Of a stretch of DNA of 64,000 nucleotides, positions 1-64,000 are shown one piece after another (within the stretch, counting starts at the first letter, position 1; each line of letters opens with the position of its first letter). The notes below the pieces were generated by a model. It ran no database searches. It was not told the DNA's origin and was given only the letters and a program-made list of their open reading frames with translations. The stretch is from positions 620,001-684,000 of the forward strand of contig NZ_CP114780.1 in assembly GCF_027359415.1 (NCBI RefSeq), read 5' to 3'. This DNA is from Prochlorococcus marinus str. MIT 0918. Its GTDB lineage: Bacteria > Cyanobacteriota > Cyanobacteriia > PCC-6307 > Cyanobiaceae. Both the position numbers and the translations under genes were made by a program.

Positions 1-1073
1 ACTTCTCTGTTATGAAGTATTCAGAGTATGGAAAACTAAGTAGACGTGACCTATCAAAACAACAACTAAATGCAGATGGTCGTATCACAATCAAAGAAGA
101 AACTCGTAAGGAGCACTCTTTTGATTTTGCACTTTGGAAAAGTGCAAAAAAAGATGAACCAAGCTTTCCTTCTCCCTGGGGCCAAGGGAGGCCTGGCTGG
201 CATATAGAGTGCTCTGCAATGGTTCTTAAAGAGTTAGGAGAAACAATTGATATTCATTTAGGAGGTGCTGATCTAATCTTTCCACATCATGAAAATGAAA
301 TTGCTCAATCTGAAAAGGCTACTGGTAAAAAATTAGCAAGGTATTGGCTACATAATGGGATGGTTAATGTTGAAGGGCAAAAAATGAGTAAGTCACTTGG
401 AAACTTTACAACAATCAGAGCTTTACTTGAGCAAGGGGTTTCTCCTATGACATTAAGGTTTTTTGTTTTACAAGCACATTACCGAAAACCTCTAGATTTT
501 ACGGTAACAGCTCTTGACGCTGCATCAGCAGGATGGAAAGGACTTAATAAAGCTCTTTCAATAGGCCAGGCAAGTTATCAAACACTTAATTGGCCAAAGC
601 CTGAGATGAATTTGCAAACGAATAGGCTTCACAAATCTGATCAGTTAAAAGAGGGGTTTATTGAATATAAACAACGATTTATAGATGCATTAAATGATGA
701 CATCAATACATCTGTAGCTCTTGCTATCCTTTTTGAACTTGCCAAGCCATTGAGGTCATTAGCTAATGAAATTGACCATGAAATCTTCACGTCAATTTCT
801 AATTTAGAAAAGAGTGAGTTATATTCAAGATGGTCACTTCTCGTAGAATTAGCAAATATTCTAGGTCTCAAAGCTGAGTTGCCTAAGAAAGAAACCTCTA
901 ATCAAAGTAATGCATTAACTAAGGAGGAAATTCAAGCCGCAATTAAAGCACGTACAGAAGCTAAACTTTCCAAGAATTTTATTAGAGCAGATAAGATAAG
1001 GGAAGGGTTAAAAGCTAAAGGGGTTGAATTAACCGATAAGCCTGGTGGAATAACAGACTGGATTCAAACCTAG
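1..1073 (+). CDS. cysS: cysteinyl-tRNA synthetase, 5' end cut by window
   Basis: Class I aminoacyl-tRNA synthetase that charges tRNA-Cys in the cytoplasm. The reading frame is open to the left edge, so the N-terminal Rossmann part with the HIGH motif lies outside the window. Visible here are the zinc-site region (WHIECSAM, then [12 protein letters not shown]) and the KMSKS adenylate loop at about 381-395. The C-terminal part is an alpha-helical anticodon-binding domain ending in DWIQT. The stop is TAG at 1071-1073. The match to the family is clear over the whole visible part. It is followed at 85 bp by dxr on the same strand. Confidence 0.95.
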
Positions 1074-1158
1074 ACTAATTTTAATTATTTCCCAGATCGT
1101 GAACTTTCCTTCCAGAACTTAACTTCAGGTGAGAGACTATTAAAAACTATTTAACATT

Positions 1159-2409
1159 GTGAAAGCCATAAGCGTGCTGGGTTCAACTGGTTCTATTGGC
1201 ACCCAAACCCTTGAAATAGCCCAGGAATTCCCAGAAGAATTCACCGTAGTTGCTTTAACAGCAGGGAAGAATCTTGATTTACTCATAGAGCAAATTAAGC
1301 AACACGAACCAGAATTAGTCGCACTCGCAGATGAAATTCATTTACCTGAACTTAAAGAACGTTTAGAGATATTACCTCCTAAAGACAAACCAAAGAATCT
1401 TCCCCAATTAGTTGCAGGTAATGAAGGGTTACAAACAGCAGCTGCATGGAGCAATTCCGATCTTGTCGTGACTGGCATTGTTGGCTGTGCTGGTCTTCTC
1501 CCAACTCTAGCTGCAATCAAAGCAGGGAAAGACATAGCTCTTGCCAATAAAGAAACTTTAATAGCAGCAGGCCCAGTTGTTCTGCCTGAATTAAAGCGTA
1601 GTGGAAGTAGACTCCTTCCTGCAGATTCTGAGCATTCAGCAATATTTCAATGTCTACAAGGAACACCATGGGCTGAGAATGCTCGCCTATCAACAGGTAT
1701 CCCAACACCTGGATTAAGAAACATTCAATTAACTGCTTCTGGTGGTGCCTTTCGTGATTGGGGCGCAGAGGATTTAAAAAATGCCACTGTAAAAGATGCT
1801 ACTAGCCATCCCAATTGGAGCATGGGCAAAAAAATAACAGTGGATTCAGCAACCTTAATGAATAAAGGTCTAGAAGTAATTGAAGCCCATTATTTATTTG
1901 GTCTTGATTACGACAACATAGAAATAGTCGTTCACCCTCAAAGTATTATTCATTCAATGATTGAATTAGCAGATTCTTCAGTTTTAGCTCAAATGGGCTG
2001 GCCAGACATGAAACTACCTATTTTATATGCAATGAGTTGGCCAGAAAGAGTTGAAACCCCATGGAAAAGACTAAACCTTTCTGAAGTAGGGCAATTAACA
2101 TTCAATAAACCAAACACTACAAAATACCCATGTATGGAACTTGCTTATGCGGCAGGAAAAGCTGGTGGCACTATGCCAGCAGTTCTTAATGCTGCCAATG
2201 AAGAAGCCGTAGCATTATTTCTAAAAGAAAAAATACATTTTTTAAATATTCCAAAAGTCATTGAAGCTGCTTGTGAAAATCACAAGCCAGACTTTTCCTC
2301 TTCCCCTAAACTTGATGATGTGATTGATGTTGACATTTGGGCTCGAAAAGCTGTAAGGGCTGAAGTACAAAAAAACTCATCTCAAATAACAATGGCAAGT
2401 TATAACTAA
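1159..2409 (+). CDS. dxr: 1-deoxy-D-xylulose 5-phosphate reductoisomerase
   Basis: Second step of the MEP isoprenoid pathway: DXP to 2-C-methyl-D-erythritol 4-phosphate with NADPH and a divalent metal. The 416-residue length is normal, with a slightly extended C-terminus. The N-terminal nucleotide motif GSTGSIG starts at about residue 8. The metal/substrate site DSEHSA, the loop [16 protein letters not shown] and [17 protein letters not shown] are all present. The start is GTG, chosen because [14 protein letters not shown] is the usual N-terminus. The stop TAA shares one base with the ATG of the next gene, so the two are probably translationally coupled. Confidence 0.96.
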
Positions 2410-2780
2410 TGAATACGAAAGTGCGTTATCACTTATTGCTTTGTGCATCATCTAAAAAGCAATTATGTTGTAAGAGCACACAAGGCATTAAAAGTTGGGA
2501 ACGACTAAAAAATATTTTAAAAAATCTAAATCTTGACAGTCCTAATCATCCAAAAGGAATGATTTTACGTAGCAAAGTAGATTGTCTCAGAGTATGTAAA
2601 TCAGGTCCAATTCTCTTGATATGGCCAGATGGCATTTGGTACGAAAATGTCTCCCCAAAACGGATAGATGCAATAATTACTAATCACCTAATAAAAGGAA
2701 ACCCTATTAAAGAATGGATAATAAAAGAAACACCTCTGGCAAGTTTTACTAAAGAATTAAGAACTAGAACTACATCTTAG
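2409..2780 (+). CDS. thioredoxin-like [2Fe-2S] ferredoxin family protein
   Basis: A 123-residue protein of the (2Fe-2S) ferredoxin/thioredoxin-like fold type. A first cysteine group lies near residues 12-21 (LLLCASS...QLCCKS). A second pair, CLRVC, lies about 40 residues later and is followed by a hydrophobic strand (GPILLIWPDG). This C-x7/8-C ... C-x3-C pattern fits cluster ligands of the family. It starts inside the dxr stop codon (TAATG), suggesting co-translation with dxr. An electron-transfer role near the MEP pathway is inference only. Its 3' end overlaps the convergent hydrolase gene by 24 bp. Confidence 0.8.
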   Translation: MNTKVRYHLLLCASSKKQLCCKSTQGIKSWERLKNILKNLNLDSPNHPKGMILRSKVDCLRVCKSGPILLIWPDGIWYENVSPKRIDAIITNHLIKGNPIKEWIIKETPLASFTKELRTRTTS

Positions 2781-3872
2781 AAGCCAACTTTTAACCACAT
2801 CGTCGCCCCAGCATCCATTCACAGAATGAAAACCATTATGACCGCCCTTATTCGTCAAAAGAATTTCCATTTTATAAGATAATTGATTATTGTTCACTTT
2901 CTCTTTCAAAGTTTTCGCACCATTTGGAGGAACCCATGGATCGTCAAGGGCTTGAATGAAGAAAGTATTTGGTAATTTAATAGAATTTCTGCTGAGTAAT
3001 GTCTTTAATGGGGAGGCTTCCTTATAATAAATATCTACATTCTTAAATCCCCATCTAGGGGCTGTAATGATCGAATCAAAAGCCCGTATAGATGCAATCT
3101 TTGGAAAAGTTCTTATACTTTCTCTAACCAAAAGATCTCTTTCGGAATCTTTAATTCCAAAAGGATCTTCTAGAGTTTGTCTAATTAATCTATTCAATAA
3201 CCAGGTTTGATAAAGCTTATTACGAATTCTCTCAATTGAAGCACTACATTCTGCCAAGTCCAAAGGACTGCTTATGCATACCAAACCATCTAAAGCAGGT
3301 CTGTTGAAAGATAAACCAAATTCTAAACAAGCATTCAAAAGAATCGTCCCGCCTAAGGAAATTCCTACTCCAAAAAGAGGACTATATTTGCTTACTAGCT
3401 CTTCCTTCTTTATCAATAAATCAAGTATGTCTCTAGCTTTCTGAATTACAGGGAATATATCACTATTACAATTCGCTGAGTATGTCCCTGATGCAAACTC
3501 TCTTCCAGGAGAAGCTCCTCTAAGATTAACTCGTAATACTGCAAAGCCTGATTCAATTAAGGAGAATGCCATCCTCCTTAGACCTCTTCGACGACTTGAT
3601 CCACCCAGTCCATGAATCATTAACACTAAACCCTTTATCTGTTGGGATTTAGGAGGTTTATTTAAAAAAGCAATTAAATACTCTTTAGTCGATATCGAAT
3701 TTAATTTAGAAGGTACTTGAATTTTTATAGGATCTTCATCTGATAGGTGAATTCTATCGTCAACAAAAGTATCTCTAAGTGTTTGCAGATCTCCTCCTAT
3801 CCAAGGTAAACGCTCCTTAAAAGGAGTGATCCCAATCTGAGGAATAAGTCCCGAATGTTCAAGCTTTACCAC
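2757..3872 (-). CDS. YheT-type alpha/beta hydrolase
   Basis: A 371-residue alpha/beta hydrolase of the YheT/COG0429 group. The oxyanion region is MIHGLGGSS, the nucleophile elbow is GISLGG (catalytic Ser), an acidic stretch (ALDDPWVP) follows, and the catalytic His lies in KGGHNGFH near the C-terminus. No signal peptide or membrane segment is visible, so it is probably cytoplasmic. The substrate is unknown; relatives act on small esters. The start codon overlaps the 3' end of pntB by 14 bp, so it is likely the last gene of the pnt operon. Confidence 0.85.
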   Translation of the reverse strand: MVKLEHSGLIPQIGITPFKERLPWIGGDLQTLRDTFVDDRIHLSDEDPIKIQVPSKLNSISTKEYLIAFLNKPPKSQQIKGLVLMIHGLGGSSRRRGLRRMAFSLIESGFAVLRVNLRGASPGREFASGTYSANCNSDIFPVIQKARDILDLLIKKEELVSKYSPLFGVGISLGGTILLNACLEFGLSFNRPALDGLVCISSPLDLAECSASIERIRNKLYQTWLLNRLIRQTLEDPFGIKDSERDLLVRESIRTFPKIASIRAFDSIITAPRWGFKNVDIYYKEASPLKTLLSRNSIKLPNTFFIQALDDPWVPPNGAKTLKEKVNNNQLSYKMEILLTNKGGHNGFHSVNGCWGDDVVKSWLLRCSSSS

Positions 3873-5298
3873 TAATACCTAATTCCTTTAATTCCAATAA
3901 GAGTTCCCCTAATACTTTCTTGGCATCCCCAAAAACCATAGAGGTATTTGACAAATCAAAAAGATCATTTTTTATACCTGAATATCCAGCACTCATTCCT
4001 CTTTTAACCACAAATACTGTTCTAGCTTCCTGAACATCTAGAACTGGCATTCCATACAATGGAGATGTTGGGTCATTTTTTGCTTGAGGGTTAACAACAT
4101 CATTTGCACCAAGTACTAATACAACATCAGTGGCTGGAAAATCAGGGTTAACGACATCCATTTCTTTTAATTGTTCATAAGGGACATCTGCCTCTGCCAA
4201 AAGAACATTCATATGCCCAGGCATACGGCCAGCAACAGGGTGAATTGCATAAACCACTTCTATTCCACTCCCTTCTAAAGCTCTAGTAACTTCTCTAAGC
4301 GTATGTTGGGCTTGTGCTACAGCCAAACCATAGCCAGGAACTATTACAACCCGTTCTGCAGCTTCAAGGGTTAAAGCGCATTCTTCAACGCTACAACTAG
4401 TGATGTTTTTATATTCACCAGAATCACTATCTCCCGAGGATATTGTCGAACCTAATGCACCTCCAAAAAGGACTGAAATCAAAGATCTATTCATACCATT
4501 ACACATTACCTGCGTAAGAATTAAACCAGCTGCCCCAACCATTGCACCAGCAACGATCAAGAGTTGGCTACCTACAACAAATCCTGCTGATGCTGCAGCT
4601 ACACCAGAGTAGCTATTTAATAATGAGATAACTACTGGCATATCAGCACCACCTATAGGTAATGTCACTCCTATCCCCAAAACAGCTGAGCCTATAACTA
4701 ATAACCAAATTCCACTTCCACTCCCACTTAAGAGTGAGCCTATAGCTACTAGCGATAACACTGCTAAACCAATATTTATTACATGACGAACTTTACTTAG
4801 CATCCATGCAGGGGTTGAGAGCCAACCCTGCAATTTAGCCATAGCAACTATAGATCCAGTAAAGGTTATAGACCCAACAAAAATAGAAATTACTATTGAG
4901 ATTCTCTCAACCAAAAGAGTTCCCAATTCTTCTGGTGAACTAGAAAAAGGCGAAATAGCCACAGCCAAAGCAACCAAAAGTGAAGACATCCCTCCACATC
5001 CGTTAAAAAGAGCAACCGTCTCAGGCATTGCTGTCATAGAAACTCTCTTGGCCACAAGCATTCCCAAGAAAGCACCTACTACAGAACCAAAACCTATCCA
5101 AATCAACGAAATTACAGATATACTTGAGTTAAGAAAAGAATCAACAAAAACCCCTATAACAGCAAGAGTCATTGCGATAGCAGCTAAACGATTGGCTTCA
5201 CGCGCTGAACGAACCTTTGACAGGCCCTTAATACCTAAAGCCAATAACAGTACTGCTAAGAGATCAATCGCAAATTTCAATATCTCAGAAAGATTCAT
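3859..5298 (-). CDS. pntB: NAD(P) transhydrogenase subunit beta
   Basis: Membrane and NADP(H)-binding part of the proton-translocating transhydrogenase, which exchanges hydride between NADH and NADP+ using the proton gradient. It has 479 residues. The N-terminal two thirds is a bundle of hydrophobic helices. The C-terminal third is the dIII NADP domain with VIVPGYGLAVAQAQ, HPVAGRMPGHMNVLLAEA and VLGANDVVNP, all typical of PntB. The ATG is preceded by AGGAGC at a good distance. Gene order on this strand is pntA-1, pntA-2, pntB, hydrolase. Confidence 0.96.
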   Translation of the reverse strand: MNLSEILKFAIDLLAVLLLALGIKGLSKVRSAREANRLAAIAMTLAVIGVFVDSFLNSSISVISLIWIGFGSVVGAFLGMLVAKRVSMTAMPETVALFNGCGGMSSLLVALAVAISPFSSSPEELGTLLVERISIVISIFVGSITFTGSIVAMAKLQGWLSTPAWMLSKVRHVINIGLAVLSLVAIGSLLSGSGSGIWLLVIGSAVLGIGVTLPIGGADMPVVISLLNSYSGVAAASAGFVVGSQLLIVAGAMVGAAGLILTQVMCNGMNRSLISVLFGGALGSTISSGDSDSGEYKNITSCSVEECALTLEAAERVVIVPGYGLAVAQAQHTLREVTRALEGSGIEVVYAIHPVAGRMPGHMNVLLAEADVPYEQLKEMDVVNPDFPATDVVLVLGANDVVNPQAKNDPTSPLYGMPVLDVQEARTVFVVKRGMSAGYSGIKNDLFDLSNTSMVFGDAKKVLGELLLELKELGISGKA

Positions 5299-5309
5299 TA
5301 AATTGCTCC

Positions 5310-5603
5310 TTATTTATGTGATTTTTTACGGCTAAACATTGCAAGCATCCTGTCAGTTACAAGAAAACCTCCAACTACATTGAATAATGCAAAGGCAAGA
5401 GAAATAGACCCCATAACTAATAATGGAATATTGCTCCCCGCTTTAATTATCAAAGTAAGAGCTGCCAGCATTGTTATCCCTGAAATTGCATTAGCCCCAC
5501 TCATTAAAGGAGTATGCAAAGTCGGAGGTACTTTCCCAATCAGTTCTAACCCTAGAAGGCTTCCTAATAGAAGCACCCAAAAAGCCTCGCTAAGAAAAGA
5601 CAT
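5310..5603 (-). CDS. pntA-2: NAD(P) transhydrogenase subunit alpha, membrane part
   Basis: Short hydrophobic subunit (97 residues from the ATG at 5603; a TTG one codon earlier is possible). It corresponds to the C-terminal membrane domain of E. coli PntA. At least three transmembrane helices are visible (FWVLLLGSLLGLELI, ANAISGITMLAALTLII, LLVMGSISLAFALFNVVGGF). The last is followed by TDRML and a basic tail, the usual end of the family. The start codon shares one base with the stop of pntA-1, so translation is coupled. The split alpha subunit is the normal cyanobacterial arrangement. Confidence 0.93.
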   Translation of the reverse strand: MSFLSEAFWVLLLGSLLGLELIGKVPPTLHTPLMSGANAISGITMLAALTLIIKAGSNIPLLVMGSISLAFALFNVVGGFLVTDRMLAMFSRKKSHK

Positions 5604-6745
5604 CAATTAGATCCTCCTGAATTAATTAAGTGAGCATGACGAATCACACCATTCTTGCTAATTAAAGCCCCATCTATTAATTCGTCTTCAGTATTAAGTG
5701 TAAGTTCAGCTTCATTCATCAAAGGTTCCAAGAGAGCCAATAAATTCCTTGCGAACAGAGTACTTGCATGATTAGGGACAGTGCATGGCAAATCTGATGC
5801 TCCTATTAGTTTGACTCCTTTTCTTAAAATTGTTTCTCCAGGTTTAGTTCCAAAACAATTTCCACCTTGAGAAACGGCAAGATCAACAACAACTGACCCC
5901 GACCTCATTTGATCAAGCATTTCCTCATCAATTAGTCGAGGTGATTTCTTCCCAGGCACTTGTGCCGTACAAATAGCAACATCAGCATCTATTAATTGTT
6001 TCTTCAACTCTTGACGCTGAGCAATAAGGAATTCATCTGAAACTTGTGTGGCATATCCACCAGACTCAGAGGGATCCTCAGCAATTGCTGGAGGCTCTAT
6101 AAATCTTGCTCCTAAAGATTCAATCTGTTCTTTTACAGCCGGTCGTATATCACTAACGAAAACAACTGCTCCAAGCCTCTTAGCTGTTGCAATTGCTTGT
6201 AAGCCTGCCACTCCAGCTCCTAAAACGACCACTTTTGCTGGCTGAACAGTACCTGCCGCGGTCATTAACATCGGGAAATACCTATCTAAAGCACTTGCCC
6301 CTAAAAGCACAGCTTTATAACCAGCAATATTTGCTTGCGAAGAAAGAACATCAGAAGATTGAGCTCTACTTATTCTTGGCAAAAGTTCAAGTGACAAAGC
6401 AGAAATACCACCTGATTCTATAGAAGTAGCAAGATTTGTATTCCCATAAGGAGCTAGTAAACCAACTATTAATACACCTTTTTTAAGTTTTGACAAAAAT
6501 TCTTGGCAAGGGCAATTAACACACAGGACTACATCTATCTGATTAACAAGTTCTCCATTTTCTTCTGAGAAGAGATCAGCACCTGCAGCCAAATAACTAT
6601 CGTCTGAGAATCCAGCTCTTTCACCTGCACCTTTTTTGAAATAGACGGAAAAGCCTATGGAAATTAGTTTCTTAACAGTCTCAGGTGTAGCCGAAACACG
6701 AGTTTCACCTAAAGCTGTTTCGATCGGAATTAAAAGTCTTGGCAA
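5603..6745 (-). CDS. pntA-1: NAD(P) transhydrogenase subunit alpha, NAD-binding part
   Basis: Soluble dI domain of the transhydrogenase (380 residues), which binds NAD(H). It resembles alanine dehydrogenase: N-terminal LLIPIETALGETRVSATPETV, the dinucleotide motif VVLGAGVAGLQAIATAKRLGA near residues 172-192, and the mobile-loop region GGYATQVSDEF. It lacks the C-terminal membrane helices, which are supplied by pntA-2. The start is TTG with no ATG nearby; MPRLLIP is the usual N-terminus. It is first in the operon, and divergent from a hypothetical gene 130 bp away. Confidence 0.95.
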   Translation of the reverse strand: MPRLLIPIETALGETRVSATPETVKKLISIGFSVYFKKGAGERAGFSDDSYLAAGADLFSEENGELVNQIDVVLCVNCPCQEFLSKLKKGVLIVGLLAPYGNTNLATSIESGGISALSLELLPRISRAQSSDVLSSQANIAGYKAVLLGASALDRYFPMLMTAAGTVQPAKVVVLGAGVAGLQAIATAKRLGAVVFVSDIRPAVKEQIESLGARFIEPPAIAEDPSESGGYATQVSDEFLIAQRQELKKQLIDADVAICTAQVPGKKSPRLIDEEMLDQMRSGSVVVDLAVSQGGNCFGTKPGETILRKGVKLIGASDLPCTVPNHASTLFARNLLALLEPLMNEAELTLNTEDELIDGALISKNGVIRHAHLINSGGSN

Positions 6746-6875
6746 GATAAAATCGATTCTTAATTTAAAGACTAAGACTAAAAGGTTCGAAGACCAGGAT
6801 TTTTGTTGAAAAAAGCTTTTCCTTACGAAGGATTATGGCTATCAAGAAAGAAGAACCTAAATATTCTGAAAGAAT

Positions 6876-7454
6876 ATGAGCTTAAAAGCAATCGAGTGTC
6901 CAGACGGTGTATGTCATAGCCATCATGGAGGACATGCTATCCCTCGAACAGCAATGGAAAAAAACCTCCAAAATCATGGAAGGGAATGGTGTGAGCGCTT
7001 AGCCGAAAGAATCTACGAAATGTCTGTAGATACATTTTCACAAACGGTTATGCCCAGTCTTCATTCATCAGGCTGGCAAAGAAAACATCTTGATTGGGAA
7101 TTCAAGCTTGCAGACAACAATTCAGAACCAGATGAAACACTAGTTGAAGGAATTATCAATGCAACTGAGAGTTTTCTTAGGAGTAGTGAAGTTCACCGTT
7201 TATTTATTCAAGAACTTGTTCAAGGAACCTTCGAAGAAGCAACTGAAGATCATCTAAGATCAAAAGCTGTTAGATCACTTATAGAAAGTGAAATAATGGC
7301 TATTCTAGAAGAAAAAAAAGAAGATTTACTAGATCGATTAGCAGAAAAGTTATTAGACGAGTCAACAGGAGATTTTAATATTGCAAGAAAAGCTGCTCAC
7401 GAAGGAATTGTTGAAGTTAAAAAATTACTTTTAAACCATGCTGAATCTCTCTAA
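6876..7454 (+). CDS. conserved picocyanobacterial hypothetical protein
   Basis: A 192-residue soluble protein. The N-terminus carries a short Cys/His-rich segment (CPDGVCHSHHGGHA) that could bind a metal. The rest is predominantly acidic helix, with coiled-coil-like stretches (EIMAILEEKKEDLLDRLAE). No known enzyme motif and no membrane segment are visible. It is divergent from the pnt operon and alone on its strand. I do not recognise a function; the length and sound composition argue for a real gene. Confidence 0.7.
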   Translation: MSLKAIECPDGVCHSHHGGHAIPRTAMEKNLQNHGREWCERLAERIYEMSVDTFSQTVMPSLHSSGWQRKHLDWEFKLADNNSEPDETLVEGIINATESFLRSSEVHRLFIQELVQGTFEEATEDHLRSKAVRSLIESEIMAILEEKKEDLLDRLAEKLLDESTGDFNIARKAAHEGIVEVKKLLLNHAESL

Positions 7455-7669
7455 AAAAATAGAAAAAGTCAATTTTCAAATGCTTTTAAACCTAGATTAA
7501 TAGTCTTAAGGAAATATTTATTATTAGTCAAATCCCTTTGTTTACGTTTTAGATATAAAGAATTTATTAAGACATTAATTCTATTTGTAGAGAAAAATAC
7601 TTTTTTGTAAAAAATATACCTCAACAGGTCAGATGTCTATGCAAAGGTATCTGCCATTGGGAGGACTTT

Positions 7670-7912
7670 ATGGACAAACCTCTAGAAAGACGCATTAACA
7701 TTGCTAGTTGCTGGGCATCTAGCAGAATTTCACTATTAGATAGTATTGAGCGCTACGAAGACAGTTATGCAATAACCCAAGAGTTTCGTGAATGGATAGT
7801 ATGCCTAGGCAGTAATCCTTCTCAATTAGACTCATCTATGCTTAAAGTTCCAAATAAATTGATTTCACTTAAAGAAGAAACTAGTGATCAAGATGAATTG
7901 CTTGAACTTTAA
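7670..7912 (+). CDS. small conserved hypothetical protein
   Basis: An 80-residue soluble protein of unknown function. It is supported by a strong ribosome-binding sequence (GGGAGGA, about 7659-7665) just before the ATG. It lies co-directionally 63 bp ahead of the NTRC gene. There are no membrane segments, repeats or cysteine motifs beyond two isolated cysteines. The C-terminus is acidic. Confidence 0.6.
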   Translation: MDKPLERRINIASCWASSRISLLDSIERYEDSYAITQEFREWIVCLGSNPSQLDSSMLKVPNKLISLKEETSDQDELLEL

Positions 7913-7975
7913 AAAACAAACATACTCTTTTTTTAATAACTATAATCATCTAACTAAGAGATATAAATAATATCT

Positions 7976-9352
7976 ATGGATAATGCACAAGAAAAACTAC
8001 CAATTGAAAATCTAGTAATAATAGGCTCAGGTCCAGCAGGTTATACAGCTGCCATTTATGCAGCAAGAGCTAATCTCCAACCATTATTAATTACAGGTTT
8101 TCAACTCGGAGGCATTCCTGGTGGCCAATTAATGACAACCACCTTTGTAGAAAATTTCCCAGGTTTCCCAGATGGAATCATGGGACCAGAATTAATGGAT
8201 TTAATCAAATCTCAAGCTATTAGATGGGGAACTAAACTATTAGAACTAGATGCAGAAGCAGTTGATCTTAGTCAACGACCATTTCAAATTAAAACCTTAG
8301 AAAAATCCATTAATACCCACTCTTTAATAATTGCTACCGGGGCAAGAGCCAATAAATTAGGAATACCAAATGAAAAAAAGTATTGGTCTAGAGGAATCAG
8401 TGCTTGTGCAATATGTGATGGAGCAACTCCTCAATTTCGAAATGAAGAATTAGCAGTTGTTGGAGGAGGTGATTCTGCATGTGAAGAGGCCGTTTATCTC
8501 ACAAAATATGGAAGTCATGTTCATTTAATAGTTAGATCAAACAAATTAAAAGCTAGTAAAGCAATGTCTGATCGGGTACTTGCAAACTCTGAAATAACAA
8601 TTCATTGGGAAACAGAATTAGTAGATGTAGAAGGAGAGGAATGGTTGACAAGCTTAAAAATTAGAAAAGGATCGAATTCTCAAGAAGAAATAATCTATGT
8701 AAAAGGTGTTTTTTACGCAATTGGGCACACCCCTAATACCACCCTTGTTCAAGGTCTTCTTGATAAAGATCCCCATGGATATATCGTTACCAAACCAGGC
8801 AGACCTGAAACCTCAATCGATGGTGTATTCGCAGCAGGAGATGTTGCAGATTCTGAATGGCGTCAAGGAATTACAGCAGCAGGCAGTGGATGCAAAGCCG
8901 CACTAGCGGCAGAAAGATGGCTTGCCAAAACAAATCTTTCTTCTTTAATCAAAAGAGAATCTATTGAGCCATCTAAAATAGAAAAAAAAGAAGAGGTTCA
9001 ATTATCAACAAAAGAAAATTTCAACCCCAAAGCTCTATGGCAAAAAGGAAGTTATGCATTAAGAAAGCTTTATCATGAAAGTCTTAATCCAATATTAGTT
9101 ATTTACACATCTCCAAATTGTGGTCCATGCCATGTATTAAAACCTCAATTAAAAAGAGTTCTTGAAGAGCTAAAAGGTAATGCTCAAGGAATTGAGATAG
9201 ATATTGATTTAGAAAGTGATATAGCCAAGCAAGCTGGAGTAAATGGAACTCCAACTGTTCAGCTTTTTAAAAATAAGAACCTTATATCTGAATGGAAAGG
9301 GGTCAAACAAAGAAGTGTATTTAAAGAAGCAATATATAAACTTTTAAATTAA
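7976..9352 (+). CDS. ntrC-type trxB: NADPH-thioredoxin reductase C (NTRC) fusion
   Basis: A single 458-residue polypeptide joining an FAD/NADPH thioredoxin reductase to a thioredoxin. The reductase part has FAD motif [10 protein letters not shown] near residue 18, the redox pair CAIC at residues 144-147, NADPH motif [11 protein letters not shown] and second FAD motif [10 protein letters not shown] linker of about 50 residues, rich in Lys and Glu, leads to the thioredoxin domain with active site CGPC at 382-385 and the cis-proline in NGTPTVQ. NTRC proteins of cyanobacteria and chloroplasts pass NADPH electrons to 2-Cys peroxiredoxins and other targets. The gene is probably monocistronic or follows the 80-aa gene. 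Confidence 0.93.
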
Positions 9353-9366
9353 TTCAAAATTATTTT

Positions 9367-9657
9367 TTACCTTCTTCGACCTCCTCCAGATCTTGCTCCT
9401 CCTGGCTTATTGCCTGGCCTATTGCCTGGCTTTGAACCTGCCCCGGCATTCCTTTCTCTATAAGTAATTCTTCCTCGAGTAAGATCATATGGACTAATTT
9501 CAACTAAAACTTTATCGCCAGCAAGAAGTTTTATACGGAATTTTGTGAGTTTTCCTGCTGCTCTGCATAAGCATTGATGACCTTCAGGTTGCTCAAGAGT
9601 GACTAAATAAAAGCCATTACCTTGCTCTTTCTCTATAACTCCGGATGTTTCAATCAT
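9367..9657 (-). CDS. infA: translation initiation factor IF-1
   Basis: S1/OB-fold initiation factor that binds the 30S A site. Residues 1-70 match IF-1, with the highly characteristic AGDKVLVEISPYDLTRGRITYRER. The 96-residue length exceeds the usual 72 because of a Gly/Arg/Pro/Lys-rich tail with PGN-type repeats (KPGNRPGNKPGG) and a final GGGRRR. The tail may help RNA binding. It is encoded by near-identical tandem codon blocks, so its length could vary between strains. The gene is convergent with NTRC. Confidence 0.9.
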   Translation of the reverse strand: MIETSGVIEKEQGNGFYLVTLEQPEGHQCLCRAAGKLTKFRIKLLAGDKVLVEISPYDLTRGRITYRERNAGAGSKPGNRPGNKPGGARSGGGRRR

Positions 9658-9727
9658 TCGTAATTTACATTTTTTAAGAACCTAACCTTAATTCTATTCT
9701 AAAAAGTATCTTTAGAATCCATCGTTA

Positions 9728-9943
9728 CTAGCTCAAAACCTCTTGAAGTTCTTTAACAGTCTGTAATTGACCAAAGTAATAATTAGCTATTGCCCTTCTA
9801 TCACTGTCTTGTAAGCCATCAAAAGCCTCAAAGCCAATAGTTCTCCATAACTCCGTACCAGATGCCTTGTCAAGCTCCTTAGTTGCTTCAAAAGCAAGGT
9901 TCTCAAGTCTTCTATTTAAATTTTTAATTTGATTAATTGACAT
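9728..9943 (-). CDS. small conserved hypothetical protein
   Basis: A 71-residue soluble, mostly helical and acidic protein beginning MSINQIKNLNRRLE. The ATG at 9943 is preferred to a TTG four codons upstream. No motif of known function is visible. It lies between infA and ycf39 on the same strand, with short spacers. Composition and start are consistent with a real gene; function not recognised. Confidence 0.6.
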   Translation of the reverse strand: MSINQIKNLNRRLENLAFEATKELDKASGTELWRTIGFEAFDGLQDSDRRAIANYYFGQLQTVKELQEVLS

Positions 9944-10001
9944 AAAAAAAACCAATCAAATCCCATAGTACAAACAAACTATCCTTTTTCAAGTACTCTA
10001 T

Positions 10002-10964
10002 TCAAAAAGGAAGCTTTTTTTTCTGTTCTCTATTTAAATCCTTCTCCATTTCCCTAAGTCGCTTGAGAATCACATCATAATATTCTTGTATATAAGATTC
10101 TAAATTAGTAGTAGAAGCAGGGTCTAATCCAAAAATCTTATAGGTTTCATCCATAGGTGCATTAAGACTAATGCCACTGCCGCTAACTTCTGCAAAAGAA
10201 AGTCTTTCAGCAACATTCAATGAGGCTTGAAAAAAAGAAACTAATGTCTTAGCTAAACCTATAAAAGCAGGAGATACTCTTAGAATCTTTGCCTTCTTAT
10301 CACTGAACTTTTCACACAATTCAATTACTTCCTGACTACTCCAACATTTTGGACCAACAACTGGAAAACTTTTTCTAATTGTTTCAGGCTTACTTAATGC
10401 TGCCACAGCAAAAGAAGCCATATCCTCTGTATTCATGTACGCAATATCACTTGAATTACCACTAATCCAGACAGGTTGACTATCTAAAATTGGAATGGCA
10501 AATTGACCAATAACACCTTGCATAAAAGCAGCGCCTTGCAAGATAGTGAAGTCCAATGAAGAATCAATCAATAAGCTTTCTGTACAATATTTGATGTCCA
10601 TTAATGGAACTTTTCTAAATTTTTCTGCTGCCAATAAAGATAAAAATACAACTCTTTTTACTCCAGTAGAATCACATGCTCTATAAAGATTTAATTTACC
10701 TTCCCAATCTGTTTCATAAACACTTCTAGGATCATCTGGTCTACTAGTAGCCGCATCTATAACAGCATCAATATCTTTAAGAGAATATTCAATATCTTTT
10801 GGATTAAGCAAATCTCCTTGAGTTAATTCACACCCCCACTCTTGTAGGTAGGAAGCTTTGCGAGGGCGACGAACCATACACCTAACCTGAAAGCCAGCAT
10901 CAATAGCCTTTTTGGCTATCTGCCTGCCTAGGGTGCCAGTTCCACCAACAATTAAAACCTTCAT
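10002..10964 (-). CDS. ycf39: Ycf39-type NAD(P)-binding PSII assembly factor
   Basis: Atypical short-chain dehydrogenase (NmrA-like) with the nucleotide motif VGGTGTLGRQIAKKA at the N-terminus and VRCMVRRPRKA after the second strand. In cyanobacteria Ycf39 works with high-light-inducible proteins in delivering chlorophyll to newly made D1. It has 320 residues from the ATG at 10964; another in-frame ATG four codons upstream (10976) is possible. The C-terminal EMEKDLNREQKKKLPF is strongly charged. It shares the strand with petM, 58 bp away, and the two may be co-transcribed. Confidence 0.9.
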   Translation of the reverse strand: MKVLIVGGTGTLGRQIAKKAIDAGFQVRCMVRRPRKASYLQEWGCELTQGDLLNPKDIEYSLKDIDAVIDAATSRPDDPRSVYETDWEGKLNLYRACDSTGVKRVVFLSLLAAEKFRKVPLMDIKYCTESLLIDSSLDFTILQGAAFMQGVIGQFAIPILDSQPVWISGNSSDIAYMNTEDMASFAVAALSKPETIRKSFPVVGPKCWSSQEVIELCEKFSDKKAKILRVSPAFIGLAKTLVSFFQASLNVAERLSFAEVSGSGISLNAPMDETYKIFGLDPASTTNLESYIQEYYDVILKRLREMEKDLNREQKKKLPF

Positions 10965-11022
10965 TCCAGAGGTCATTATCAGTCAGAAGCTTAGTGGTAA
11001 GCAATCAATAACGTGAGAGATA

Positions 11023-11121
11023 TCATTTCCCTTGAACCTTAAGAAGGAAAGCACCTCCGATAAGGCCCAAAGGTATTAAAACCCAAAAAATTGCAGCAGT
11101 ACCAAAAATCTCTGAAGCCAT
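11023..11121 (-). CDS. petM: cytochrome b6-f complex subunit 7
   Basis: A 32-residue single-span membrane peptide starting [17 protein letters not shown] and ending KVQGK, which is the recognisable PetM sequence. PetM is a small subunit of the thylakoid cytochrome b6f complex that carries electrons between PSII and PSI. The gene is complete, from ATG at 11119-11121 to TGA at 11023-11025. It sits just upstream of ycf39 on the same strand. Confidence 0.93.
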
Positions 11122-11327
11122 TTAATTAATTTATATCATTTAAGTATCTATTAAAACCCCTACCATATAAATCCCCAAGCTATTTAACCCAAAAGCAATA
11201 AAAAAAATAAACTCTTAAAGCTTAGCTAGCGAATTAAATGAAATTTGCTAAGAGCACTATTCAACGTTTGTTATAAATTCATTTCAAAGGAAAAACCTTA
11301 GGTAGGGTAATTTCTTATTAGCATAGT

Positions 11328-12335
11328 TTGAATAAACTAGCTCCTACCTCATTGAATGCAAACCAAGCAGAAGCTAATGATGGTATAGCTTCTCAAAACA
11401 TCCCAAATTGGGGAGAACAACATTTTTGGAATTGGAACGGATTATTTTGTCATTGGAGACTATTAGGAGAAGAAAACCAAAAATCAATTATTTTGCTTCA
11501 TGGTTTTGGCGCAAGCAGTTCTCATTGGAGATATAACGCTAGTTTTTTGGCTGAAAATGGATTTAAAGTCTATGGATTAGATCTAATTGGATTTGGGAAG
11601 TCTGAACAACCTAGTCAAAGAAAGCTGAAAAAATTAGATAATATATTTTGGGCTAATCAAGTAGCTGCTTTCGTAAAAGAAATAGTTTTTCCAAAAAACG
11701 ATGAGAAAGTAGTTCTTTTAGGAAATTCTCTTGGCGGCCTAACAGCATTAACCACAGCAGCTTGTCATCCAAACCTTGTTAAAGCAGTAATTGCAGCTCC
11801 ATTACCTGACCCAGCATTAATACAAGATAAATTTCTAACCATACCCAAGTGGCTATTAAAAATCAAAAATTTCTTTATTAAAACCTTTTTTAATTTTCTA
11901 CCTTTAAGAACAATAGTTAGATTTATTATAAAAACAAAATTAATTGATATTGCTATTCAATCTGCTTATTCTCACTCGGTAAAAAACGACTTCGACTTAA
12001 AACAAATAATTCTTGAACCTGCTAAAAGATATAGTGCTGGAAGGGTTCTTCGCTCTATGTGTATTGGCATGTCAACTCGTGATGAAATTTCTAAAGCACC
12101 TTCTCTCCTATCTCGAATAGCATCCTTTCCAAAACATATGCCAATCCTAATAATATGGGGAAGTGAAGACAAATTTGTACCTTTACGAATAGGAAAAAAA
12201 CTTATTAAAGATCATTCATGGTTACAATTATCAATTATTGAGAGAACTGGTCATTGCCCTCATGACGAATCTCCTAAAAACTTTAACCAATACGTTTTAC
12301 ATTGGTTGAAAAATAATTTAGAAGGGTATATATAA
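11328..12335 (+). CDS. alpha/beta-fold hydrolase
   Basis: A 335-residue alpha/beta hydrolase. The oxyanion motif is [14 protein letters not shown], the nucleophile elbow is GNSLGG, the acid lies in [10 protein letters not shown] and the base His in [10 protein letters not shown], so the triad is complete. A cap domain of hydrophobic helices (about residues 165-220) could touch membrane or bind a lipophilic substrate. An in-frame TAG lies just upstream, and no ATG occurs near the N-terminus, so TTG at 11328 is the most likely start. It ends 5 bp before ilvN. Substrate unknown. Confidence 0.85.
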
Positions 12336-12340
12336 AAGAT

Positions 12341-12871
12341 ATGAAGCACACACTTTCAGTACTTGTAGAAGACCAATCTGGAGCTCTTAGCAGGATATCA
12401 GGGTTATTTGCCAGAAGAGGGTTCAATATAGAAAGCCTTGCAGTTGGTCCTGCTGAATCCCCTGGGATATCTCGTTTGACAATGGTTGTAGAAGGAGATG
12501 ATTTAACTCTCCAACAAATGTCGAAGCAACTCGACAAATTAATCAACGTTTTAAATGTTATCGACTTAAGTAAATTCCCAGCTGTAGAAAGAGAATTAAT
12601 GCTTTTAAAAGTTGCCGCAAAAAACGAACAAAGGTCAAGTATCCTTGATTTGGTTCAGGTTTTCAGGGCTAAGGTAGTTGATGTTTCCGATGATGCTCTT
12701 ACTTTAGAAGTTGTAGGGGACCCAGGGAAATTAGTTGCATTAGAGAAATTATTAAAGCCTTATGGAATACTTGAAATAGCAAGAACAGGGAAAGTCGCAT
12801 TAGAAAGAGCATCAGGTGTTAACACTGAGATGTTAAAATCATCCTCAAATTTAAATAATTTACCTGCTTAA
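12341..12871 (+). CDS. ilvN: acetolactate synthase small (regulatory) subunit
   Basis: Regulatory subunit of acetohydroxyacid synthase in branched-chain amino acid synthesis. The N-terminal ACT domain is plain ([34 protein letters not shown]). The C-terminal ALS_ss_C domain has the usual [10 protein letters not shown] and [16 protein letters not shown]...[10 protein letters not shown]. The length of 176 is standard. It follows the hydrolase at 5 bp on the same strand and is convergent with the cyclophilin gene. Confidence 0.95.
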
Positions 12872-12890
12872 AATATATATAATATTGGAA

Positions 12891-13574
12891 TTATTTATTT
12901 ATCTGAATTACATCTAATATTTCATCTCCCTCTTCTAGAGAATCTATAACAGCCATTCCTTTTAGAACTTTTCCAAAAACACTATACCTTCCATCTAATT
13001 CTGGTAAATCTTTTAAAGCTATATAAAATTGAATTGAGGATGACTCTAGTAACTTAGTTCTTGCCATTGCTAAAACCCCTCTTTTATGAGTTAGTTGAAT
13101 ATTAATAAAATCATCATTTTTTAAAACAGGTTGATTATATCGAGGGTATTTTTCATTAATTAACTTTATCTCAAGAGGTATAGTTCTAAAAATTCGATTT
13201 TTATTATTAATTAATTTATTGCCAAAATTGTTTTGTCGATCGAAAATAAAATTATTACTTTTATACCCACCCTGAATAATATAAGGAAATGGCTTTTTGA
13301 TTACTCTATTAAAAGTAGTTCCAATATAAAAACCTTTGTCAACTAAATCAAGGAAATTAGATGAGGTTACTGGTGCTAGATCAGAATTTACCTCTATCAA
13401 AATTGTCCCTTTAGTTGTAATCATCTCAACCCGACTCTTACCATTTAAACAGATATTTTCTACTGATTTACAAAATTGACTATAATAGCTTTTGTTTGGG
13501 TTATAGCAACCAAATAAATTAAATATAATTAATGAAGTCAAAGGTAAAAACTTGCGCAAAAAATGCAAGTCCAT
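12891..13574 (-). CDS. cyclophilin-type peptidyl-prolyl isomerase, probable lipoprotein
   Basis: Peptidyl-prolyl cis-trans isomerase domain with VEMITTKGTILIEVNSDLAPVT, FLDLVDKGFYIGTTFNRVI, IQGG and GVLAMARTK. The usual FMPQ-type core is diverged, and an insertion of about 40 residues (NNFIFDRQNNFGNK onward) interrupts it, so activity is uncertain. The N-terminus is a signal sequence ending in a lipobox (NLFGC), suggesting a lipoprotein of the periplasm or thylakoid lumen. The ATG at 13574 is chosen over a TTG directly after the ycf4 stop. Probably co-transcribed with ycf4. Confidence 0.83.
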   Translation of the reverse strand: MDLHFLRKFLPLTSLIIFNLFGCYNPNKSYYSQFCKSVENICLNGKSRVEMITTKGTILIEVNSDLAPVTSSNFLDLVDKGFYIGTTFNRVIKKPFPYIIQGGYKSNNFIFDRQNNFGNKLINNKNRIFRTIPLEIKLINEKYPRYNQPVLKNDDFINIQLTHKRGVLAMARTKLLESSSIQFYIALKDLPELDGRYSVFGKVLKGMAVIDSLEEGDEILDVIQINK

Positions 13575-13595
13575 GTTTTTATGTGTCAATGACAA

Positions 13596-14177
13596 TTAAT
13601 TAGAAAGGCCTTCTAAATTAACTCTTAAAAAGCTAGCAAGCTCAGCGCCTTGTTTTTCAAGGTAAAGAAGAGGTTGAGGCCCACCAACTTCACTTATAGG
13701 CAAGTCTTTTCTTCCTTGAAGTCTTAAAACTATTCTTCTCCTTGGATTAAATCCCTCACGAATCTCCAATTTAACTGCTTGAATTTCATTGATAGGAATT
13801 TCAATAGTAATTTTCTTAAAAAATCCTTGCCTATCTATTGAAAGAACACCTTTTTCCTTATCAAAGCGATTAAAGCCCGAACCATAATCCACTCTTATTA
13901 ACGCCCACAGGTAACAAGCAATTAAAGTACCCGAAATACCATAAAACCCCATAAATAATCCTTGAGGAACAAAAATCAAAGTTGAAGGATTACCTAAAGG
14001 AAGAAGATCTTTTCCCAAATAACTTGATATAGAAGCTAATGAAAAACCAATTCCTCCTATTGTCAGCATTGAAGCAACTATATAATTAGAAGTTTTTTTT
14101 GAACCTTTAACAAATTGTTCCAGAAGGGTTTCTGAAGGGTCTCCCGTATTTGGGGATTCCTGAAGATCAGCTGACAT
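13596..14177 (-). CDS. ycf4: photosystem I assembly protein Ycf4
   Basis: A 193-residue thylakoid membrane protein needed for stable PSI assembly. Two transmembrane helices are visible in the N-terminal half (YIVASMLTIGGIGFSLAS and LIFVPQGLFMGFYGISG). A soluble region follows, with the conserved DKEKGVLSIDRQGFF, EIREGFNPRRRI and the family end. It is transcribed away from psbD; the two share a 178-bp divergent intergenic region. Confidence 0.95.
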   Translation of the reverse strand: MSADLQESPNTGDPSETLLEQFVKGSKKTSNYIVASMLTIGGIGFSLASISSYLGKDLLPLGNPSTLIFVPQGLFMGFYGISGTLIACYLWALIRVDYGSGFNRFDKEKGVLSIDRQGFFKKITIEIPINEIQAVKLEIREGFNPRRRIVLRLQGRKDLPISEVGGPQPLLYLEKQGAELASFLRVNLEGLSN

Positions 14178-14283
14178 AACAGGGCATAAGTAAATTCCAT
14201 TGTCTATGAAATAGGGTAAAAAAAACGTAAAAATTCATTTCTTGGATTGATTAGCAATACAACAACGGATTTCATCTGATAAA

Positions 14284-14310
14284 AATTTCCCCCGAGAGGG
14301 TTCTGAAATT
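14284..14310 (+). other. possible hairpin in the psbD 5' leader
   Basis: AATTTC (14284-14289) pairs with GAAATT (14305-14310), and an inner CCC/GGG can also pair, giving an interrupted stem 45 bp before the psbD ATG. It could be a leader-RNA structure influencing stability or translation, or part of the promoter. Seen directly; function inferred. Confidence 0.35.
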
Positions 14311-14355
14311 GTTAAAGTCTCGAGCGTATCCCAAAAGTTCAGCAACGTTGCTCTC

Positions 14356-15432
14356 ATGACGATCGCTGTTGGTGGCGCCCAAGAAAGAGGATGGTTCGAC
14401 ATCCTCGATGACTGGTTAAAGCGCGACCGATTCGTATTTGTTGGTTGGTCTGGTCTTCTTCTCTTCCCTACTGCCTATCTGGCGATCGGTGGATGGTTTT
14501 TAGGCACAACCTTCGTAACCTCCTGGTACACCCATGGTGTTGCCAGCTCTTACCTAGAAGGATGTAATTTCCTTACTGCCGCTGTTAGTACCCCTGGTGA
14601 CGCCATGGGTCATAGTCTTCTATTCCTATGGGGACCAGAAGCTCAGGGCAGTCTTGTTCGCTGGCTTCAACTTGGCGGACTATGGAATTTCGTTGTTCTC
14701 CATGGCGCATTCAGCCTTATTGGTTTCATGCTGCGTCAGTTTGAAATTGCAAGACTTGTAGGTATTAGGCCTTACAACGCTCTAGCCTTTTCTGCTGTAA
14801 TAGCTGTTTTTACAGCATGTTTCCTTATATATCCTTTAGGACAACACAGCTGGTTTTTTGCTCCTTCTTTTGGGGTGGCAGCTATTTTCCGATTCATTCT
14901 CTTTATTCAAGGTTTCCATAACATCACGCTAAATCCATTTCACATGATGGGTGTAGCTGGAATTCTTGGTGGAGCTTTGCTCTGTGCAATTCACGGTGCA
15001 ACAGTTCAGAACACTCTTTATGAAGACACCAGTATTTATACAGGTGGAAAGACTCAGAGCACTACTTTTAGAGCTTTTGATCCTACTCAGGAAGAAGAAA
15101 CTTACTCCATGATTACTGCTAACAGATTTTGGAGTCAGATATTTGGTATTGCTTTTTCAAACAAACGATTCCTTCACTTCTTGATGCTCTTTGTACCTGT
15201 AATGGGTATGTGGTGCGCAGCCATAGGCATAGTTGGGCTTGCTCTAAATTTAAGGGCCTATGACTTCGTAAGCCAAGAAATCAGAGCTGCTGAAGATCCT
15301 GAGTTTGAAACTTTTTATACCAAAAACATACTTTTAAATGAAGGTATGAGAGCTTGGATGTCTTCTGTGGACCAGCCACACGAAAACTTTGTATTCCCTG
15401 AGGAGGTACTCCCACGTGGAAACGCCCTTTAA
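14356..15432 (+). CDS. psbD: photosystem II D2 protein
   Basis: D2 reaction-centre subunit of PSII (358 residues, normal for the group). It binds P680 chlorophyll, pheophytin, QA and the non-haem iron. Five membrane helices and the typical sequences [57 protein letters not shown] and [12 protein letters not shown] are present. The first ~400 bases use more G/C-ending codons than the rest of the gene. This may reflect codon selection for high expression or past recombination. The 3' end overlaps psbC by 17 bp, the classic psbDC operon. Confidence 0.98.
15401..15407 (+). promoter_or_regulatory. psbC ribosome-binding site inside psbD
   Basis: AGGAGGT lies within the last codons of psbD, 8 bases before the GTG at 15416. 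It decides the psbC start: an ATG further upstream in frame (15389) has no such signal and would add nine foreign residues. Confidence 0.85.
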
Positions 15433-16798
15433 TAATCTTTTAAAAGCTCCTAACCAAAGCATTGAAGAAACTGGTTATGCCTGGTATGTAGGCAATGCTC
15501 GTTTAATCAATCTTTCTGGGAAACTACTAGGAGCCCACATTGCTCATACAGGACTTATGGTCTTCTGGGCAGGAGCAATGATGCTTTACGAGGTGAGTCA
15601 TTTCACCTTTGACAAGCCAATGTGGGAACAAGGATTAATCCTCCTTCCTCATGTAGCTATGTTTGGCTATGGCATTGGACCAGGTGGAGAAGTTGTTGAT
15701 GTAATGCCATATTTCCAAGCCGGTGTTATACATCTAATTGCTTCAGCAGTTCTTGGTTTTGGGGGTATCTATCATTCCCTTGCAGGTCCAGAAAAATTAG
15801 AAGAAGAATTCCCATTCTTCTCCACTGACTGGAGAGACAAAGATCAAATGACAACCATTCTAGGACGTCATTTATGTGTTCTTGGATTAGGTTCACTTGC
15901 TTTTGCTATCAACTGGCAATTCCTTGGAGGTCTTTATGACACATGGGCTCCAGGTGGAGGAGAGGTACGTTTAATAACTCCAACAACAGATCCAGGAATT
16001 ATCTTTGGATATCTCTTCCAAACCCCTTGGGGTGGTGGAGGAAATATGGTTGGAGTTAATTCTGTTGAAGATATCGTCGGTGGCCATTATTACCTAGGCA
16101 TCATCCAACTTTTAGGTGGTCATTTCCACATGCAAACCAAACCTTTTGGTTGGGCTCGTAGAGCTTTCATTTGGAATGGAGAAGCCTTACTAAGTTATGC
16201 ATTAGGTGGATTGTGTGTAGCAAGCTTCTATGCTTCTACATTTGTATGGTTTAACAACACCGCCTATCCATCTGAATTCTATGGACCTACCAATGCTGAG
16301 GCATCTCAGGCCCAAAGTTTCACTTTCCTTGTAAGAGACCAAAGAATTGGAGCCAATGTTGGCACAACAATGGGACCTACAGGATTAGGTAAGTATCTAA
16401 TGCGTTCTCCAACAGGAGAAATCATATTTGGTGGGGAGACAATGCGTTTCTGGGATTTCAGAGGCCCTTGGCTTGAACCACTAAGAGGAGAAAATGGTCT
16501 AAGTCTGGATAAAATCCAAAATGATATTCAGCCTTGGCAAGTTAGAAGAGCAGCTGAGTATATGACTCATGCTCCTAATGCTTCTATCAACTCTGTTGGT
16601 GGAATCATTACAGAGCCAAACGCAGTTAACTTCGTTAACCTTCGTCAATGGCTTGCTTCAGCTCATTTCTTCCTAGGATGGTTTACCTTTATTGGTCATC
16701 TTTGGCATGCTGGCCGTGCTAGAGCTGCTGCTGGTGGTTTTGAGAAAGGTATTGATCGCAAAACCGAACCTGCCCTTTCCATGTCTGATCTAGATTAA
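15416..16798 (+). CDS. psbC: photosystem II CP43 chlorophyll protein
   Basis: Inner antenna of PSII (460 residues from [16 protein letters not shown]). It binds about 13 chlorophylls over six transmembrane helices. The large lumenal loop with [20 protein letters not shown], the region contacting the oxygen-evolving cluster, and the final helix with [17 protein letters not shown] are intact. It overlaps psbD by 17 bp in another frame and is served by the AGGAGGT within psbD. A strong terminator follows. Confidence 0.98.
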
Positions 16799-16813
16799 AA
16801 AATCTAAATAAAA

Positions 16814-16845
16814 AAAGCCCTCAATAATTTTGAGGGCTTTTTTTT
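16814..16845 (+). terminator. rho-independent terminator after psbDC
   Basis: AAAGCCCTCA (16814-16823) and TGAGGGCTTT (16831-16840) form a perfect 10-bp stem with a 7-base loop, followed by further Ts. It ends the psbDC transcript. On the minus strand the A-run gives a T-run too, so it could also stop maf transcription. Confidence 0.93.
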
Positions 16846-16888
16846 ATGCAATTAAATTGTATTTGTAAAAACTTATTGCCCCAAAACT

Positions 16889-17524
16889 TTATCCATATGT
16901 ATTAATAGAAGCTTTATCTAAAGAATCCCATAACCAAGGCAAACTAAGTCCAAGAACATTGCTATAGCAACCATTTATTCCTTTTATAATAGTTGAACCT
17001 TTCCCATCTATAGAAAAGCCCCCTGCACATTTTAAAGGTTCCAAGGTATTTACGTAATAATCTATAAAGTCATCACTTATCTCACAAAAATCAATCGAAG
17101 TACTTACGACACCTTTAATAAGACCTTCAAAACTTTCTTCTCTTTTGTTAGCCTTATTTATTCTTCTATAAGCCAAGCAATGTCCAGTATGTAAAACTCC
17201 ACTTTGAGATGAGATCATCTTCAAACGTTGAGAAGCTTCGAAAACGTTTTTTGGTTTGCCAAAAATCTCGCCATTAAATTCAAATAAAGAATCACATCCC
17301 AAAACTCCTAATATTTTTTTGTTTTTTGATAGATCATTATAATTACTTTCAATTTCAGACTGAACAAATTGAGCTTTTGCAATAGCAAGACGTTGAACCA
17401 AATCCTTTATATTTCTAAATTGAGAATTTTCTTCATCAATATTACTAACCATTACTTCAAAATTAATGCTTAACTGATTGAGTAAACTCCTTCGAGCCTT
17501 AGAAGCAGAAGCAAGTATTAACAC
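16889..17524 (-). CDS. maf: Maf-like nucleotide pyrophosphatase
   Basis: A 211-residue Maf/Ham1-fold protein. Members hydrolyse non-canonical or modified nucleoside triphosphates. The N-terminal LILASASKARRSLLNQL is the family signature; GCDSLFEFNGEIFGKP, SGVLHTGHCLAYR and CAGGFSIDGKG also match. The start is GTG at 17524. It is divergent from the next gene, with only 11 bp between starts. Confidence 0.92.
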   Translation of the reverse strand: MLILASASKARRSLLNQLSINFEVMVSNIDEENSQFRNIKDLVQRLAIAKAQFVQSEIESNYNDLSKNKKILGVLGCDSLFEFNGEIFGKPKNVFEASQRLKMISSQSGVLHTGHCLAYRRINKANKREESFEGLIKGVVSTSIDFCEISDDFIDYYVNTLEPLKCAGGFSIDGKGSTIIKGINGCYSNVLGLSLPWLWDSLDKASINTYG

Positions 17525-17535
17525 AAAAAAATGAA

Positions 17536-17910
17536 ATGGATTTATTTGATAAGCATATTATTAATAGAAGCAAAAGAGCTATAAAGTGTCTTTCTCTCTC
17601 GACAGAGTTTTATAAAGATGCAGAGGTTTCTGGTTTATCAGCAAGTAAAGTTCTACAAATGAAAAAGAAATATATTTCAAGAAATCTCTTTAGTTTTACA
17701 AATCCAGAAAAAATAGAAGCTTGCTTTCTCTGGTTAATAAAAATTGGGATTCTTCGAAGAGAAGTGGATGGGCAAGGTTTAACATCGAAAGTTCGTCTTA
17801 CGCCATTAGGGACTTTTATTCTGAAAAACGAACCTGATTTAGCCAATCAAAAAGCTTCAGCCTATGAATTAATAAGAAATTGGATATTAAGAAATTTGTT
17901 TACATCGTGA
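17536..17910 (+). CDS. conserved hypothetical, winged-helix-like
   Basis: A 124-residue basic protein. The central part ([40 protein letters not shown]) reads like a winged-helix fold, with two helices followed by a beta hairpin. It may belong to a cyanobacterial family of unknown function, but I cannot name it with confidence. Its stop codon overlaps a GTG start of cobQ (GTGA), indicating translational coupling. Confidence 0.65.
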
Positions 17911-19430
17911 TTACTTCTATAAACAACCCTAACTCACTAATGGTTCTAGGAACCTCTAGTGGAGCTGGTAAATCATTAATTACAACAGCAATTTGCCGAT
18001 TACTCCTTAGAAGAGGAGAAACTCCTGTGCCATTTAAGGGTCAAAACATGAGCAACAACGCATGGTTAGATAAAAATAATTGCGAAATGGCTTATTCACA
18101 AGCTGTTCAAGCCTGGGCAGCAGGACTAGAACCTACTTCTGCAATGAATCCTATTCTCTTAAAGCCTCAAGGAGATTCTCTAAGCGAGGTAATACATCTT
18201 GGAAAAAGTATGGGGACTACAACAGCAGCTAGATATTACAAAGATTGGTTCATGCCAGGCTGGGAAGCTATTAATAAAGGGCTAGAAGATATCCAATCTT
18301 CTTTTAAAAATAGTAGATTAATCTTAGAAGGAGCTGGAAGTCCAGTAGAAATAAATCTCAAACATAGAGACTTAACTAATTTAAAATTAGCAAAGCATTT
18401 AAATGCAAATTGTATATTAGTTGCTGACATTGAAAGAGGTGGAGTATTTGCTCAATTAATAGGAACTCTTGCATTACTTTCAGCTAATGAGAAAGCTTTA
18501 ATTAAAGGGATTATTATTAATAGATTTCGCGGAGATATATCATTATTTGACCAAGGTCGAAAATGGATAGAAGAAGAATCAAGAATACCTGTATTAGGAA
18601 TTATGCCCTGGCTGAACGAAATTTTCCCGCCAGAAGACTCATTAGATTTACTGGAAAGGAAAGCAATTAAAGAAAATGTTGAAACTAAAATAACAGTTAT
18701 TAAGCTTCCCTATCTTAGTAATTTTTCAGATTTAGACCCCTTAGAAGCAGAACCTAATATTCGATTAACATGGGTTAAACCTGGTGACTTTTTAGGTAAT
18801 CCTGATGCAATAATTATTCCTGGTAGCAAACAAACTCTCAAAGACCTTGAAAAGATTCAATCCAGTGGACTTGGTGATCAAATAAAAAAATATGCCCTAT
18901 CTGGAGGAATAATTTTTGGAATATGTGGAGGCTTACAAATTCTAGGTAGAACTTTAGAAGATCCTCACTGTTTGGAACAAACCTACAAAGATAACTATAA
19001 ATATAAATTTGAGGGTTTAAATCTTTTACCAATCAAAACAATATTTGAACCTAAGAAAACCTTATCAACAAAAAATATACTTGCTTATTGGCCAAATCAA
19101 TCAACTATCTCTGGTTTCGAAATTCATCATGGGATCAGCGAACCGATAGATTCTGAAAGAAAAGAAATTTCTTCTTTGTGTGAAGAATCTTCCTTAGGTT
19201 GGGTAAGCAATAATCAAAGTCAATTAAACATAGCCGGTACATATCTTCATGGAATATTTGAAAATGGTGAGTGGAGGAGAATGTGGATAAATAGAATAAG
19301 AATAAAACAAAATCTAAAAGAATTACCTTTAATTAATGAAAATCATACTGCAAAAAGAGAGAAGCTTATCAATCGCTTAACTGATGCTTTTGAAAAACAT
19401 ATTAATCTAGAACCCGTTCTGAAAGAATGA
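17907..19430 (+). CDS. cobQ: cobyric acid synthase
   Basis: Glutamine-dependent amidotransferase that amidates adenosylcobyrinic acid a,c-diamide to cobyric acid in (pseudo)cobalamin synthesis. The N-terminal ATP-binding domain has [21 protein letters not shown] and [11 protein letters not shown]. The C-terminal class I glutaminase has [11 protein letters not shown] with the catalytic Cys, and the final HGIFE. Start choice: GTG at 17907 overlaps the preceding stop as GTGA; an ATG at 17940 ([12 protein letters not shown]) is the alternative. It overlaps the downstream ferredoxin gene by 4 bp (ATGA). Confidence 0.94.
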
Positions 19431-19672
19431 AAGAAGATAGAGTTAAAATTGAATGGCCTAATGGGGTTTTTTCTATTGCCAACGTAGGAGGTGATTGGCT
19501 AGCGGAAGCCAATAAAGCTGGTATTAGCATACCGACTGGTTGCCTTACTGGTAGCTGTGGTGCATGTGAAATCGAAGTAAATGGAAAAGTCGTCAGGGCT
19601 TGTATCAGCAACATTCCTAAGTCTAATAAGCTATTACATAAAGTTAGTTTTTCCTATGATCCATATTGGTAA
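19427..19672 (+). CDS. plant-type [2Fe-2S] ferredoxin domain protein
   Basis: An 81-residue ferredoxin-like protein with the ligand pattern C-x4-C-x2-C (CLTGSCGAC) and a fourth Cys in VRACIS. The fold is short for a photosynthetic ferredoxin (about 97 residues). It starts four bases inside cobQ, so it is co-translated with cobyric acid synthase. A redox role in corrinoid metabolism, such as cobalt reduction, is a guess from context. Confidence 0.85.
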
Positions 19673-19716
19673 TTATTATTAAAATTTAGAAAGTTATATA
19701 AAAAAGCATAACTAAA

Positions 19717-20757
19717 TTAGCCAGAGTCTGATTTTATACTTGCTCTAAAGAAAGCAAGCGTCTTAATAATATCAAGAGTAAAGCTAATAAGAAAAATAAA
19801 TATTATTTTCTTTGGGCCAATCTTAAATATCTTAATACCTTTTTTAAATGGGATAATAAAAACCCTAAAGGCAAAGTAAATTAAGGCAAGTGAGGTTACA
19901 GTAATCTTAGAAATATGAGGTATAAATAAAAAATAGTCTTGATCCCAACCTGCGATATTATTATTCCAGCTTAATGCTGTGGATACTAATAGACCGGCAA
20001 AAAAAAGTATATAAAGATATCTTTGCTTTTGATATATTAATAATTTTACTGAATTATTTGAATAATTTTCATACCATTTTCTACACAGTTCTAAGAAGGT
20101 CTTACCTTTAATATTCTCATATCTTAAGGGAATCATATTCTGATCCTTGAGCTTCTTAGAAAAATATCTAGCTCGCTCTATCCATTCACCGTCTTCACCA
20201 GATCTTAAAGAAGGAATAAAAAAACCTATTTTACAAAATAAAGCTTTATTAATAACCATTCCAGGTATAGTTATTAAAGCCTTTTGACCATAAGTTGAGG
20301 CTATAAAACATTCCTCAAATGTAGAAGACCATATATACCTAGTCCTACCTAAAATAGCCAATTTATTATTGCTTTTAAGAATTTCACAGGCATTTGATAA
20401 CCAGTTATTCTCAGGAATAGTTCTAGCATCAAGAAATGCTAAATAATTACTGGTTGATTGTTTAATGCAATAATTGCGCGCTTCTCCTGGGAGTAAAACC
20501 TGATTAAAGACATAAACAAACAATTTTTTTGAAAGCTGCAATTTCTCAGGAAGAGTAGTTAGATCGTCAAGTTGTTCCTGAGGCACATTGCTTATCACAC
20601 ATATAATTTCATCAAGGTAATCTAAATTCTGACCTAATCCACCCAAAATCTTTTTACACATATCTATATCATCAAAAATACATCCAATTACTAAAGAAAT
20701 CGAAAAAGGAGAATTAATAGTATTTATAGTGTTTTTACCATTAAGATATTGGTCCAT
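19717..20757 (-). CDS. GT2-type glycosyltransferase with C-terminal membrane helices
   Basis: A 346-residue protein. The N-terminal half is GT-A like: SLVIGCIFDDIDMCKKIL, LPGEARNYCI, a DxD-equivalent FLDART near residue 130, and GEDGEWIERA as the acidic acceptor motif. From about residue 240 there are three hydrophobic helices (YLYILFFAGLLVSTALSW, VTSLALIYFAFRVFIIPF, IIFIFLISFTLDIIKTLAFF). It probably transfers a sugar to a lipid-linked or surface acceptor at the inner membrane. It marks the left edge of the glycan island. Confidence 0.75.
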   Translation of the reverse strand: MDQYLNGKNTINTINSPFSISLVIGCIFDDIDMCKKILGGLGQNLDYLDEIICVISNVPQEQLDDLTTLPEKLQLSKKLFVYVFNQVLLPGEARNYCIKQSTSNYLAFLDARTIPENNWLSNACEILKSNNKLAILGRTRYIWSSTFEECFIASTYGQKALITIPGMVINKALFCKIGFFIPSLRSGEDGEWIERARYFSKKLKDQNMIPLRYENIKGKTFLELCRKWYENYSNNSVKLLIYQKQRYLYILFFAGLLVSTALSWNNNIAGWDQDYFLFIPHISKITVTSLALIYFAFRVFIIPFKKGIKIFKIGPKKIIFIFLISFTLDIIKTLAFFRASIKSDSG

Positions 20758-21095
20758 GATGCTTTTTGAATATGTCTAAGCTATGTTGAGAGTTTTCGCT
20801 TATGATATGACGTATTTTTTATATGAATACATCAATATTTTTAAATTTTACTAACATTGATCTTTAATTGCAACCTCTAAGATAAATAAAAGAGATTTAA
20901 AATAAATCTGATAGATAGCAAAGAGAAGGGATCTCTTGATTTTTCTACTGAGATCTATGGAAAAAGAGACTAAAAAAAGCTTAGCTAAGAATAACAAATT
21001 TATCCTGAAGAAAAATCAATCTATTGGATTTTTCTCTAAAAAAAGATGTTGCTATCATATAATTGGAATATATGAATTGAATTGTTCAAATTAAA
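20758..21095. other. 338-bp intergenic region, divergent starts
   Basis: A/T-rich spacer between two divergently transcribed glycan genes; it must hold promoters for both. No RNA gene or clear inverted repeat was seen. A 45-codon reading frame (20957-21094, Lys-rich) ends just before the next gene but lacks a good ribosome-binding site and I do not call it. Confidence 0.5.
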
Positions 21096-22478
21096 ATGAG
21101 TTCAAAAAATTATCCTCAATTTATAAAAGTCAATCCTAAGATTTTTTTAAAACACTTTATTAATAAATCAAACGCAAATAATCTCCTAGTAAGAATTATA
21201 ATATATATATTAATATCAGTAATTTATTATAGACTAATGGATGCGAACTCTTCTCTAGGTATAGAGTGGAGACCTTTTCATGAAGATAGGGTGATTAATG
21301 CTGTTCAAAATATATTTAATAATAACTATTTGCTAAAATTTGGACTTACTTCCTGGGAAAAAATAGATATAAATTCACTAGGAGAAACTCAATTATATTT
21401 ATATTTAGTTCCTGCAATTACTTATCTTCACTACATACCCTTAATAAAGATATTGCCAAATATGGAAATAGTACAATATGGTCCATTCTTAGATTATTTA
21501 TTTATAAGTTCAGTTGGAATTTTGGTTGCAGAGCTAGCTATTTTTATCTTAGGTAAGGAGAAGAGTAATAGTAATATAATTATTAGCTCAGAAGCATTTA
21601 TATTATTTATAACTGCACCTTGGACTTACAGAATGATGCTTGCACCCTGGTCTGATGTCCCTTACCTAGGGTTTATGCTTACAGCATTATTATTATTCAG
21701 ATATAAAAAAAATAAATTAGGTTTGATAAGTATATTAATTGCTGGGTTATGCAATTTTATATGGTCATTTTTTATTTTTAGTTTTAATATAATTATATAC
21801 ATTTTTGTAAAATTAAATATTTCAAGTAAACAAAGGCTAAATGAGGTAATGCCTCCCTATTTATCAAAGAATAATGAAGGCATCTATTATAAATTGGTGC
21901 TTCTACTCCCTACTCTTATATATTTCACTCAACTAAATCTTGCCAAATATTCAACATTTGGAATTATTCATAATGGTTCTAGTTCTTTATTTAGAATAGG
22001 TATTGACAGTTATCAAAACATTCATCATGGTGGGTTCCTCAGCTCTTTACAATTCCTAGGAGGCAATAGATTAAGTGTTTGCTTAAGCAACCAAGACTTA
22101 TCAATATTAATGAGAAATATTGCATCTTTCAACTGCATTATGTCGATCTCAGGATTAACGATAATTTCTTTATTTTCTATAGTTGGAATCTTTATACTTA
22201 TTAAAAGTGATATAAATTCTAGATGGCTTTTACTCCCTATAAGCTGGTCTTTCATTTTATATATAATGTTATTCCAACAAGGATCAGCTGTTCATCTACA
22301 AGGATATTCATTTGTTTTTTCATTTCTATTCACAATTGGTATTTTAAAATGTCTAGATATTATTTCCAAGAAATTAGCTAAAAAAGATAGTCTTGGATTT
22401 ATTTTTTTATTACCTATTTTTATAGGAATTATTTTAACTTCTATCAGAGTAAGCTTTCTAACAGGAATTAATGGGTAA
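21096..22478 (+). CDS. polytopic membrane protein of the glycan island
   Basis: A 460-residue protein with about ten hydrophobic helices spread along its length (for example IIIYILISVIYYRLM, FLFISSVGILVAELAIFIL, SILIAGLCNFIWSFFIFSFNIIIYIF). The first extracytoplasmic loop contains EWRPFHEDRVINA, whose acidic residues after helix 1 recall GT-C glycosyltransferases. That assignment is tentative. No close family is recognised. A polymer or lipid-sugar role is inferred from the neighbours only. Very A/T-rich. Confidence 0.7.
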   Translation: MSSKNYPQFIKVNPKIFLKHFINKSNANNLLVRIIIYILISVIYYRLMDANSSLGIEWRPFHEDRVINAVQNIFNNNYLLKFGLTSWEKIDINSLGETQLYLYLVPAITYLHYIPLIKILPNMEIVQYGPFLDYLFISSVGILVAELAIFILGKEKSNSNIIISSEAFILFITAPWTYRMMLAPWSDVPYLGFMLTALLLFRYKKNKLGLISILIAGLCNFIWSFFIFSFNIIIYIFVKLNISSKQRLNEVMPPYLSKNNEGIYYKLVLLLPTLIYFTQLNLAKYSTFGIIHNGSSSLFRIGIDSYQNIHHGGFLSSLQFLGGNRLSVCLSNQDLSILMRNIASFNCIMSISGLTIISLFSIVGIFILIKSDINSRWLLLPISWSFILYIMLFQQGSAVHLQGYSFVFSFLFTIGILKCLDIISKKLAKKDSLGFIFLLPIFIGIILTSIRVSFLTGING

Positions 22479-22627
22479 TTATAATTAAATAGCTTCCATT
22501 GAAAATATTCTTACTAAAATCTACAATTTCTTCTAACTCGAAAAATCTAATTCTAATTGAAGCTGTAAGCTATTAAAGATCAAACCACTGTTCTTTTGTT
22601 TATCTCCATTGGTAACTACAATAGATT

Positions 22628-23791
22628 ATGAATCTGCCATTCCTCCCATACGGACGTCAAAATATTAGTCAAGATGATATTGATAGTGTTATTAGGGTTT
22701 TAAAAAGCGATTACCTGACACAAGGGCCAATTACTGGGGAGTTCGAAAAAGAAGCATCACTCAAAGTATCTTGTAAATATGTTGTTTCCGTTAATAGTGG
22801 CACAAGTGCTCTTCATATAGCCTGCTTAGCCTTAGATCTAAATCCAGGAGATATTCTTTGGACAACCCCTATCACATTTGTAGCTTCAGCTAATTGTGCC
22901 AGATATTGTGGTGCTGAGATTGATTTTGTTGATATTGACCCAAAAACAGGTCTTATGTCTACAGATGAGCTTGAGAAAAAACTAAAAGAAGCTGAAAAAC
23001 AAGACCAATTACCAAAAATAGTGATCCCTGTTCATCTAGCTGGAACTAGTTGTGACATGCAAACTATTTATAAACTTTCTAAGGAATATGGTTTTTCTAT
23101 CATTGAAGATGCAAGTCACGCAATAGGAGGTTTTTATAAGGAATATCCTGTAGGAAGTTGTAAATTCAGTAATATCACTGTTTTCAGCTTGCATCCAGTA
23201 AAAATAATTACTAGTGCAGAAGGTGGGCTTGCTACGACTAATGATAGTCTTCTTGCTAAAAAATTAAGACTCTTAAGTAGTCATGGTATTGTCAAAAATA
23301 AAAATGATTTCATCAATAAAAAAGCTAATAGTTGGTTCTATGAGCAACAATTATTAGGTTTCAATTATAGAATGACTGATGTATTAGCAGCGTTAGGTCT
23401 AAGTCAACTTAAGAGGCTAGATTATTTTATTTCAGAAAGACAAAGTATTTTTAAAAGTTATAAGAATATCTTTTCAGATTTACCATTATATTTTCTAGAG
23501 GTGCCAGACAATATTAAGTCTTCTCATCATCTAGCTATTATTAGATTAAATAATAAAAATCAAGAATACCATAGAAAAGTCTTTGATGGAATGCGCTCAA
23601 AGAATATTGGTGTACAGCTTCATTACACACCTGTACATCTTCAACCTTATTATAAAGAATATGGGTTTAGGAATGGACTTTTTCCAAAAGCAGAACAATA
23701 CTCAAGCAATGCCATGTCGCTTCCAATATTTCCTGGATTAAGTGATAATGAGTTAAAGCGTATTTATAATGATTTAAGCTCATTATTGTAG
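22628..23791 (+). CDS. pseC: UDP-4-keto-6-deoxy sugar aminotransferase, PseC-like
   Basis: PLP-dependent aminotransferase of the DegT/DnrJ/EryC1 family (387 residues). It begins with PFLPYGRQNISQDDIDSV and has NSGTSALHIACLAL, PITFVASANCARYCGA and IIEDASHAIGG, with the PLP lysine at about residue 192 (SLHPVKIITSAEGG). This sequence type is closest to PseC, which makes UDP-4-amino-4,6-dideoxy-N-acetyl-L-altrosamine in pseudaminic acid synthesis. PseB is not in the window. It stands with pseI and a PseH-like gene in the same island. Confidence 0.85.
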   Translation: MNLPFLPYGRQNISQDDIDSVIRVLKSDYLTQGPITGEFEKEASLKVSCKYVVSVNSGTSALHIACLALDLNPGDILWTTPITFVASANCARYCGAEIDFVDIDPKTGLMSTDELEKKLKEAEKQDQLPKIVIPVHLAGTSCDMQTIYKLSKEYGFSIIEDASHAIGGFYKEYPVGSCKFSNITVFSLHPVKIITSAEGGLATTNDSLLAKKLRLLSSHGIVKNKNDFINKKANSWFYEQQLLGFNYRMTDVLAALGLSQLKRLDYFISERQSIFKSYKNIFSDLPLYFLEVPDNIKSSHHLAIIRLNNKNQEYHRKVFDGMRSKNIGVQLHYTPVHLQPYYKEYGFRNGLFPKAEQYSSNAMSLPIFPGLSDNELKRIYNDLSSLL

Positions 23792-23819
23792 TAATATATC
23801 AAAGATTATTAAGCTTAGA

Positions 23820-25109
23820 CTATTCTATTAATCCATTATTCTTAAGATTTCTATATTCAATCAAAAGTTCATTTAAGCTACATTTTATAAAGCTAGAAAT
23901 ATCAAATATAGATGTTTTCCCATCGCTATATGCTAATAAATTCATTCTTATTTTCACCTTTTGATATGCGTTCTTCTCTGAAATATTTGGATATAGTCCT
24001 CGCTTACCTAATTGAGGTTCACCTATAACTTTCGTTTTAGGATAAAGACCTATTTCAAATGAGTCTATTATATTTTTTAAAACACTATAAGCTCCTTGCA
24101 AACCTTCCTCATTGACCACATTTAAATTATCAGCGTTAGTATGATATTCAGGATACTCTCCAAACTTAGTTCTACAAAATGTGCATACGGGAAGTCTTAT
24201 TCCTGGTGAACAGTACTGTCTTTCATCTGATCCCCTTTGTAAAAAGCTATACTCCTTAACGTTATCTAATTGGTAAAGAGCTGACCTTAAAGCTTTATCA
24301 GCCAAAGTATTATTATATGGTGTCTGTACATAGGAATAACCTCTATTATCTCCTACACAACTTAAATTAATACCACAAATTACATTATTTTTTAAAGTAT
24401 TAGAGAATAAAGAAAGATATGCAATACTACCAATAGTTTCAGGTTCCATAATAAATCTATAAGTATATTTAGTACTTTTATATGTCTTTTTAATATAAGA
24501 CATTAATGCATTTAAAACGACAGGGCCACTTAATTCATTATTTGCCATTGACGGATGACAAATATAAGAAGTGAAAAGGATTTCTTGACTTAATTGGCCT
24601 TCTAATAAAGCATGGCTAATTTCAAGGTTTCCCTTATGAAGAGTAGAATCTATAAAAACTCTGTATTTACCTTTTGGAAGTTGTTTTTTTTCAGATTCCG
24701 ACATGCAAAACCCCCAATATTTTTTATAGTAACTAGTTACATAAGGGACCCAATCTGGCTGTTCTTTTAATGTATGAATTCTAGGTAATAGTTCTTTATA
24801 ATCAATTATCTTGTCAACAGGTTCTGAATATCCAACTATATGTAAATTATCTTTGCTAAATCTTGCAAAACGTTGTCCAGTATCTAAATGTTCAATATAT
24901 GCATCTTGGATATTCCACTCATAAGGTATTTCCCAATCCAATACCTTAGTACCCGAAGGGAAAACCAACCTATTGTATTCAGGGTGATATTTCTCAAAAT
25001 ATTTTAATGTTTCTCTGGCACCATCACCTGTAAGAGACCTGCAATAAGGGTACAACTTCTTAATATGATCTATTAAGGGAATATCGTTGTAATTGATCTG
25101 ATTACTCAT
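23820..25109 (-). CDS. DUF4910/DUF2172 aminopeptidase-like protein with winged helix
   Basis: A 429-residue protein of a family common in surface-polysaccharide loci. The N-terminal IKKLYPYCRSLTGDGARETL is the family signature. The core resembles M28 zinc aminopeptidases: SYICHPSMANNELSGP, MEPETIGSIAYLS, QRGSDERQYCSPGI and EYHTNADN supply plausible metal ligands. The C-terminal 90 residues look like a winged helix. It may hydrolyse an amide on a sugar; this is inference. It is transcribed opposite to pseC and pseI. Confidence 0.82.
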   Translation of the reverse strand: MSNQINYNDIPLIDHIKKLYPYCRSLTGDGARETLKYFEKYHPEYNRLVFPSGTKVLDWEIPYEWNIQDAYIEHLDTGQRFARFSKDNLHIVGYSEPVDKIIDYKELLPRIHTLKEQPDWVPYVTSYYKKYWGFCMSESEKKQLPKGKYRVFIDSTLHKGNLEISHALLEGQLSQEILFTSYICHPSMANNELSGPVVLNALMSYIKKTYKSTKYTYRFIMEPETIGSIAYLSLFSNTLKNNVICGINLSCVGDNRGYSYVQTPYNNTLADKALRSALYQLDNVKEYSFLQRGSDERQYCSPGIRLPVCTFCRTKFGEYPEYHTNADNLNVVNEEGLQGAYSVLKNIIDSFEIGLYPKTKVIGEPQLGKRGLYPNISEKNAYQKVKIRMNLLAYSDGKTSIFDISSFIKCSLNELLIEYRNLKNNGLIE

Positions 25110-25469
25110 GTCTTCTGAAATTAGATTTTAATATAACAAGATTCCTATATTAGAATAATGGAAAATTTACTGATTTAATATTAAAAAGCTTAATAGTGTA
25201 CTTAAATGAAAAAATCAAAGTTAAAAGCATTAAACCCTAAAAGAATTATATAGATAGATCACTTTAATATTTACAAAAGTGCTAAATCGATAGAGCTAAA
25301 CGATCCAAAGAGAATAGTCCTAAGAAGAATCTAAAATCAATTCTAAGCTTTATTATTCTAATCTTAGTTGAATTTAATTTGATCATTATATTAATATATC
25401 AAATTAAACAATTCACTGCTACTCTTGGACTATAGAACTTAAAATGATTTTTTCTACCTTTTCTACTAA
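25110..25469. other. 360-bp intergenic region, nothing distinct
   Basis: A/T-rich divergent spacer between the DUF4910 gene and pseI. I see no tRNA, strong terminator or repeat. It presumably carries the two promoters. Confidence 0.5.
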
Positions 25470-26549
25470 ATGACTAGAATTAATAGTTCTATTATTGAAA
25501 TAGATGGAAAGAAAATAGGAGAAGGCAATAAACCATATATAGTTGCAGAAATGTCAGGCAACCATAATGGCAGTATAAAAAATGCTCTTAAAATAATAAA
25601 GACTGCTAATGAATGTGGTGCTGATGCTGTAAAGATTCAAACTTATACTCCAGACACTATTACAATTAATCATAATGGACCTGAATTTATAATAAAAGAT
25701 GGCTTATGGGAAGGGAGAAAATTATATGAACTTTATGAAGAAGCTCATACTCCATGGGAATGGCATCAAGAGATGTTTGAATATGCTAAAAAAATAGGAA
25801 TCACTTTATTTTCTTCTCCTTTCGATTACACAGCTGTAAATCTACTTGAATCCCTCAATAATCCTATATATAAAATAGCCTCACCGGAAATAATAGATTT
25901 GGAGCTTATCAAAAAAATGGCAAAGACGAAAAAACCTCTTATAATTTCAACTGGTATGGCAACTCTATTTGAAATAGAAGAAGCGATTAAAACTGCTAAT
26001 TTAGAGGGTGCTAATCAAATAGTGGTTCTTCATTGTACATCTTCTTACCCAGCTCCTATTAAAGAGGCCAACCTGTCTACAATATGTGAAATTAGAGAAA
26101 AGTTTAATGTTATTACAGGTCTATCTGATCATACAAAAGGTACATTTATACCAACATTAGCAATCGCTTTAGGCGCTTCTGTTATAGAAAAACATTTTAC
26201 ACTTGATCGTTCTAAAGGAGGAGTGGATAGTGAATTCTCAATAGAACCTAAAGAATTAGAAAAACTAGTACAAGATTGCGAGTCAGCAAATATTGCCAAA
26301 GGAACTCCGGCATTCAAACCTACAGATTCAGAATCAATTGTATTAAAAAACAGAAGATCAATTTATGTTGTTAAAAAAATAAATAAAGGTGAGTTGATAA
26401 CAACTGATAATGTTAGATCAATAAGACCAGGCAAAGGCTTATTACCTAAATATATAAACAAAATAATTGGGCACAGAGCGTCAAGAGATATAGAATATGG
26501 GGAGGCATTTGAGCTAAGTATGATTATGGGGGAAGTATCATTAGATTAA
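25470..26549 (+). CDS. pseI: pseudaminic acid synthase
   Basis: NeuB/PseI family (359 residues): condenses phosphoenolpyruvate with a 6-deoxy hexosamine to a nonulosonic acid. The N-terminal TIM barrel has YIVAEMSGNHNGSIKNALKI, GADAVKIQTYTPDTIT, FSSPFDYTAVNLLE, STGMAT, HCTSSYPAP and GLSDHT. The C-terminal antifreeze-like SAF domain has NRRSIYVVKKINKGELITTDNVRSIRPGKGL. The MSGNHNGS variant and the TYTPDTIT loop favour PseI over NeuB. A PseH-like acetyltransferase follows at 7 bp. Confidence 0.9.
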   Translation: MTRINSSIIEIDGKKIGEGNKPYIVAEMSGNHNGSIKNALKIIKTANECGADAVKIQTYTPDTITINHNGPEFIIKDGLWEGRKLYELYEEAHTPWEWHQEMFEYAKKIGITLFSSPFDYTAVNLLESLNNPIYKIASPEIIDLELIKKMAKTKKPLIISTGMATLFEIEEAIKTANLEGANQIVVLHCTSSYPAPIKEANLSTICEIREKFNVITGLSDHTKGTFIPTLAIALGASVIEKHFTLDRSKGGVDSEFSIEPKELEKLVQDCESANIAKGTPAFKPTDSESIVLKNRRSIYVVKKINKGELITTDNVRSIRPGKGLLPKYINKIIGHRASRDIEYGEAFELSMIMGEVSLD

Positions 26550-26556
26550 TTATCAA

Positions 26557-27024
26557 ATGAAACTATCTAAATTAAATAACTCTCATAAGAAAGAAGTTTG
26601 GGAATGGAGAAATGAGATTTTAACTAGAAGGATGTCTAAAAATACTGAGGCAATCGACTGGAATGAACATTCGCAATGGTTTAAAAATGCTCTCATTGAT
26701 AAGAATAAAATAATATATATTGGAGAATTGAATAATAAATCAATGGGAATTGTTCGTTTTGAAAAAGAAGACTCTAATCAAAGTACCTATACAATAAGTA
26801 TAACTATTGCACCTGTTTACAGAGGGAAAGGCTATGCAGAGATTTTACTTAAAAAAGCAGTGAAAAGATTAGCAGAAGAAGTTGGGGATATAAAACTTAT
26901 AATTGCAGAAATAAAAAAAGAAAATGTTAAAAGCATAAGTCTTTTCAAAAAATGCTATTTCAAACTACATAAAACTGAGCAGAATATAAATAAGTATATT
27001 TTAGAAAATATTAAATGTAATTAA
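26557..27024 (+). CDS. pseH: GNAT acetyltransferase, PseH-like
   Basis: A 155-residue GNAT protein. The acetyl-CoA loop motif is IAPVYRGKGYAEILLKKAV, and the start region has EVWEWRNEILTRRMS, typical of PseH and of sugar N-acetyltransferases beside PseG. It probably acetylates the 4-amino group of the PseC product. It lies 7 bp after pseI, so the two are co-transcribed. Specificity rests on context. Confidence 0.78.
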   Translation: MKLSKLNNSHKKEVWEWRNEILTRRMSKNTEAIDWNEHSQWFKNALIDKNKIIYIGELNNKSMGIVRFEKEDSNQSTYTISITIAPVYRGKGYAEILLKKAVKRLAEEVGDIKLIIAEIKKENVKSISLFKKCYFKLHKTEQNINKYILENIKCN

Positions 27025-27062
27025 TTATTTTATTTGTATTCCCTAAATCAATCAGCTGAATA

Positions 27063-28238
27063 CTAAGGCAGATTAAGTTCCTTCTTGGCCTTAATCTGAT
27101 TTATATAAGCCCAACTAGATAATAATAAGTACTCATTTTTCATATTATAATCTTCTGGTTTATCTATAAATCCCATTCCACCTGTGATTATAGACTCTAA
27201 ATTTATCGTACCATTTAAAATATCATTCCATATATTAGCTGGAGCATATAAGAATATAGTATCTTTTTTCTTTTTAATATCATCAATTAATCTAAATTCA
27301 ACGTTCAAAGTCCTAGCGGTTTTAGAATCTTTATATTTCGAATATAATTGCTGAAATTTTCTTAGTCTAGCCTGGATTATTGATTCTTGGCTTCCATCAG
27401 CAATTATATGTTGCCCATTTATAATTTGATCTGAAGGGTACAACTGTTTTATATGTTTTGAGTATTTATTAATAATTTGATCTCTAAGTAAATACGGATC
27501 AAAGTCTAAATCATCAATTAGAAAATCGTTTGTAAATCTACTTTGGTTTGCATATGCATAACCGGTCTTAATTCCAAATTTAGAACAATTAGATATTAAA
27601 GACTCACACATATATTCTATTTTACTAGAAATTATATCTTTTTTCTTAGATGAGGGGAAACCCTTATAAAATAGGGGATAAGAATCTGCTAAGCCAACCT
27701 GAGCCATCAATACAATATTACTTGATCTACTAATAGAGATTTTTTCCTTAATATAATCTTTCGTTGTTTCAGAAAATTCTCGCCAATTATCATTAGCATG
27801 TATAAAAAAAGAGTCTCCACAAGAAATAGTAAATATAAAGTCTTCTTTACTTAAAGAGCCATCAAAAAAAGATGAAATGAAATAGTTCCCTATGCTAACA
27901 CCCTTATCATCAACTTCAATTATACATTCTTCATCTATTCCAGAATTTAAAACTCTGTTTACAAAGCTATGGTTTCTAATCTTTGGAATTATAACCTTCG
28001 TTTCTCTTAAAAGTTGAGAAAGGAAAATATCATCAACATGGTCATCATGTGCATGTGAAAGAACTACAAGAGATAACTTGCCTGATGAAGGTAAAATCTT
28101 TTTAACCGTACATGAGTGTGGATAAGGGGATTGGTACCAGCCATGAAAAGCATTACTGAACATCCAAGGGTCAGTTATCAATAATTGATCATCAGATTCA
28201 CAAATAACACTACTATGGTTTAGATGAGTTAACTTCAT
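27063..28238 (-). CDS. MBL-fold metallohydrolase
   Basis: A 391-residue metallo-beta-lactamase-fold protein starting MKLTHLNHSSVICE. The zinc motif HxHxDH is at residues 62-67 (SHAHDDH). A later HANDNW fits the distal ligands. A long C-terminal part beyond the MBL core has no clear motif. The longer frame to 28352 would overlap the upstream gene and add a foreign N-terminus; ATG at 28238 lies next to that gene's stop. UlaG-like or CMP-sialic-acid-hydroxylase-like MBL proteins occur beside nonulosonic acid genes, but a sugar substrate is only inferred. Confidence 0.8.
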   Translation of the reverse strand: MKLTHLNHSSVICESDDQLLITDPWMFSNAFHGWYQSPYPHSCTVKKILPSSGKLSLVVLSHAHDDHVDDIFLSQLLRETKVIIPKIRNHSFVNRVLNSGIDEECIIEVDDKGVSIGNYFISSFFDGSLSKEDFIFTISCGDSFFIHANDNWREFSETTKDYIKEKISISRSSNIVLMAQVGLADSYPLFYKGFPSSKKKDIISSKIEYMCESLISNCSKFGIKTGYAYANQSRFTNDFLIDDLDFDPYLLRDQIINKYSKHIKQLYPSDQIINGQHIIADGSQESIIQARLRKFQQLYSKYKDSKTARTLNVEFRLIDDIKKKKDTIFLYAPANIWNDILNGTINLESIITGGMGFIDKPEDYNMKNEYLLLSSWAYINQIKAKKELNLP

Positions 28239-28239
28239 A

Positions 28240-29247
28240 TTAGTTCTTATTATAAAGAAGATGATTAATCTTAAGAAATTTAGATGCGCATAATTGTTTA
28301 GGATTATAGTTTTTAAATTGTTTTCTAAATAATTTAATAGACTTTTCTTCATTATTATTTATCTTGATTTTATCCATTTCTGCCATATCATCTAATTCCG
28401 AAGTCGCACAAAAAGAAAGCTTAAATCTCGAATCAAATATTTTCTTAAAAATAACTTTAGATCTTTTCAAATGCCAATCAGATGTTACGACACATACATG
28501 TTTAGTAAAGCCAATAAAGTTGAGAAGTTCATAAGAGAAGACAGCATCACCAACAGTATCTAATGATCTCTTTTCAAGAACATACTGCTCAGGAATAAAA
28601 TAATTATCAGAAAAATATTTAAACATACATTCTGATATTGATAACTTACATTTACCTTGTAGTCTGCCTAATCCCATAAAAAACACGCAATATTTTTTAG
28701 TTAGTGATGATTTTATTTGTTGAGCAAGTACTTTACACCGATTTTTACCAGAAGTTGATAATTCAAATGTTTTTTGATCTATTTCATGACCAAGAATTAT
28801 ATAGCAAAGATCCTTTTCAACAACTTGATTGCCAAGATCATTAGAAATGTCTCTGAATTCTATAAGCTCCGCAATAATTTTCTCTTTTATATTGGCGAGA
28901 TTTTTTACAGGGTTTATAGAATTATTTGAACAAATCAATTGTGATTTTCGCTTAACCTTTAACGATAATTTATTAAGCCTTGGATCAATTCCCTCCTTCC
29001 TAAGAACATCTAATCTATCTTTCTCTTCTTGAGCATTTTTGATTGTCCATTGACCATCTGAATTTCCATATGGTCCAATTTGATACCATCTTTGTTGCCC
29101 CTTCCTCCCAGAAGGAAAATGATATTTCCATAGTAGATATTTACCACCATTAGGGTAAACTTCAACATAGATTCCATTCCCAACAGAAACTTTATACCTC
29201 CTATTCTTAGCTTTTAATTCTCTAAGATCCCTATCCCTCAGAGACAT
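28240..29247 (-). CDS. integrase arm-binding domain fused to DUF218 domain
   Basis: A 335-residue chimera. Residues 1-90 match the arm-type DNA-binding domain at the N-terminus of phage/island tyrosine recombinases (DUF4102-like): LRDRDLRELKAKNRRYKV, GNGIYVEVYPNGGKYLL, IGPYG, and the exit LRKEGIDPR. No core-binding or catalytic R-H-R-Y part follows. After a 55-residue linker, residues ~146-320 match DUF218/YdcF-like proteins: CYIILGHEI, STSGKNRC, RSLDTVGDAVFS, VTSDWHLKRSKVIF. DUF218 members act in envelope metabolism. The frame is open throughout with no stop. Two repeats (29253-29287) lie just upstream. Confidence 0.8.
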   Translation of the reverse strand: MSLRDRDLRELKAKNRRYKVSVGNGIYVEVYPNGGKYLLWKYHFPSGRKGQQRWYQIGPYGNSDGQWTIKNAQEEKDRLDVLRKEGIDPRLNKLSLKVKRKSQLICSNNSINPVKNLANIKEKIIAELIEFRDISNDLGNQVVEKDLCYIILGHEIDQKTFELSTSGKNRCKVLAQQIKSSLTKKYCVFFMGLGRLQGKCKLSISECMFKYFSDNYFIPEQYVLEKRSLDTVGDAVFSYELLNFIGFTKHVCVVTSDWHLKRSKVIFKKIFDSRFKLSFCATSELDDMAEMDKIKINNNEEKSIKLFRKQFKNYNPKQLCASKFLKINHLLYNKN

Positions 29248-29252
29248 TTAAA

Positions 29253-29287
29253 AATACCCTACAACCTTTCCTCTTATACCCTACAAC
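29253..29287 (+). repeat. two TACCCTACAAC direct repeats upstream of integrase-like gene
   Basis: TACCCTACAAC occurs at 29255-29265 and 29277-29287, 22 bp apart (two helical turns). They start 6 bp before the ATG of the integrase-arm chimera, on its 5' side. The second copy extends to TATACCCTACAAC, which differs from the repeats at 31018-31070 by two transitions only. They are candidate arm-type binding sites for the integrase N-terminal domain. Confidence 0.7.
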
Positions 29288-29424
29288 ATACAGCTCGTAT
29301 TATTTGCACTTTATTATCATGCGCAACAACAAGAATTGAATTCAGTAGTGTCTTTTAAAATCAACCTATTAAGTAGTAGGATTATAATTAATATTAATAC
29401 TCTCCTAAAGCGGAAAGCATATTC

Positions 29425-29622
29425 ATGGCAAAGAAAGGTACCAGGATAGTAGTCACCATAGAGTGTACTGAGTGTCGTACAGCTCCAGCTTCAGAAAAGC
29501 GCTCTCCTGGAGTTTCAAGATACACCACCGAAAAGAATCGGAGAAACACAACTGAAAGGTTAGAACTTAAAAAGTTCTGTCCTCAACTCAATAAGATGAC
29601 CATCCATAAAGAAATTAAATAA
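29425..29622 (+). CDS. rpmG: ribosomal protein bL33
   Basis: Large-subunit ribosomal protein bL33, 65 residues, beginning [17 protein letters not shown] and ending [10 protein letters not shown]. The zinc-ribbon has CTEC intact, but the second pair is reduced to one Cys (KKFCPQLNK), so zinc binding is doubtful. In picocyanobacteria rpmG usually stands next to rpsR; no rpsR follows here. Either gene order has been broken by rearrangement or this is an extra copy. Confidence 0.95.
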
Positions 29623-30113
29623 CTATATTTTCAATGTGCGCTAAAAGAAGAAATTTCTTTTCTAGCATTTATAATTTTAATCATGAATAATAATATCTAA
29701 CTAAAAAAAATTATCTAACAATAACTCTTGCAGCTATTTCGACCCAAACCCTTTTTTATGGTCACTAACAATAAATTTTTTCCTTTCTAGAAATAGGATG
29801 CCTTCTGATATCAATGGAATGGAAGGGGGAGTGTATTTCTAGCTGAGGATCTTTGAACTTGCATTAGATTTCATGAGACAAGATATACCAATATCCCTTA
29901 TGCATTTTTTCTTGTTTTGATCTATACCGAAATCACTCACCTATTTTTCCCTCAATTTTTAAAAATCAAATCTTAAATAATCAAAATACTTGATTTAGCA
30001 CTTCTCTCTGCAAAACAAGCATATAAGAGTATAACTAGTTCTTCTACTAGATTGACTAGATAAATAAGTTCGCGTACACTAGATAAACTAGACAAGGCGT
30101 TCGCTTAAGCTAA
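29623..30113. other. 491-bp non-coding stretch after rpmG
   Basis: No convincing gene. A weak hairpin (AAAGAAGAAATTTCTTTT region, about 29642-29665) may end rpmG transcription. The middle part, 29800-29960, has normal base composition but no open frame; it could be remnant DNA or hold an unrecognised small RNA. The last 80 bases hold the CTAG repeat listed separately. Confidence 0.5.
30035..30092 (+). repeat. CTAG-centred repeats before a lipoprotein gene
   Basis: Five CTAG cores lie at 30035, 30047, 30056, 30079 and 30088. Two pairs share the form CTAGATNNACTAGA with 9-bp spacing between cores (30056 is the second core of the first pair, 30088 of the second). The block ends 22 bp before the ATG at 30114, so it looks like an operator. 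A related CTAG cluster lies at 37078-37105. Confidence 0.55.
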
Positions 30114-30647
30114 ATGTCAATAATTACAATTATCCTGAAAAGATTAAGTATATTTAATAAAAACAAAATAAGTATAATATTGCTATTTCCACTATTAGTT
30201 GGGTGCGCAAAAAATGCAGAAACGTTAAAACAAGAAGAGCCAGCTGAGCCAATTCTTCAGCCTATCTCTTCTCTTCCATATGAGGCACAAGTCTTGCTAA
30301 ATCCTAAACTTTTACAAAAGGAACTTAAAAGTTGTAAAGAGACAGGCGGTGGGTGGAAAACAAATTATGGAAGTTGGCACAAATTAGAAGGCTGCAAATT
30401 TACTTTCTCAAAAAATCTTCCTAAGATAGAAAAAATATCAATACATAAGTCACCTAATGGAGACATAAATGCATACCAATTCATTAGCGTTAATAAAGAA
30501 ACTCTAAGAGAATTTCAATTCAGATACATTGAAGGAATAATGGAAAATAATACTCAATATTGTGCTCGTTTTGGTGAAAATTCACTTCCAATTTTTAAAA
30601 TAGTAAAGAAAGATTTATGCACCGCACTTATATACAAGCAATTTTAG
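30114..30647 (+). CDS. hypothetical lipoprotein
   Basis: A 177-residue protein with a basic N-terminus, hydrophobic stretch IISIILLFPLL-type and lipobox LVGC (Cys at about residue 31), so it is probably lipid-anchored in the periplasm. The mature part is short and has four further cysteines, including KSCKETGGGW and EGCKF, which could pair in disulfides. No family recognised. It stands alone between rpmG and tRNA-Ser, in DNA that looks transferred or rearranged, with CTAG repeats in front. Confidence 0.65.
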   Translation: MSIITIILKRLSIFNKNKISIILLFPLLVGCAKNAETLKQEEPAEPILQPISSLPYEAQVLLNPKLLQKELKSCKETGGGWKTNYGSWHKLEGCKFTFSKNLPKIEKISIHKSPNGDINAYQFISVNKETLREFQFRYIEGIMENNTQYCARFGENSLPIFKIVKKDLCTALIYKQF

Positions 30648-30653
30648 TAATAT

Positions 30654-30940
30654 AAAATCAATTTACAAATTCTATTTCTGATTTTTCAAAGGTAATAGAT
30701 ATCTCTACTCACGACGATTGGATTCTTTATGGCGGGCGTTCAGAAGCAAAAGAGAGCACAATAGATTTTGAAGGAGCAATCAAAGATATAAGCAAAGTAA
30801 TTGGACTTACGCCTGAATATTATTGGGAAGAAAGTCAAAATCAGAAACTCATTGGGAAGAAGATCACATTAGAAAACTGCAAGCGAATGAATCTAAAAAG
30901 AATAATAGATATAGATCCCTTTAAATGCATAGTTTTTTGA
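30654..30940 (+). pseudogene. ORF remnant without a start codon
   Basis: An open frame ends at TGA 30938-30940 and encodes a sensible peptide (ISTHDDWILYGGRSEAK, then LTPEYYWEES and IDIDPFKC). It has no ATG, GTG or TTG near its 5' end and meets an in-frame stop at about 30651. It is likely the 3' part of a lost gene, or a gene with an unusual start such as ATA behind AAAGGT. Function not recognised. Confidence 0.4.
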
Positions 30941-31017
30941 GAAATTCTCCAACAATGTATCGGGTATATATGAAGCATAGGTGGTAAGTATGGGAACAAT
31001 AATTCCAAATCGGTTCA

Positions 31018-31070
31018 TATATCCCACAACACACGATTCCATCCCACAACATTTTGGTATATCCCACAAC
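31018..31070 (+). repeat. three TATATCCCACAAC-type repeats at 20-bp period
   Basis: TATATCCCACAAC at 31018-31030 and an identical copy at 31058-31070 flank a middle copy (TCCATCCCACAAC, 31038-31050). The 10-bp core ATCCCACAAC recurs every 20 bp exactly. A degenerate fourth copy ends ACAAC at 31089. The cluster begins 113 bp beyond the 3' end of tRNA-Ser. It matches the 29253-29287 repeats in the same orientation. The phase suggests cooperative protein binding on one DNA face. Confidence 0.75.
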
Positions 31071-31182
31071 AAATTCCACTACATACAACAAATGGACCCA
31101 ATAATCCACTTCATTAAAATTCTCCAGATCGATTTCATAGACTAGTGTTTTTAAACATTGTATGGACACATGTCTATGGAAA

Positions 31183-31267
31183 CGGAGAGGGTGGGATTCG
31201 AACCCACGGACAGTTTCCTGTCAAACGATTTCGAGTCGTTCGCTTTAGACCACTCAGCCACCCCTCC
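31183..31267 (-). tRNA. trnS: tRNA-Ser(CGA)
   Basis: An 85-nt class II tRNA with a 7-bp acceptor stem GGAGGGG/CCTCTCC (one G-U), D-loop TGGCTGAGTGGTCTAAAGC, anticodon stem ACGA/TCGT around CTCGAAA (anticodon CGA), a long variable arm, and T-loop GGTTCGAATCC. No CCA is encoded. It lies next to the repeat cluster and island remnants, and is a likely historical integration site. Confidence 0.95.
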
Positions 31268-31344
31268 CAAAAAGAGACCTTTTTGAATTCACTTTTATAG
31301 AATAAAGCTTTTTCCCTTCTAACAAATGAAGTATTTTTTAGTGA

Positions 31345-32373
31345 TTACTTCCAACCCGCTTCTGTCATAAGTTTTATTGCCTTTGTATTATTATTACCAA
31401 GCTGACTTATAGAAACATTATCTGGAACAAATTTACCAAATTTCTTTACTTCTTTACTATTATTAAATCCTTTTAAAGGATGTTCATAAGTAGGGCCTGC
31501 TAAACCAGAACTACCTTGGGGAGAAGCTAAAAATTCTAGTAATTTAATACCTTCAATTTTATTTTTAGCGTATTTAGCCAATCCACCTGCACTAACATTT
31601 ACATGCGCTGGTTTAGGAGTTATTACTTTAACTTTCCTTGCCAAACCTTTATCATTAACTCCATTAACACCAGCCAACATTCGTGCAACATAATAATGGT
31701 TAACTATTCCAATGCCACAGTTACCCTGAGCTACAGCTCTAGTTATACCAATATCACCTGGGAAGTATGGTTGAGATACATTTGAAAGCATTTCTTTCAA
31801 CCATTTTTTCGTTTGCTTTTCTCCCTTAAGAATTAATTGGTTTGCAACTAAAGATTGATTATAAGGACTATTTCTTTTTCTTAAGCAAACTAAACCTGCT
31901 AAAGAAGGATCTGCAAGGTCGGAATAATTTTTAATCTTAGTAATATCAACTATTTTGGGGTTAGCAACCATGACTCTTACTCTTCTAGTTAAGGCATACC
32001 ACCTTGATCTGGAGTCTCTATATTTGATGGGTACATTTTTATCAAGCTTCTCCGATTTATAAGGCTGCAAAAGTCCGCTTTTTGCAGCATTGCTTATTCT
32101 TGCTGCATCCACAAGTAAAATAACATCTGCTTTTGAATTAGAACCTTCTCTTTTTAATCTTTCTATTAAAGAAATTCCTGTTGCTTCAATTAATCGCACT
32201 TTAATCCCAGTTTTTTCTGCAAAATCTTTAAATACTTGTCTATCAGTATTGTAATGGCGCCCTGAATAAACCCGAACTTCTCTAGCTGAAGCTTTTGATG
32301 TCACCCCCAGACCTGATCCAATAAAAATTGTAGTCGCAGTCAAAGAGGAGATAAAACGACCTAGAGTTTTCAT
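31345..32373 (-). CDS. futA: iron(III)-binding periplasmic protein, FutA/IdiA type
   Basis: Substrate-binding protein of a ferric-iron ABC transporter (342 residues). The signal peptide ends near SKASA. The mature part has EVRVYSGRHYNTDRQVF, the Tyr-containing iron motif NHYYVARM and ANPKIVD, SPYNQS and AHVNVSAGG typical of the family. It is divergent from piuC across 150 bp; both are classic iron-stress genes and probably share a Fur-controlled region. Confidence 0.94.
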   Translation of the reverse strand: MKTLGRFISSLTATTIFIGSGLGVTSKASAREVRVYSGRHYNTDRQVFKDFAEKTGIKVRLIEATGISLIERLKREGSNSKADVILLVDAARISNAAKSGLLQPYKSEKLDKNVPIKYRDSRSRWYALTRRVRVMVANPKIVDITKIKNYSDLADPSLAGLVCLRKRNSPYNQSLVANQLILKGEKQTKKWLKEMLSNVSQPYFPGDIGITRAVAQGNCGIGIVNHYYVARMLAGVNGVNDKGLARKVKVITPKPAHVNVSAGGLAKYAKNKIEGIKLLEFLASPQGSSGLAGPTYEHPLKGFNNSKEVKKFGKFVPDNVSISQLGNNNTKAIKLMTEAGWK

Positions 32374-32414
32374 TTACTTACTTAAAGAAAATTGTCTAAC
32401 CTAAGTTTATAAAA

Positions 32415-32429
32415 AAGTTGAGACAACTT
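32415..32429. promoter_or_regulatory. palindrome between futA and piuC, operator candidate
   Basis: AAGTTG-AGA-CAACTT is a perfect 6-3-6 dyad, placed 42 bp upstream of futA. It differs from the standard Fur box (GATAATGATAATCATTATC), so a Fur site is not shown, but a regulator dimer could bind here. Confidence 0.4.
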
Positions 32430-32523
32430 AAGTTCTTCATACCAACGATACATTGCAAAGTATCAAATGATTCATGGAAGTCAGTGATTAAAATAGAATT
32501 GCTCAAATTTTCATTTAATACTA

Positions 32524-33189
32524 ATGGAATGCTTAATAAAACCACTCTTAGAAAAGAACATGGCAGAAAAAATTATTCAGAGTATCGAAATAAATCCAAC
32601 CTCATGGGAAAGCGGAAAAAACACAGCTGGTTCATTAGCTGCTAAGCAAAAAAATAATCTACAACTAAGTAAAAAATCTGAGATTGCTATATCAAATAGC
32701 AATCTAATTGTTGAAGAAATTACTTCAGATCAATTAATTAAAAGCTTTGCATTGCCAAGAAAAGTACATAGTGTAATGTTCACTAAAACCTGTAAGGGAC
32801 AAGGTTATGGTAGCCATATAGACAATGCATATATGAGTACAGGAAGAAGCGATTTATCCTTTACATTATTTCTAAACGATCCAAATGAATATGAAGGAGG
32901 TGAGCTGTCAATTCAATCATTACAAGATGAAAAAACAATCAAGCTGCCAAAAGGACATATTGTTATTTATCCCAGCACAACTCTACATTCTGTAAACAAG
33001 GTGACCGCAGGTGAAAGAATAGTTTGCGTAGGGTGGATACAAAGTTATGTGGTTAATAATGAAGATAGAAATTTACTATTCGGGTTAGATGCAGGAGCAA
33101 GAGGAATTCTTGCAAATAGTGGTAGATCTAAAGAGCTGGATTTGGTTTTTCAAGCCTATAGCAATTTACTTAGAAGACTAGGAGATTGA
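32524..33189 (+). CDS. piuC: Fe(II)/2-oxoglutarate dioxygenase, PiuC type
   Basis: PKHD-type hydroxylase (221 residues) of the PiuC family, usually tied to iron uptake. The iron ligands are H98 and D100 (GSHID) and H155 (TLHSV), and R165 (AGERIV) binds 2-oxoglutarate. The jelly-roll features YEGGELSI and LPKGHIVIYPS are present. ATG at 32524 fits the family N-terminus. It is divergent from futA; the shared control region suggests iron-dependent expression. Substrate unknown. Confidence 0.92.
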   Translation: MECLIKPLLEKNMAEKIIQSIEINPTSWESGKNTAGSLAAKQKNNLQLSKKSEIAISNSNLIVEEITSDQLIKSFALPRKVHSVMFTKTCKGQGYGSHIDNAYMSTGRSDLSFTLFLNDPNEYEGGELSIQSLQDEKTIKLPKGHIVIYPSTTLHSVNKVTAGERIVCVGWIQSYVVNNEDRNLLFGLDAGARGILANSGRSKELDLVFQAYSNLLRRLGD

Positions 33190-33281
33190 AAGAAGTTTCA
33201 AATGTTACTCCCCTTAGTAAGTTTTGTACCTGGTTTATGCCTGAATAAGGCCAATATATAGTTATAAAAAAAAGCTTTCTC

Positions 33282-33521
33282 ATGAGTAGTAGATCACCTG
33301 TCGCGATATTTATTGCTGCTTCAACGCTTATAGCAGCAAACACCCTTAGCACCAATATTGCTCATTGTGGAGAAAATGAAATGGGGGGGCTTAAAGAATG
33401 GACAACAGATCAGGCAATAGATGAAGATAGTAAACTTGATGATCAAGCTAAAAAAGCTAGAAAAAAAGCAAAAGAAGAAGACATTTGCATACCTATTGGT
33501 GAAGGAGAAAATTGCTGGTAA
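33282..33521 (+). CDS. small secreted hypothetical protein
   Basis: A 79-residue protein with an Ala/Ile-rich N-terminal segment (AIFIAASTLIAANTL) resembling a signal peptide. The mature part is very charged and Lys/Asp-rich, with two late cysteines (CIPIGEGENCW). No family recognised. It is followed by a bidirectional terminator shared with the porin gene. Confidence 0.55.
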   Translation: MSSRSPVAIFIAASTLIAANTLSTNIAHCGENEMGGLKEWTTDQAIDEDSKLDDQAKKARKKAKEEDICIPIGEGENCW

Positions 33522-33628
33522 TTAAAATAATATGAATTAAATAATTAATAAATCTAAGAATTGATTAAAGAGAAAAAGTAATTTCTATAGGTAACAGAGG
33601 GTGAAAAATAACTCTATATATTTTCATA

Positions 33629-33660
33629 AAAAAGTGGCCACTTTTCAGTGGCCACTTTTT
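33629..33660. terminator. bidirectional rho-independent terminator
   Basis: A long perfect stem AAAAAGTGGCCACT / AGTGGCCACTTTTT with a four-base TTTC loop, A-tract on the left and T-tract on the right. It can end both the small secreted gene (+) and the convergent porin gene (-). Confidence 0.93.
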
Positions 33661-33691
33661 AATCTAAGAACTAACTAATTAGAAAATCAAA

Positions 33692-35254
33692 TTAGAACTT
33701 AAAGGTAGTTTGAACTAAAGCACCAAAGAAATCATTGGAAGCATCAGATCCGTCATAGCGGCTAGAGGCTCCAAAGATTGCTGGAGTAACTGTAATTCCA
33801 TCACTAACTTTATAGTCGTAATAAAGTTCCCACGCAAATGCTCCATCAGCAGCATCTTTAGCAGTACCTACTCTATCTGTTGCATGCTGAGGTCCACCGA
33901 AAGCTGCACCTAAACGGTTGCCATCAATAAACGCATCGGCCCACATCATTCCAACCATCCATGCAGATGCTGATTCAGTTGATGCATCTGTATTTGCACC
34001 ATTAGCTGTACCATCATCGGTAACGTTAACCCAGTCAAAGCCAACCTGAAGATCAGGGACAATTTGACTATCTGTATCTGGTCTGATATAGCCTCTTAAA
34101 GCATAGGCTGTTGAATCACCAGTTACATTACCACCCCATTTAGTGTCGTAGTACTCAGACCATTGCTTACAGCTGTTACCAGCAGCACAAATGTTTTTGG
34201 CCATACCAAGAGATACCTGCCATTTAGGTGATCCATATTCAATTTTGGATAACCACTTAGCCTGAGTCTCATTAGTCAGAAGACCTTGAGTAGCAACATC
34301 AGAACCTTTAGCTACATAGTTTGTGCTAACTGCAAATCTTGGTGAAAATCTGTCCTCAACTGATTGAGTCCAAGCAACACCAAAACCACCATCTGTACTA
34401 GAACCATAAGTAGCAGCATTACCACCTAAAGCAAACTGTTTCAATACAGGCTTGTAGATAGAAGGTGAACTAGCAAGCATGTAGTAGTTCTCTATAAGAG
34501 GACCACCCCAAACTTTGAGGTTATCGCCGATAGGAAACTCGTACCAAAGCTTATCAACTTTGAGAGCACTAGAACTTTTATGAGCAGCACTGAGGTGAGT
34601 ACCAAGAGTGGTGTCTTCCCAAGGAGTGCTTGCCATGTTGCCCGCCTTTATACGGGTATAAAGCCTATCCTTACCAGAGAAACTTGTATTTACGTTGTAC
34701 TGAGCAACGTAAGAAGTAGTAAGTTTTTGTCCTGATGGAATTTGAGAGTCTTTATTAGTAGAAATATAACCAGTATTAAATACAACCTTAGAATCTAATT
34801 TAGTGGTGGAAGAGAACTGTCCAGCACTAAGTTCCTTAACTTTGTACTCAAGTCCATCAACACGTCCTTTAAGGATGGCCATTTCAGTGCCAAACTCATT
34901 GGAAAGACGAACTGCATCAGAATCAACGTCAGCAGAAGCTAAACCGCCTTCTAAACATGCATTAATAAGTGCAGCAGCCTCATAACGAGTTAGAGCCTGA
35001 CCACTCTTAAGATTTTGTGTGTAGGCATTGTCTACACAGCCATAGCTCTCACCTAGATTTTGAAGAGCTGTATAAGCCCAATCTCCAGGAACAACATCGG
35101 AGTATTGAGTTGATCTGACAGCATTAGCTTGCTTGGCTGGCTTATTAGCATAACTAGCAACATCATTGATGTTGACTTCAGCTGCGTTAGCAGCTAAAGG
35201 AGCTAAAAGACCCAAAGCAGCCGGTGCCAGCAGAAGTTGCTGAAAAAGCTTCAT
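33692..35254 (-). CDS. som: outer-membrane porin with SLH domain, Som type
   Basis: Major cyanobacterial porin (520 residues). The signal peptide ends LAANA. An SLH domain follows (YSDVVPGDWAYTALQNLGESYGCVDN through YEAAALINACLEGG), which ties the protein to peptidoglycan-linked polymer. A short coiled coil leads into a beta-barrel with alternating hydrophobic strands. It ends in LVQTTFKF, a terminal Phe as usual for outer-membrane proteins. Upstream AGGAATCC precedes the ATG. Probably highly expressed; the 3' terminator is strong. Confidence 0.92.
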   Translation of the reverse strand: MKLFQQLLLAPAALGLLAPLAANAAEVNINDVASYANKPAKQANAVRSTQYSDVVPGDWAYTALQNLGESYGCVDNAYTQNLKSGQALTRYEAAALINACLEGGLASADVDSDAVRLSNEFGTEMAILKGRVDGLEYKVKELSAGQFSSTTKLDSKVVFNTGYISTNKDSQIPSGQKLTTSYVAQYNVNTSFSGKDRLYTRIKAGNMASTPWEDTTLGTHLSAAHKSSSALKVDKLWYEFPIGDNLKVWGGPLIENYYMLASSPSIYKPVLKQFALGGNAATYGSSTDGGFGVAWTQSVEDRFSPRFAVSTNYVAKGSDVATQGLLTNETQAKWLSKIEYGSPKWQVSLGMAKNICAAGNSCKQWSEYYDTKWGGNVTGDSTAYALRGYIRPDTDSQIVPDLQVGFDWVNVTDDGTANGANTDASTESASAWMVGMMWADAFIDGNRLGAAFGGPQHATDRVGTAKDAADGAFAWELYYDYKVSDGITVTPAIFGASSRYDGSDASNDFFGALVQTTFKF

Positions 35255-35376
35255 TTAGGATTCCTCACAATAAACCCATTGCTGGGCAAACCCACTCTAG
35301 AGAACGCTCAAAGCTCAAAAGGTAATTGAGAGCACCTGCCTATGCATCTATTGATACAAAGTAAGGTAATTAAAGA

Positions 35377-36252
35377 TTATTTATTGTGATTTAAAAGGGG
35401 GAATCCCATTTCTTTCCTTTCTTCCATCCATTGCTGGGCTACATCTCTCGCTAAATTTCTAATGCGTGCAATTGTAGAGGTCCTTTCAGTAACTGAAATA
35501 ACACCTCTTGCTTCTAAAAGATTAAAAGTATGGCTGCATTTAAGTACAAAGTCTAATGCAGGTGCTGGAAGCTTTTTTGATATTAAAGACTTAGCTTCCT
35601 CTTCATAAAGGTCAAATAACTTTATTAAACGATTGGGATCTGAATCTTCAAAATTATATTTGCTATTTGCCTTCTCAAAAGGCAACCATATATCACCATA
35701 TTTATAACGATCATTCCAATTTAAATCCCAAATGCTTTCTACATTTTGAAGGTACATAGCAATTCTTTCTAAACCATAGGTAATTTCAATAGATACTGGT
35801 CGACAATCTAATCCGCCGCATTGTTGAAAATAAGTAAATTGAGTAACTTCCATACCATCAAGCCAAACTTCCCAGCCCACTCCCCATGCACCAAGGGTTG
35901 GGGATTCCCAATTATCTTCTACAAAGCGAATGTCATGTTCCTTTTGATTTATCCCTAACGCTGCTAATGAAGATAAATATAACTCTTGTATCTGAGCAGG
36001 AGAAGGCTTAATTAAAACTTGATATTGATAATAATGCTGAGCTCTATTTGGATTATCTCCATATCTTCCATCCGTTGGCCGTCTACAAGGCTCTGGATAT
36101 GCAACCGCCCAAGGTTCGGGGCCAATTGCCCTCAAAACAGTATGTGGACTCATTGTTCCAGCTCCCTTCTCAGTGTCATAAGGTTGCAATAAAAGACAAC
36201 CTTCTTTTTTCCAAAAAATATTTAATTCTGAAATAATGTCCTCAAAAAACAT
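35377..36252 (-). CDS. glyQ: glycyl-tRNA synthetase alpha chain
   Basis: Alpha subunit of the bacterial alpha2beta2 glycyl-tRNA synthetase (291 residues). Class II signatures are clear: [70 protein letters not shown] and [22 protein letters not shown]. The beta subunit gene glyS is not in the window, as often in cyanobacteria. It follows the porin region on the same strand. Confidence 0.97.
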
Positions 36253-36371
36253 AACAATTGTTATTAATCGATTTAGAACTCTTTAAGAATAGGTTAAAAA
36301 TAGTCTAGTTAATCATATAAAGTTAATTTAATATGTTTTTCATTTGCAAATAAATAAAAGATTGAATTGAT

Positions 36372-36986
36372 TTAAAAAATTTCTGCCAAAACCTTTTCTC
36401 CTTTATTGCAAATTTCTTGTTGAGTTGGGAAGTTATCATTTTCGCAGGAGCATTGGCCTTCGTCTAGACCTTCAATCCAGTTAACTAGACCAGTTCTAAT
36501 AGGGCAAGGACATTGCTTTCCAGTAGATAAATCATTGAATTCTGCACTTGTGAAAGGTAAATAGTCGTCTATAAACAAAACTTCTTTTAAGCGAAGTGAA
36601 TATACTTGATTCCATTGATGAAAACATTTGATGTGATTGAGAAGTTGATTAAAAGCTTCTGTTCTATTAGTAATTCCAAGTTTTTTCATTTGACAGTAAA
36701 AAGCTGCTCTCACAAATTCAGAACATCTATTAGCTTCTTCATCAGTAAAGGGTGTTATTTTTTTCTGAGGTGAAATAATGCTGTTTATCGTTTTTTCTAG
36801 ATGTCTTATTTTTTCTTCTATTTTACTAATCTGCTCGCTTATAGGCTGAGCTGGTTGATCCTTAAGCGTATCTGAAAGAACTTCAGAAATAAATGCAGTA
36901 ATAGTTTTACCTTCAATTCTTGCTTTTTGCTTAAGCTGAATTAATAGGGATGGGTCTATATTTATATTTAATTGTGATCGTGGCAT
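36372..36986 (-). CDS. ribbon-helix-helix-like protein with Cys-rich tail
   Basis: A 204-residue protein. The N-terminal 45 residues read as a ribbon-helix-helix DNA-binding motif (SQLNINIDPSLLIQLKQKARIEGKTITAFISEVLSD). A predicted coiled coil follows (EQISKIEEKIRHLEKTINSII). The C-terminal half holds helices and a Cys cluster (CPCPI and CSCEN) that could bind a metal or Fe-S cluster. It is divergent from a second RHH-like gene, with a CTAG-based operator candidate between them. Probably a redox- or metal-sensing regulator; function unproven. Confidence 0.65.
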   Translation of the reverse strand: MPRSQLNINIDPSLLIQLKQKARIEGKTITAFISEVLSDTLKDQPAQPISEQISKIEEKIRHLEKTINSIISPQKKITPFTDEEANRCSEFVRAAFYCQMKKLGITNRTEAFNQLLNHIKCFHQWNQVYSLRLKEVLFIDDYLPFTSAEFNDLSTGKQCPCPIRTGLVNWIEGLDEGQCSCENDNFPTQQEICNKGEKVLAEIF

Positions 36987-37077
36987 TAATACAAAATAAA
37001 TAAGCTAAACTCTAATCTACCGAAACTTATCTAAATACTAACCAATTTTATGAGTGTTTGGGAACAGAGCATATCTA

Positions 37078-37105
37078 CTCTAGGCATGTCTAGGAAAATC
37101 TAGAC
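37078..37105. promoter_or_regulatory. three CTAG cores at 10-bp period, operator candidate
   Basis: CTAG occurs at 37080, 37090 and 37100, exactly one helical turn apart, within TCTAGGCATGTCTAGG and TCTAGAC. It lies between the two divergent RHH-like genes (36986 and 37139). Ribbon-helix-helix dimers commonly bind short repeats on one DNA face. A further CTAG at 37148 falls within the second gene. Confidence 0.6.
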
Positions 37106-37138
37106 AGAATGGGGTGGAGATTAATGTAGGTATTATCT

Positions 37139-37339
37139 TTGGCAAACCTAGATAAAGGGACTAATGGGTCAGAGGAGGACCAAAAGAAAATAAGGTTACA
37201 AATTGATCTTGAAGAAGAGGAGGTATTTTTATTGACTAAAATGTCCGAAAGACTTGGCATAAGCATAGATGAAATAATTAATATAGCCCTTCGAAAATAT
37301 GAGCAAGATTTAAGAAACAACTCTAAAGGTAATAAATAA
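37139..37339 (+). CDS. small ribbon-helix-helix-like protein
   Basis: A 66-residue protein starting at TTG (no early ATG). The central part KIRLQIDLEEEEVFLLTKMSERLGISIDEIINIALRKY fits a CopG/Arc-type ribbon-helix-helix fold. Acidic N-terminus and basic C-terminus. It is divergent from the larger RHH-like gene, so the two may be co-regulated by the shared operator. The start codon is uncertain. Confidence 0.5.
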   Translation: MANLDKGTNGSEEDQKKIRLQIDLEEEEVFLLTKMSERLGISIDEIINIALRKYEQDLRNNSKGNK

Positions 37340-37571
37340 TTTCGATTTAATGATTGTAAAAATCAATAGAATCCTATTTATTTTAGACCTAATTTTTCTA
37401 GTATCTATTAACTATTAAACCTTTTGCTGTTAATAGTCTAAAGAATTTTAAAATCTATTTTTTTATTACTCCTTGAATTTAGAACTCATCTTTAAATAAT
37501 GACTTTAATATTATTTAGATGAATTTTTCTCCTTTATAAAAATTGATTAAATAATAAGACCTTTAACTAAA

Positions 37572-37600
37572 TTGAGCATAAAAACTCTAATAGCTGTAAT
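37572..37600 (+). promoter_or_regulatory. candidate promoter of pcb
   Basis: TTGAGC (37572-37577) and TGTAAT (37595-37600) are 17 bp apart, matching sigma-70-like spacing, and end about 38 bp before the pcb ATG. This would give a leader of about 30 nt. The rest of the 298-bp spacer from 37340 is A/T-rich with nothing else distinct. Confidence 0.45.
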
Positions 37601-37637
37601 GTTTGGCTAGATCTATACCTTCGGAACGTCAAAAATT

Positions 37638-38702
37638 ATGCAGACCTATGGTAATCCAGACGTCACCTATGACTTTTGGGCTGGCAACTCTAGTGTTACC
37701 AATCGCTCTGGTCGATTCATTGCCTCGCATGCTGCGCATACAGGAATGATCGCTTTTGGGGCTGGCTCAAACACACTTTTTGAATTTTCTCGCTTTGACC
37801 CTTCTTTACCTATGGGTGATCAAGGCCTTGTATTCTTACCTCATTTAGCTTCAGTAGGTATTGGCTTCGACGAGGCTGGCGTTTGGACTGGTGCTGGCGT
37901 AGTGACAATTGCAATAGTTCACTTAATCCTTTCCATGGTTTATGGAGCTGGTGGGTTAATGCATGCGATTTATTTCCCTGATGACATGCAAAAAAGCACT
38001 ATTGCACAAGCAAGAAAGTTTAAATTGGAATGGAACAACCCTGACAATCAAACCTTTATACTTGGTCACCATCTAATACTGTTTGGTGTAGCTTGTATCT
38101 GGTTTGTAGAATGGGCAAGGATTCATGGAATCTATGATCCTGCAGTAGGTGCAGTTAGACAGGTAAATTACAATCTTGATTTATCAATGATTTGGGAAAG
38201 ACAGGTAAATTTCCTAAGAATTGACAGTCTTGAAGATGTTATGGGAGGTCATGCATTCTTAGCATTTGCAGAAATTACCGGTGGTGCATTTCATGTAATT
38301 GCTGGATCTACTAAATGGGAAAATAAGCGCCTAGGTAACTGGAGTAAATTCAAAGGCTCTGAGATTCTTTCTGCTGAAGCTATTCTTGCATTCTCTCTTG
38401 CAGGAATTGGCTGGATGGCAATAGTTGCAGCATTCTGGTGCGCCACAAATACAACTGTTTATCCAGTTGAATTTTATGGTGAACCTCTCAAGCAAGTTTT
38501 CCTAATTGCTCCTGCTTTTGTGGATTCAGTTGATTACAGTAATGGAATTGCTCCATTAGCCCATTCTGGACGCTGTTACACAGCAAATTTCCATTACATT
38601 GCGGGATTCTTTGCACTACAAGGCCACATTTGGCATGCTCTTCGAGCAATGGGATATAATTTCAAAGACCTAGGTGCGAAATTAAGAGTTGCTGCTAGCT
38701 AA
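37638..38702 (+). CDS. pcb: divinyl-chlorophyll a/b light-harvesting protein Pcb
   Basis: Six-helix antenna of the CP43/IsiA family (354 residues), which replaces phycobilisomes in Prochlorococcus. It begins MQTYGNPDVTYDFWAGN and has the chlorophyll-ligand histidines of FIASHAAHTGMIAFGAG, HLASVGIGFD and GHHLILFGVACIW. It ends with YIAGFFALQGHIWHALRAMGYNF. It lacks the large lumenal loop of CP43. Own promoter and terminator, so monocistronic. Which Pcb paralogue this is cannot be told by eye. Confidence 0.95.
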   Translation: MQTYGNPDVTYDFWAGNSSVTNRSGRFIASHAAHTGMIAFGAGSNTLFEFSRFDPSLPMGDQGLVFLPHLASVGIGFDEAGVWTGAGVVTIAIVHLILSMVYGAGGLMHAIYFPDDMQKSTIAQARKFKLEWNNPDNQTFILGHHLILFGVACIWFVEWARIHGIYDPAVGAVRQVNYNLDLSMIWERQVNFLRIDSLEDVMGGHAFLAFAEITGGAFHVIAGSTKWENKRLGNWSKFKGSEILSAEAILAFSLAGIGWMAIVAAFWCATNTTVYPVEFYGEPLKQVFLIAPAFVDSVDYSNGIAPLAHSGRCYTANFHYIAGFFALQGHIWHALRAMGYNFKDLGAKLRVAAS

Positions 38703-38727
38703 AAGAACTAATTCAATAAGCACTTCA

Positions 38728-38755
38728 AAGCCTCGTTTATAACGAGGCTTTTTTA
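38728..38755 (+). terminator. rho-independent terminator after pcb
   Basis: AAGCCTCGTT (38728-38737), TAT loop and AACGAGGCTT (38741-38750) followed by TTTTT. It lies 26 bp after the pcb stop. Confidence 0.92.
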
Positions 38756-38900
38756 TTTTCTATATGACAAAAGATAATTTTTTTTAACGCATCATATTGA
38801 TTTATAAATAAGATTATTCTTCTATAATTAAACCTATCAATAAACTGAGATCTATAACTATTACTAGCTTAGATTAAATTTAAACTCTCAAGCTAAGCTA

Positions 38901-39086
38901 TCAAGGCTTATCTCCCCATCGTCTTCCAATATCAAAGCCCCAAGTTTTAGCAAGTGAAACAACTTGTTCATGATTATCGCAAGAAGCAATTTCTTTTCTG
39001 CGTTCAGGGAAGGTATCCAAAGAAGCTATCAAATCATTCAATTGATTCACTTTTCCTATAAATTTACTCAACTCATCTTCCGACAT
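38901..39086 (-). CDS. Nif11-domain small protein
   Basis: A 61-residue protein matching the Nif11 type: MSEDELSKFIGKVNQLNDLIASL, then a helix with VVSLAKTWGFDIG. The family includes leader peptides of prochlorosin-type lanthipeptides and of nitrile-hydratase-like leaders. This one lacks a double-glycine cleavage site followed by a Cys/Ser/Thr-rich core, so it is probably not a lanthipeptide precursor. A hairpin with a T-run lies 40 bp upstream. No modification enzyme is nearby. Confidence 0.8.
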   Translation of the reverse strand: MSEDELSKFIGKVNQLNDLIASLDTFPERRKEIASCDNHEQVVSLAKTWGFDIGRRWGDKP

Positions 39087-39125
39087 AAACTTAAAAGCTA
39101 AAACACCTAGGAAATACTAAAAAGT

Positions 39126-39154
39126 AGTGCCAAATTTATTTCCACTTTGGCACT
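39126..39154 (-). promoter_or_regulatory. hairpin upstream of the Nif11 gene
   Basis: AGTGCCAAA (39126-39134) and TTTGGCACT (39146-39154) form a perfect 9-bp stem with an 11-base loop. On the minus strand it is followed by ACTTTTTAG, so it resembles a terminator or attenuator in the Nif11 leader. A second small stem, GATAGC/GCTATC, lies at about 39161-39179. Confidence 0.5.
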
Positions 39155-39254
39155 TCGCCATGATAGCCGAAGAAGCTATCTTGGAAAACCTTCAAGTCAA
39201 TTTGCCCTAAAAACATGGTAATCTTTCCTTAAGGTTTTCTTAAGGTTGTTAGAG

Positions 39255-39413
39255 ATGAATCAAATTGAAGGTTTTAGGAGCACGGTCATAATTTCTAAAA
39301 AAGATAGGCCTAGGCTTGCTTATGCATTGCAATCTGCTCTTCGTGAAATCTATCTCAGAGAAGACATAATTCAAGCCAATGCAAGCATCTACAGAAGTAA
39401 ATTATTTAATTGA
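39255..39413 (+). CDS. small hypothetical protein (52 aa)
   Basis: An ATG frame of 52 residues, MNQIEGFRSTVIISKKDRPR... ending RSKLFN, with basic and amphipathic helix-like composition (YALQSALREIYLRED). AAGG sits 9 bp upstream within the 11-bp direct repeat CTTAAGGTTTT (39228-39249). No family recognised. Its sensible amino-acid make-up and start context favour a real small gene. Confidence 0.5.
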   Translation: MNQIEGFRSTVIISKKDRPRLAYALQSALREIYLREDIIQANASIYRSKLFN

Positions 39414-39533
39414 TTCTTTAATATGTTTTGAATTTCTTTAATAATCTCAAGTTTAAATTATCAATTAACAAAGAAAATTCTTTTATAAGAAAGATTTAAA
39501 AGTTTATTAAATATTGATTATATAAAACTATTC

Positions 39534-41357
39534 TCAATATCTTTCTTTTTTGGTTTCATTCCAGTCAGATATTACACCATTTTTCTTTAAGGCAAACTCT
39601 CTTTCCTCTAAAACACTCCTTTCTATCCTCCAAATTCTATAAATACCATATCCTCCAAGACGCTCTGGGTTTAAATCTTTCCAATGAGAATAAGTACTAG
39701 TCTGTTTATCAATGACAAGAAGTACAGTATTAGATTTACTAGAGAAATGGGGTTTATTATTGTTCCATTTTTGCCTAATTTCTCTACGCAATCTTTCAGA
39801 AAGATTTACTAAAGCAACTCCATCATTAGATTCGAATGTTATTATTTTATTGGTATAGAAATGCAGGGAAGGTTTTCGAATACCAACCATAGCAATAGGT
39901 TCATCAAGGTTATTTAACAAAAGAACTTCTTTTGCCAATTCGCGTAAAGGTAATTGTCTTAACTTATCGCCAAGTTTCCACATAGGAAGCATAACAAAAA
40001 CCTGAAAAAATATTAATGGAATCTGAATATAAATTATACTTTTATACTTTTGCTGAAATACGAGATATAAAGCTATAAAAGAAGCTATTAAAAACAATAT
40101 AGCGGCCTTAATATGCAAATTACTTCCAAGAAGATCAACTGCAAAAGTAGGCATTTCAGGGTCATTTATTGAAAAGATCCACAACGAAGGCAGAGACAAA
40201 GAAATTGCCAAAATAAGCATTGATAATGCTGTTAATAAATACAATATTGATTGACTTCTATATCTTTGATAAATACTGGATGACGACAAAGCAATCATAA
40301 TAGCAGCTGCAGGGGTTGCAGGTAGCCAATAACTAGGAAGCTTAGTAGCAGCAAGGGTGAATAATAGAAATACCGAGATAATCCAACTACCAACAAAGTT
40401 AATTAAAGAGTTTATTTTATTTGTTGAATAAGGAGAATTTGCTTTAAAAGAGTAATTAAAAAAATTAAATAAAGAAACTATAAGAAAAGGCGTAAATGGT
40501 AATGAACCTATAATCAACATAATCAAAAAAAACCACCAAGGCTGCGAATGACTGTTGACAACGCTTGTTAGTCTCTGGAAATTATGATATCCAAAAAAGC
40601 TATCCCAAAAAGGCTTTCCTTCAATTAATAGCTCAACAATATACCAAGGTATGCTTATCAATAAAGTAATTAATATGCCTTTAAAAGCTTTTATTCTTCT
40701 AAATAAATATAAATATTCTTTCTGTATTAAAGCAAAGAAAGACAATGTCATTGCCATTAAAACTAAAGCAACTGGACCTTTAGATAAAACAGCCAACCCC
40801 AATACAAACCATGAAGCCCACCAGTATTTATGGATAGGGTTTACATATGTTCTCCAAGTAAGTATCAAACTAATTCCTAATGTGCTGCAAAGAAGTGCAT
40901 CACTAACAGCAATGCGACTCCAAATAATTACTAATGGAGAAAGAACAAAGGCAAGTGCAGCTATAACAGCCGTTTTCCTTGGATAAAGAATATTTTCTCC
41001 TGGCCATTTCATAAGAGTATCCCCAACCACAAGCATCAATAAGACTGTAGAAATCGCTGAAGGAAGTCTGGCCGCCCAAGAGCCCAAAGGGTCAAAAAAA
41101 TTGTGCCCTGGCAATGAGTAAAAAAACCCCATCAACCAATAAACCAATGGTGGTTTATCAAATCGCGGTAATCCATTAACTCTCGGAGTTATCCAATTCC
41201 CCGTTTCACTCATTGCTCGACTAGCAGCCGCGAAAAGAGGAGGTGTTTCATCAATTAAACCAGTTGAACCGAGTTGCCAAAGACAAATCAAAACTCCAAG
41301 AAAAAGGATTAAAATCAGTCCTCTTCGATGTTGGCTGGGGGATAGAGCTTTTCTCAA
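39534..41357 (-). CDS. ArnT/PMT-type glycosyltransferase
   Basis: GT-C family membrane glycosyltransferase (607 residues) like ArnT/dolichyl-phosphate mannosyltransferases, which move a sugar from polyprenyl phosphate to an outer acceptor. The first loop has GSTGLIDETPPLFAAASRAM, with the catalytic acid of the family in DE. NGLPRFDKPPLVYWLMGF and some ten membrane helices follow, with a soluble C-terminal domain. The start is TTG at 41357; no ATG is close. Same strand as the GT4 and EamA genes. Confidence 0.87.
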   Translation of the reverse strand: MRKALSPSQHRRGLILILFLGVLICLWQLGSTGLIDETPPLFAAASRAMSETGNWITPRVNGLPRFDKPPLVYWLMGFFYSLPGHNFFDPLGSWAARLPSAISTVLLMLVVGDTLMKWPGENILYPRKTAVIAALAFVLSPLVIIWSRIAVSDALLCSTLGISLILTWRTYVNPIHKYWWASWFVLGLAVLSKGPVALVLMAMTLSFFALIQKEYLYLFRRIKAFKGILITLLISIPWYIVELLIEGKPFWDSFFGYHNFQRLTSVVNSHSQPWWFFLIMLIIGSLPFTPFLIVSLFNFFNYSFKANSPYSTNKINSLINFVGSWIISVFLLFTLAATKLPSYWLPATPAAAIMIALSSSSIYQRYRSQSILYLLTALSMLILAISLSLPSLWIFSINDPEMPTFAVDLLGSNLHIKAAILFLIASFIALYLVFQQKYKSIIYIQIPLIFFQVFVMLPMWKLGDKLRQLPLRELAKEVLLLNNLDEPIAMVGIRKPSLHFYTNKIITFESNDGVALVNLSERLRREIRQKWNNNKPHFSSKSNTVLLVIDKQTSTYSHWKDLNPERLGGYGIYRIWRIERSVLEEREFALKKNGVISDWNETKKERY

Positions 41358-41389
41358 TTAAATTAAAACCATAATAATTAAAGAGTTCC

Positions 41390-42475
41390 TTATATATTTA
41401 TTTCTCTAGAAATCCATGAAAAAATACGTTTACAAAAAGCCTGATAGGAAGCAGTTTCTACAGCCCAATCCCTACAATTAATCCTATTTATTTGATCTAT
41501 TTTAGAAATAGATTGAGTAAGTTCATCAATGTCATCAGGAGTGGTAAGCCATCCAGTAATACCTGACTTTACGATTTCACTAGGTCCTCCTCTATCGTAA
41601 GCAACAACTGGTACTCCGCATGCCATCGCTTCCATAACAACATTTCCATATGCTTCATTCCATTTTGGAGTATTAATAAATGCTCTGCATGCCCCTAATT
41701 GATTCTGAAAAACTTCTGTATCCAAATACCCCCGCCACTCAATTGTTCCAGAAGGTACACTAGCTTCTATTTTTGAAGCATATTCCTTATCTTCTAAAAA
41801 TCCCCAAACGACTAAGGTATCCTCTAAAGCAGCAGCTACTTGAACAGCATCCTCTAGACCCTTTTCAGGAGCAACTCTTCCAGCCCAACCTAAGGGCCCT
41901 TTATTATCTAATTTAAATTGATAGTTTTTAAGATCAAAACCGTTTCCTAATATTATAGGATCATCTTTTAATTCATAATCAGAGGCCTGACTATATGTAT
42001 GAAAAGCCAATCTTGAATGATGGGTATTAGATAAATTATTTACTTCATTTTGCATAACTTTAGATACACCTCCCATACTGATTAAATGAAATATTTTTGT
42101 TTCTACAAGAGGCGTTATCCATAAAGGCAACCAGTCATAAGCAAGGTTTAAAATTGCATCTGCTTCTTTTGAAAGCTCAAGCGCCACATTTAAAAGTTTA
42201 GGCAGTACACCTTCTAATGGAATTACCATTGATGCATGAGAATCTTGATGTTGCCAGCTTGGTTGATCAATCCCTCCAACAGTAATAAGTTCAGCTCTTT
42301 CACAATCAAAAGGCAAAATAGATCCTTTAGGGGCAACCAAAGTGACTCTATGGCCCATATCTAAAAAACCCTTAACTATAGAAGTTAACGTTAATTCAAC
42401 CCCACCTCCTCTTCCACTTCCTAAAAATCCAATAGGTGTACTAATTAAAATAAGTTTTAAAGATTTAACAATCAT
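41390..42475 (-). CDS. GT4-family glycosyltransferase
   Basis: A 361-residue GT-B glycosyltransferase. The N-terminal domain has STPIGFLGSGRGGGVELTLTSIVKGFLDMGHRV. The C-terminal domain has GWAGRVAPEKGLEDAV (donor-binding) and EAYGNVVMEAMACGVPVVAYDRGGPSEIV, the E-x7-E motif of the family. It is soluble, or loosely membrane-associated. Its ATG overlaps the EamA stop (ATGA), so they are coupled. Sugar and acceptor unknown; it might glycosylate a lipid. Confidence 0.88.
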   Translation of the reverse strand: MIVKSLKLILISTPIGFLGSGRGGGVELTLTSIVKGFLDMGHRVTLVAPKGSILPFDCERAELITVGGIDQPSWQHQDSHASMVIPLEGVLPKLLNVALELSKEADAILNLAYDWLPLWITPLVETKIFHLISMGGVSKVMQNEVNNLSNTHHSRLAFHTYSQASDYELKDDPIILGNGFDLKNYQFKLDNKGPLGWAGRVAPEKGLEDAVQVAAALEDTLVVWGFLEDKEYASKIEASVPSGTIEWRGYLDTEVFQNQLGACRAFINTPKWNEAYGNVVMEAMACGVPVVAYDRGGPSEIVKSGITGWLTTPDDIDELTQSISKIDQINRINCRDWAVETASYQAFCKRIFSWISREINI

Positions 42476-43437
42476 CCTGAAACACTACTCTTAACTAAAT
42501 CATCTTTCCCTTTATTAATAGGATTCCACAACCTATTTCTCTGACTAACAAGAAAAACAGATAAAAGCACAAAAAACACTCCAATCCATTGCAGTGGCTC
42601 AAGCCTTTCCCCAAGCCAAATTCCACCAGATAAAAGTGCAAATACAGGCGTTAAGAATGCAAGTGTACTAAAACTTGTTATTTCTTTACTACTAGCAAAT
42701 AAAAAAAACAATCCATAAGCTAGAGCACTGCCTAAGAAAGTGGAATATGCCATTAAAGTCCAATCTGATATAGACCATTCAGGTAATAAAGGCCAATTTT
42801 TATCAGCCAAATGCCAAAGACCTAATGGCAAACTACCAAAAACCATATGCCAGCCTGTAACTGCAACTGGATCACTCTCCTTACAGGTGAAACGTATCAA
42901 AATCGTTCCTAAAGCCATAGCCATAGCAGCACCAAGCATCCAACCCTCTCCATGGCTTAAAAAATTGACTTCTATAGCTGCATCTCCCATTAAAAACCAA
43001 TTAACAAGTAATCCTGGGGAAATGCCTATGCAAAGAATTCCTCCAAGACCAAGTATTAAGCCAATCCATCCAATGGGATTAATTGCATTTCCAAAAATAG
43101 TCCTTGCAAGAAGAGCAACTATTAATGGCTGAGAATCAATAAAAACCGACCCCAAACCTGCACCAGTTTCAACCAAACCTCTTGCTAAGAAAAATTGAAA
43201 TAAACTCCCATCGACAAATGTAAAGACAAGAAACCAACCCCAATCAATCCTTGCAATGACCAAAGATCTATTAAAGAAGTATGCTGCTAGAAGCACTACA
43301 AAGCCTGCAGGAAGAAGTCTTAAAGTAGCAACAACCTCAGGTCCACCTGAGTCAACCAAAGGAGCCATTGCAGCCATAGCTGACCCCCACAATGCAAAGG
43401 GTAAAACCATTAATAACCAATTAAACTTTTCAAACAT
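42472..43437 (-). CDS. EamA/DMT-family transporter
   Basis: Ten-helix drug/metabolite exporter (321 residues from ATG 43437; an in-frame TTG at 43470 adds eleven residues). Two EamA repeats are visible: first with ALWGSAMAAMAPLVDSGGPEVVATLRLLPAG, second with GAAMAMALGTILIRFTCKE and ALAYGLFFLFASSKEITSFSTLAFLTPVFALLSGGIWLGERL. Substrate unknown. It is divergent from sppA across about 50 bp. Confidence 0.88.
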   Translation of the reverse strand: MFEKFNWLLMVLPFALWGSAMAAMAPLVDSGGPEVVATLRLLPAGFVVLLAAYFFNRSLVIARIDWGWFLVFTFVDGSLFQFFLARGLVETGAGLGSVFIDSQPLIVALLARTIFGNAINPIGWIGLILGLGGILCIGISPGLLVNWFLMGDAAIEVNFLSHGEGWMLGAAMAMALGTILIRFTCKESDPVAVTGWHMVFGSLPLGLWHLADKNWPLLPEWSISDWTLMAYSTFLGSALAYGLFFLFASSKEITSFSTLAFLTPVFALLSGGIWLGERLEPLQWIGVFFVLLSVFLVSQRNRLWNPINKGKDDLVKSSVSG

Positions 43438-43490
43438 GGACAAAGCTTGAGATCTTCTTTTTAATATCAAGTGGAGTATGAATTACTGAA

Positions 43491-44300
43491 ATGATTTGGC
43501 CTTGGAAACGAAAATCCAAAAAACGGATGGCAAGAGTTGTAATTGATGGGCCTATTAATGGAAGCACTCGTAAACTTGTGCTTAAAGCATTAAAACAAAT
43601 TGAAGATAGAGAATTTCCTGCTTTATTACTTCGCATTGATAGCCCAGGAGGAACTGTTGGGGATAGCCAAGAAATCCATTCAGCCCTTTTGAGACTTAGA
43701 GAAAAGGGATGCCATGTTGTAGCAAGTTTTGGAAACATATCTGCCTCTGGTGGAGTTTATGTTGGTGTTGCAGCAGAAAAAATCATTGCAAATCCAGGAA
43801 CTATTACAGGATCAATTGGTGTCATTCTTCGAGGTAATAATCTTTCAAAATTACTAGAAAAAATTGGGATCCGATTCGAAACGGTTAAAAGCGGGGTGTT
43901 TAAAGATATTCTCGCACCTGATAGAGCTCTTACAACTGATGAGCGTGAGCTTCTGCAATCTCTTATAGATAGCAGTTATGATCAATTTGTTAAGGCTGTA
44001 GCCGAAGGGAGGAATCTAAATGAAGAAACTGTGAAAAGTTTCTCAGATGGTAGAGTTTTTACTGGAATACAGGCAAAAGAACTAGGTTTAGTGGATGATA
44101 TTGGTGATGAAAATGATGCAAGACTTTTAGCAGCTCAACTTGCAGACCTTGATGACAAGATTAAACCAATAACTCTAGGGAAACCAAAAAAGAAACTTAT
44201 GAATTTATTACCAGGTAGTCGAATATTTTCAAAATTAATGGATCTAATAGAAATGGAACTTTCAAGCAATGGACAAATTCTTTGGTTATTTAAACCATGA
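43491..44300 (+). CDS. sppA: signal peptide peptidase SppA-like protease
   Basis: Short-form SppA/S49 serine protease (269 residues), which degrades cleaved signal peptides at the membrane. The catalytic Ser lies in GNISASGGVYVGVAAEKI and the catalytic Lys in TVKSGVFKDI. IDSPGGTVGDSQEIHSAL, TITGSIGVI and RVFTGIQAKELGLVD are also present. The N-terminus lacks an obvious membrane anchor. It is followed by aroH in the same direction. Confidence 0.92.
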   Translation: MIWPWKRKSKKRMARVVIDGPINGSTRKLVLKALKQIEDREFPALLLRIDSPGGTVGDSQEIHSALLRLREKGCHVVASFGNISASGGVYVGVAAEKIIANPGTITGSIGVILRGNNLSKLLEKIGIRFETVKSGVFKDILAPDRALTTDERELLQSLIDSSYDQFVKAVAEGRNLNEETVKSFSDGRVFTGIQAKELGLVDDIGDENDARLLAAQLADLDDKIKPITLGKPKKKLMNLLPGSRIFSKLMDLIEMELSSNGQILWLFKP

Positions 44301-44321
44301 TTTTACAACGTGCTTAAAACA

Positions 44322-44684
44322 ATGAATTTAAAAGCAATAAGAGGAGCAACTACAACTTCAAATAACTCATCAAGTGCTATTCAAGCATCTGTAAAAGAAT
44401 TAATTTCTGAGCTGGTTACTAGAAATAAACTTAATCCAACTCAAATTATCTCAGTAATCTTTTCTGTAACAAATGATCTAAATGCCTGTTTCCCTGCAGC
44501 TATAGCAAGGAAACAAGATGGATGGGAAGATGTTGCTTTAATTGATTGTCAACAAATGTTTGTCAAAGGTGATCTGCCTTATTGCATTAGAATTCTTGCT
44601 CATGTAAAACTTCCAGAAGAACAAATCCCGCAGCACCCTTATTTAGGCAAAGCAAGTATGCTAAGGCCAGATAGATCAATTTAG
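44322..44684 (+). CDS. aroH: chorismate mutase, AroH type
   Basis: Monofunctional trimeric chorismate mutase (120 residues from ATG 44322: MNLKAIRGATT). It makes prephenate from chorismate for Phe/Tyr. Conserved residues are KAIRGATT (catalytic Arg), ISVIFSVTNDLNACFPAAIAR and GDLPYCIRILAHV. A GTG four codons upstream (44310) is a possible alternative start. It follows sppA at 21 bp. Confidence 0.93.
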   Translation: MNLKAIRGATTTSNNSSSAIQASVKELISELVTRNKLNPTQIISVIFSVTNDLNACFPAAIARKQDGWEDVALIDCQQMFVKGDLPYCIRILAHVKLPEEQIPQHPYLGKASMLRPDRSI

Positions 44685-44775
44685 GGATGACACATGAAAT
44701 GCCTTCCTGCTAATACAAATCTTCTTCAAAAATCAATCAAACTTCTAATTTTTTATCTGTCACAAACTCTTAAAA

Positions 44776-45336
44776 ATGTTTAAAACCATCTCCAAAGTAA
44801 TAATTACCTCCTCATTATTAATAGGAACATTTATAGGTATAGATTTTTTCAAACCTAATCCTTCTGCAGGAAACACAGGCTTAGATTTCATGTGGGACCC
44901 TGATCCAAGCTATATCAAGCTGAAGTATTTGCAGAGTTCTAAAGAAAAGAAAGACAGGTCTACGTACTATCTATTTCTTAGAGGGAGAGATCGCAAGACA
45001 GGGATTCTAAAACTATCTATTAAAGTTCCTGACTATTTTGATGCAAATATAAAAAGAGAAAAACTTTCATTCTGTCAAGCCAAAATAGGAGGGTTTAGTT
45101 CAAGAACAAAATGTGTGACTGATATTCCCGCTATTATAGAAATTAGTGACGATCAAACCTCTATTGAGATTTTTCCAGATCAACCTATTCCTGTAGACAA
45201 AAAGACTTATGCATTGAAAATGAAAATCTTTAATCCAAGAAGAGCTGGTATGTTTCAATTTCATGCATATGCCCAATCCCCTGGGGCTCTCCCAATCTCC
45301 AGTTATGTAGGGTCATGGAATATGTCTGTCGAGTGA
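44776..45336 (+). CDS. DUF2808 secreted protein
   Basis: A 186-residue protein with a signal-type N-terminus (VIITSSLLIGTFIGIDFF). It belongs to the cyanobacterial DUF2808 family, with YYLFLRGRDRKTGILKLSIKVPDYFD, CQAKIGGF and FNPRRAGMFQFHAYAQSPG. It is probably periplasmic or in the lumen. Function not known. It lies just upstream of rpmH on the same strand. Confidence 0.85.
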   Translation: MFKTISKVIITSSLLIGTFIGIDFFKPNPSAGNTGLDFMWDPDPSYIKLKYLQSSKEKKDRSTYYLFLRGRDRKTGILKLSIKVPDYFDANIKREKLSFCQAKIGGFSSRTKCVTDIPAIIEISDDQTSIEIFPDQPIPVDKKTYALKMKIFNPRRAGMFQFHAYAQSPGALPISSYVGSWNMSVE

Positions 45337-45370
45337 ACTGATAAATTAGTTAATCTACATAGAAAAAAAC

Positions 45371-45508
45371 ATGACTAAGAGAACTTTCGGTGGAACAAGT
45401 AGGAAAAGGAAACGTGTTTCCGGATTCCGGGTTCGGATGAGAAGCCATACAGGCAGAAGTGTTATTAGAAGCCGAAGAAAAAAAGGAAGGTCGCGTATTG
45501 CTGTTTAA
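45371..45508 (+). CDS. rpmH: ribosomal protein bL34
   Basis: A 45-residue very basic protein, [20 protein letters not shown] then [23 protein letters not shown], the cyanobacterial form of bL34. It is complete with a TAA stop. It is followed at 36 bp by rnpA, the order found in nearly all bacteria. Confidence 0.97.
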
Positions 45509-45544
45509 CAAATCAATAGGTTTTTTCAAAATCAGTTTTTAAAA

Positions 45545-45931
45545 ATGGTTTTACCCAAAGAGATGAGATTGAGAGGTTATAAATGCTTTGATTACATTCA
45601 TAAATCTGCTAAGAGATATAAAAGTTCCTCAATGATTCTCAAAGTAACAACTGCAAAACCAAATCTAATAGACACCTCTATTAACAATCCCATTCCAGTT
45701 TCTTGTAAATGCGCTATATCAATCAGCAATAAAGTAAGCAAAAAGGCTGTTGTAAGAAATAGATTAAGAAGACTATTCCATGATCACTTAAGGAAAAAAC
45801 TCTTAAGGAAAAGTGAATTTGGCAACAATTGGGCTTTACTTAGTTTGACTCCTAATTGCCTAGAGGAAAGCCAAGAAAATTTGCTGAAAGAATGCGATAA
45901 ATTATTTATGAAAGCTGGTTTAAAATCATGA
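45545..45931 (+). CDS. rnpA: ribonuclease P protein component
   Basis: Protein subunit of RNase P, which trims the 5' leader of tRNA precursors. It has 128 residues and starts with LPKEMRLRGYKCFDYIHK. The RNR-type motif is KKAVVRNRLRRLFHDHLR. The central part has CKCAISISNKVSKKAV. It overlaps the PH-domain gene by 4 bp (ATGA). Confidence 0.93.
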   Translation: MVLPKEMRLRGYKCFDYIHKSAKRYKSSSMILKVTTAKPNLIDTSINNPIPVSCKCAISISNKVSKKAVVRNRLRRLFHDHLRKKLLRKSEFGNNWALLSLTPNCLEESQENLLKECDKLFMKAGLKS

Positions 45932-46329
45932 TTAACTCCTCAGAAAAAATTTTTTTCGAAGGAGCTCCTGCCAAAGAAGACCTTATTTTGAACATTCTTG
46001 CGGGTTTTACATTAATTGGTCTGCCATTTACTGTGGGCGCAATAGTGAGAGCAATGTGGCTACGTTTTAAAATTACCAATAAAAGAATCTCCGTCACAGG
46101 TGGTTGGCTTGGCAAAGATAAATCTCAGATTTCTTATAGCCAAATCAAAGAGGTCCGCTCTATTCCTAGAGGCTTAGGCACTTATGGCGATATGGTTTTA
46201 GTTATGAACGATAATGCAAGGCTAGAAATGCGTTCTATTCCAAAATTTAGAGAGGTAGAAGATTTTATTAAAAGTCAAATTAATCAAATAAGTTCAAGAA
46301 AATCTTCAGATGACGTAGTAGGGTTTTGA
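45928..46329 (+). CDS. PH-domain (YdbT/bPH2-like) membrane protein
   Basis: A 133-residue protein. A hydrophobic stretch, ILAGFTLIGLPFTVGAIVRAMW, is followed by a bacterial PH-like fold (RFKITNKRISVTGGWLGKDKSQISYSQIKEVRSIPRG). This small gene is regularly placed between rnpA and yidC in cyanobacteria. Role unknown; it may help at the membrane with protein insertion. Coupled to rnpA by ATGA. Confidence 0.83.
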   Translation: MINSSEKIFFEGAPAKEDLILNILAGFTLIGLPFTVGAIVRAMWLRFKITNKRISVTGGWLGKDKSQISYSQIKEVRSIPRGLGTYGDMVLVMNDNARLEMRSIPKFREVEDFIKSQINQISSRKSSDDVVGF

Positions 46330-46419
46330 ACTTCAATTAAATTAGCCAAATTATTAAGCTAATTTATTATCTTAATTAATATGGCATCAGCCTTTTTTGT
46401 CCTTTCTAACTGAACCATC

Positions 46420-47562
46420 GTGATCGGGTACCTTTCTGACAATCTTCTTATCCCGATTTTAGATTTCTTCTATGGATTAGTTCCTAGCTATGGATTAGCT
46501 ATTGTTGCATTAACTATAGTTATTCGACTGGCACTCTTCCCTCTAAGTGCTGGTTCAATCAGAAGTGCCAGGAGAATGCGTATTGCTCAGCCTGTTATGC
46601 AAAAGCGTCAAGCTGATATCAAAAGCCGTTACGCAAATAACCCCCAAAAGCAGCAAGAAGAGCTAGGTAAACTTATGGGTGAATTCGGTAGCCCACTGGC
46701 TGGTTGCCTTCCTCTTCTCGTTCAAATGCCTATTCTCTTTGCCTTATTCGCAACATTGAGAGGATCACCATTTGCCGACGTACCTTATCTTGTTAATTTA
46801 AAAATTCTTCCACCAGAACAAGTAGCCACAATCGAGCCAAAGCCTTTCACAAGTCCAAGGCACTCTATTTTTATTACTGACAAAGATCATTTTCCAGTAA
46901 TAGCTTCTTTACCAGGAGGTACGAAAATTGCAGCGGGAGACTCAGTAGATATAAAACTAGAAACTTTAACAGGGGAAAAATATAGCAATCTCATAAGTCG
47001 TTTTGATAATGGTACAAAGTTTTCTCCAACCTGGAAGGTCACAAAGGGTTCTGACATAGCTAGTGTTTCCTCAGATGGGAAAGTAACAGCAAGATACCCT
47101 GGTGATGCAACAGTTGAAGGGAGAATCCCTGGATTAGCAGCTAAGAGTGGATTCCTATTTATAAAAGCACTTGGCCAAGTAGGTTTTTATGTTGATGGCT
47201 CAATAAACTGGGACATAGCAATTCTTGTCGCTGGTTTTGGACTAACACTTGTAATCTCACAAGCATTATCTGGTCAAGGGATGCCTCCAAACCCTCAACA
47301 AGCTACTGCTCAAAAAATTACTCCAATAATGATTACTGGGATGTTCTTATTTTTTCCTTTACCTGCAGGAGTACTTTTATATATGGTTATAGCAAATATT
47401 TTCCAAGCTTTTCAAACATTTCTTCTCAGCAAAGAAGCTTTACCTGATAATCTTCAAAAAATCCTTAATGATCAATTAAATCAGCAAAATAAAGAAAAAT
47501 TAACTCCCTCTCCAATAGTTGATTCAGATAGACTTCCTTTTGAACCCAAAAGCAATAAATAA
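46420..47562 (+). CDS. yidC: membrane protein insertase YidC/Alb3
   Basis: Insertase for inner- and thylakoid-membrane proteins (380 residues). The conserved core has [20 protein letters not shown], with the essential Arg in the groove, [23 protein letters not shown] and [28 protein letters not shown]. About 110 residues between the helices ([19 protein letters not shown] onward) form an extra Ig-like (BIG2-type) domain. The start is GTG at 46420. Confidence 0.95.
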
Positions 47563-47633
47563 TATTAATTACGTCAGAATTAATGGATTATAAGAAGTTT
47601 AATTTATTTTACTTTTCATTAGTTTAAAAAAAA

Positions 47634-49112
47634 ATGGAAAGCTGGAATAAACAATTTGATTTATTAATTAAATCAAGAACTCCATTAATTCTCTTAAGAA
47701 GCAGAGAAGAAGAGCGAGTTGAAACATTAATCCAAGAATCAACTAAGCGACTAAATCCAAAACGTTTAGCAACTTGGAATTATATAGATGGTCTAAAAGG
47801 AATTCTCAATTCAGAAGGCCATGCGGCAAGACAACCAATGGCAGTATTGGAATGGCTTCAAAAAGTAGATCCTTCTCTCCCAACAATACTACTAGCTAAA
47901 GATTTTCATCGTTTTTCAGAGGATGCTGGGATTTCTAGAATGCTTAAAAATTTATCTTCTGAATTAAGATCAAAAACCCACACGCTAATTATATGTGCTT
48001 ATGACTGGATACCTCCAGTTGATTTAAATGACTCTCTAACTATTCTTGATCTTCCATTACCCCAAGAAAATGAATTAAGAATTTTACTTACTAACATTGC
48101 TGAAGCGAGCGATTCAAATCTAAGTAAAGAAAGTCTTGAAGAGTTAACCCATGCATGTAGTGGTTTAAGTGAAATAAGGGTACGTCAAGTCGCAGCAAGA
48201 GCTCTTGCTCAAAGAGGGAAATTAAGCAATTCAGACCTTGAAGAAGTTCTTGAAGAAAAGCGCCAAGCTGTTGCTAGAAGTGAAGTGCTTGAATACTTCG
48301 AAACAAAAGCTAGTCCTTCTGATATAGGAGGACTAGATGCTCTCAAGATTTGGCTAGATCAACGCCATGAAGCTTTTTCAGATGAAGCAAGAGAATTTGG
48401 CTTGCCATTACCTAGAGGAGTCTTATTAATTGGACCTCAAGGTACAGGAAAATCTTTAACCGCAAAGGCAATAGCTCATAGTTGGTCAATGCCACTTCTT
48501 CGTCTTGATGTAGGAAGACTTTTCGCTGGACTAGTAGGAGCTAGTGAAGCAAAAACCAGAGAAACAATTCAATATGCCGAATCAATGGCACCTTGTGTCT
48601 TATGGATAGATGAAATTGATAAAGGTTTTGGTGGAGATGCAAGAAGTGATGGTGGTACTAGTCAGAGGGTTTTAGCAAATGTTCTGACATGGATGGCAGA
48701 AAAAACCTCAGCAGTCTTTGTAGTTGCTACTGCAAATGGGGTTGACAGAATGCCAGGAGAACTTCTTAGGAAAGGACGCTTCGATGAAATCTTTTTACTT
48801 GATCTTCCTAGCCAACTTGAACGTCACAAAATCCTAGAGTTACATATAAACCAACGACGTCCTAATTTAAATATTCCTATTCAAACAGTAGTTGATAGAA
48901 CTGAAGGTTTTTCAGGGGCAGAGCTTGAACAAACAGTAATTGAAGGTATGCATCATGCTTTCTCAGAAAAAAGAGAATTATTAGAAACAGATTTAATACT
49001 TGCATCTTCACAACTTATTCCACTATCAAAAACTGCAAAGGAACAACTCGATTTTCTTAAAGACTGGGCTTCATCAGGTAGAGCAAGACCTGCATCACTT
49101 AAAATTAATTAG
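47634..49112 (+). CDS. ycf46: AAA ATPase, Ycf46 type
   Basis: A 492-residue AAA+ protein of the cyanobacterial/chloroplast Ycf46 family. An N-terminal domain ([27 protein letters not shown]) precedes a single AAA module with Walker [16 protein letters not shown], Walker [14 protein letters not shown] and arginine finger [14 protein letters not shown]. Ycf46 has been linked to carbon metabolism regulation; the exact target is not known. It lies between yidC and serS in a conserved order. Confidence 0.92.
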
Positions 49113-49117
49113 AAAAA

Positions 49118-50401
49118 GTGTTAAATCAAAAACAAGTCAGAAATAACCCTGCACTTATTGCAAAAGGATTAAAACGTCGAGGATTAGACGTTGATTTAAC
49201 TTCTTTGCAGATTGATAGTGATAATCTCAAAGATTTAGAACAAGAACGCAACAATTTACAAGCAAAAGGAAACGCAATAGGAAAAGAAGTAGGACTAAAA
49301 ATACAAAGTGGTATTTCTCCTAAATCTGATGAAATTAATCTTTTACGTAATAAAGGAAATGAAATTAAAAAACAAGTAAATACCTTGGAGGAAAAAGAAA
49401 AAGCTCTTGCAAACTCAATATCAGAAAAAGTTCTTCATTTACCAAATATACCTCATAAAGATTGCCCTGAAGGTAAAGATGAAAAAGATAATATTCAAAT
49501 ACGTTATTGGGGAAATCCTTTAAAAGGTTCAAATTACAAAGAACACTGGCAAATAGCCGAAGAGCTTGGTCTTCTTGATACTGAGAAATCAGTTCGAATT
49601 GCAAAAAGTAGGTTTGTCACTCTATTTAATCAAGGTGCTCGATTAGAGAGATCTCTTATTAATTTCATGCTTGATTTTCACGCTTCAAATGGTTATACGG
49701 AAGTTTTGCCACCAATTTTAGTTAATAGTGCAAGTCTTCAAGGGTCAGGGCAACTTCCAAAATTTGCAGAAGAAAGTTTTCGTTGTTCAGAAGATGACTT
49801 ATGGCTTACTCCTACGGCCGAAGTGCCTTTGAATTCTCTTCATAGAAATGAAATTATTCCACAAGAAAAACTACCTATAAAATATGCTGCATATAGCCCT
49901 TGCTTTAGAAGAGAAGCAGGAAGCTATGGCAGAGACACTAGAGGACTAATAAGACTTCATCAATTCAATAAAGTTGAGCTTTTTTGGTTTGTTCACCCAG
50001 AGAATTCAAATGAAGCCCACAACCAAATAACATCTGATGCAGAAGCTATTCTTAAAGAATTAGAGTTGCCTTATAGAGTTTCCGAATTATGCACAGGAGA
50101 TCTTGGGTTTTCTGCATCTAGAACTTATGATTTAGAAGTTTGGCTTCCTGGTGCAAATTCATATAGAGAAATTTCAAGCTCTAGCAACTGTGATGAGTTT
50201 CAAGCTAGAAGATCATCGATTCGAACAAAGGAAAATAAAAAAACTCTATTAGTCCATACTCTTAACGCTAGTGGGCTTGCAATTGGAAGAACAATGGCAG
50301 CATTATTAGAAAATGGTCAGCAACCCGATGGAACAGTTATTCTCCCAAAGGCCCTTGTGCCATATTTTGGCGAGAATAAACTAAGACCTCAGAGAAATTA
50401 A
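49118..50401 (+). CDS. serS: seryl-tRNA synthetase
   Basis: Class II aminoacyl-tRNA synthetase for serine (427 residues). The N-terminal coiled-coil arm reads DLEQERNNLQAKGNAIGKEV. The catalytic core has TPTAEVPLNSLHRNEI, FRREAGSYGRDTRGLIRLHQF, and motif 3 NASGLAIGRTMAALLEN. The start is GTG, 5 bp after ycf46. Confidence 0.97.
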   Translation: MLNQKQVRNNPALIAKGLKRRGLDVDLTSLQIDSDNLKDLEQERNNLQAKGNAIGKEVGLKIQSGISPKSDEINLLRNKGNEIKKQVNTLEEKEKALANSISEKVLHLPNIPHKDCPEGKDEKDNIQIRYWGNPLKGSNYKEHWQIAEELGLLDTEKSVRIAKSRFVTLFNQGARLERSLINFMLDFHASNGYTEVLPPILVNSASLQGSGQLPKFAEESFRCSEDDLWLTPTAEVPLNSLHRNEIIPQEKLPIKYAAYSPCFRREAGSYGRDTRGLIRLHQFNKVELFWFVHPENSNEAHNQITSDAEAILKELELPYRVSELCTGDLGFSASRTYDLEVWLPGANSYREISSSSNCDEFQARRSSIRTKENKKTLLVHTLNASGLAIGRTMAALLENGQQPDGTVILPKALVPYFGENKLRPQRN

Positions 50402-50406
50402 AAAAT

Positions 50407-51492
50407 ATGCATTTATTAGCTTCTATTACTGTTCTGGCACTATTAATTTTTTTTCACGAGACTGGACATTTTCTTGCTGCAAAATTGCAAGGAATTAAGG
50501 TCAGTGGTTTTTCAATAGGTTTCGGACCTGCTCTTATTAAAAAACAATTTCAAGGAGTGACTTATTCAATCAGAGCTTTACCATTAGGCGGTTTTGTCTC
50601 TTTTCCAGATGATGATCAAGAAAACGAAGATTTTTGTAAAGACGATCCTGATTTACTTTCCAATAGACCTATCTTTCAAAGATTATTGGTTATTTCTGCT
50701 GGAGTAATTGCAAATTTATTGATTGCATGGGTTGTTTTATTTGGACAGGCAACCTTTATAGGTCTTCCAAGTCAGGCAGAACCAGGAGTCTTAATTTTAG
50801 ATGTTCAACAAAGCCAAGCTGCTTCCCTCTCTGGGCTGTCGCCAGGGGACAAGATTTTAAGCATTAATGGTGTCAACTTAGGGACAGGACAAAAGGCAGT
50901 AGAATTTCTAGTTAACCAAATAAAAAGCTCTCCAGGCCAAATAATTTCTTTAGAAAAAAGTAAAAATGGATACAAAGAAACAATAAAACTTACCCCTACT
51001 GAATACGCAGGAATTGGCAAGATAGGGGCACAATTACAACCAAATATAGATAGCGTACTTATTCCAGCAGAAAACTTTAAAGAATCAATTAATTATACTA
51101 ATGAAAAATTTTCTACTTTATTAATAAAAACAATCGAAGGTTATCAAAGTCTTTTTACAAATTTCAGTTCAACATCCAAACAGCTAAGTGGTCCTGTCAA
51201 AATAATTGAATTAGGAGCTCAACTTTCTGGGAAAGGACCTTCAGGGTTAATTCTATTTTCAGCTTTAATCTCAATTAATCTAGCAGTATTAAATGCTTTA
51301 CCATTCCCTTTACTGGATGGAGGACAATTCACACTAACGATTATTGAAGCTGTTCGAGGAAAACCAATACCAGAAAAAATACAACTAATTTTTATGCAAT
51401 CAGGTTTTGTGCTTTTAGTTGGCCTAAGCGTTTTGCTTATTATCAGAGATACTAGTCAATTAGAAATATTTCAGCAATTCACCAAGCACTAA
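50407..51492 (+). CDS. rseP: RseP-type site-2 protease
   Basis: Intramembrane zinc metalloprotease (361 residues). The HExxH motif is HETGH at residues 17-21. A PDZ domain (about residues 115-200, SQAASLSGLSPGDKILSING) guards access. The second zinc-site motif is PFPLLDGG. Membrane segments surround the active site. It probably cleaves an anti-sigma factor or degrades signal remnants. Co-directional with serS, 5 bp away. Confidence 0.93.
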   Translation: MHLLASITVLALLIFFHETGHFLAAKLQGIKVSGFSIGFGPALIKKQFQGVTYSIRALPLGGFVSFPDDDQENEDFCKDDPDLLSNRPIFQRLLVISAGVIANLLIAWVVLFGQATFIGLPSQAEPGVLILDVQQSQAASLSGLSPGDKILSINGVNLGTGQKAVEFLVNQIKSSPGQIISLEKSKNGYKETIKLTPTEYAGIGKIGAQLQPNIDSVLIPAENFKESINYTNEKFSTLLIKTIEGYQSLFTNFSSTSKQLSGPVKIIELGAQLSGKGPSGLILFSALISINLAVLNALPFPLLDGGQFTLTIIEAVRGKPIPEKIQLIFMQSGFVLLVGLSVLLIIRDTSQLEIFQQFTKH

Positions 51493-51548
51493 TCAAAAAA
51501 TCAATGGTGAGAGAGTAATATCATAGGAATACAAAACAGAAAATTTTA

Positions 51549-51851
51549 ATGGCAAAGAAATCTATGATTGCGCGGGATGTAAAGCGTAAAAAAATTGTTG
51601 AGCGCTATGCAGCAAAACGAAAAAATTTATTAGATCAGTTCAAAGCTGCTAAAGATCCTATGGCAAGATTGGAAATCCATAGAAAGATTCAAGCTCTCCC
51701 AAGAGATAGTGCACCAAATCGCATGAGGAATCGCTGCTGGGCTACTGGCAAACCTAGAGGTGTATATCGTGATTTTGGTCTTTGTCGCAATCAACTTAGA
51801 GAAAGAGCACATAAAGGAGAACTCCCTGGGGTTGTTAAATCAAGCTGGTAA
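51549..51851 (+). CDS. rpsN: ribosomal protein uS14
   Basis: Small-subunit protein uS14 of the long, zinc-free type (100 residues): [20 protein letters not shown], then [30 protein letters not shown]. It ends GVVKSSW. Separated from rseP by 56 bp; pnp follows at 194 bp. Confidence 0.97.
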
Positions 51852-52045
51852 ATAGGGAAATCAAGAATTTTCTGTGCATCAATACAAAGATTAAGTTCTG
51901 CCAACACTTCAGTCCTGTAAATGGTTTAAAGCAAAAAGCAACTAATTATTTTAGATTGTATAAACAAACTAATTCCGTTGAAATAATCACTAAAGTGCCT
52001 ATCTAATGCAAGAATAGACTCAGATAATTAAAGACATAAGCAAAC

Positions 52046-54214
52046 GTGCAAGGTCAGACAACGTCGGTCTCTTTCGATGGTCGAGAAATACGGCTAACTA
52101 CAGGGAGATATGCACCACAAGCTGGTGGTTCAGTAATGATCGAATGCGGTGATACTGCCGTACTAGTCACTGCAACTCAGGGTCAAGGGAGAGAAGGAGC
52201 TGACTTCCTGCCTCTTAGTTGCGACTATGAAGAAAGGCTTTATGCCGCTGGAAGAATTCCTGGTAGCTTCATGAGAAGAGAAGGAAGGCCACCAGAAAGA
52301 GCAACCTTAATTTCCAGACTTATAGATCGTCCTTTAAGGCCATTATTCCCTCATTGGATGCGAGATGAAATTCAAGTAGTAGCAACTTGTTTATCTTTAG
52401 ATGAAAGAGTACCAGCAGATGTACTGGCAGTAACTGGTTCATCCATGGCAACTTTGCTTGCAGGCATACCTTTTTATGGGCCAATGGCAGCAGTTAGAGT
52501 TGGTCTATTAGGGGATGACTTTGTACTTAATCCAAGTTTTAGAGAGATTGAACGTGGTGATCTAGATCTAGTTGTTGCAGGGACCCCTGATGGCGTAGTG
52601 ATGGTTGAAGCAGGAGCTAATCAACTTTCAGAACAAGATGTAATTGAAGCTATAGATTTTGGATATGAAGCAGTAAATGAACTTATCAAAGCACAACAAT
52701 CTATTTTAAAAGAATCAGGTAAAAAGCAAATAAAGCCCGAAAAACAAGAACTTGATGAGACTGTTCCAACTTATGTAGAAAAAAATTGCACAAAAGGAAT
52801 TAGTTCTCTTCTTAAAGAATTCGAATTATCTAAAGAAGAACGTGACATAAAACTGGAAGAAATAAAATCCAGCTGTTCAGAAAAAATAGATGCTCTAAAA
52901 GAAGACAACGCTGTCAAAAAATCAATTACAGCAAATTCAAAATTACTTGGAACAAGCTTCAAAGCTCTCACAAAGAAACTTATGAGAGATCAAATTATAA
53001 AAGATGACAAACGTGTTGATGGTAGAGCTCTTGATGAAGTGAGAGAAATTTCAGCTGAAGCAGGTGTTTTACCAAAAAGAGTACATGGTTCTGGACTCTT
53101 TCAAAGAGGTTTAACTCAAGTTCTCTCATCTGCAACATTAGGTACACCTAGTGATGCCCAAGAAATGGATGATCTCAACCCTAGTACTGATAAAACTTAT
53201 ATTCATCACTACAACTTCCCTCCTTATTCAGTAGGCGAGACAAGGCCTATGAGAACACCAGGTCGCCGCGAAGTTGGTCATGGAGCACTTGCCGAAAGAG
53301 CTTTAATTCCTGTTTTACCTCCAAAAGAATCATTCCCATACGTTTTAAGGGTTGTAAGTGAAGTATTGAGTTCAAATGGTTCAACATCAATGGGTTCTGT
53401 TTGTGGCAGTACCATTGCACTACTCGATGCAGGAGTTCCTCTTAAAGCTCCTGTAAGCGGAGCTGCTATGGGGCTTATTAAAGAAGGTGATGAAGTCAAA
53501 ATACTTACAGATATTCAAGGGATTGAAGACTTCTTAGGAGACATGGATTTCAAAGTTGCAGGTACGGAAAAAGGTATTACTGCGCTTCAAATGGATATGA
53601 AGATATCTGGTTTGCCAATAAAAATCATTGGTGATGCAATCAACCAAGCTAAGCCAGCAAGGACTCATATACTTGAAAAAATGGTTGAAGCAATTGACAA
53701 GCCTAGAGAGACTCTATCCCCTCATGCACCAAGGCTTCTTAGTTTCAGAATAGATCCAGAGCTCATAGGTACAGTAATTGGACCAGGGGGTAGAACAATT
53801 AAAGGAATCACCGAAAGAACAAATACTAAAATTGATATTGAAGACGGTGGAATAGTAACTATTGCTTCTCATGATGGTGTCGCCGCAGAAGAAGCTCAGA
53901 AGATTATAGAAGGACTTACCAGAAAAGTGCATGAAGGAGAAGTATTTACAGGCTCTATAACCCGCATTATTCCTATAGGAGCTTTTGTGGAAATTCTCCC
54001 AGGCAAGGAAGGCATGATACACATTTCCCAATTATCAGAAGCAAGAGTTGAAAAAGTTGAAGACGTAGTAAAAGTAGGAGATGAAGTAACTGTGCGAGTT
54101 AGAGAAATAGATAATCGAGGCAGAATTAATCTCACATTGAGAGGTATTCCTCAAAATGGTGATATGCAGTATTATCCTCAACCAACACCAACCCCTGTAG
54201 CCCCTTTAATGTAA
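52046..54214 (+). CDS. pnp: polyribonucleotide nucleotidyltransferase
   Basis: PNPase (722 residues): phosphorolytic 3'-5' exoribonuclease and polymerase in RNA decay. Two RNase PH domains are clear ([32 protein letters not shown] and [25 protein letters not shown]). The helical linker, KH domain ([24 protein letters not shown]) and S1 domain ([20 protein letters not shown]) follow. The start is GTG 52046. A 194-bp upstream spacer probably carries its own promoter. Confidence 0.97.
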
Positions 54215-54224
54215 AAATATTCAA

Positions 54225-55139
54225 TTAAACTTGATTAGAAGCTTCAATTACTAATAATTCCCTTGAAATTTCATGGCACAGTAAATCATGGCATTTCCCA
54301 TGACTAGCTACTAAACATCCCCACTGATTAATATCTCCATTGTTATAACAAATACTTGTTTTATTTAAGTAGGTAAAATGACCTCCAGCAGCTCTGAGAA
54401 TTACTTCAGGGGCAGCAATATCCCAATCCTTTGGAGCAGTTTTTCCTGATAAAGATATATAAAAGTCAGCCTCACCTTTTAAAATCTTAGAAATCTTACA
54501 CCCAACACTTCCTACGAGATTCTTCTGAGAATAAGGAATAGAGTCTAATAACTTTTCAAACTTCTCATCTCTATGACTTCTACTAGCAACAAGAATCATT
54601 TCACTAATTGTTTTTCTATTACTAAAATTAGTTTTTCTTTTATTCATTAAACGGTTTTCACACCAAGTTCCTATGCCTATTATTCCAATCCAAAGTTCTT
54701 CTAACTCAGGAATTAAAACTACACCCAAAACAGGCTCATTGCGATTAAGCAAAGCCAAATGAACTGCATATTCCCCAGTTCCAAGAAGAAAGTCTTTTGT
54801 TCCATCTAAAGGATCCAAAACCCACAACCACTCATCTTTGACAGAATCATCTTTTAGAGGACTACTCTTAGCAGTTTCTTCACTTATTAAAGACCAGGAA
54901 ATTAATGGAAAATGTGCCTTCAAACCATCAAGCAACCAACTATTAACAGCTAAATCTGCTGCAGAAACTGGTCCGTCTCCACTATCTTTAACATTAAGAA
55001 CATGAGGGAATCCGAATGGTGGCTTTTCTCCTCTTGAATATGCCAGCAAAATATCTGAAGCACCCCAAGACAACAGCCTAAGTTTCTCTAATAGATCTTC
55101 CAATACAACACCTTCAGGAAGTTCTAACTCTTTATTCAT
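54225..55139 (-). CDS. cysQ: 3'(2'),5'-bisphosphate nucleotidase / inositol-phosphatase family
   Basis: Metal-dependent phosphatase of the inositol monophosphatase fold; CysQ removes PAP made in sulfate assimilation. It has 304 residues from ATG 55139 (MNKELELPEG); an ATG at 55163 is an alternative. Motifs: LISEET, WVLDPLDGTKDF (metal site), SRSHRDEK and KDWDIAAPEVILRAAGG. Its start codon overlaps that of rsmI on the other strand at one CATG. Confidence 0.9.
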   Translation of the reverse strand: MNKELELPEGVVLEDLLEKLRLLSWGASDILLAYSRGEKPPFGFPHVLNVKDSGDGPVSAADLAVNSWLLDGLKAHFPLISWSLISEETAKSSPLKDDSVKDEWLWVLDPLDGTKDFLLGTGEYAVHLALLNRNEPVLGVVLIPELEELWIGIIGIGTWCENRLMNKRKTNFSNRKTISEMILVASRSHRDEKFEKLLDSIPYSQKNLVGSVGCKISKILKGEADFYISLSGKTAPKDWDIAAPEVILRAAGGHFTYLNKTSICYNNGDINQWGCLVASHGKCHDLLCHEISRELLVIEASNQV

Positions 55140-56034
55140 GATGGAACTAGAAACAGATGACATTGCGGCAGGAGAATTAGAACCAAGTTCTGGCGCTCTT
55201 TATGTAATTGGAACTCCAATAGGTAATCTTGGAGATCTATCTCCCAGAGCAAAGTATATTCTTTCTAAAGTAACAATCATTGCATGTGAAGACACGAGAC
55301 ATAGTGGACAACTTCTTAAACACTTTAAGATCAAAGCTAAACTAATAAGCTTTCACAAACACAATACATTTTCAAGAATTCCAAAATTAATGCAAGCTTT
55401 AAGTGAAGGCAAAAGTATTGCCCTAATAAGTGATGCTGGTCTTCCTGGAATTAATGACCCAGGAGAAGAGTTAGTTGCAAAAGCAAAAGACAATCAATTT
55501 AATGTTATTTGTATTCCTGGGCCATGTGCAGCCATAACAGCACTTGTAAGCAGTGGCTTGCCTTCAAGCAGATTTTGCTTCGAAGGCTTTTTGCCTTCAA
55601 AACCTAAAGATAGAAAGTCAATTCTTAAGCTCATTGCAAAAGAAAAAAGAACAATCATTATTTACGAATCACCTCATAGGTTATTAAAACTACTAAAAGA
55701 ATTATCTGACCATTGTGGCAAGAATAGGCCTTTGCAAGTTGCAAGAGAGCTGACTAAAAAGCATGAAGAATTTATTGGCCCTACAATTAACTCTGTCATC
55801 AAACATTTCTTAATTACTAAGCCTAAAGGTGAATTTACCCTTATTTTAGGAGGGCTATGCTCAATAATTAAGGCAGAGACAACGAAAGAAGATTTGCTTA
55901 AAACAATAAAACAGCTTTTAAGCCAAGGGAAAAGCTCTAATGATATTGCAAAAGAATTATCTCTAAAAAAAGGGGTTTCAAAGAACTTTCTCTATTCATT
56001 AATTCTTCAGAGCAAAAAGCAAACAAGTATTTAA
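55138..56034 (+). CDS. rsmI: 16S rRNA 2'-O-ribose C1402 methyltransferase
   Basis: SAM-dependent methyltransferase of the tetrapyrrole-methylase fold (298 residues). The signature is GALYVIGTPIGNLGDLSPRA, then CEDTRHSGQLLKHF, LISDAGLPGINDPGEELV and IPGPCAAITALVSSGLPS. The first 20 residues before GALYV look like an extension. An ATG at 55141 is possible. The CATG at the start is shared with cysQ. Confidence 0.93.
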   Translation: MMELETDDIAAGELEPSSGALYVIGTPIGNLGDLSPRAKYILSKVTIIACEDTRHSGQLLKHFKIKAKLISFHKHNTFSRIPKLMQALSEGKSIALISDAGLPGINDPGEELVAKAKDNQFNVICIPGPCAAITALVSSGLPSSRFCFEGFLPSKPKDRKSILKLIAKEKRTIIIYESPHRLLKLLKELSDHCGKNRPLQVARELTKKHEEFIGPTINSVIKHFLITKPKGEFTLILGGLCSIIKAETTKEDLLKTIKQLLSQGKSSNDIAKELSLKKGVSKNFLYSLILQSKKQTSI

Positions 56035-56078
56035 TATAGAAAAATGCCAAATAAATATCTATTTCTTTTAATTTAGTA

Positions 56079-56315
56079 ATGATTAAAAAAATACTAGTTG
56101 CAAGCATAACAATTACAAACAGTTTGTTACTGGTAGGAATGATTTGCCTAGGGTCTCAAAATCTCAGCACAAGGCATAGCATTAACTTAGGCATCTCTAA
56201 AACGGAAAAGTATCCTTCTGGATTCTTGATTGGTATTTCTGTTGCTTTAGGATCTCTAAGTGGAGGGTTAACTTCAACTTTATTAATTCCTTCTAAAGCA
56301 AGAAAATATTACTAA
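56079..56315 (+). CDS. small two-helix membrane protein
   Basis: A 78-residue protein with two hydrophobic segments (VASITITNSLLLVGMICLG and FLIGISVALGSLSGGLTSTLL) and a basic tail. The family is unknown to me. It lies co-directional after rsmI and convergent with the HTH gene. Confidence 0.6.
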   Translation: MIKKILVASITITNSLLLVGMICLGSQNLSTRHSINLGISKTEKYPSGFLIGISVALGSLSGGLTSTLLIPSKARKYY

Positions 56316-56331
56316 GTCAATATTTCTAACT

Positions 56332-57060
56332 TTAGGCATCTAAGGCGATAAGAGAATCATCAATAATTAATCTAGTAATACCCTTAGCAAGCAAATAAGA
56401 ACAAGAGACTTGAAACACCCTAGAATTTGGTACTTTTAAGACTCTCTGACTCCTTGAACAACTCCGCTTAGCAGATCTCTGATTAGAAAAAAGAAGAATT
56501 GCTTTCCTAGTCTGATCTTGTTCTGAAAGAAAACTCCATTCTGCAAAATCTTTTAGAAGCCTAGGTTCAAGTTCAACCTTTTTATCTACTAGCATATAAA
56601 CAGTTTCAGGTAACGAATTATTAGATAAAGGTATACAAGCAACTTCTTTTTGTTTATCCCAAGCAATTTCAGTATTTAATGGAATGATTTCTTGAAAGAA
56701 ATCATTATCATTACTAGAAATTTGAGCTGATTTATCAATTTCACTATTATTTAGAATTTTATTTGAATCTTTGATATTAACTTCATTAAATTCAAGGTTT
56801 TCTTTGCTGTTTTTATTTTCTAAAGGTGTTGTTGAAAATGACTCTAATTGACTATTAGAATCTCTTTTCTGCTTTAAATTATTCTTTCTTCTGCCACCTT
56901 TTAATTGATGATATTCTGCATCACTCAAGAAAAATTTAACTGTTCTGGTAATTGTGCTGGGGGTACAACCAAATTCTTTAGAAAGACTTGTAAGAGTCTT
57001 CCCAGAACGAAACCCCTCTAATATCTCGTTTTTTTGACTCTCTGTGAGTTTGCTAACCAC
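56332..57060 (-). CDS. HTH-domain hypothetical protein
   Basis: A 242-residue protein. The N-terminal helix-turn-helix has SQKNEILEGFRSGKTLTSLSKEFGCTPSTITRTVKFFL, similar to resolvase/transposase-type or HTH_7/23 motifs. A long low-complexity Asn/Ser/Glu-rich linker follows. The C-terminal ~70 residues are conserved-looking and hold the RSAKRSCSRSQRVLKVPNSRVFQVSCSYL stretch. The start is GTG. A DNA-binding role is inferred. It lies next to tRNA-Arg at the edge of the second island. Confidence 0.65.
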   Translation of the reverse strand: MVSKLTESQKNEILEGFRSGKTLTSLSKEFGCTPSTITRTVKFFLSDAEYHQLKGGRRKNNLKQKRDSNSQLESFSTTPLENKNSKENLEFNEVNIKDSNKILNNSEIDKSAQISSNDNDFFQEIIPLNTEIAWDKQKEVACIPLSNNSLPETVYMLVDKKVELEPRLLKDFAEWSFLSEQDQTRKAILLFSNQRSAKRSCSRSQRVLKVPNSRVFQVSCSYLLAKGITRLIIDDSLIALDA

Positions 57061-57127
57061 AAAAAATAACTATGCAATTAACCAAACTTACTTGGCCATG
57101 ACTCTCAATTAGTAGAATGTGAAGAAT

Positions 57128-57201
<74 letters not shown>

Positions 57202-57329
57202 TAATCATTATTTTTGAGCTTCAGAAGAAACTTAAAGGCAGTATTATTTCGCTTTCAAAACCTTTAAACATTTGATTGAGAGCAAGTTAAAACCCAATTC
57301 CCATAAAAACAAAAGTAATTTCTAGGAAC

Positions 57330-58385
57330 TTATAAATAGCCTTTTGGGTTAAGAGTTTGCCATTTCCATCCATCTCGGCACATGTCCTCAAGATTTCTAG
57401 ATGGATTCCAGTGCAAACGAGATAATGCCATAGAGTTATCTGCGATTATTTGTGGAACATCCCCCTTGCGTCTTGAAGCAAATTCATAAGGCATCTCTAA
57501 ATTATTGACTGATTGAAATGTATTTACAAGTTCCAAAACACTAGTACCTAGTCCCGTACCTAAATTGAGATTCATTAGCTGCGGTTCTTCTGCCAATAAA
57601 CATTCAAGCGCCAATAAATGTCCTTCTGCAAGGTCCATCACATGTATATAGTCCCTAATGCAAGTGCCATCTAAAGTAGGCCAATCCTTACCAAATATTG
57701 TTAGTTTTTCTCTACGTCCAGCTGCAACTTGGGTAATAAAAGGGAACAAATTATTAGGAATTCCCAAAGGGTCTTCACCAATTTCACCTGAGGAATGGGC
57801 CCCAATAGGATTGAAATAACGTAAATTGCTTATACGCCATTTATTTGGTGAACTTTTAAAAACATCACGTAAAAGCTTTTCGACTGCAAGTTTGGTTTGT
57901 CCATAAGGGTTAAGAGGGTTAATTGGAGAAGTTTCAGGCAAGAAAGATTTTTTGGACGCTCCATAAATAGTTGCACTACTGCTAAAAACAATTGTTCTAC
58001 AATCAAATTGATCCATTGAGCGTAAAAGATTGATAGATCCATTTACATTCGAATCCCAATAAAGCAAAGGATTCGCAGTAGATTCTTGGACAGATTTTAA
58101 ACCTGCAAAATGTATTACTCCTTCTATAGGTTTTCCTTGATAAATAGAATCTGAAAATAATTTATTTAAAAGATTTTGATCTCTGAGATCACCTTCTATT
58201 AAAAATACTTTGTTAATGGTTGAGGATTCCTCATCACCAGTAATTTTAACAACTCTATCAATTACTTTTGGATGGCTGTTGCAATGAGAGTCTAAAACAT
58301 ATAGTTCATAACCTTGCTTAAGTAAAACAACACACGTATGGCTGCCTATAAAGCCTGATCCTCCTGTAATTAAAAGTCTTTTCAT
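57330..58385 (-). CDS. galE: UDP-glucose 4-epimerase
   Basis: Extended short-chain dehydrogenase (351 residues) interconverting UDP-glucose and UDP-galactose with bound NAD. The N-terminal motif is LITGGSGFIGSHTCVVLL. The YxxxK active site is NPYGQTKLAVEKLL, preceded by SSSATIYG. HFAGLKSVQESTANP, DGTCIRDYIHVMDLAEGH and SVLELVNTFQ are typical of GalE. It feeds a surface polysaccharide. Confidence 0.95.
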   Translation of the reverse strand: MKRLLITGGSGFIGSHTCVVLLKQGYELYVLDSHCNSHPKVIDRVVKITGDEESSTINKVFLIEGDLRDQNLLNKLFSDSIYQGKPIEGVIHFAGLKSVQESTANPLLYWDSNVNGSINLLRSMDQFDCRTIVFSSSATIYGASKKSFLPETSPINPLNPYGQTKLAVEKLLRDVFKSSPNKWRISNLRYFNPIGAHSSGEIGEDPLGIPNNLFPFITQVAAGRREKLTIFGKDWPTLDGTCIRDYIHVMDLAEGHLLALECLLAEEPQLMNLNLGTGLGTSVLELVNTFQSVNNLEMPYEFASRRKGDVPQIIADNSMALSRLHWNPSRNLEDMCRDGWKWQTLNPKGYL

Positions 58386-58662
58386 CTAATAGGGATAACC
58401 ATTATATAATAGTTTAGTGAATAAAATAAATAACATAATATAGAAAAATCTTAAAGTCTAAAGAAATTTCTGATCAGGAAGATTGAATTTCAGGTCTTAG
58501 TAGTTTAAACAGCTAATTTATAAGCTTAATTAATTGATTCTGAACTTTGAATAAAAATTACGAGCCATAATAAAAGATTTGAATGTCAAGAAAAGCAATT
58601 CATGATATAATTTAATTTAATAAATTTAAAAGACATATAATTATCACAAAAAAATACTAGGT

Positions 58663-60093
58663 ATGGAATGTCAAATCAAAAACATATGTTGTATTGGAGC
58701 TGGCTATGTAGGAGGTCCTACTATGGCTGTCATTGCTCAAAAATGTCCTCATATTCAAGTAAATGTTGTCGACATTAATAGAGAAAGAATCCGAAACTGG
58801 AATGAAAAAGATTTAGAAAGACTTCCTATATATGAACCAGGACTAAAAAAAATAATCGAAGAGTGTAGAGGCGAAAATCTTCACTTTTCTAATGAAGTAG
58901 AGAAGAATATTGAAACAGCGGATATGATATTTATTTCTGTAAATACACCTACTAAGAAAAAAGGTATAGGAGCTGGTCAAGCAAGTGACCTAAAGTGGAT
59001 AGAAGCATCTGCACGCAAAATTGCAGAATACGCTAATGGCAAAACAATAGTAGTTGAAAAAAGTACATTACCTGTGAAAACAGCTGAGGTTATTAAAAAT
59101 ATTCTCGAATTCTCAAATGTTGATCAGACTAAATATAAAACTCAATCAAAAAGCTTTACTGTTCTATCAAATCCTGAATTTTTATCCGAAGGAACAGCTA
59201 TAAAAGATTTGGAAAACCCTGATAGAGTTTTAATTGGGGGAGATAATGAAGAGTCGATCAAGGCACTAGTCAATATTTATTTAAACTGGGTAGATGAAAC
59301 AAAAATATTAACAACAGATTTATGGAGTTCTGAGCTTTCAAAATTAACTGCTAATGCATTTCTAGCTCAAAGGATAAGTTCTATAAACTCTATCTCTGCT
59401 TTATGTGAATCTACAGGTGCTGATATCAATGATGTAGCCACAGCTATAGGTGCTGATAAGAGAATAGGTAGTCATTTTTTACAGTCTGGACCTGGATTTG
59501 GAGGGAGTTGTTTTAAAAAAGATATTCTAAATTTGATTTATATATGTAACCATTATGGATTAAATCATGTTTCATCCTATTGGATACAAGTACTAGAAAT
59601 AAATAATTGGCAAAAGAAACGAATCTCAAATATTGTTGTAAATAAATTGTTTGGAACTATTTCTGGTAAAAAAATAGCAGTCCTAGGATTTGCCTTTAAA
59701 GCAAATACAAATGACACAAGAGAGTCAGCTGCTATAGATATATGCAAAGACTTAATTGAAGAAGGTGCTAACTTAAATATTTATGATCCTAAAGTAAGTT
59801 TATCACAAATAGAAAATGATTTATTTACATTAAAAACAAATAATCAAATAAATTACCCTATAGAAAGCACAGTTACAATATGCAAATTAATTATAGAAGC
59901 AATAAAAGATTCAGATGCAATTATAGTTCTAACTGAATGGGAAGAGTTTAAACACTTAAACTGGGAAGAAATAAGTTCATTAATGAGAAAACCTTCTTGG
60001 CTTTTTGATACTAGGTCAATATGCGATCTAAAAAAAGCTAAATCATATGGGATAAATGTATGGAGAGTAGGAATGGATAATGAAAAGAATTAA
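58663..60093 (+). CDS. ugd: UDP-glucose 6-dehydrogenase, animal/plant-like type
   Basis: Two-step NAD-dependent oxidation of UDP-glucose to UDP-glucuronate (476 residues). The Rossmann motif is CCIGAGYVGGPTMAVIA; the catalytic Cys283 lies in GPGFGGSCFKKD. The stretches VNTPTKKKGIGAGQASDLK, KSTLPVKTAEVIKNIL, LSNPEFLSEGTAI and FAFKANTNDTRESAAIDICK, and the 476-residue length, resemble animal and plant UGDH more than the usual shorter bacterial Ugd. This eukaryote-like form is known in some bacteria, so horizontal transfer direction is open. Confidence 0.93.
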   Translation: MECQIKNICCIGAGYVGGPTMAVIAQKCPHIQVNVVDINRERIRNWNEKDLERLPIYEPGLKKIIEECRGENLHFSNEVEKNIETADMIFISVNTPTKKKGIGAGQASDLKWIEASARKIAEYANGKTIVVEKSTLPVKTAEVIKNILEFSNVDQTKYKTQSKSFTVLSNPEFLSEGTAIKDLENPDRVLIGGDNEESIKALVNIYLNWVDETKILTTDLWSSELSKLTANAFLAQRISSINSISALCESTGADINDVATAIGADKRIGSHFLQSGPGFGGSCFKKDILNLIYICNHYGLNHVSSYWIQVLEINNWQKKRISNIVVNKLFGTISGKKIAVLGFAFKANTNDTRESAAIDICKDLIEEGANLNIYDPKVSLSQIENDLFTLKTNNQINYPIESTVTICKLIIEAIKDSDAIIVLTEWEEFKHLNWEEISSLMRKPSWLFDTRSICDLKKAKSYGINVWRVGMDNEKN

Positions 60094-60106
60094 GCTTGAT
60101 AAGCTT
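60092..60106. terminator. weak hairpin between convergent ugd and wecA-like genes
   Basis: AAGCTT-GAT-AAGCTT forms a 6-bp stem at the ugd stop, with T/A-rich flanks but no clean T-run. It may help end both transcripts; weak. Confidence 0.3.
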
Positions 60107-60131
60107 TAATTAATTAAATATATAAGTGCTT

Positions 60132-61247
60132 TTAAAATATATTTAATCTAACCTTAAGTAAAGGGAATGCCAATATATATACATATAGGCCTATTAATAA
60201 CAATAATGTAAATAAAGATAATAGGGAGCTTAAAAAAGAAGAAAGTAGAATAATTACAAATGTAATTGTAAATAATATAAGAAGGGTATGATAATATTTA
60301 TAACCCGAGTCCAATAACCTATGATGGAAATGATTTCTATCAGGGTAAAAAGGAGAAGTTCCCCTAAGTAATCTTAATAGAATTACTATAGTCATGTCTG
60401 CCATTGGTAATGCAAGGAATACTAGTGGCAACAAAAAATTTAAATCTCTAAGAATAATTAGGTTCGAACTATCAATAGATACCAATAAGCTTAAAGATGC
60501 AAGGTTAAAGCCTAGGAAATAAGAGCCCCCATCTCCCATTAATATTCTGGCTGGATAAGAATTATGTACTAGAAATCCTAAGCAAGAACCTGTTGTTGCA
60601 AAAGCCAAAAGTGCAACGCCTAAATTATTGTTAGATATAGCAATTGATCCAAGACCTATTAATACCATGCCAGAAATTCCTGATGCTAATCCATCCATTC
60701 CGTCAATCCAATTTATTGCATTAGTAACAGCTACAAGCCAAAAAACTGTTATGAATAAACTTAAAATATCCGAAGTAAAAAAACTAGAGAAAAATTTATT
60801 AAAAAAAGGAACATCTAAAATTTGAAATTTAATGCCATTAGACCAAGCATAAGTGGCTATTACAGTCTGAAAGGTAAGCCTTGACCAGGGTGAAATAGAG
60901 AATATATCGTCAGCAAAACCAATTAGAAAAAAACCTACGGAGCCTATTAAACTAGCTATTAAAATAGACTGATTGGAATTAACCAAGGTAAAATTATTTG
61001 TAAATATAATGAAGATAGCTAAAGTTAAATAGGCTGCAATCATAGCCAAACCTCCTATCCTAACTAATTTAAATTGATGCTGTTTACGTTTATTAGGTTG
61101 ATCTACAAAACCCAGTTTTAAACCAATGGATCTGACAGGTATGCTAATTACTGCTGTTATAACAGCAGTAATTAGCATAGTAACAAGAGCTAAAATTTCT
61201 CGAGAATGCATATAGGGCAAACAATGCTCCAATTTGCTAGTTAGCAT
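60132..61247 (-). CDS. WecA/MraY-type polyprenyl-phosphate sugar-1-phosphate transferase
   Basis: Polytopic transferase (371 residues, about eleven membrane helices) that starts lipid-linked glycan synthesis on undecaprenyl phosphate. Family motifs are FVDQPNKRKQHQFKLVRIGGLAM, GFADDIFSISPWSRL, NAINWIDGMDGLASGI, ILMGDGGSYFLGF and FYPDRNHFHHRL, which favour the WecA/TagO group. The sugar could be GlcNAc or similar. The region coding for residues 24-36 is a perfect 40-bp palindrome. The first 20 residues before the helix look like an extension; the start could be internal. Confidence 0.88.
   Translation of the reverse strand: MLTSKLEHCLPYMHSREILALVTMLITAVITAVISIPVRSIGLKLGFVDQPNKRKQHQFKLVRIGGLAMIAAYLTLAIFIIFTNNFTLVNSNQSILIASLIGSVGFFLIGFADDIFSISPWSRLTFQTVIATYAWSNGIKFQILDVPFFNKFFSSFFTSDILSLFITVFWLVAVTNAINWIDGMDGLASGISGMVLIGLGSIAISNNNLGVALLAFATTGSCLGFLVHNSYPARILMGDGGSYFLGFNLASLSLLVSIDSSNLIILRDLNFLLPLVFLALPMADMTIVILLRLLRGTSPFYPDRNHFHHRLLDSGYKYYHTLLILFTITFVIILLSSFLSSLLSLFTLLLLIGLYVYILAFPLLKVRLNIF
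61140..61179. repeat. perfect 40-bp palindrome inside the wecA-like gene
   Basis: The half-site TATGCTAATTACTGCTGTTA is followed at once by its exact reverse complement, with no spacer (centre between 61159 and 61160). All 20 pairs match. It encodes M-L-I-T-A-V-I-T-A-V-I-S-I of the first transmembrane helix. The flanking bases do not continue the symmetry. It could form a cruciform or a strong mRNA hairpin near the 5' end of the gene. Confidence 0.95.
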
Positions 61248-61504
61248 TTCTATACATTAACATGCTTATAGTATTAATTTTTAGGAATAACAAAAGACAA
61301 ATAGATAATATATATAAAATGCCTTTTAGAAGTTAATCTTAAAAATAATTTATAGATTCTAGACATAAATTTTTAGTGATTAATAATCTCCAATTAATCT
61401 ATTAAATTTAAGTTGTTTTATTAAAAAACCTTAACAGGGTCAACAAAAAGCTTAGGCCCTTATAAATTATATATTGAATAGTTTAATTTAAATTTAAAGA
61501 GAAT

Positions 61505-62401
61505 ATGCTAAAGGTGTTACTAACTGGAGCTACGGGCCAGTTAGGCCAAGCATTACAAATCAGTAAACCAAAAAGCATTGAACTCATAGCGCTGGCACAT
61601 CGAGATCTAGATCTATCAAAAAAAGATGAGTGTATTAATTCAGTAAAAAGATATAACCCTGACTGGATTATTAACGCTGGTGCTTATACGGCAGTAGATA
61701 AAGCTGAAGAAGAGTTTGCTACCTGCCATTCAATTAATGCAGGAGCACCTCATGCTTTTCAAGAGGCTCTATCAGATACAGGAGGAGGCTTATTACAAAT
61801 CAGTACTGACTATGTTTTCAATGGAGAACAAAGCAAGCCGTATAAACCTGAACAACCAACAAATCCAATTAATAACTATGGTTTAAGTAAAGCCAAAGGT
61901 GAGATAGCGGCTCTAGAACTTGATAAATCGATAATTCTTAGATCTGGATGGATATATGGAGCTTTTGGGAAAAATTTTTTAAAAACAATGTTGAAAATAC
62001 ATGCTAATGATAATAAAAATATGTCTCCAATAAAAATTGTATCTGATCAAATAGGCACCCCAACAACCTCAATGGAGGTAGCAAAGGCATGTTGGAAATC
62101 ATTATCACTAAACCTGAAAGGGAAACATATACTTCATTGGTCTAATAGTGGCTGTGCAAGTTGGTATGACTTTGGAGTTGCAATAGCAGAATTAGGTGAA
62201 AAATATGGATTCTTTAAAAAAGCAAAAGATATTATTCCGATAAGAACTGTTGATTACCCTAAAGCAGCTAAAAGACCTCATTATTCAGTCTTAGATTGTA
62301 TTGACTCTAAACAAATACTTGATTTAAAACAAATACATTGGAGAGAGTCCTTAATTGAGGTTATATATCAATTTAAGGAAGGCAAATTATCATTAGATTG
62401 A
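61505..62401 (+). CDS. rfbD: dTDP-4-dehydrorhamnose reductase
   Basis: Last step of dTDP-L-rhamnose synthesis (298 residues). N-terminal nucleotide motif VLLTGATGQLGQALQ; INAGAYTAVDKAEEE, QISTDYVFNGEQSKPYKPEQPTNPINNYGLSKAKGE (active-site Tyr/Lys) and RSGWIYG are characteristic. It overlaps the convergent rfbC by 34 bp. Start ATG 61505. Confidence 0.94.
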   Translation: MLKVLLTGATGQLGQALQISKPKSIELIALAHRDLDLSKKDECINSVKRYNPDWIINAGAYTAVDKAEEEFATCHSINAGAPHAFQEALSDTGGGLLQISTDYVFNGEQSKPYKPEQPTNPINNYGLSKAKGEIAALELDKSIILRSGWIYGAFGKNFLKTMLKIHANDNKNMSPIKIVSDQIGTPTTSMEVAKACWKSLSLNLKGKHILHWSNSGCASWYDFGVAIAELGEKYGFFKKAKDIIPIRTVDYPKAAKRPHYSVLDCIDSKQILDLKQIHWRESLIEVIYQFKEGKLSLD

Positions 62402-62931
62402 TCTGAGAGTTTTTTATTTTTTAAATCTCTCTGTGAAAGTATAGGTCTTTTTACTTTATCAATTTTTGGCCATTTTATGTTAATTTCAGGATCACTCCAT
62501 AAAATTCCAAATTCATACTCTTTATAATAATATTCAGTACACATATAACAAATGTCGGCGATTTCACTTAATACAAGAAAACCATGTGCAAATCCAGGTG
62601 GGATCCAAAGCTGATTATGATCGACGTCATCTAAAATAACTGAAACATATCTCCCAAAGTTCTCAGATTCTACTCTTATATCAACTGCTACATCAAATAC
62701 TTTACCTCTACTGCACCTTACTAATTTCCCCTGAGGTTGTACTAATTGATAATGCAACCCTCTTAAAACTCCAATAGAACTTCTTGACTGATTATGTTGT
62801 ACAAAATCAGGCAATCCTATTTCCTTATGAATGCTATGTCTTGTTGTTTCTAAAAAAAATCCTCTATCGTCAGAATATACCTTAGGCTCAATAAGAAGAA
62901 CTTCTGGTATAGACATTTCTATGATATTCAT
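62368..62931 (-). CDS. rfbC: dTDP-4-dehydrorhamnose 3,5-epimerase
   Basis: Cupin-fold epimerase (187 residues from ATG 62931; a TTG two codons earlier is possible). Motifs: PKVYSDDRGFFLETTRHS, FVQHNQSRSSIGVLRGLHYQ (catalytic His), KVFDVAVDIR and QLWIPPGFAHGFLVLSE. It acts between RfbB and RfbD. It is downstream of rfbB on the same strand, 20 bp away, and its 3' end overlaps rfbD. Confidence 0.94.
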   Translation of the reverse strand: MNIIEMSIPEVLLIEPKVYSDDRGFFLETTRHSIHKEIGLPDFVQHNQSRSSIGVLRGLHYQLVQPQGKLVRCSRGKVFDVAVDIRVESENFGRYVSVILDDVDHNQLWIPPGFAHGFLVLSEIADICYMCTEYYYKEYEFGILWSDPEINIKWPKIDKVKRPILSQRDLKNKKLSDQSNDNLPSLN

Positions 62932-62951
62932 AATCAAATTAATAGGTTAAC

Positions 62952-63998
62952 TTAACTAGAAGTAAATTTATTCTTCATTGAGATATCTTGCAACCAATGC
63001 TGGTTATTTATATACCATTTTATAGTTTTCTTCAATCCATCTTTTAGGGAAATCTCTGGGTTCCAACCTAATTGATTATTAATACACTCAGAATTAATAG
63101 CATATCTATAGTCATGACCTACTCTATCAGTCACAAAGTTAAGAAGATCCTTACTTGGAGTAATAGGCAACTGATAACTAGATTGATCCATTAATTCACA
63201 AATTAAAATCACTAAATCTAAATTCCTTATCTCATTATTTCCTCCTATACAATACCTAGAGCCTGGCTTAGCTTTAGATAGGATTAAATCTAAGGCTCTA
63301 CAGTGATCATCAACATGTAACCAATCTCGAATATTAGATCCTTTACCGTAAATTGGTATTGATTTCCCTAAAAGTATATTTTGAATTGTTAAAGGTATTA
63401 ACTTCTCAGGGAATTGAAAAGGTCCATAGTTATTAGAACAATTACTAATTAATATAGGCAAATTGTAAGTCTTGTGCCAAGACCAAGCCAGGTGATCACT
63501 TGAAGCCTTTGATGCTGAATAGGGCGAGCTTGGTTTATAATTTGTAGTCTCACAAAAGCTTTCTTCATTATCACTTAAAGCGCCAAAAACCTCATCAGTA
63601 CTAACATGTAAAAATTTAAAATTAGCATTATAGTCGGATTTCTGCCAATGCAATCTAAAGGATTCTAATAAATTAAAAGTCCCAACTACATTTGTCTCGA
63701 TAAACATCTTGGGGTTAAGTATAGATCGATCTACATGACTTTCAGCAGCCATATGTATAACATGTGTAATATTATATTTGCTAATTACTGAATCAAGTCT
63801 AACTCTATCAAGAAGATTTACTTGCTCAAATATAATATCCTTATTCTCAATTAAATCTTTGATATTACTTATATTACCAGCATAAGTTAATGCATCCAAG
63901 ACAATTATTTTATCATCAGGATTTTTTTTAATCCAATTAAAAACCAAGTTGCTTCCTATAAAGCCAGCTCCACCAGTAATAAGCAGGTTACGCTTCAC
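62952..63998 (-). CDS. rfbB: dTDP-glucose 4,6-dehydratase
   Basis: Extended SDR (348 residues) making dTDP-4-keto-6-deoxyglucose. Motifs: LLITGGAGFIGSNLVFNWI, HMAAESHVDRSI, HVSTDEVFGAL, SPYSASKASSDHLAWSW (YxxxK) and NCSNNYGPFQFPEKLIP. The visible start is GTG at 63998 next to the window edge, so a slightly earlier start is possible. rfbA may lie beyond the edge; it is not seen here. Confidence 0.95.
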   Translation of the reverse strand: MKRNLLITGGAGFIGSNLVFNWIKKNPDDKIIVLDALTYAGNISNIKDLIENKDIIFEQVNLLDRVRLDSVISKYNITHVIHMAAESHVDRSILNPKMFIETNVVGTFNLLESFRLHWQKSDYNANFKFLHVSTDEVFGALSDNEESFCETTNYKPSSPYSASKASSDHLAWSWHKTYNLPILISNCSNNYGPFQFPEKLIPLTIQNILLGKSIPIYGKGSNIRDWLHVDDHCRALDLILSKAKPGSRYCIGGNNEIRNLDLVILICELMDQSSYQLPITPSKDLLNFVTDRVGHDYRYAINSECINNQLGWNPEISLKDGLKKTIKWYINNQHWLQDISMKNKFTSS

Positions 63999-64000
63999 TT

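Follow-up and report, generated by a model that had tools for sequence, protein, structure and literature searches.

An integrase arm domain joined in frame to a DUF218 domain near a tRNA-Ser(CGA) gene in Prochlorococcus marinus MIT 0918

Introduction

One reading frame of Prochlorococcus marinus MIT 0918 begins like a tyrosine recombinase and ends as a DUF218 protein, which raises the question of how the DNA-binding arm of an integrase came to head such a gene and what it might do there. We analysed the frame within a window of 64,000 nt (NZ_CP114780.1, positions 620,001-684,000, forward strand), to which all coordinates refer unless another locus is named. Comparisons drew on 400 genomes of the family, evenly drawn from a larger group (251 at least 90% complete, many incomplete). 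The features on which the argument rests are collected in Table 1.

Results

Two domains share one open frame

The chimera is a single frame of 335 aa on the minus strand, with its ATG at 29247 and its stop codon at 28240, and a sequence-only reading that had seen both halves in one uninterrupted frame from an ATG was correct. Pfam places Arm-DNA-bind_3 (PF13356) at residues 3-93 (42.1 bits, cut-off 27) and DUF218 (PF02698) at residues 150-270 (48.3 bits, cut-off 27.6); when each half is searched on its own, the scores are 45.8 and 48.5 bits. The alignment of the closest DUF218 homologue begins at residue 146, which refines the start of that domain. Since no other Pfam family matches up to E 1, the chimera is without an integrase core-binding or catalytic domain, as the same reading had claimed, and with residues 146-335 being DUF218 it is by domain content not a tyrosine integrase. 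The fusion of an integrase arm to DUF218 is real.

All three parts of the frame have a coding character, with frame-0 coding scores of 0.35 for the arm, 0.18 for the linker and 0.19 for DUF218 (real genes, 5-95%: 0.137-0.546; off-frame: -1.6 to -0.44), and a linker of 53 open codons is expected by chance in about 0.7% of cases at the same base composition. AlphaFold2 gives pLDDT values, in blocks of 10 residues, of 85-96 for the arm, below 50 for residues 94-144 and 46-91 for the DUF218 part. Two candidate origins of the linker were rejected. As a leftover of the integrase core-binding domain, residues 94-146 alone score -1.9 bits against the integrase profile, whose alignment to the chimera reaches residue 143; this is no better than shuffles (equalled in 304 of 655 shuffles reported, 1000 made). 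As an out-of-frame piece of PseF, the linker showed no trace in its other two frames by eye.

The only in-frame ATG, GTG or TTG between M1 and residue 188 is the TTG at residue 104, and no ATG between M1 and residue 191 would give the DUF218 domain alone. Because only M1 and, less likely, TTG-104 can start a product with the whole DUF218 domain, the enzyme, if made, most likely bears the arm; arm-less translation could begin at TTG-104.

Table 1. Positions of the features discussed, in window coordinates unless a locus is given.
Feature	Position	Strand	Evidence
Arm DNA-binding domain of P4-type tyrosine integrase, residues 1-93	28969..29247	-	PF13356; identity to L066-L071; fold match
Linker, residues 94-145	28813..28968	-	coding-like, predicted disordered
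DUF218 domain, residues 146-335 and stop codon	28240..28812	-	PF02698; 47% identity to G138 194-aa protein
Candidate arm-type site TTGTAGGGTA, 7 bp ahead of chimera ATG	29255..29264	-	
Candidate arm-type site TTGTAGGGTA, second copy, 22 bp from the first	29277..29286	-	
Three tandem copies of TTGTGGGAT(A/G), 20 bp apart, putative remnant left-end array	31020..31071	-	
tRNA-Ser(CGA), target of related integrases	31183..31267	-	ARAGORN; same tRNA adjoins related integrases
Metallo-beta-lactamase-fold hydrolase	27063..28238	-	Lactamase_B_3 over cut-off; 45% identical neighbour in L062
PseH-like acetyltransferase	26557..27024	+	66.3 bits, under NCBIfam cut-off 93.1
PseI pseudaminic acid synthase	25470..26549	+	TIGR03586, 489 bits, cut-off 340
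PseC aminotransferase	22628..23791	+	TIGR03588, 519 bits, cut-off 423.5
Arm + HTH-like ORF of G231	L099 3093-3542; L144 12090-12536		

The arm half belongs to integrases of a tRNA-Ser hotspot

Residues 1-90 had been read as a tyrosine recombinase arm, and besides the Pfam match the relatives of solved structure agree. At sequence level these are the integrase arm domains 3JU0 and 3JTZ, and the three best fold matches of the predicted chimera model are 3JU0, 3JTZ and 3RMP (TM 0.77, by target length, to 3JU0 and 0.82 to 3JTZ), so that the P4-type arm fold is predicted to be retained. The arm is 32% identical to P4 Int over residues 1-91 and 51-61% identical to the arms of its closest integrases, six tRNA-Ser integrases (L066-L071; that of L066 ends at its contig end). 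The arm half also matches PHROG 3423 (E 2e-11), a family of phage proteins without assigned function whose profile is 157 positions long, a match which hints that phages, too, encode short proteins with an arm domain.

The chimera deviates at 8 of the 33 arm columns that are conserved in at least nine of ten relatives, and S6, P46, L69 and R73 are changed although invariant in all ten. In a leave-one-out control the relatives themselves deviate at 0-2 of 16-18 columns, with the exception of L012 (10 of 26). R73, which 3JU0 keeps, is Q in the chimera; at position 6, 3JTZ has A and the L019 group R, and the L69I change is mild. Silent sites of the arm DNA are near saturation (pS 0.85-0.95), with replacement sites at pN 0.26-0.33 and a GC3 of 0.25 in the chimera against 0.60-0.68 in the arms compared. 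These ratios show long constraint, which may predate the fusion.

The chimera lies 1.9 kb from a tRNA-Ser(CGA) gene. Five of its six closest integrases stand about 185 bp from this tRNA, with glyQ in the neighbourhood, and the sixth (L069) is not beside it and has a core-like CACCCTCTCCG alone at equal distance; in the window, we take the gene at 35377-36252 to be glyQ. Directly 5' of their start codons the five carry three to four copies of a motif of about 10 bp, the last of which ends 7-9 bp ahead of the codon. The motif is element-specific (TGGTAGGGTA, GTGTTAGGTA, GTGTTGGGGTA, TGTTGTGGTA, GTGTTGTTGGA, GTGGTGGTGTA, ACACATGTA and others), with copies spaced by 12, 21-22 and 18-19 bp where there are four and by 12 and 19 bp in one three-copy group, and the last 8-mer of the integrase arrays ends 6-9 bp ahead of the start codon.

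Of 29 loci with an integrase or its remnant, 21 have at least three exact copies of an 8-mer in the 90 nt next to the start (a number reached by none of 200 shuffles at each locus), three (L017, L026, L030) have two copies of the motif, and five (L002, L011, L013, L014, L018) show no repeated motif. The distance from a CTCTCCG core to the start is 181-188 nt in 22 of the 24 loci with a core within 300 nt; neither the array nor the core counts are independent, because several loci are near-copies of one another. As a control, 51 other ORF starts of the window reached a multiplicity of 2 at most, in three cases. The fixed layout with an element-specific motif recurs upstream of integrase starts among the tRNA-Ser integrases of L004-L031.

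Two repeats precede the chimera's own start codon. They have 12 bases exactly in common and are ordinary by the 8-mer test (matched by 17 of 200 shuffles); the TTGTGGGAT(A/G) array, 111 bp from the 3' end of the tRNA-Ser gene, differs from them at 2 of 10 positions. Across the 1.79 Mb of the genome, these two arrays are the only exact matches to the pair TTGTRGGRTA, 5-15 nt, TTGTRGGRT (reversed control 0), a result that bears on uniqueness, not on discovery, because the pattern was taken from the arrays with zero mismatches, and a looser single motif with two mismatches stays at chance level in the window (17 versus 15.0). From their position and the integrase family we infer that the repeats are candidate arm-type sites. 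Another family genome (G013) contains a sequence 91% identical to window 31061-31267. The 64-kb window has one copy of the tRNA 3' end, and neither a second att repeat nor a displaced copy of that end was found in it. A scan for a consensus promoter just upstream of the chimera ATG found none but is uninformative, as it returned fewer sites than shuffles.

Between the tRNA and the chimera lie two further frames. The one at 29425-29622 we take to be rpmG (ribosomal protein bL33); it is the sole rpmG match of the genome. An rpmG gene is also found in the tRNA-Ser hotspot of G013 and, 6.2 kb off, in that of G002 (L060 1-850; L061 8827-9021). In G013 repeats flank it on either side; by eye, they consist of a motif pair, about 75 bp of shared sequence and a CCTCTCC core, as if rpmG were the cargo of a tiny element. 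The other frame (30114-30647) looks lipoprotein-like by eye, and a 34% identical relative (L072 11754-12215) is located about 3.8 kb from tRNA-Ser in G001.

The DUF218 half has stand-alone relatives in pseudaminic-acid clusters

The remainder of the frame had been called DUF218-like, and the Pfam match of 48.3 bits exceeds the 38.2 bits of its nearest homologue, a stand-alone 194-aa protein of G138 (47% identity). The DUF218 genes of G138, G067 and G039 all stand alone and encode 192-194 aa. In G138 the gene begins right after the PseF stop and directly before the same hydrolase gene, in an order that we take to be PseB-PseC-PseF-DUF218-hydrolase-PseH-like on one strand with PseI opposite (the names PseB and PseF are based on position and, for PseF, a Pfam cytidylyltransferase match). 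The hydrolase ATG of MIT 0918 follows 1 nt past the chimera stop, in the gene order of G138. PseC and PseI lie near the chimera, both above their cut-offs, as expected of a pseudaminic-acid cluster; PseB and PseF were not recognised by eye among the window ORFs, and PseG (TIGR03590) has no match in the MIT 0918 genome (E 0.01; E 1e-15).

Among 26 loci of DUF218 relatives (L110-L135), 18 have relatives of PseB, PseC, PseF or PseI in flanks of up to 6 kb (named genomes searched). The eight others comprise five with a shortened flank and three with full flanks (L125, L126, L132), and an arm domain was found in none of the 26 at E 1e-4. Judged by homology and neighbourhood, the DUF218 half derives from a cargo gene, probably part of a pseudaminic-acid operon, and its subgroup of DUF218 is linked to such clusters. 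In the literature searched, no paper mentions both DUF218 and pseudaminic acid. None of the 50 structure matches listed is titled as DUF218, the model confidence of this half is middling, and a PDB profile search returned nothing up to E 1.

PseG over cut-off is absent from 16 of the 18 genomes with DUF218 and Pse genes (MIT 0918 included), and DUF218 may stand in for it. This is a lead only, because PseG is often missing anyway and the family control is not significant: among 360 genomes, 22 of 35 with PseI over cut-off have no PseG over cut-off (hand count), and finding PseG in none of four DUF218 genomes is expected by chance in about 14% of cases (by hand).

The fusion was seen in one genome of 400

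A search with the chimera matched 55 of the 400 family genomes. Besides its own genome, G138, G067 and G039 match the DUF218 half and all others the arm half, the rows that extend beyond residue 143 (L004, L005, L011 and others) being integrases; PF13356 by itself matches 54 of the 400. Arm and DUF218 are joined in the MIT 0918 genome only, one of the 400 (many of them incomplete), and the comparison within the genus proposed by the sequence-only reading found no such fusion elsewhere among 14 Prochlorococcus genomes. In MIT 0918 itself there is no PF13356 arm other than the truncated one of the chimera. Nor did the genome-contig and viral-contig collections searched contain a full-length relative, and the five matches among phage records each cover at most 47% of the chimera. 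Integrase copies are often broken, with stops in seven match rows of the 400-genome search.

In a survey of short arm frames, for which 16 regions were fetched, seven frames were rejected as fusions since integrase similarity persists to the frame end, and L104 because of a frameshift. In L096 and L094 an unexplained tail follows part of a core-binding domain, L107 and L108 are partial arm matches, and L101 has no arm match. This leaves non-integrase arm genes in two genomes, G231 (L099) and G230 (L102/L103).

The G231 ORF (148 aa) consists of an arm and an HTH-like tail (HTH_7 E 0.01, under cut-off), with CACCCTCTCCG upstream and four copies of GTGTTGTGAGG at its start; over 34 aa the tail shares 74% identity with a stretch of a viral contig, and a full-length integrase occupies tRNA-Ser 13 kb away. 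G230 (78% complete, 6% contaminated) encodes a 97-aa arm-only ORF on two contigs, with AAGGAG ahead of the ATG and adjoining an ORF that looks transposase-like by eye; one copy is about 550 bp from tRNA-Ser, without an array. PF13356 misses this ORF, which was assigned because the integrase profile matches it and because it is 67% identical to integrase arms. The arm genes of both genomes could equally be remnants. A decayed integrase arm is found about 4 kb from tRNA-Ser in G012, where the island (L059 9710-15862) also has a degenerate core CCACCCTCTACG and abuts tRNA-Arg(TCT); in the MIT 0918 window tRNA-Arg(TCT) is at 57127, 26 kb off.

Discussion

Origin of the chimera

On balance we lean towards an in-frame deletion by which the integrase was lost and the DUF218-hydrolase pair came to stand behind an integrase leader and start codon. 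An element with a P4-type tyrosine integrase would formerly have occupied tRNA-Ser(CGA), its integrase oriented away from the tRNA and preceded, directly 5' of the start codon, by tandem arm-type sites. The deletion would have removed in frame the core-binding and catalytic parts together with whatever lay between them and the start of a DUF218 gene, which probably came from a pseudaminic-acid operon. Leader, candidate arm sites, start codon and arm domain would now head a DUF218-hydrolase operon, and the arm, if it still binds its own leader, would damp expression such that the product limits its own synthesis.

Because the integrase and the DUF218-hydrolase pair run in the same direction, deletion within the element is the simplest course; rpmG between tRNA and chimera and the two differences between the arrays mean that more than one event is needed. 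We presume deletion as the cause, and the chimeric gene is presumably transcribed and its DUF218 part presumably still at work in the sugar pathway. The fusion frame, its domain content, the repeat layout, the tRNA target and the stand-alone DUF218-hydrolase pair elsewhere are established, while the occurrence in a single genome, the ordinary two-copy array, the eight altered arm columns, the untraced linker, the failure to find a second att repeat in the window and the possible arm-less start at TTG-104 count against this origin. The sequence-only reading had likewise proposed that the 5' end of an integrase gene became fused to a cargo gene by deletion or recombination, and it gains from the ancestor integrase type, tRNA target and array found here and from a cargo that stands alone elsewhere. 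It had also suggested that the cargo may be expressed from the integrase promoter, with which the layout agrees. Its further suggestion of a new DNA-binding protein has the predicted fold and a remaining array in its favour, and against it four altered columns that are invariant in ten relatives, R73 among them.

Self-repression through the candidate sites is plausible by analogy. According to PMC2951348, IntS of KplE1 binds at attL over its own promoter and represses it, the same type of loop is cited for P4 int, and the loop is predicted for two tRNA-linked arrangements, 61.5% of those surveyed, one of which is a tRNA followed by the integrase on the same strand. The ancestral layout at tRNA-Ser(CGA) would fit this type.

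Alternative explanations

A possible but distinctly less probable explanation is that decay of the island at tRNA-Ser produced the fusion incidentally, as a scar on its way to a pseudogene in which the arm half or the whole gene is functionless. The presence of the fusion in one genome only, the frequency of broken integrases (the seven rows with stops and the decayed remnant of G012) and the four changes at columns invariant in ten relatives are what decay would leave behind. It would hardly leave 335 open codons with in-frame codon statistics across all three parts, the high DUF218 profile score or the operon-like 1-nt gap to the hydrolase gene, and the arm's replacement sites have drifted much less than its silent sites, possibly from before the fusion.

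We think it unlikely that the chimera is a selected DNA-binding protein whose arm is retained because it binds the two arrays and so either represses the chimera's operon or blocks integrase action at tRNA-Ser. Such a role would suit two matching arrays with no other exact pair in the genome, an arm fold predicted with high confidence, and the company of the G231 arm-HTH fusion on a four-copy array and the arm-only ORF found twice in G230. Q at position 73, where all ten relatives and 3JU0 have R, speaks against it, as do the 2 of 10 differing array positions and a DUF218 half that looks enzyme-like, not regulator-like. A broader and equally doubtful idea, drawn from the survey, is that integrase arm domains at the tRNA-Ser(CGA) hotspot of marine cyanobacteria have repeatedly been severed just behind the arm and retained to lead new partners as DNA-binding modules (DUF218 in the chimera, an HTH-like tail in G231, none in G230), where they might bind leftover arrays, set cargo output and exclude or lock integrases of the same specificity.

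That the junction is an assembly error, as a fusion seen in a single assembly might suggest, is very improbable given an assembly of one contig (1,789,313 bp, 99.99% complete, 0.06% contaminated) and an open frame whose codon statistics continue through the junction.

Significance

At the level of sequence families, arm-DUF218 is a new domain joining within known families. No title on an integrase arm-DUF218 fusion was among the literature matches listed, nor did those listed include such a title for arm domains, DUF218/YdcF, cyanobacterial pseudaminic acid or picocyanobacterial arm-type sites; the repeat arrays may have been mentioned earlier, in the original tycheposon description. If the in-frame deletion is the right account, the locus would be a mobile island being tamed, its integrase gone and the leader, candidate sites and DNA-binding head retained on a surface-sugar cargo gene. 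The chimera allows a direct test of whether a host gene can be regulated by an orphan arm domain. The array rule and the recurrent arm-only products are the stronger general leads, and the strict layout (four copies 12/21/19 bp apart, with some 8 bp between array and start codon and some 185 bp between start and tRNA) with its variable motif offers a system for the co-evolution of integrases and arm sites.

Comparison with known systems

With the P4-type (CP4/HPI/HAI7) arm domains 3JU0, 3JTZ and 3RMP the chimera shares the family and the predicted fold over residues ~1-94; unlike in P4-type integrases, its arm heads DUF218 without core-binding and catalytic domains. The integrases at tRNA-Ser(CGA) (L066-L071 and relatives) have the same tRNA and the same placement of repeats ahead of the start codon, whereas the chimera stops being an integrase after the arm, has two repeats instead of three or four, and is separated from the tRNA by rpmG and another ORF. 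As in Prochlorococcus tycheposons (PMC10872708), a cargo island lies by a tRNA gene with a trace of a tyrosine recombinase; unlike in those, the genome has no intact recombinase of this arm type (PF13356) and the window no second boundary repeat.

KplE1 intS and P4 int (PMC2951348) resemble the putative ancestor in the order tRNA-then-integrase on the same strand and in candidate arm sites at the start region. For intS repression is reported, for the chimera it would follow by analogy, and the downstream product of the chimera is not an integrase. As to an overlap of sites and promoter of the KplE1 type, the chimera's repeats end 7 bp ahead of its ATG, and no promoter was located. With the DUF218 proteins of pseudaminic-acid clusters, finally, the chimera shares the domain over cut-off and the neighbours PseC, PseI, a PseH-like protein and the metallo-hydrolase; in G138, G067 and G039 DUF218 stands alone, whereas in MIT 0918 it is fused to an integrase arm.
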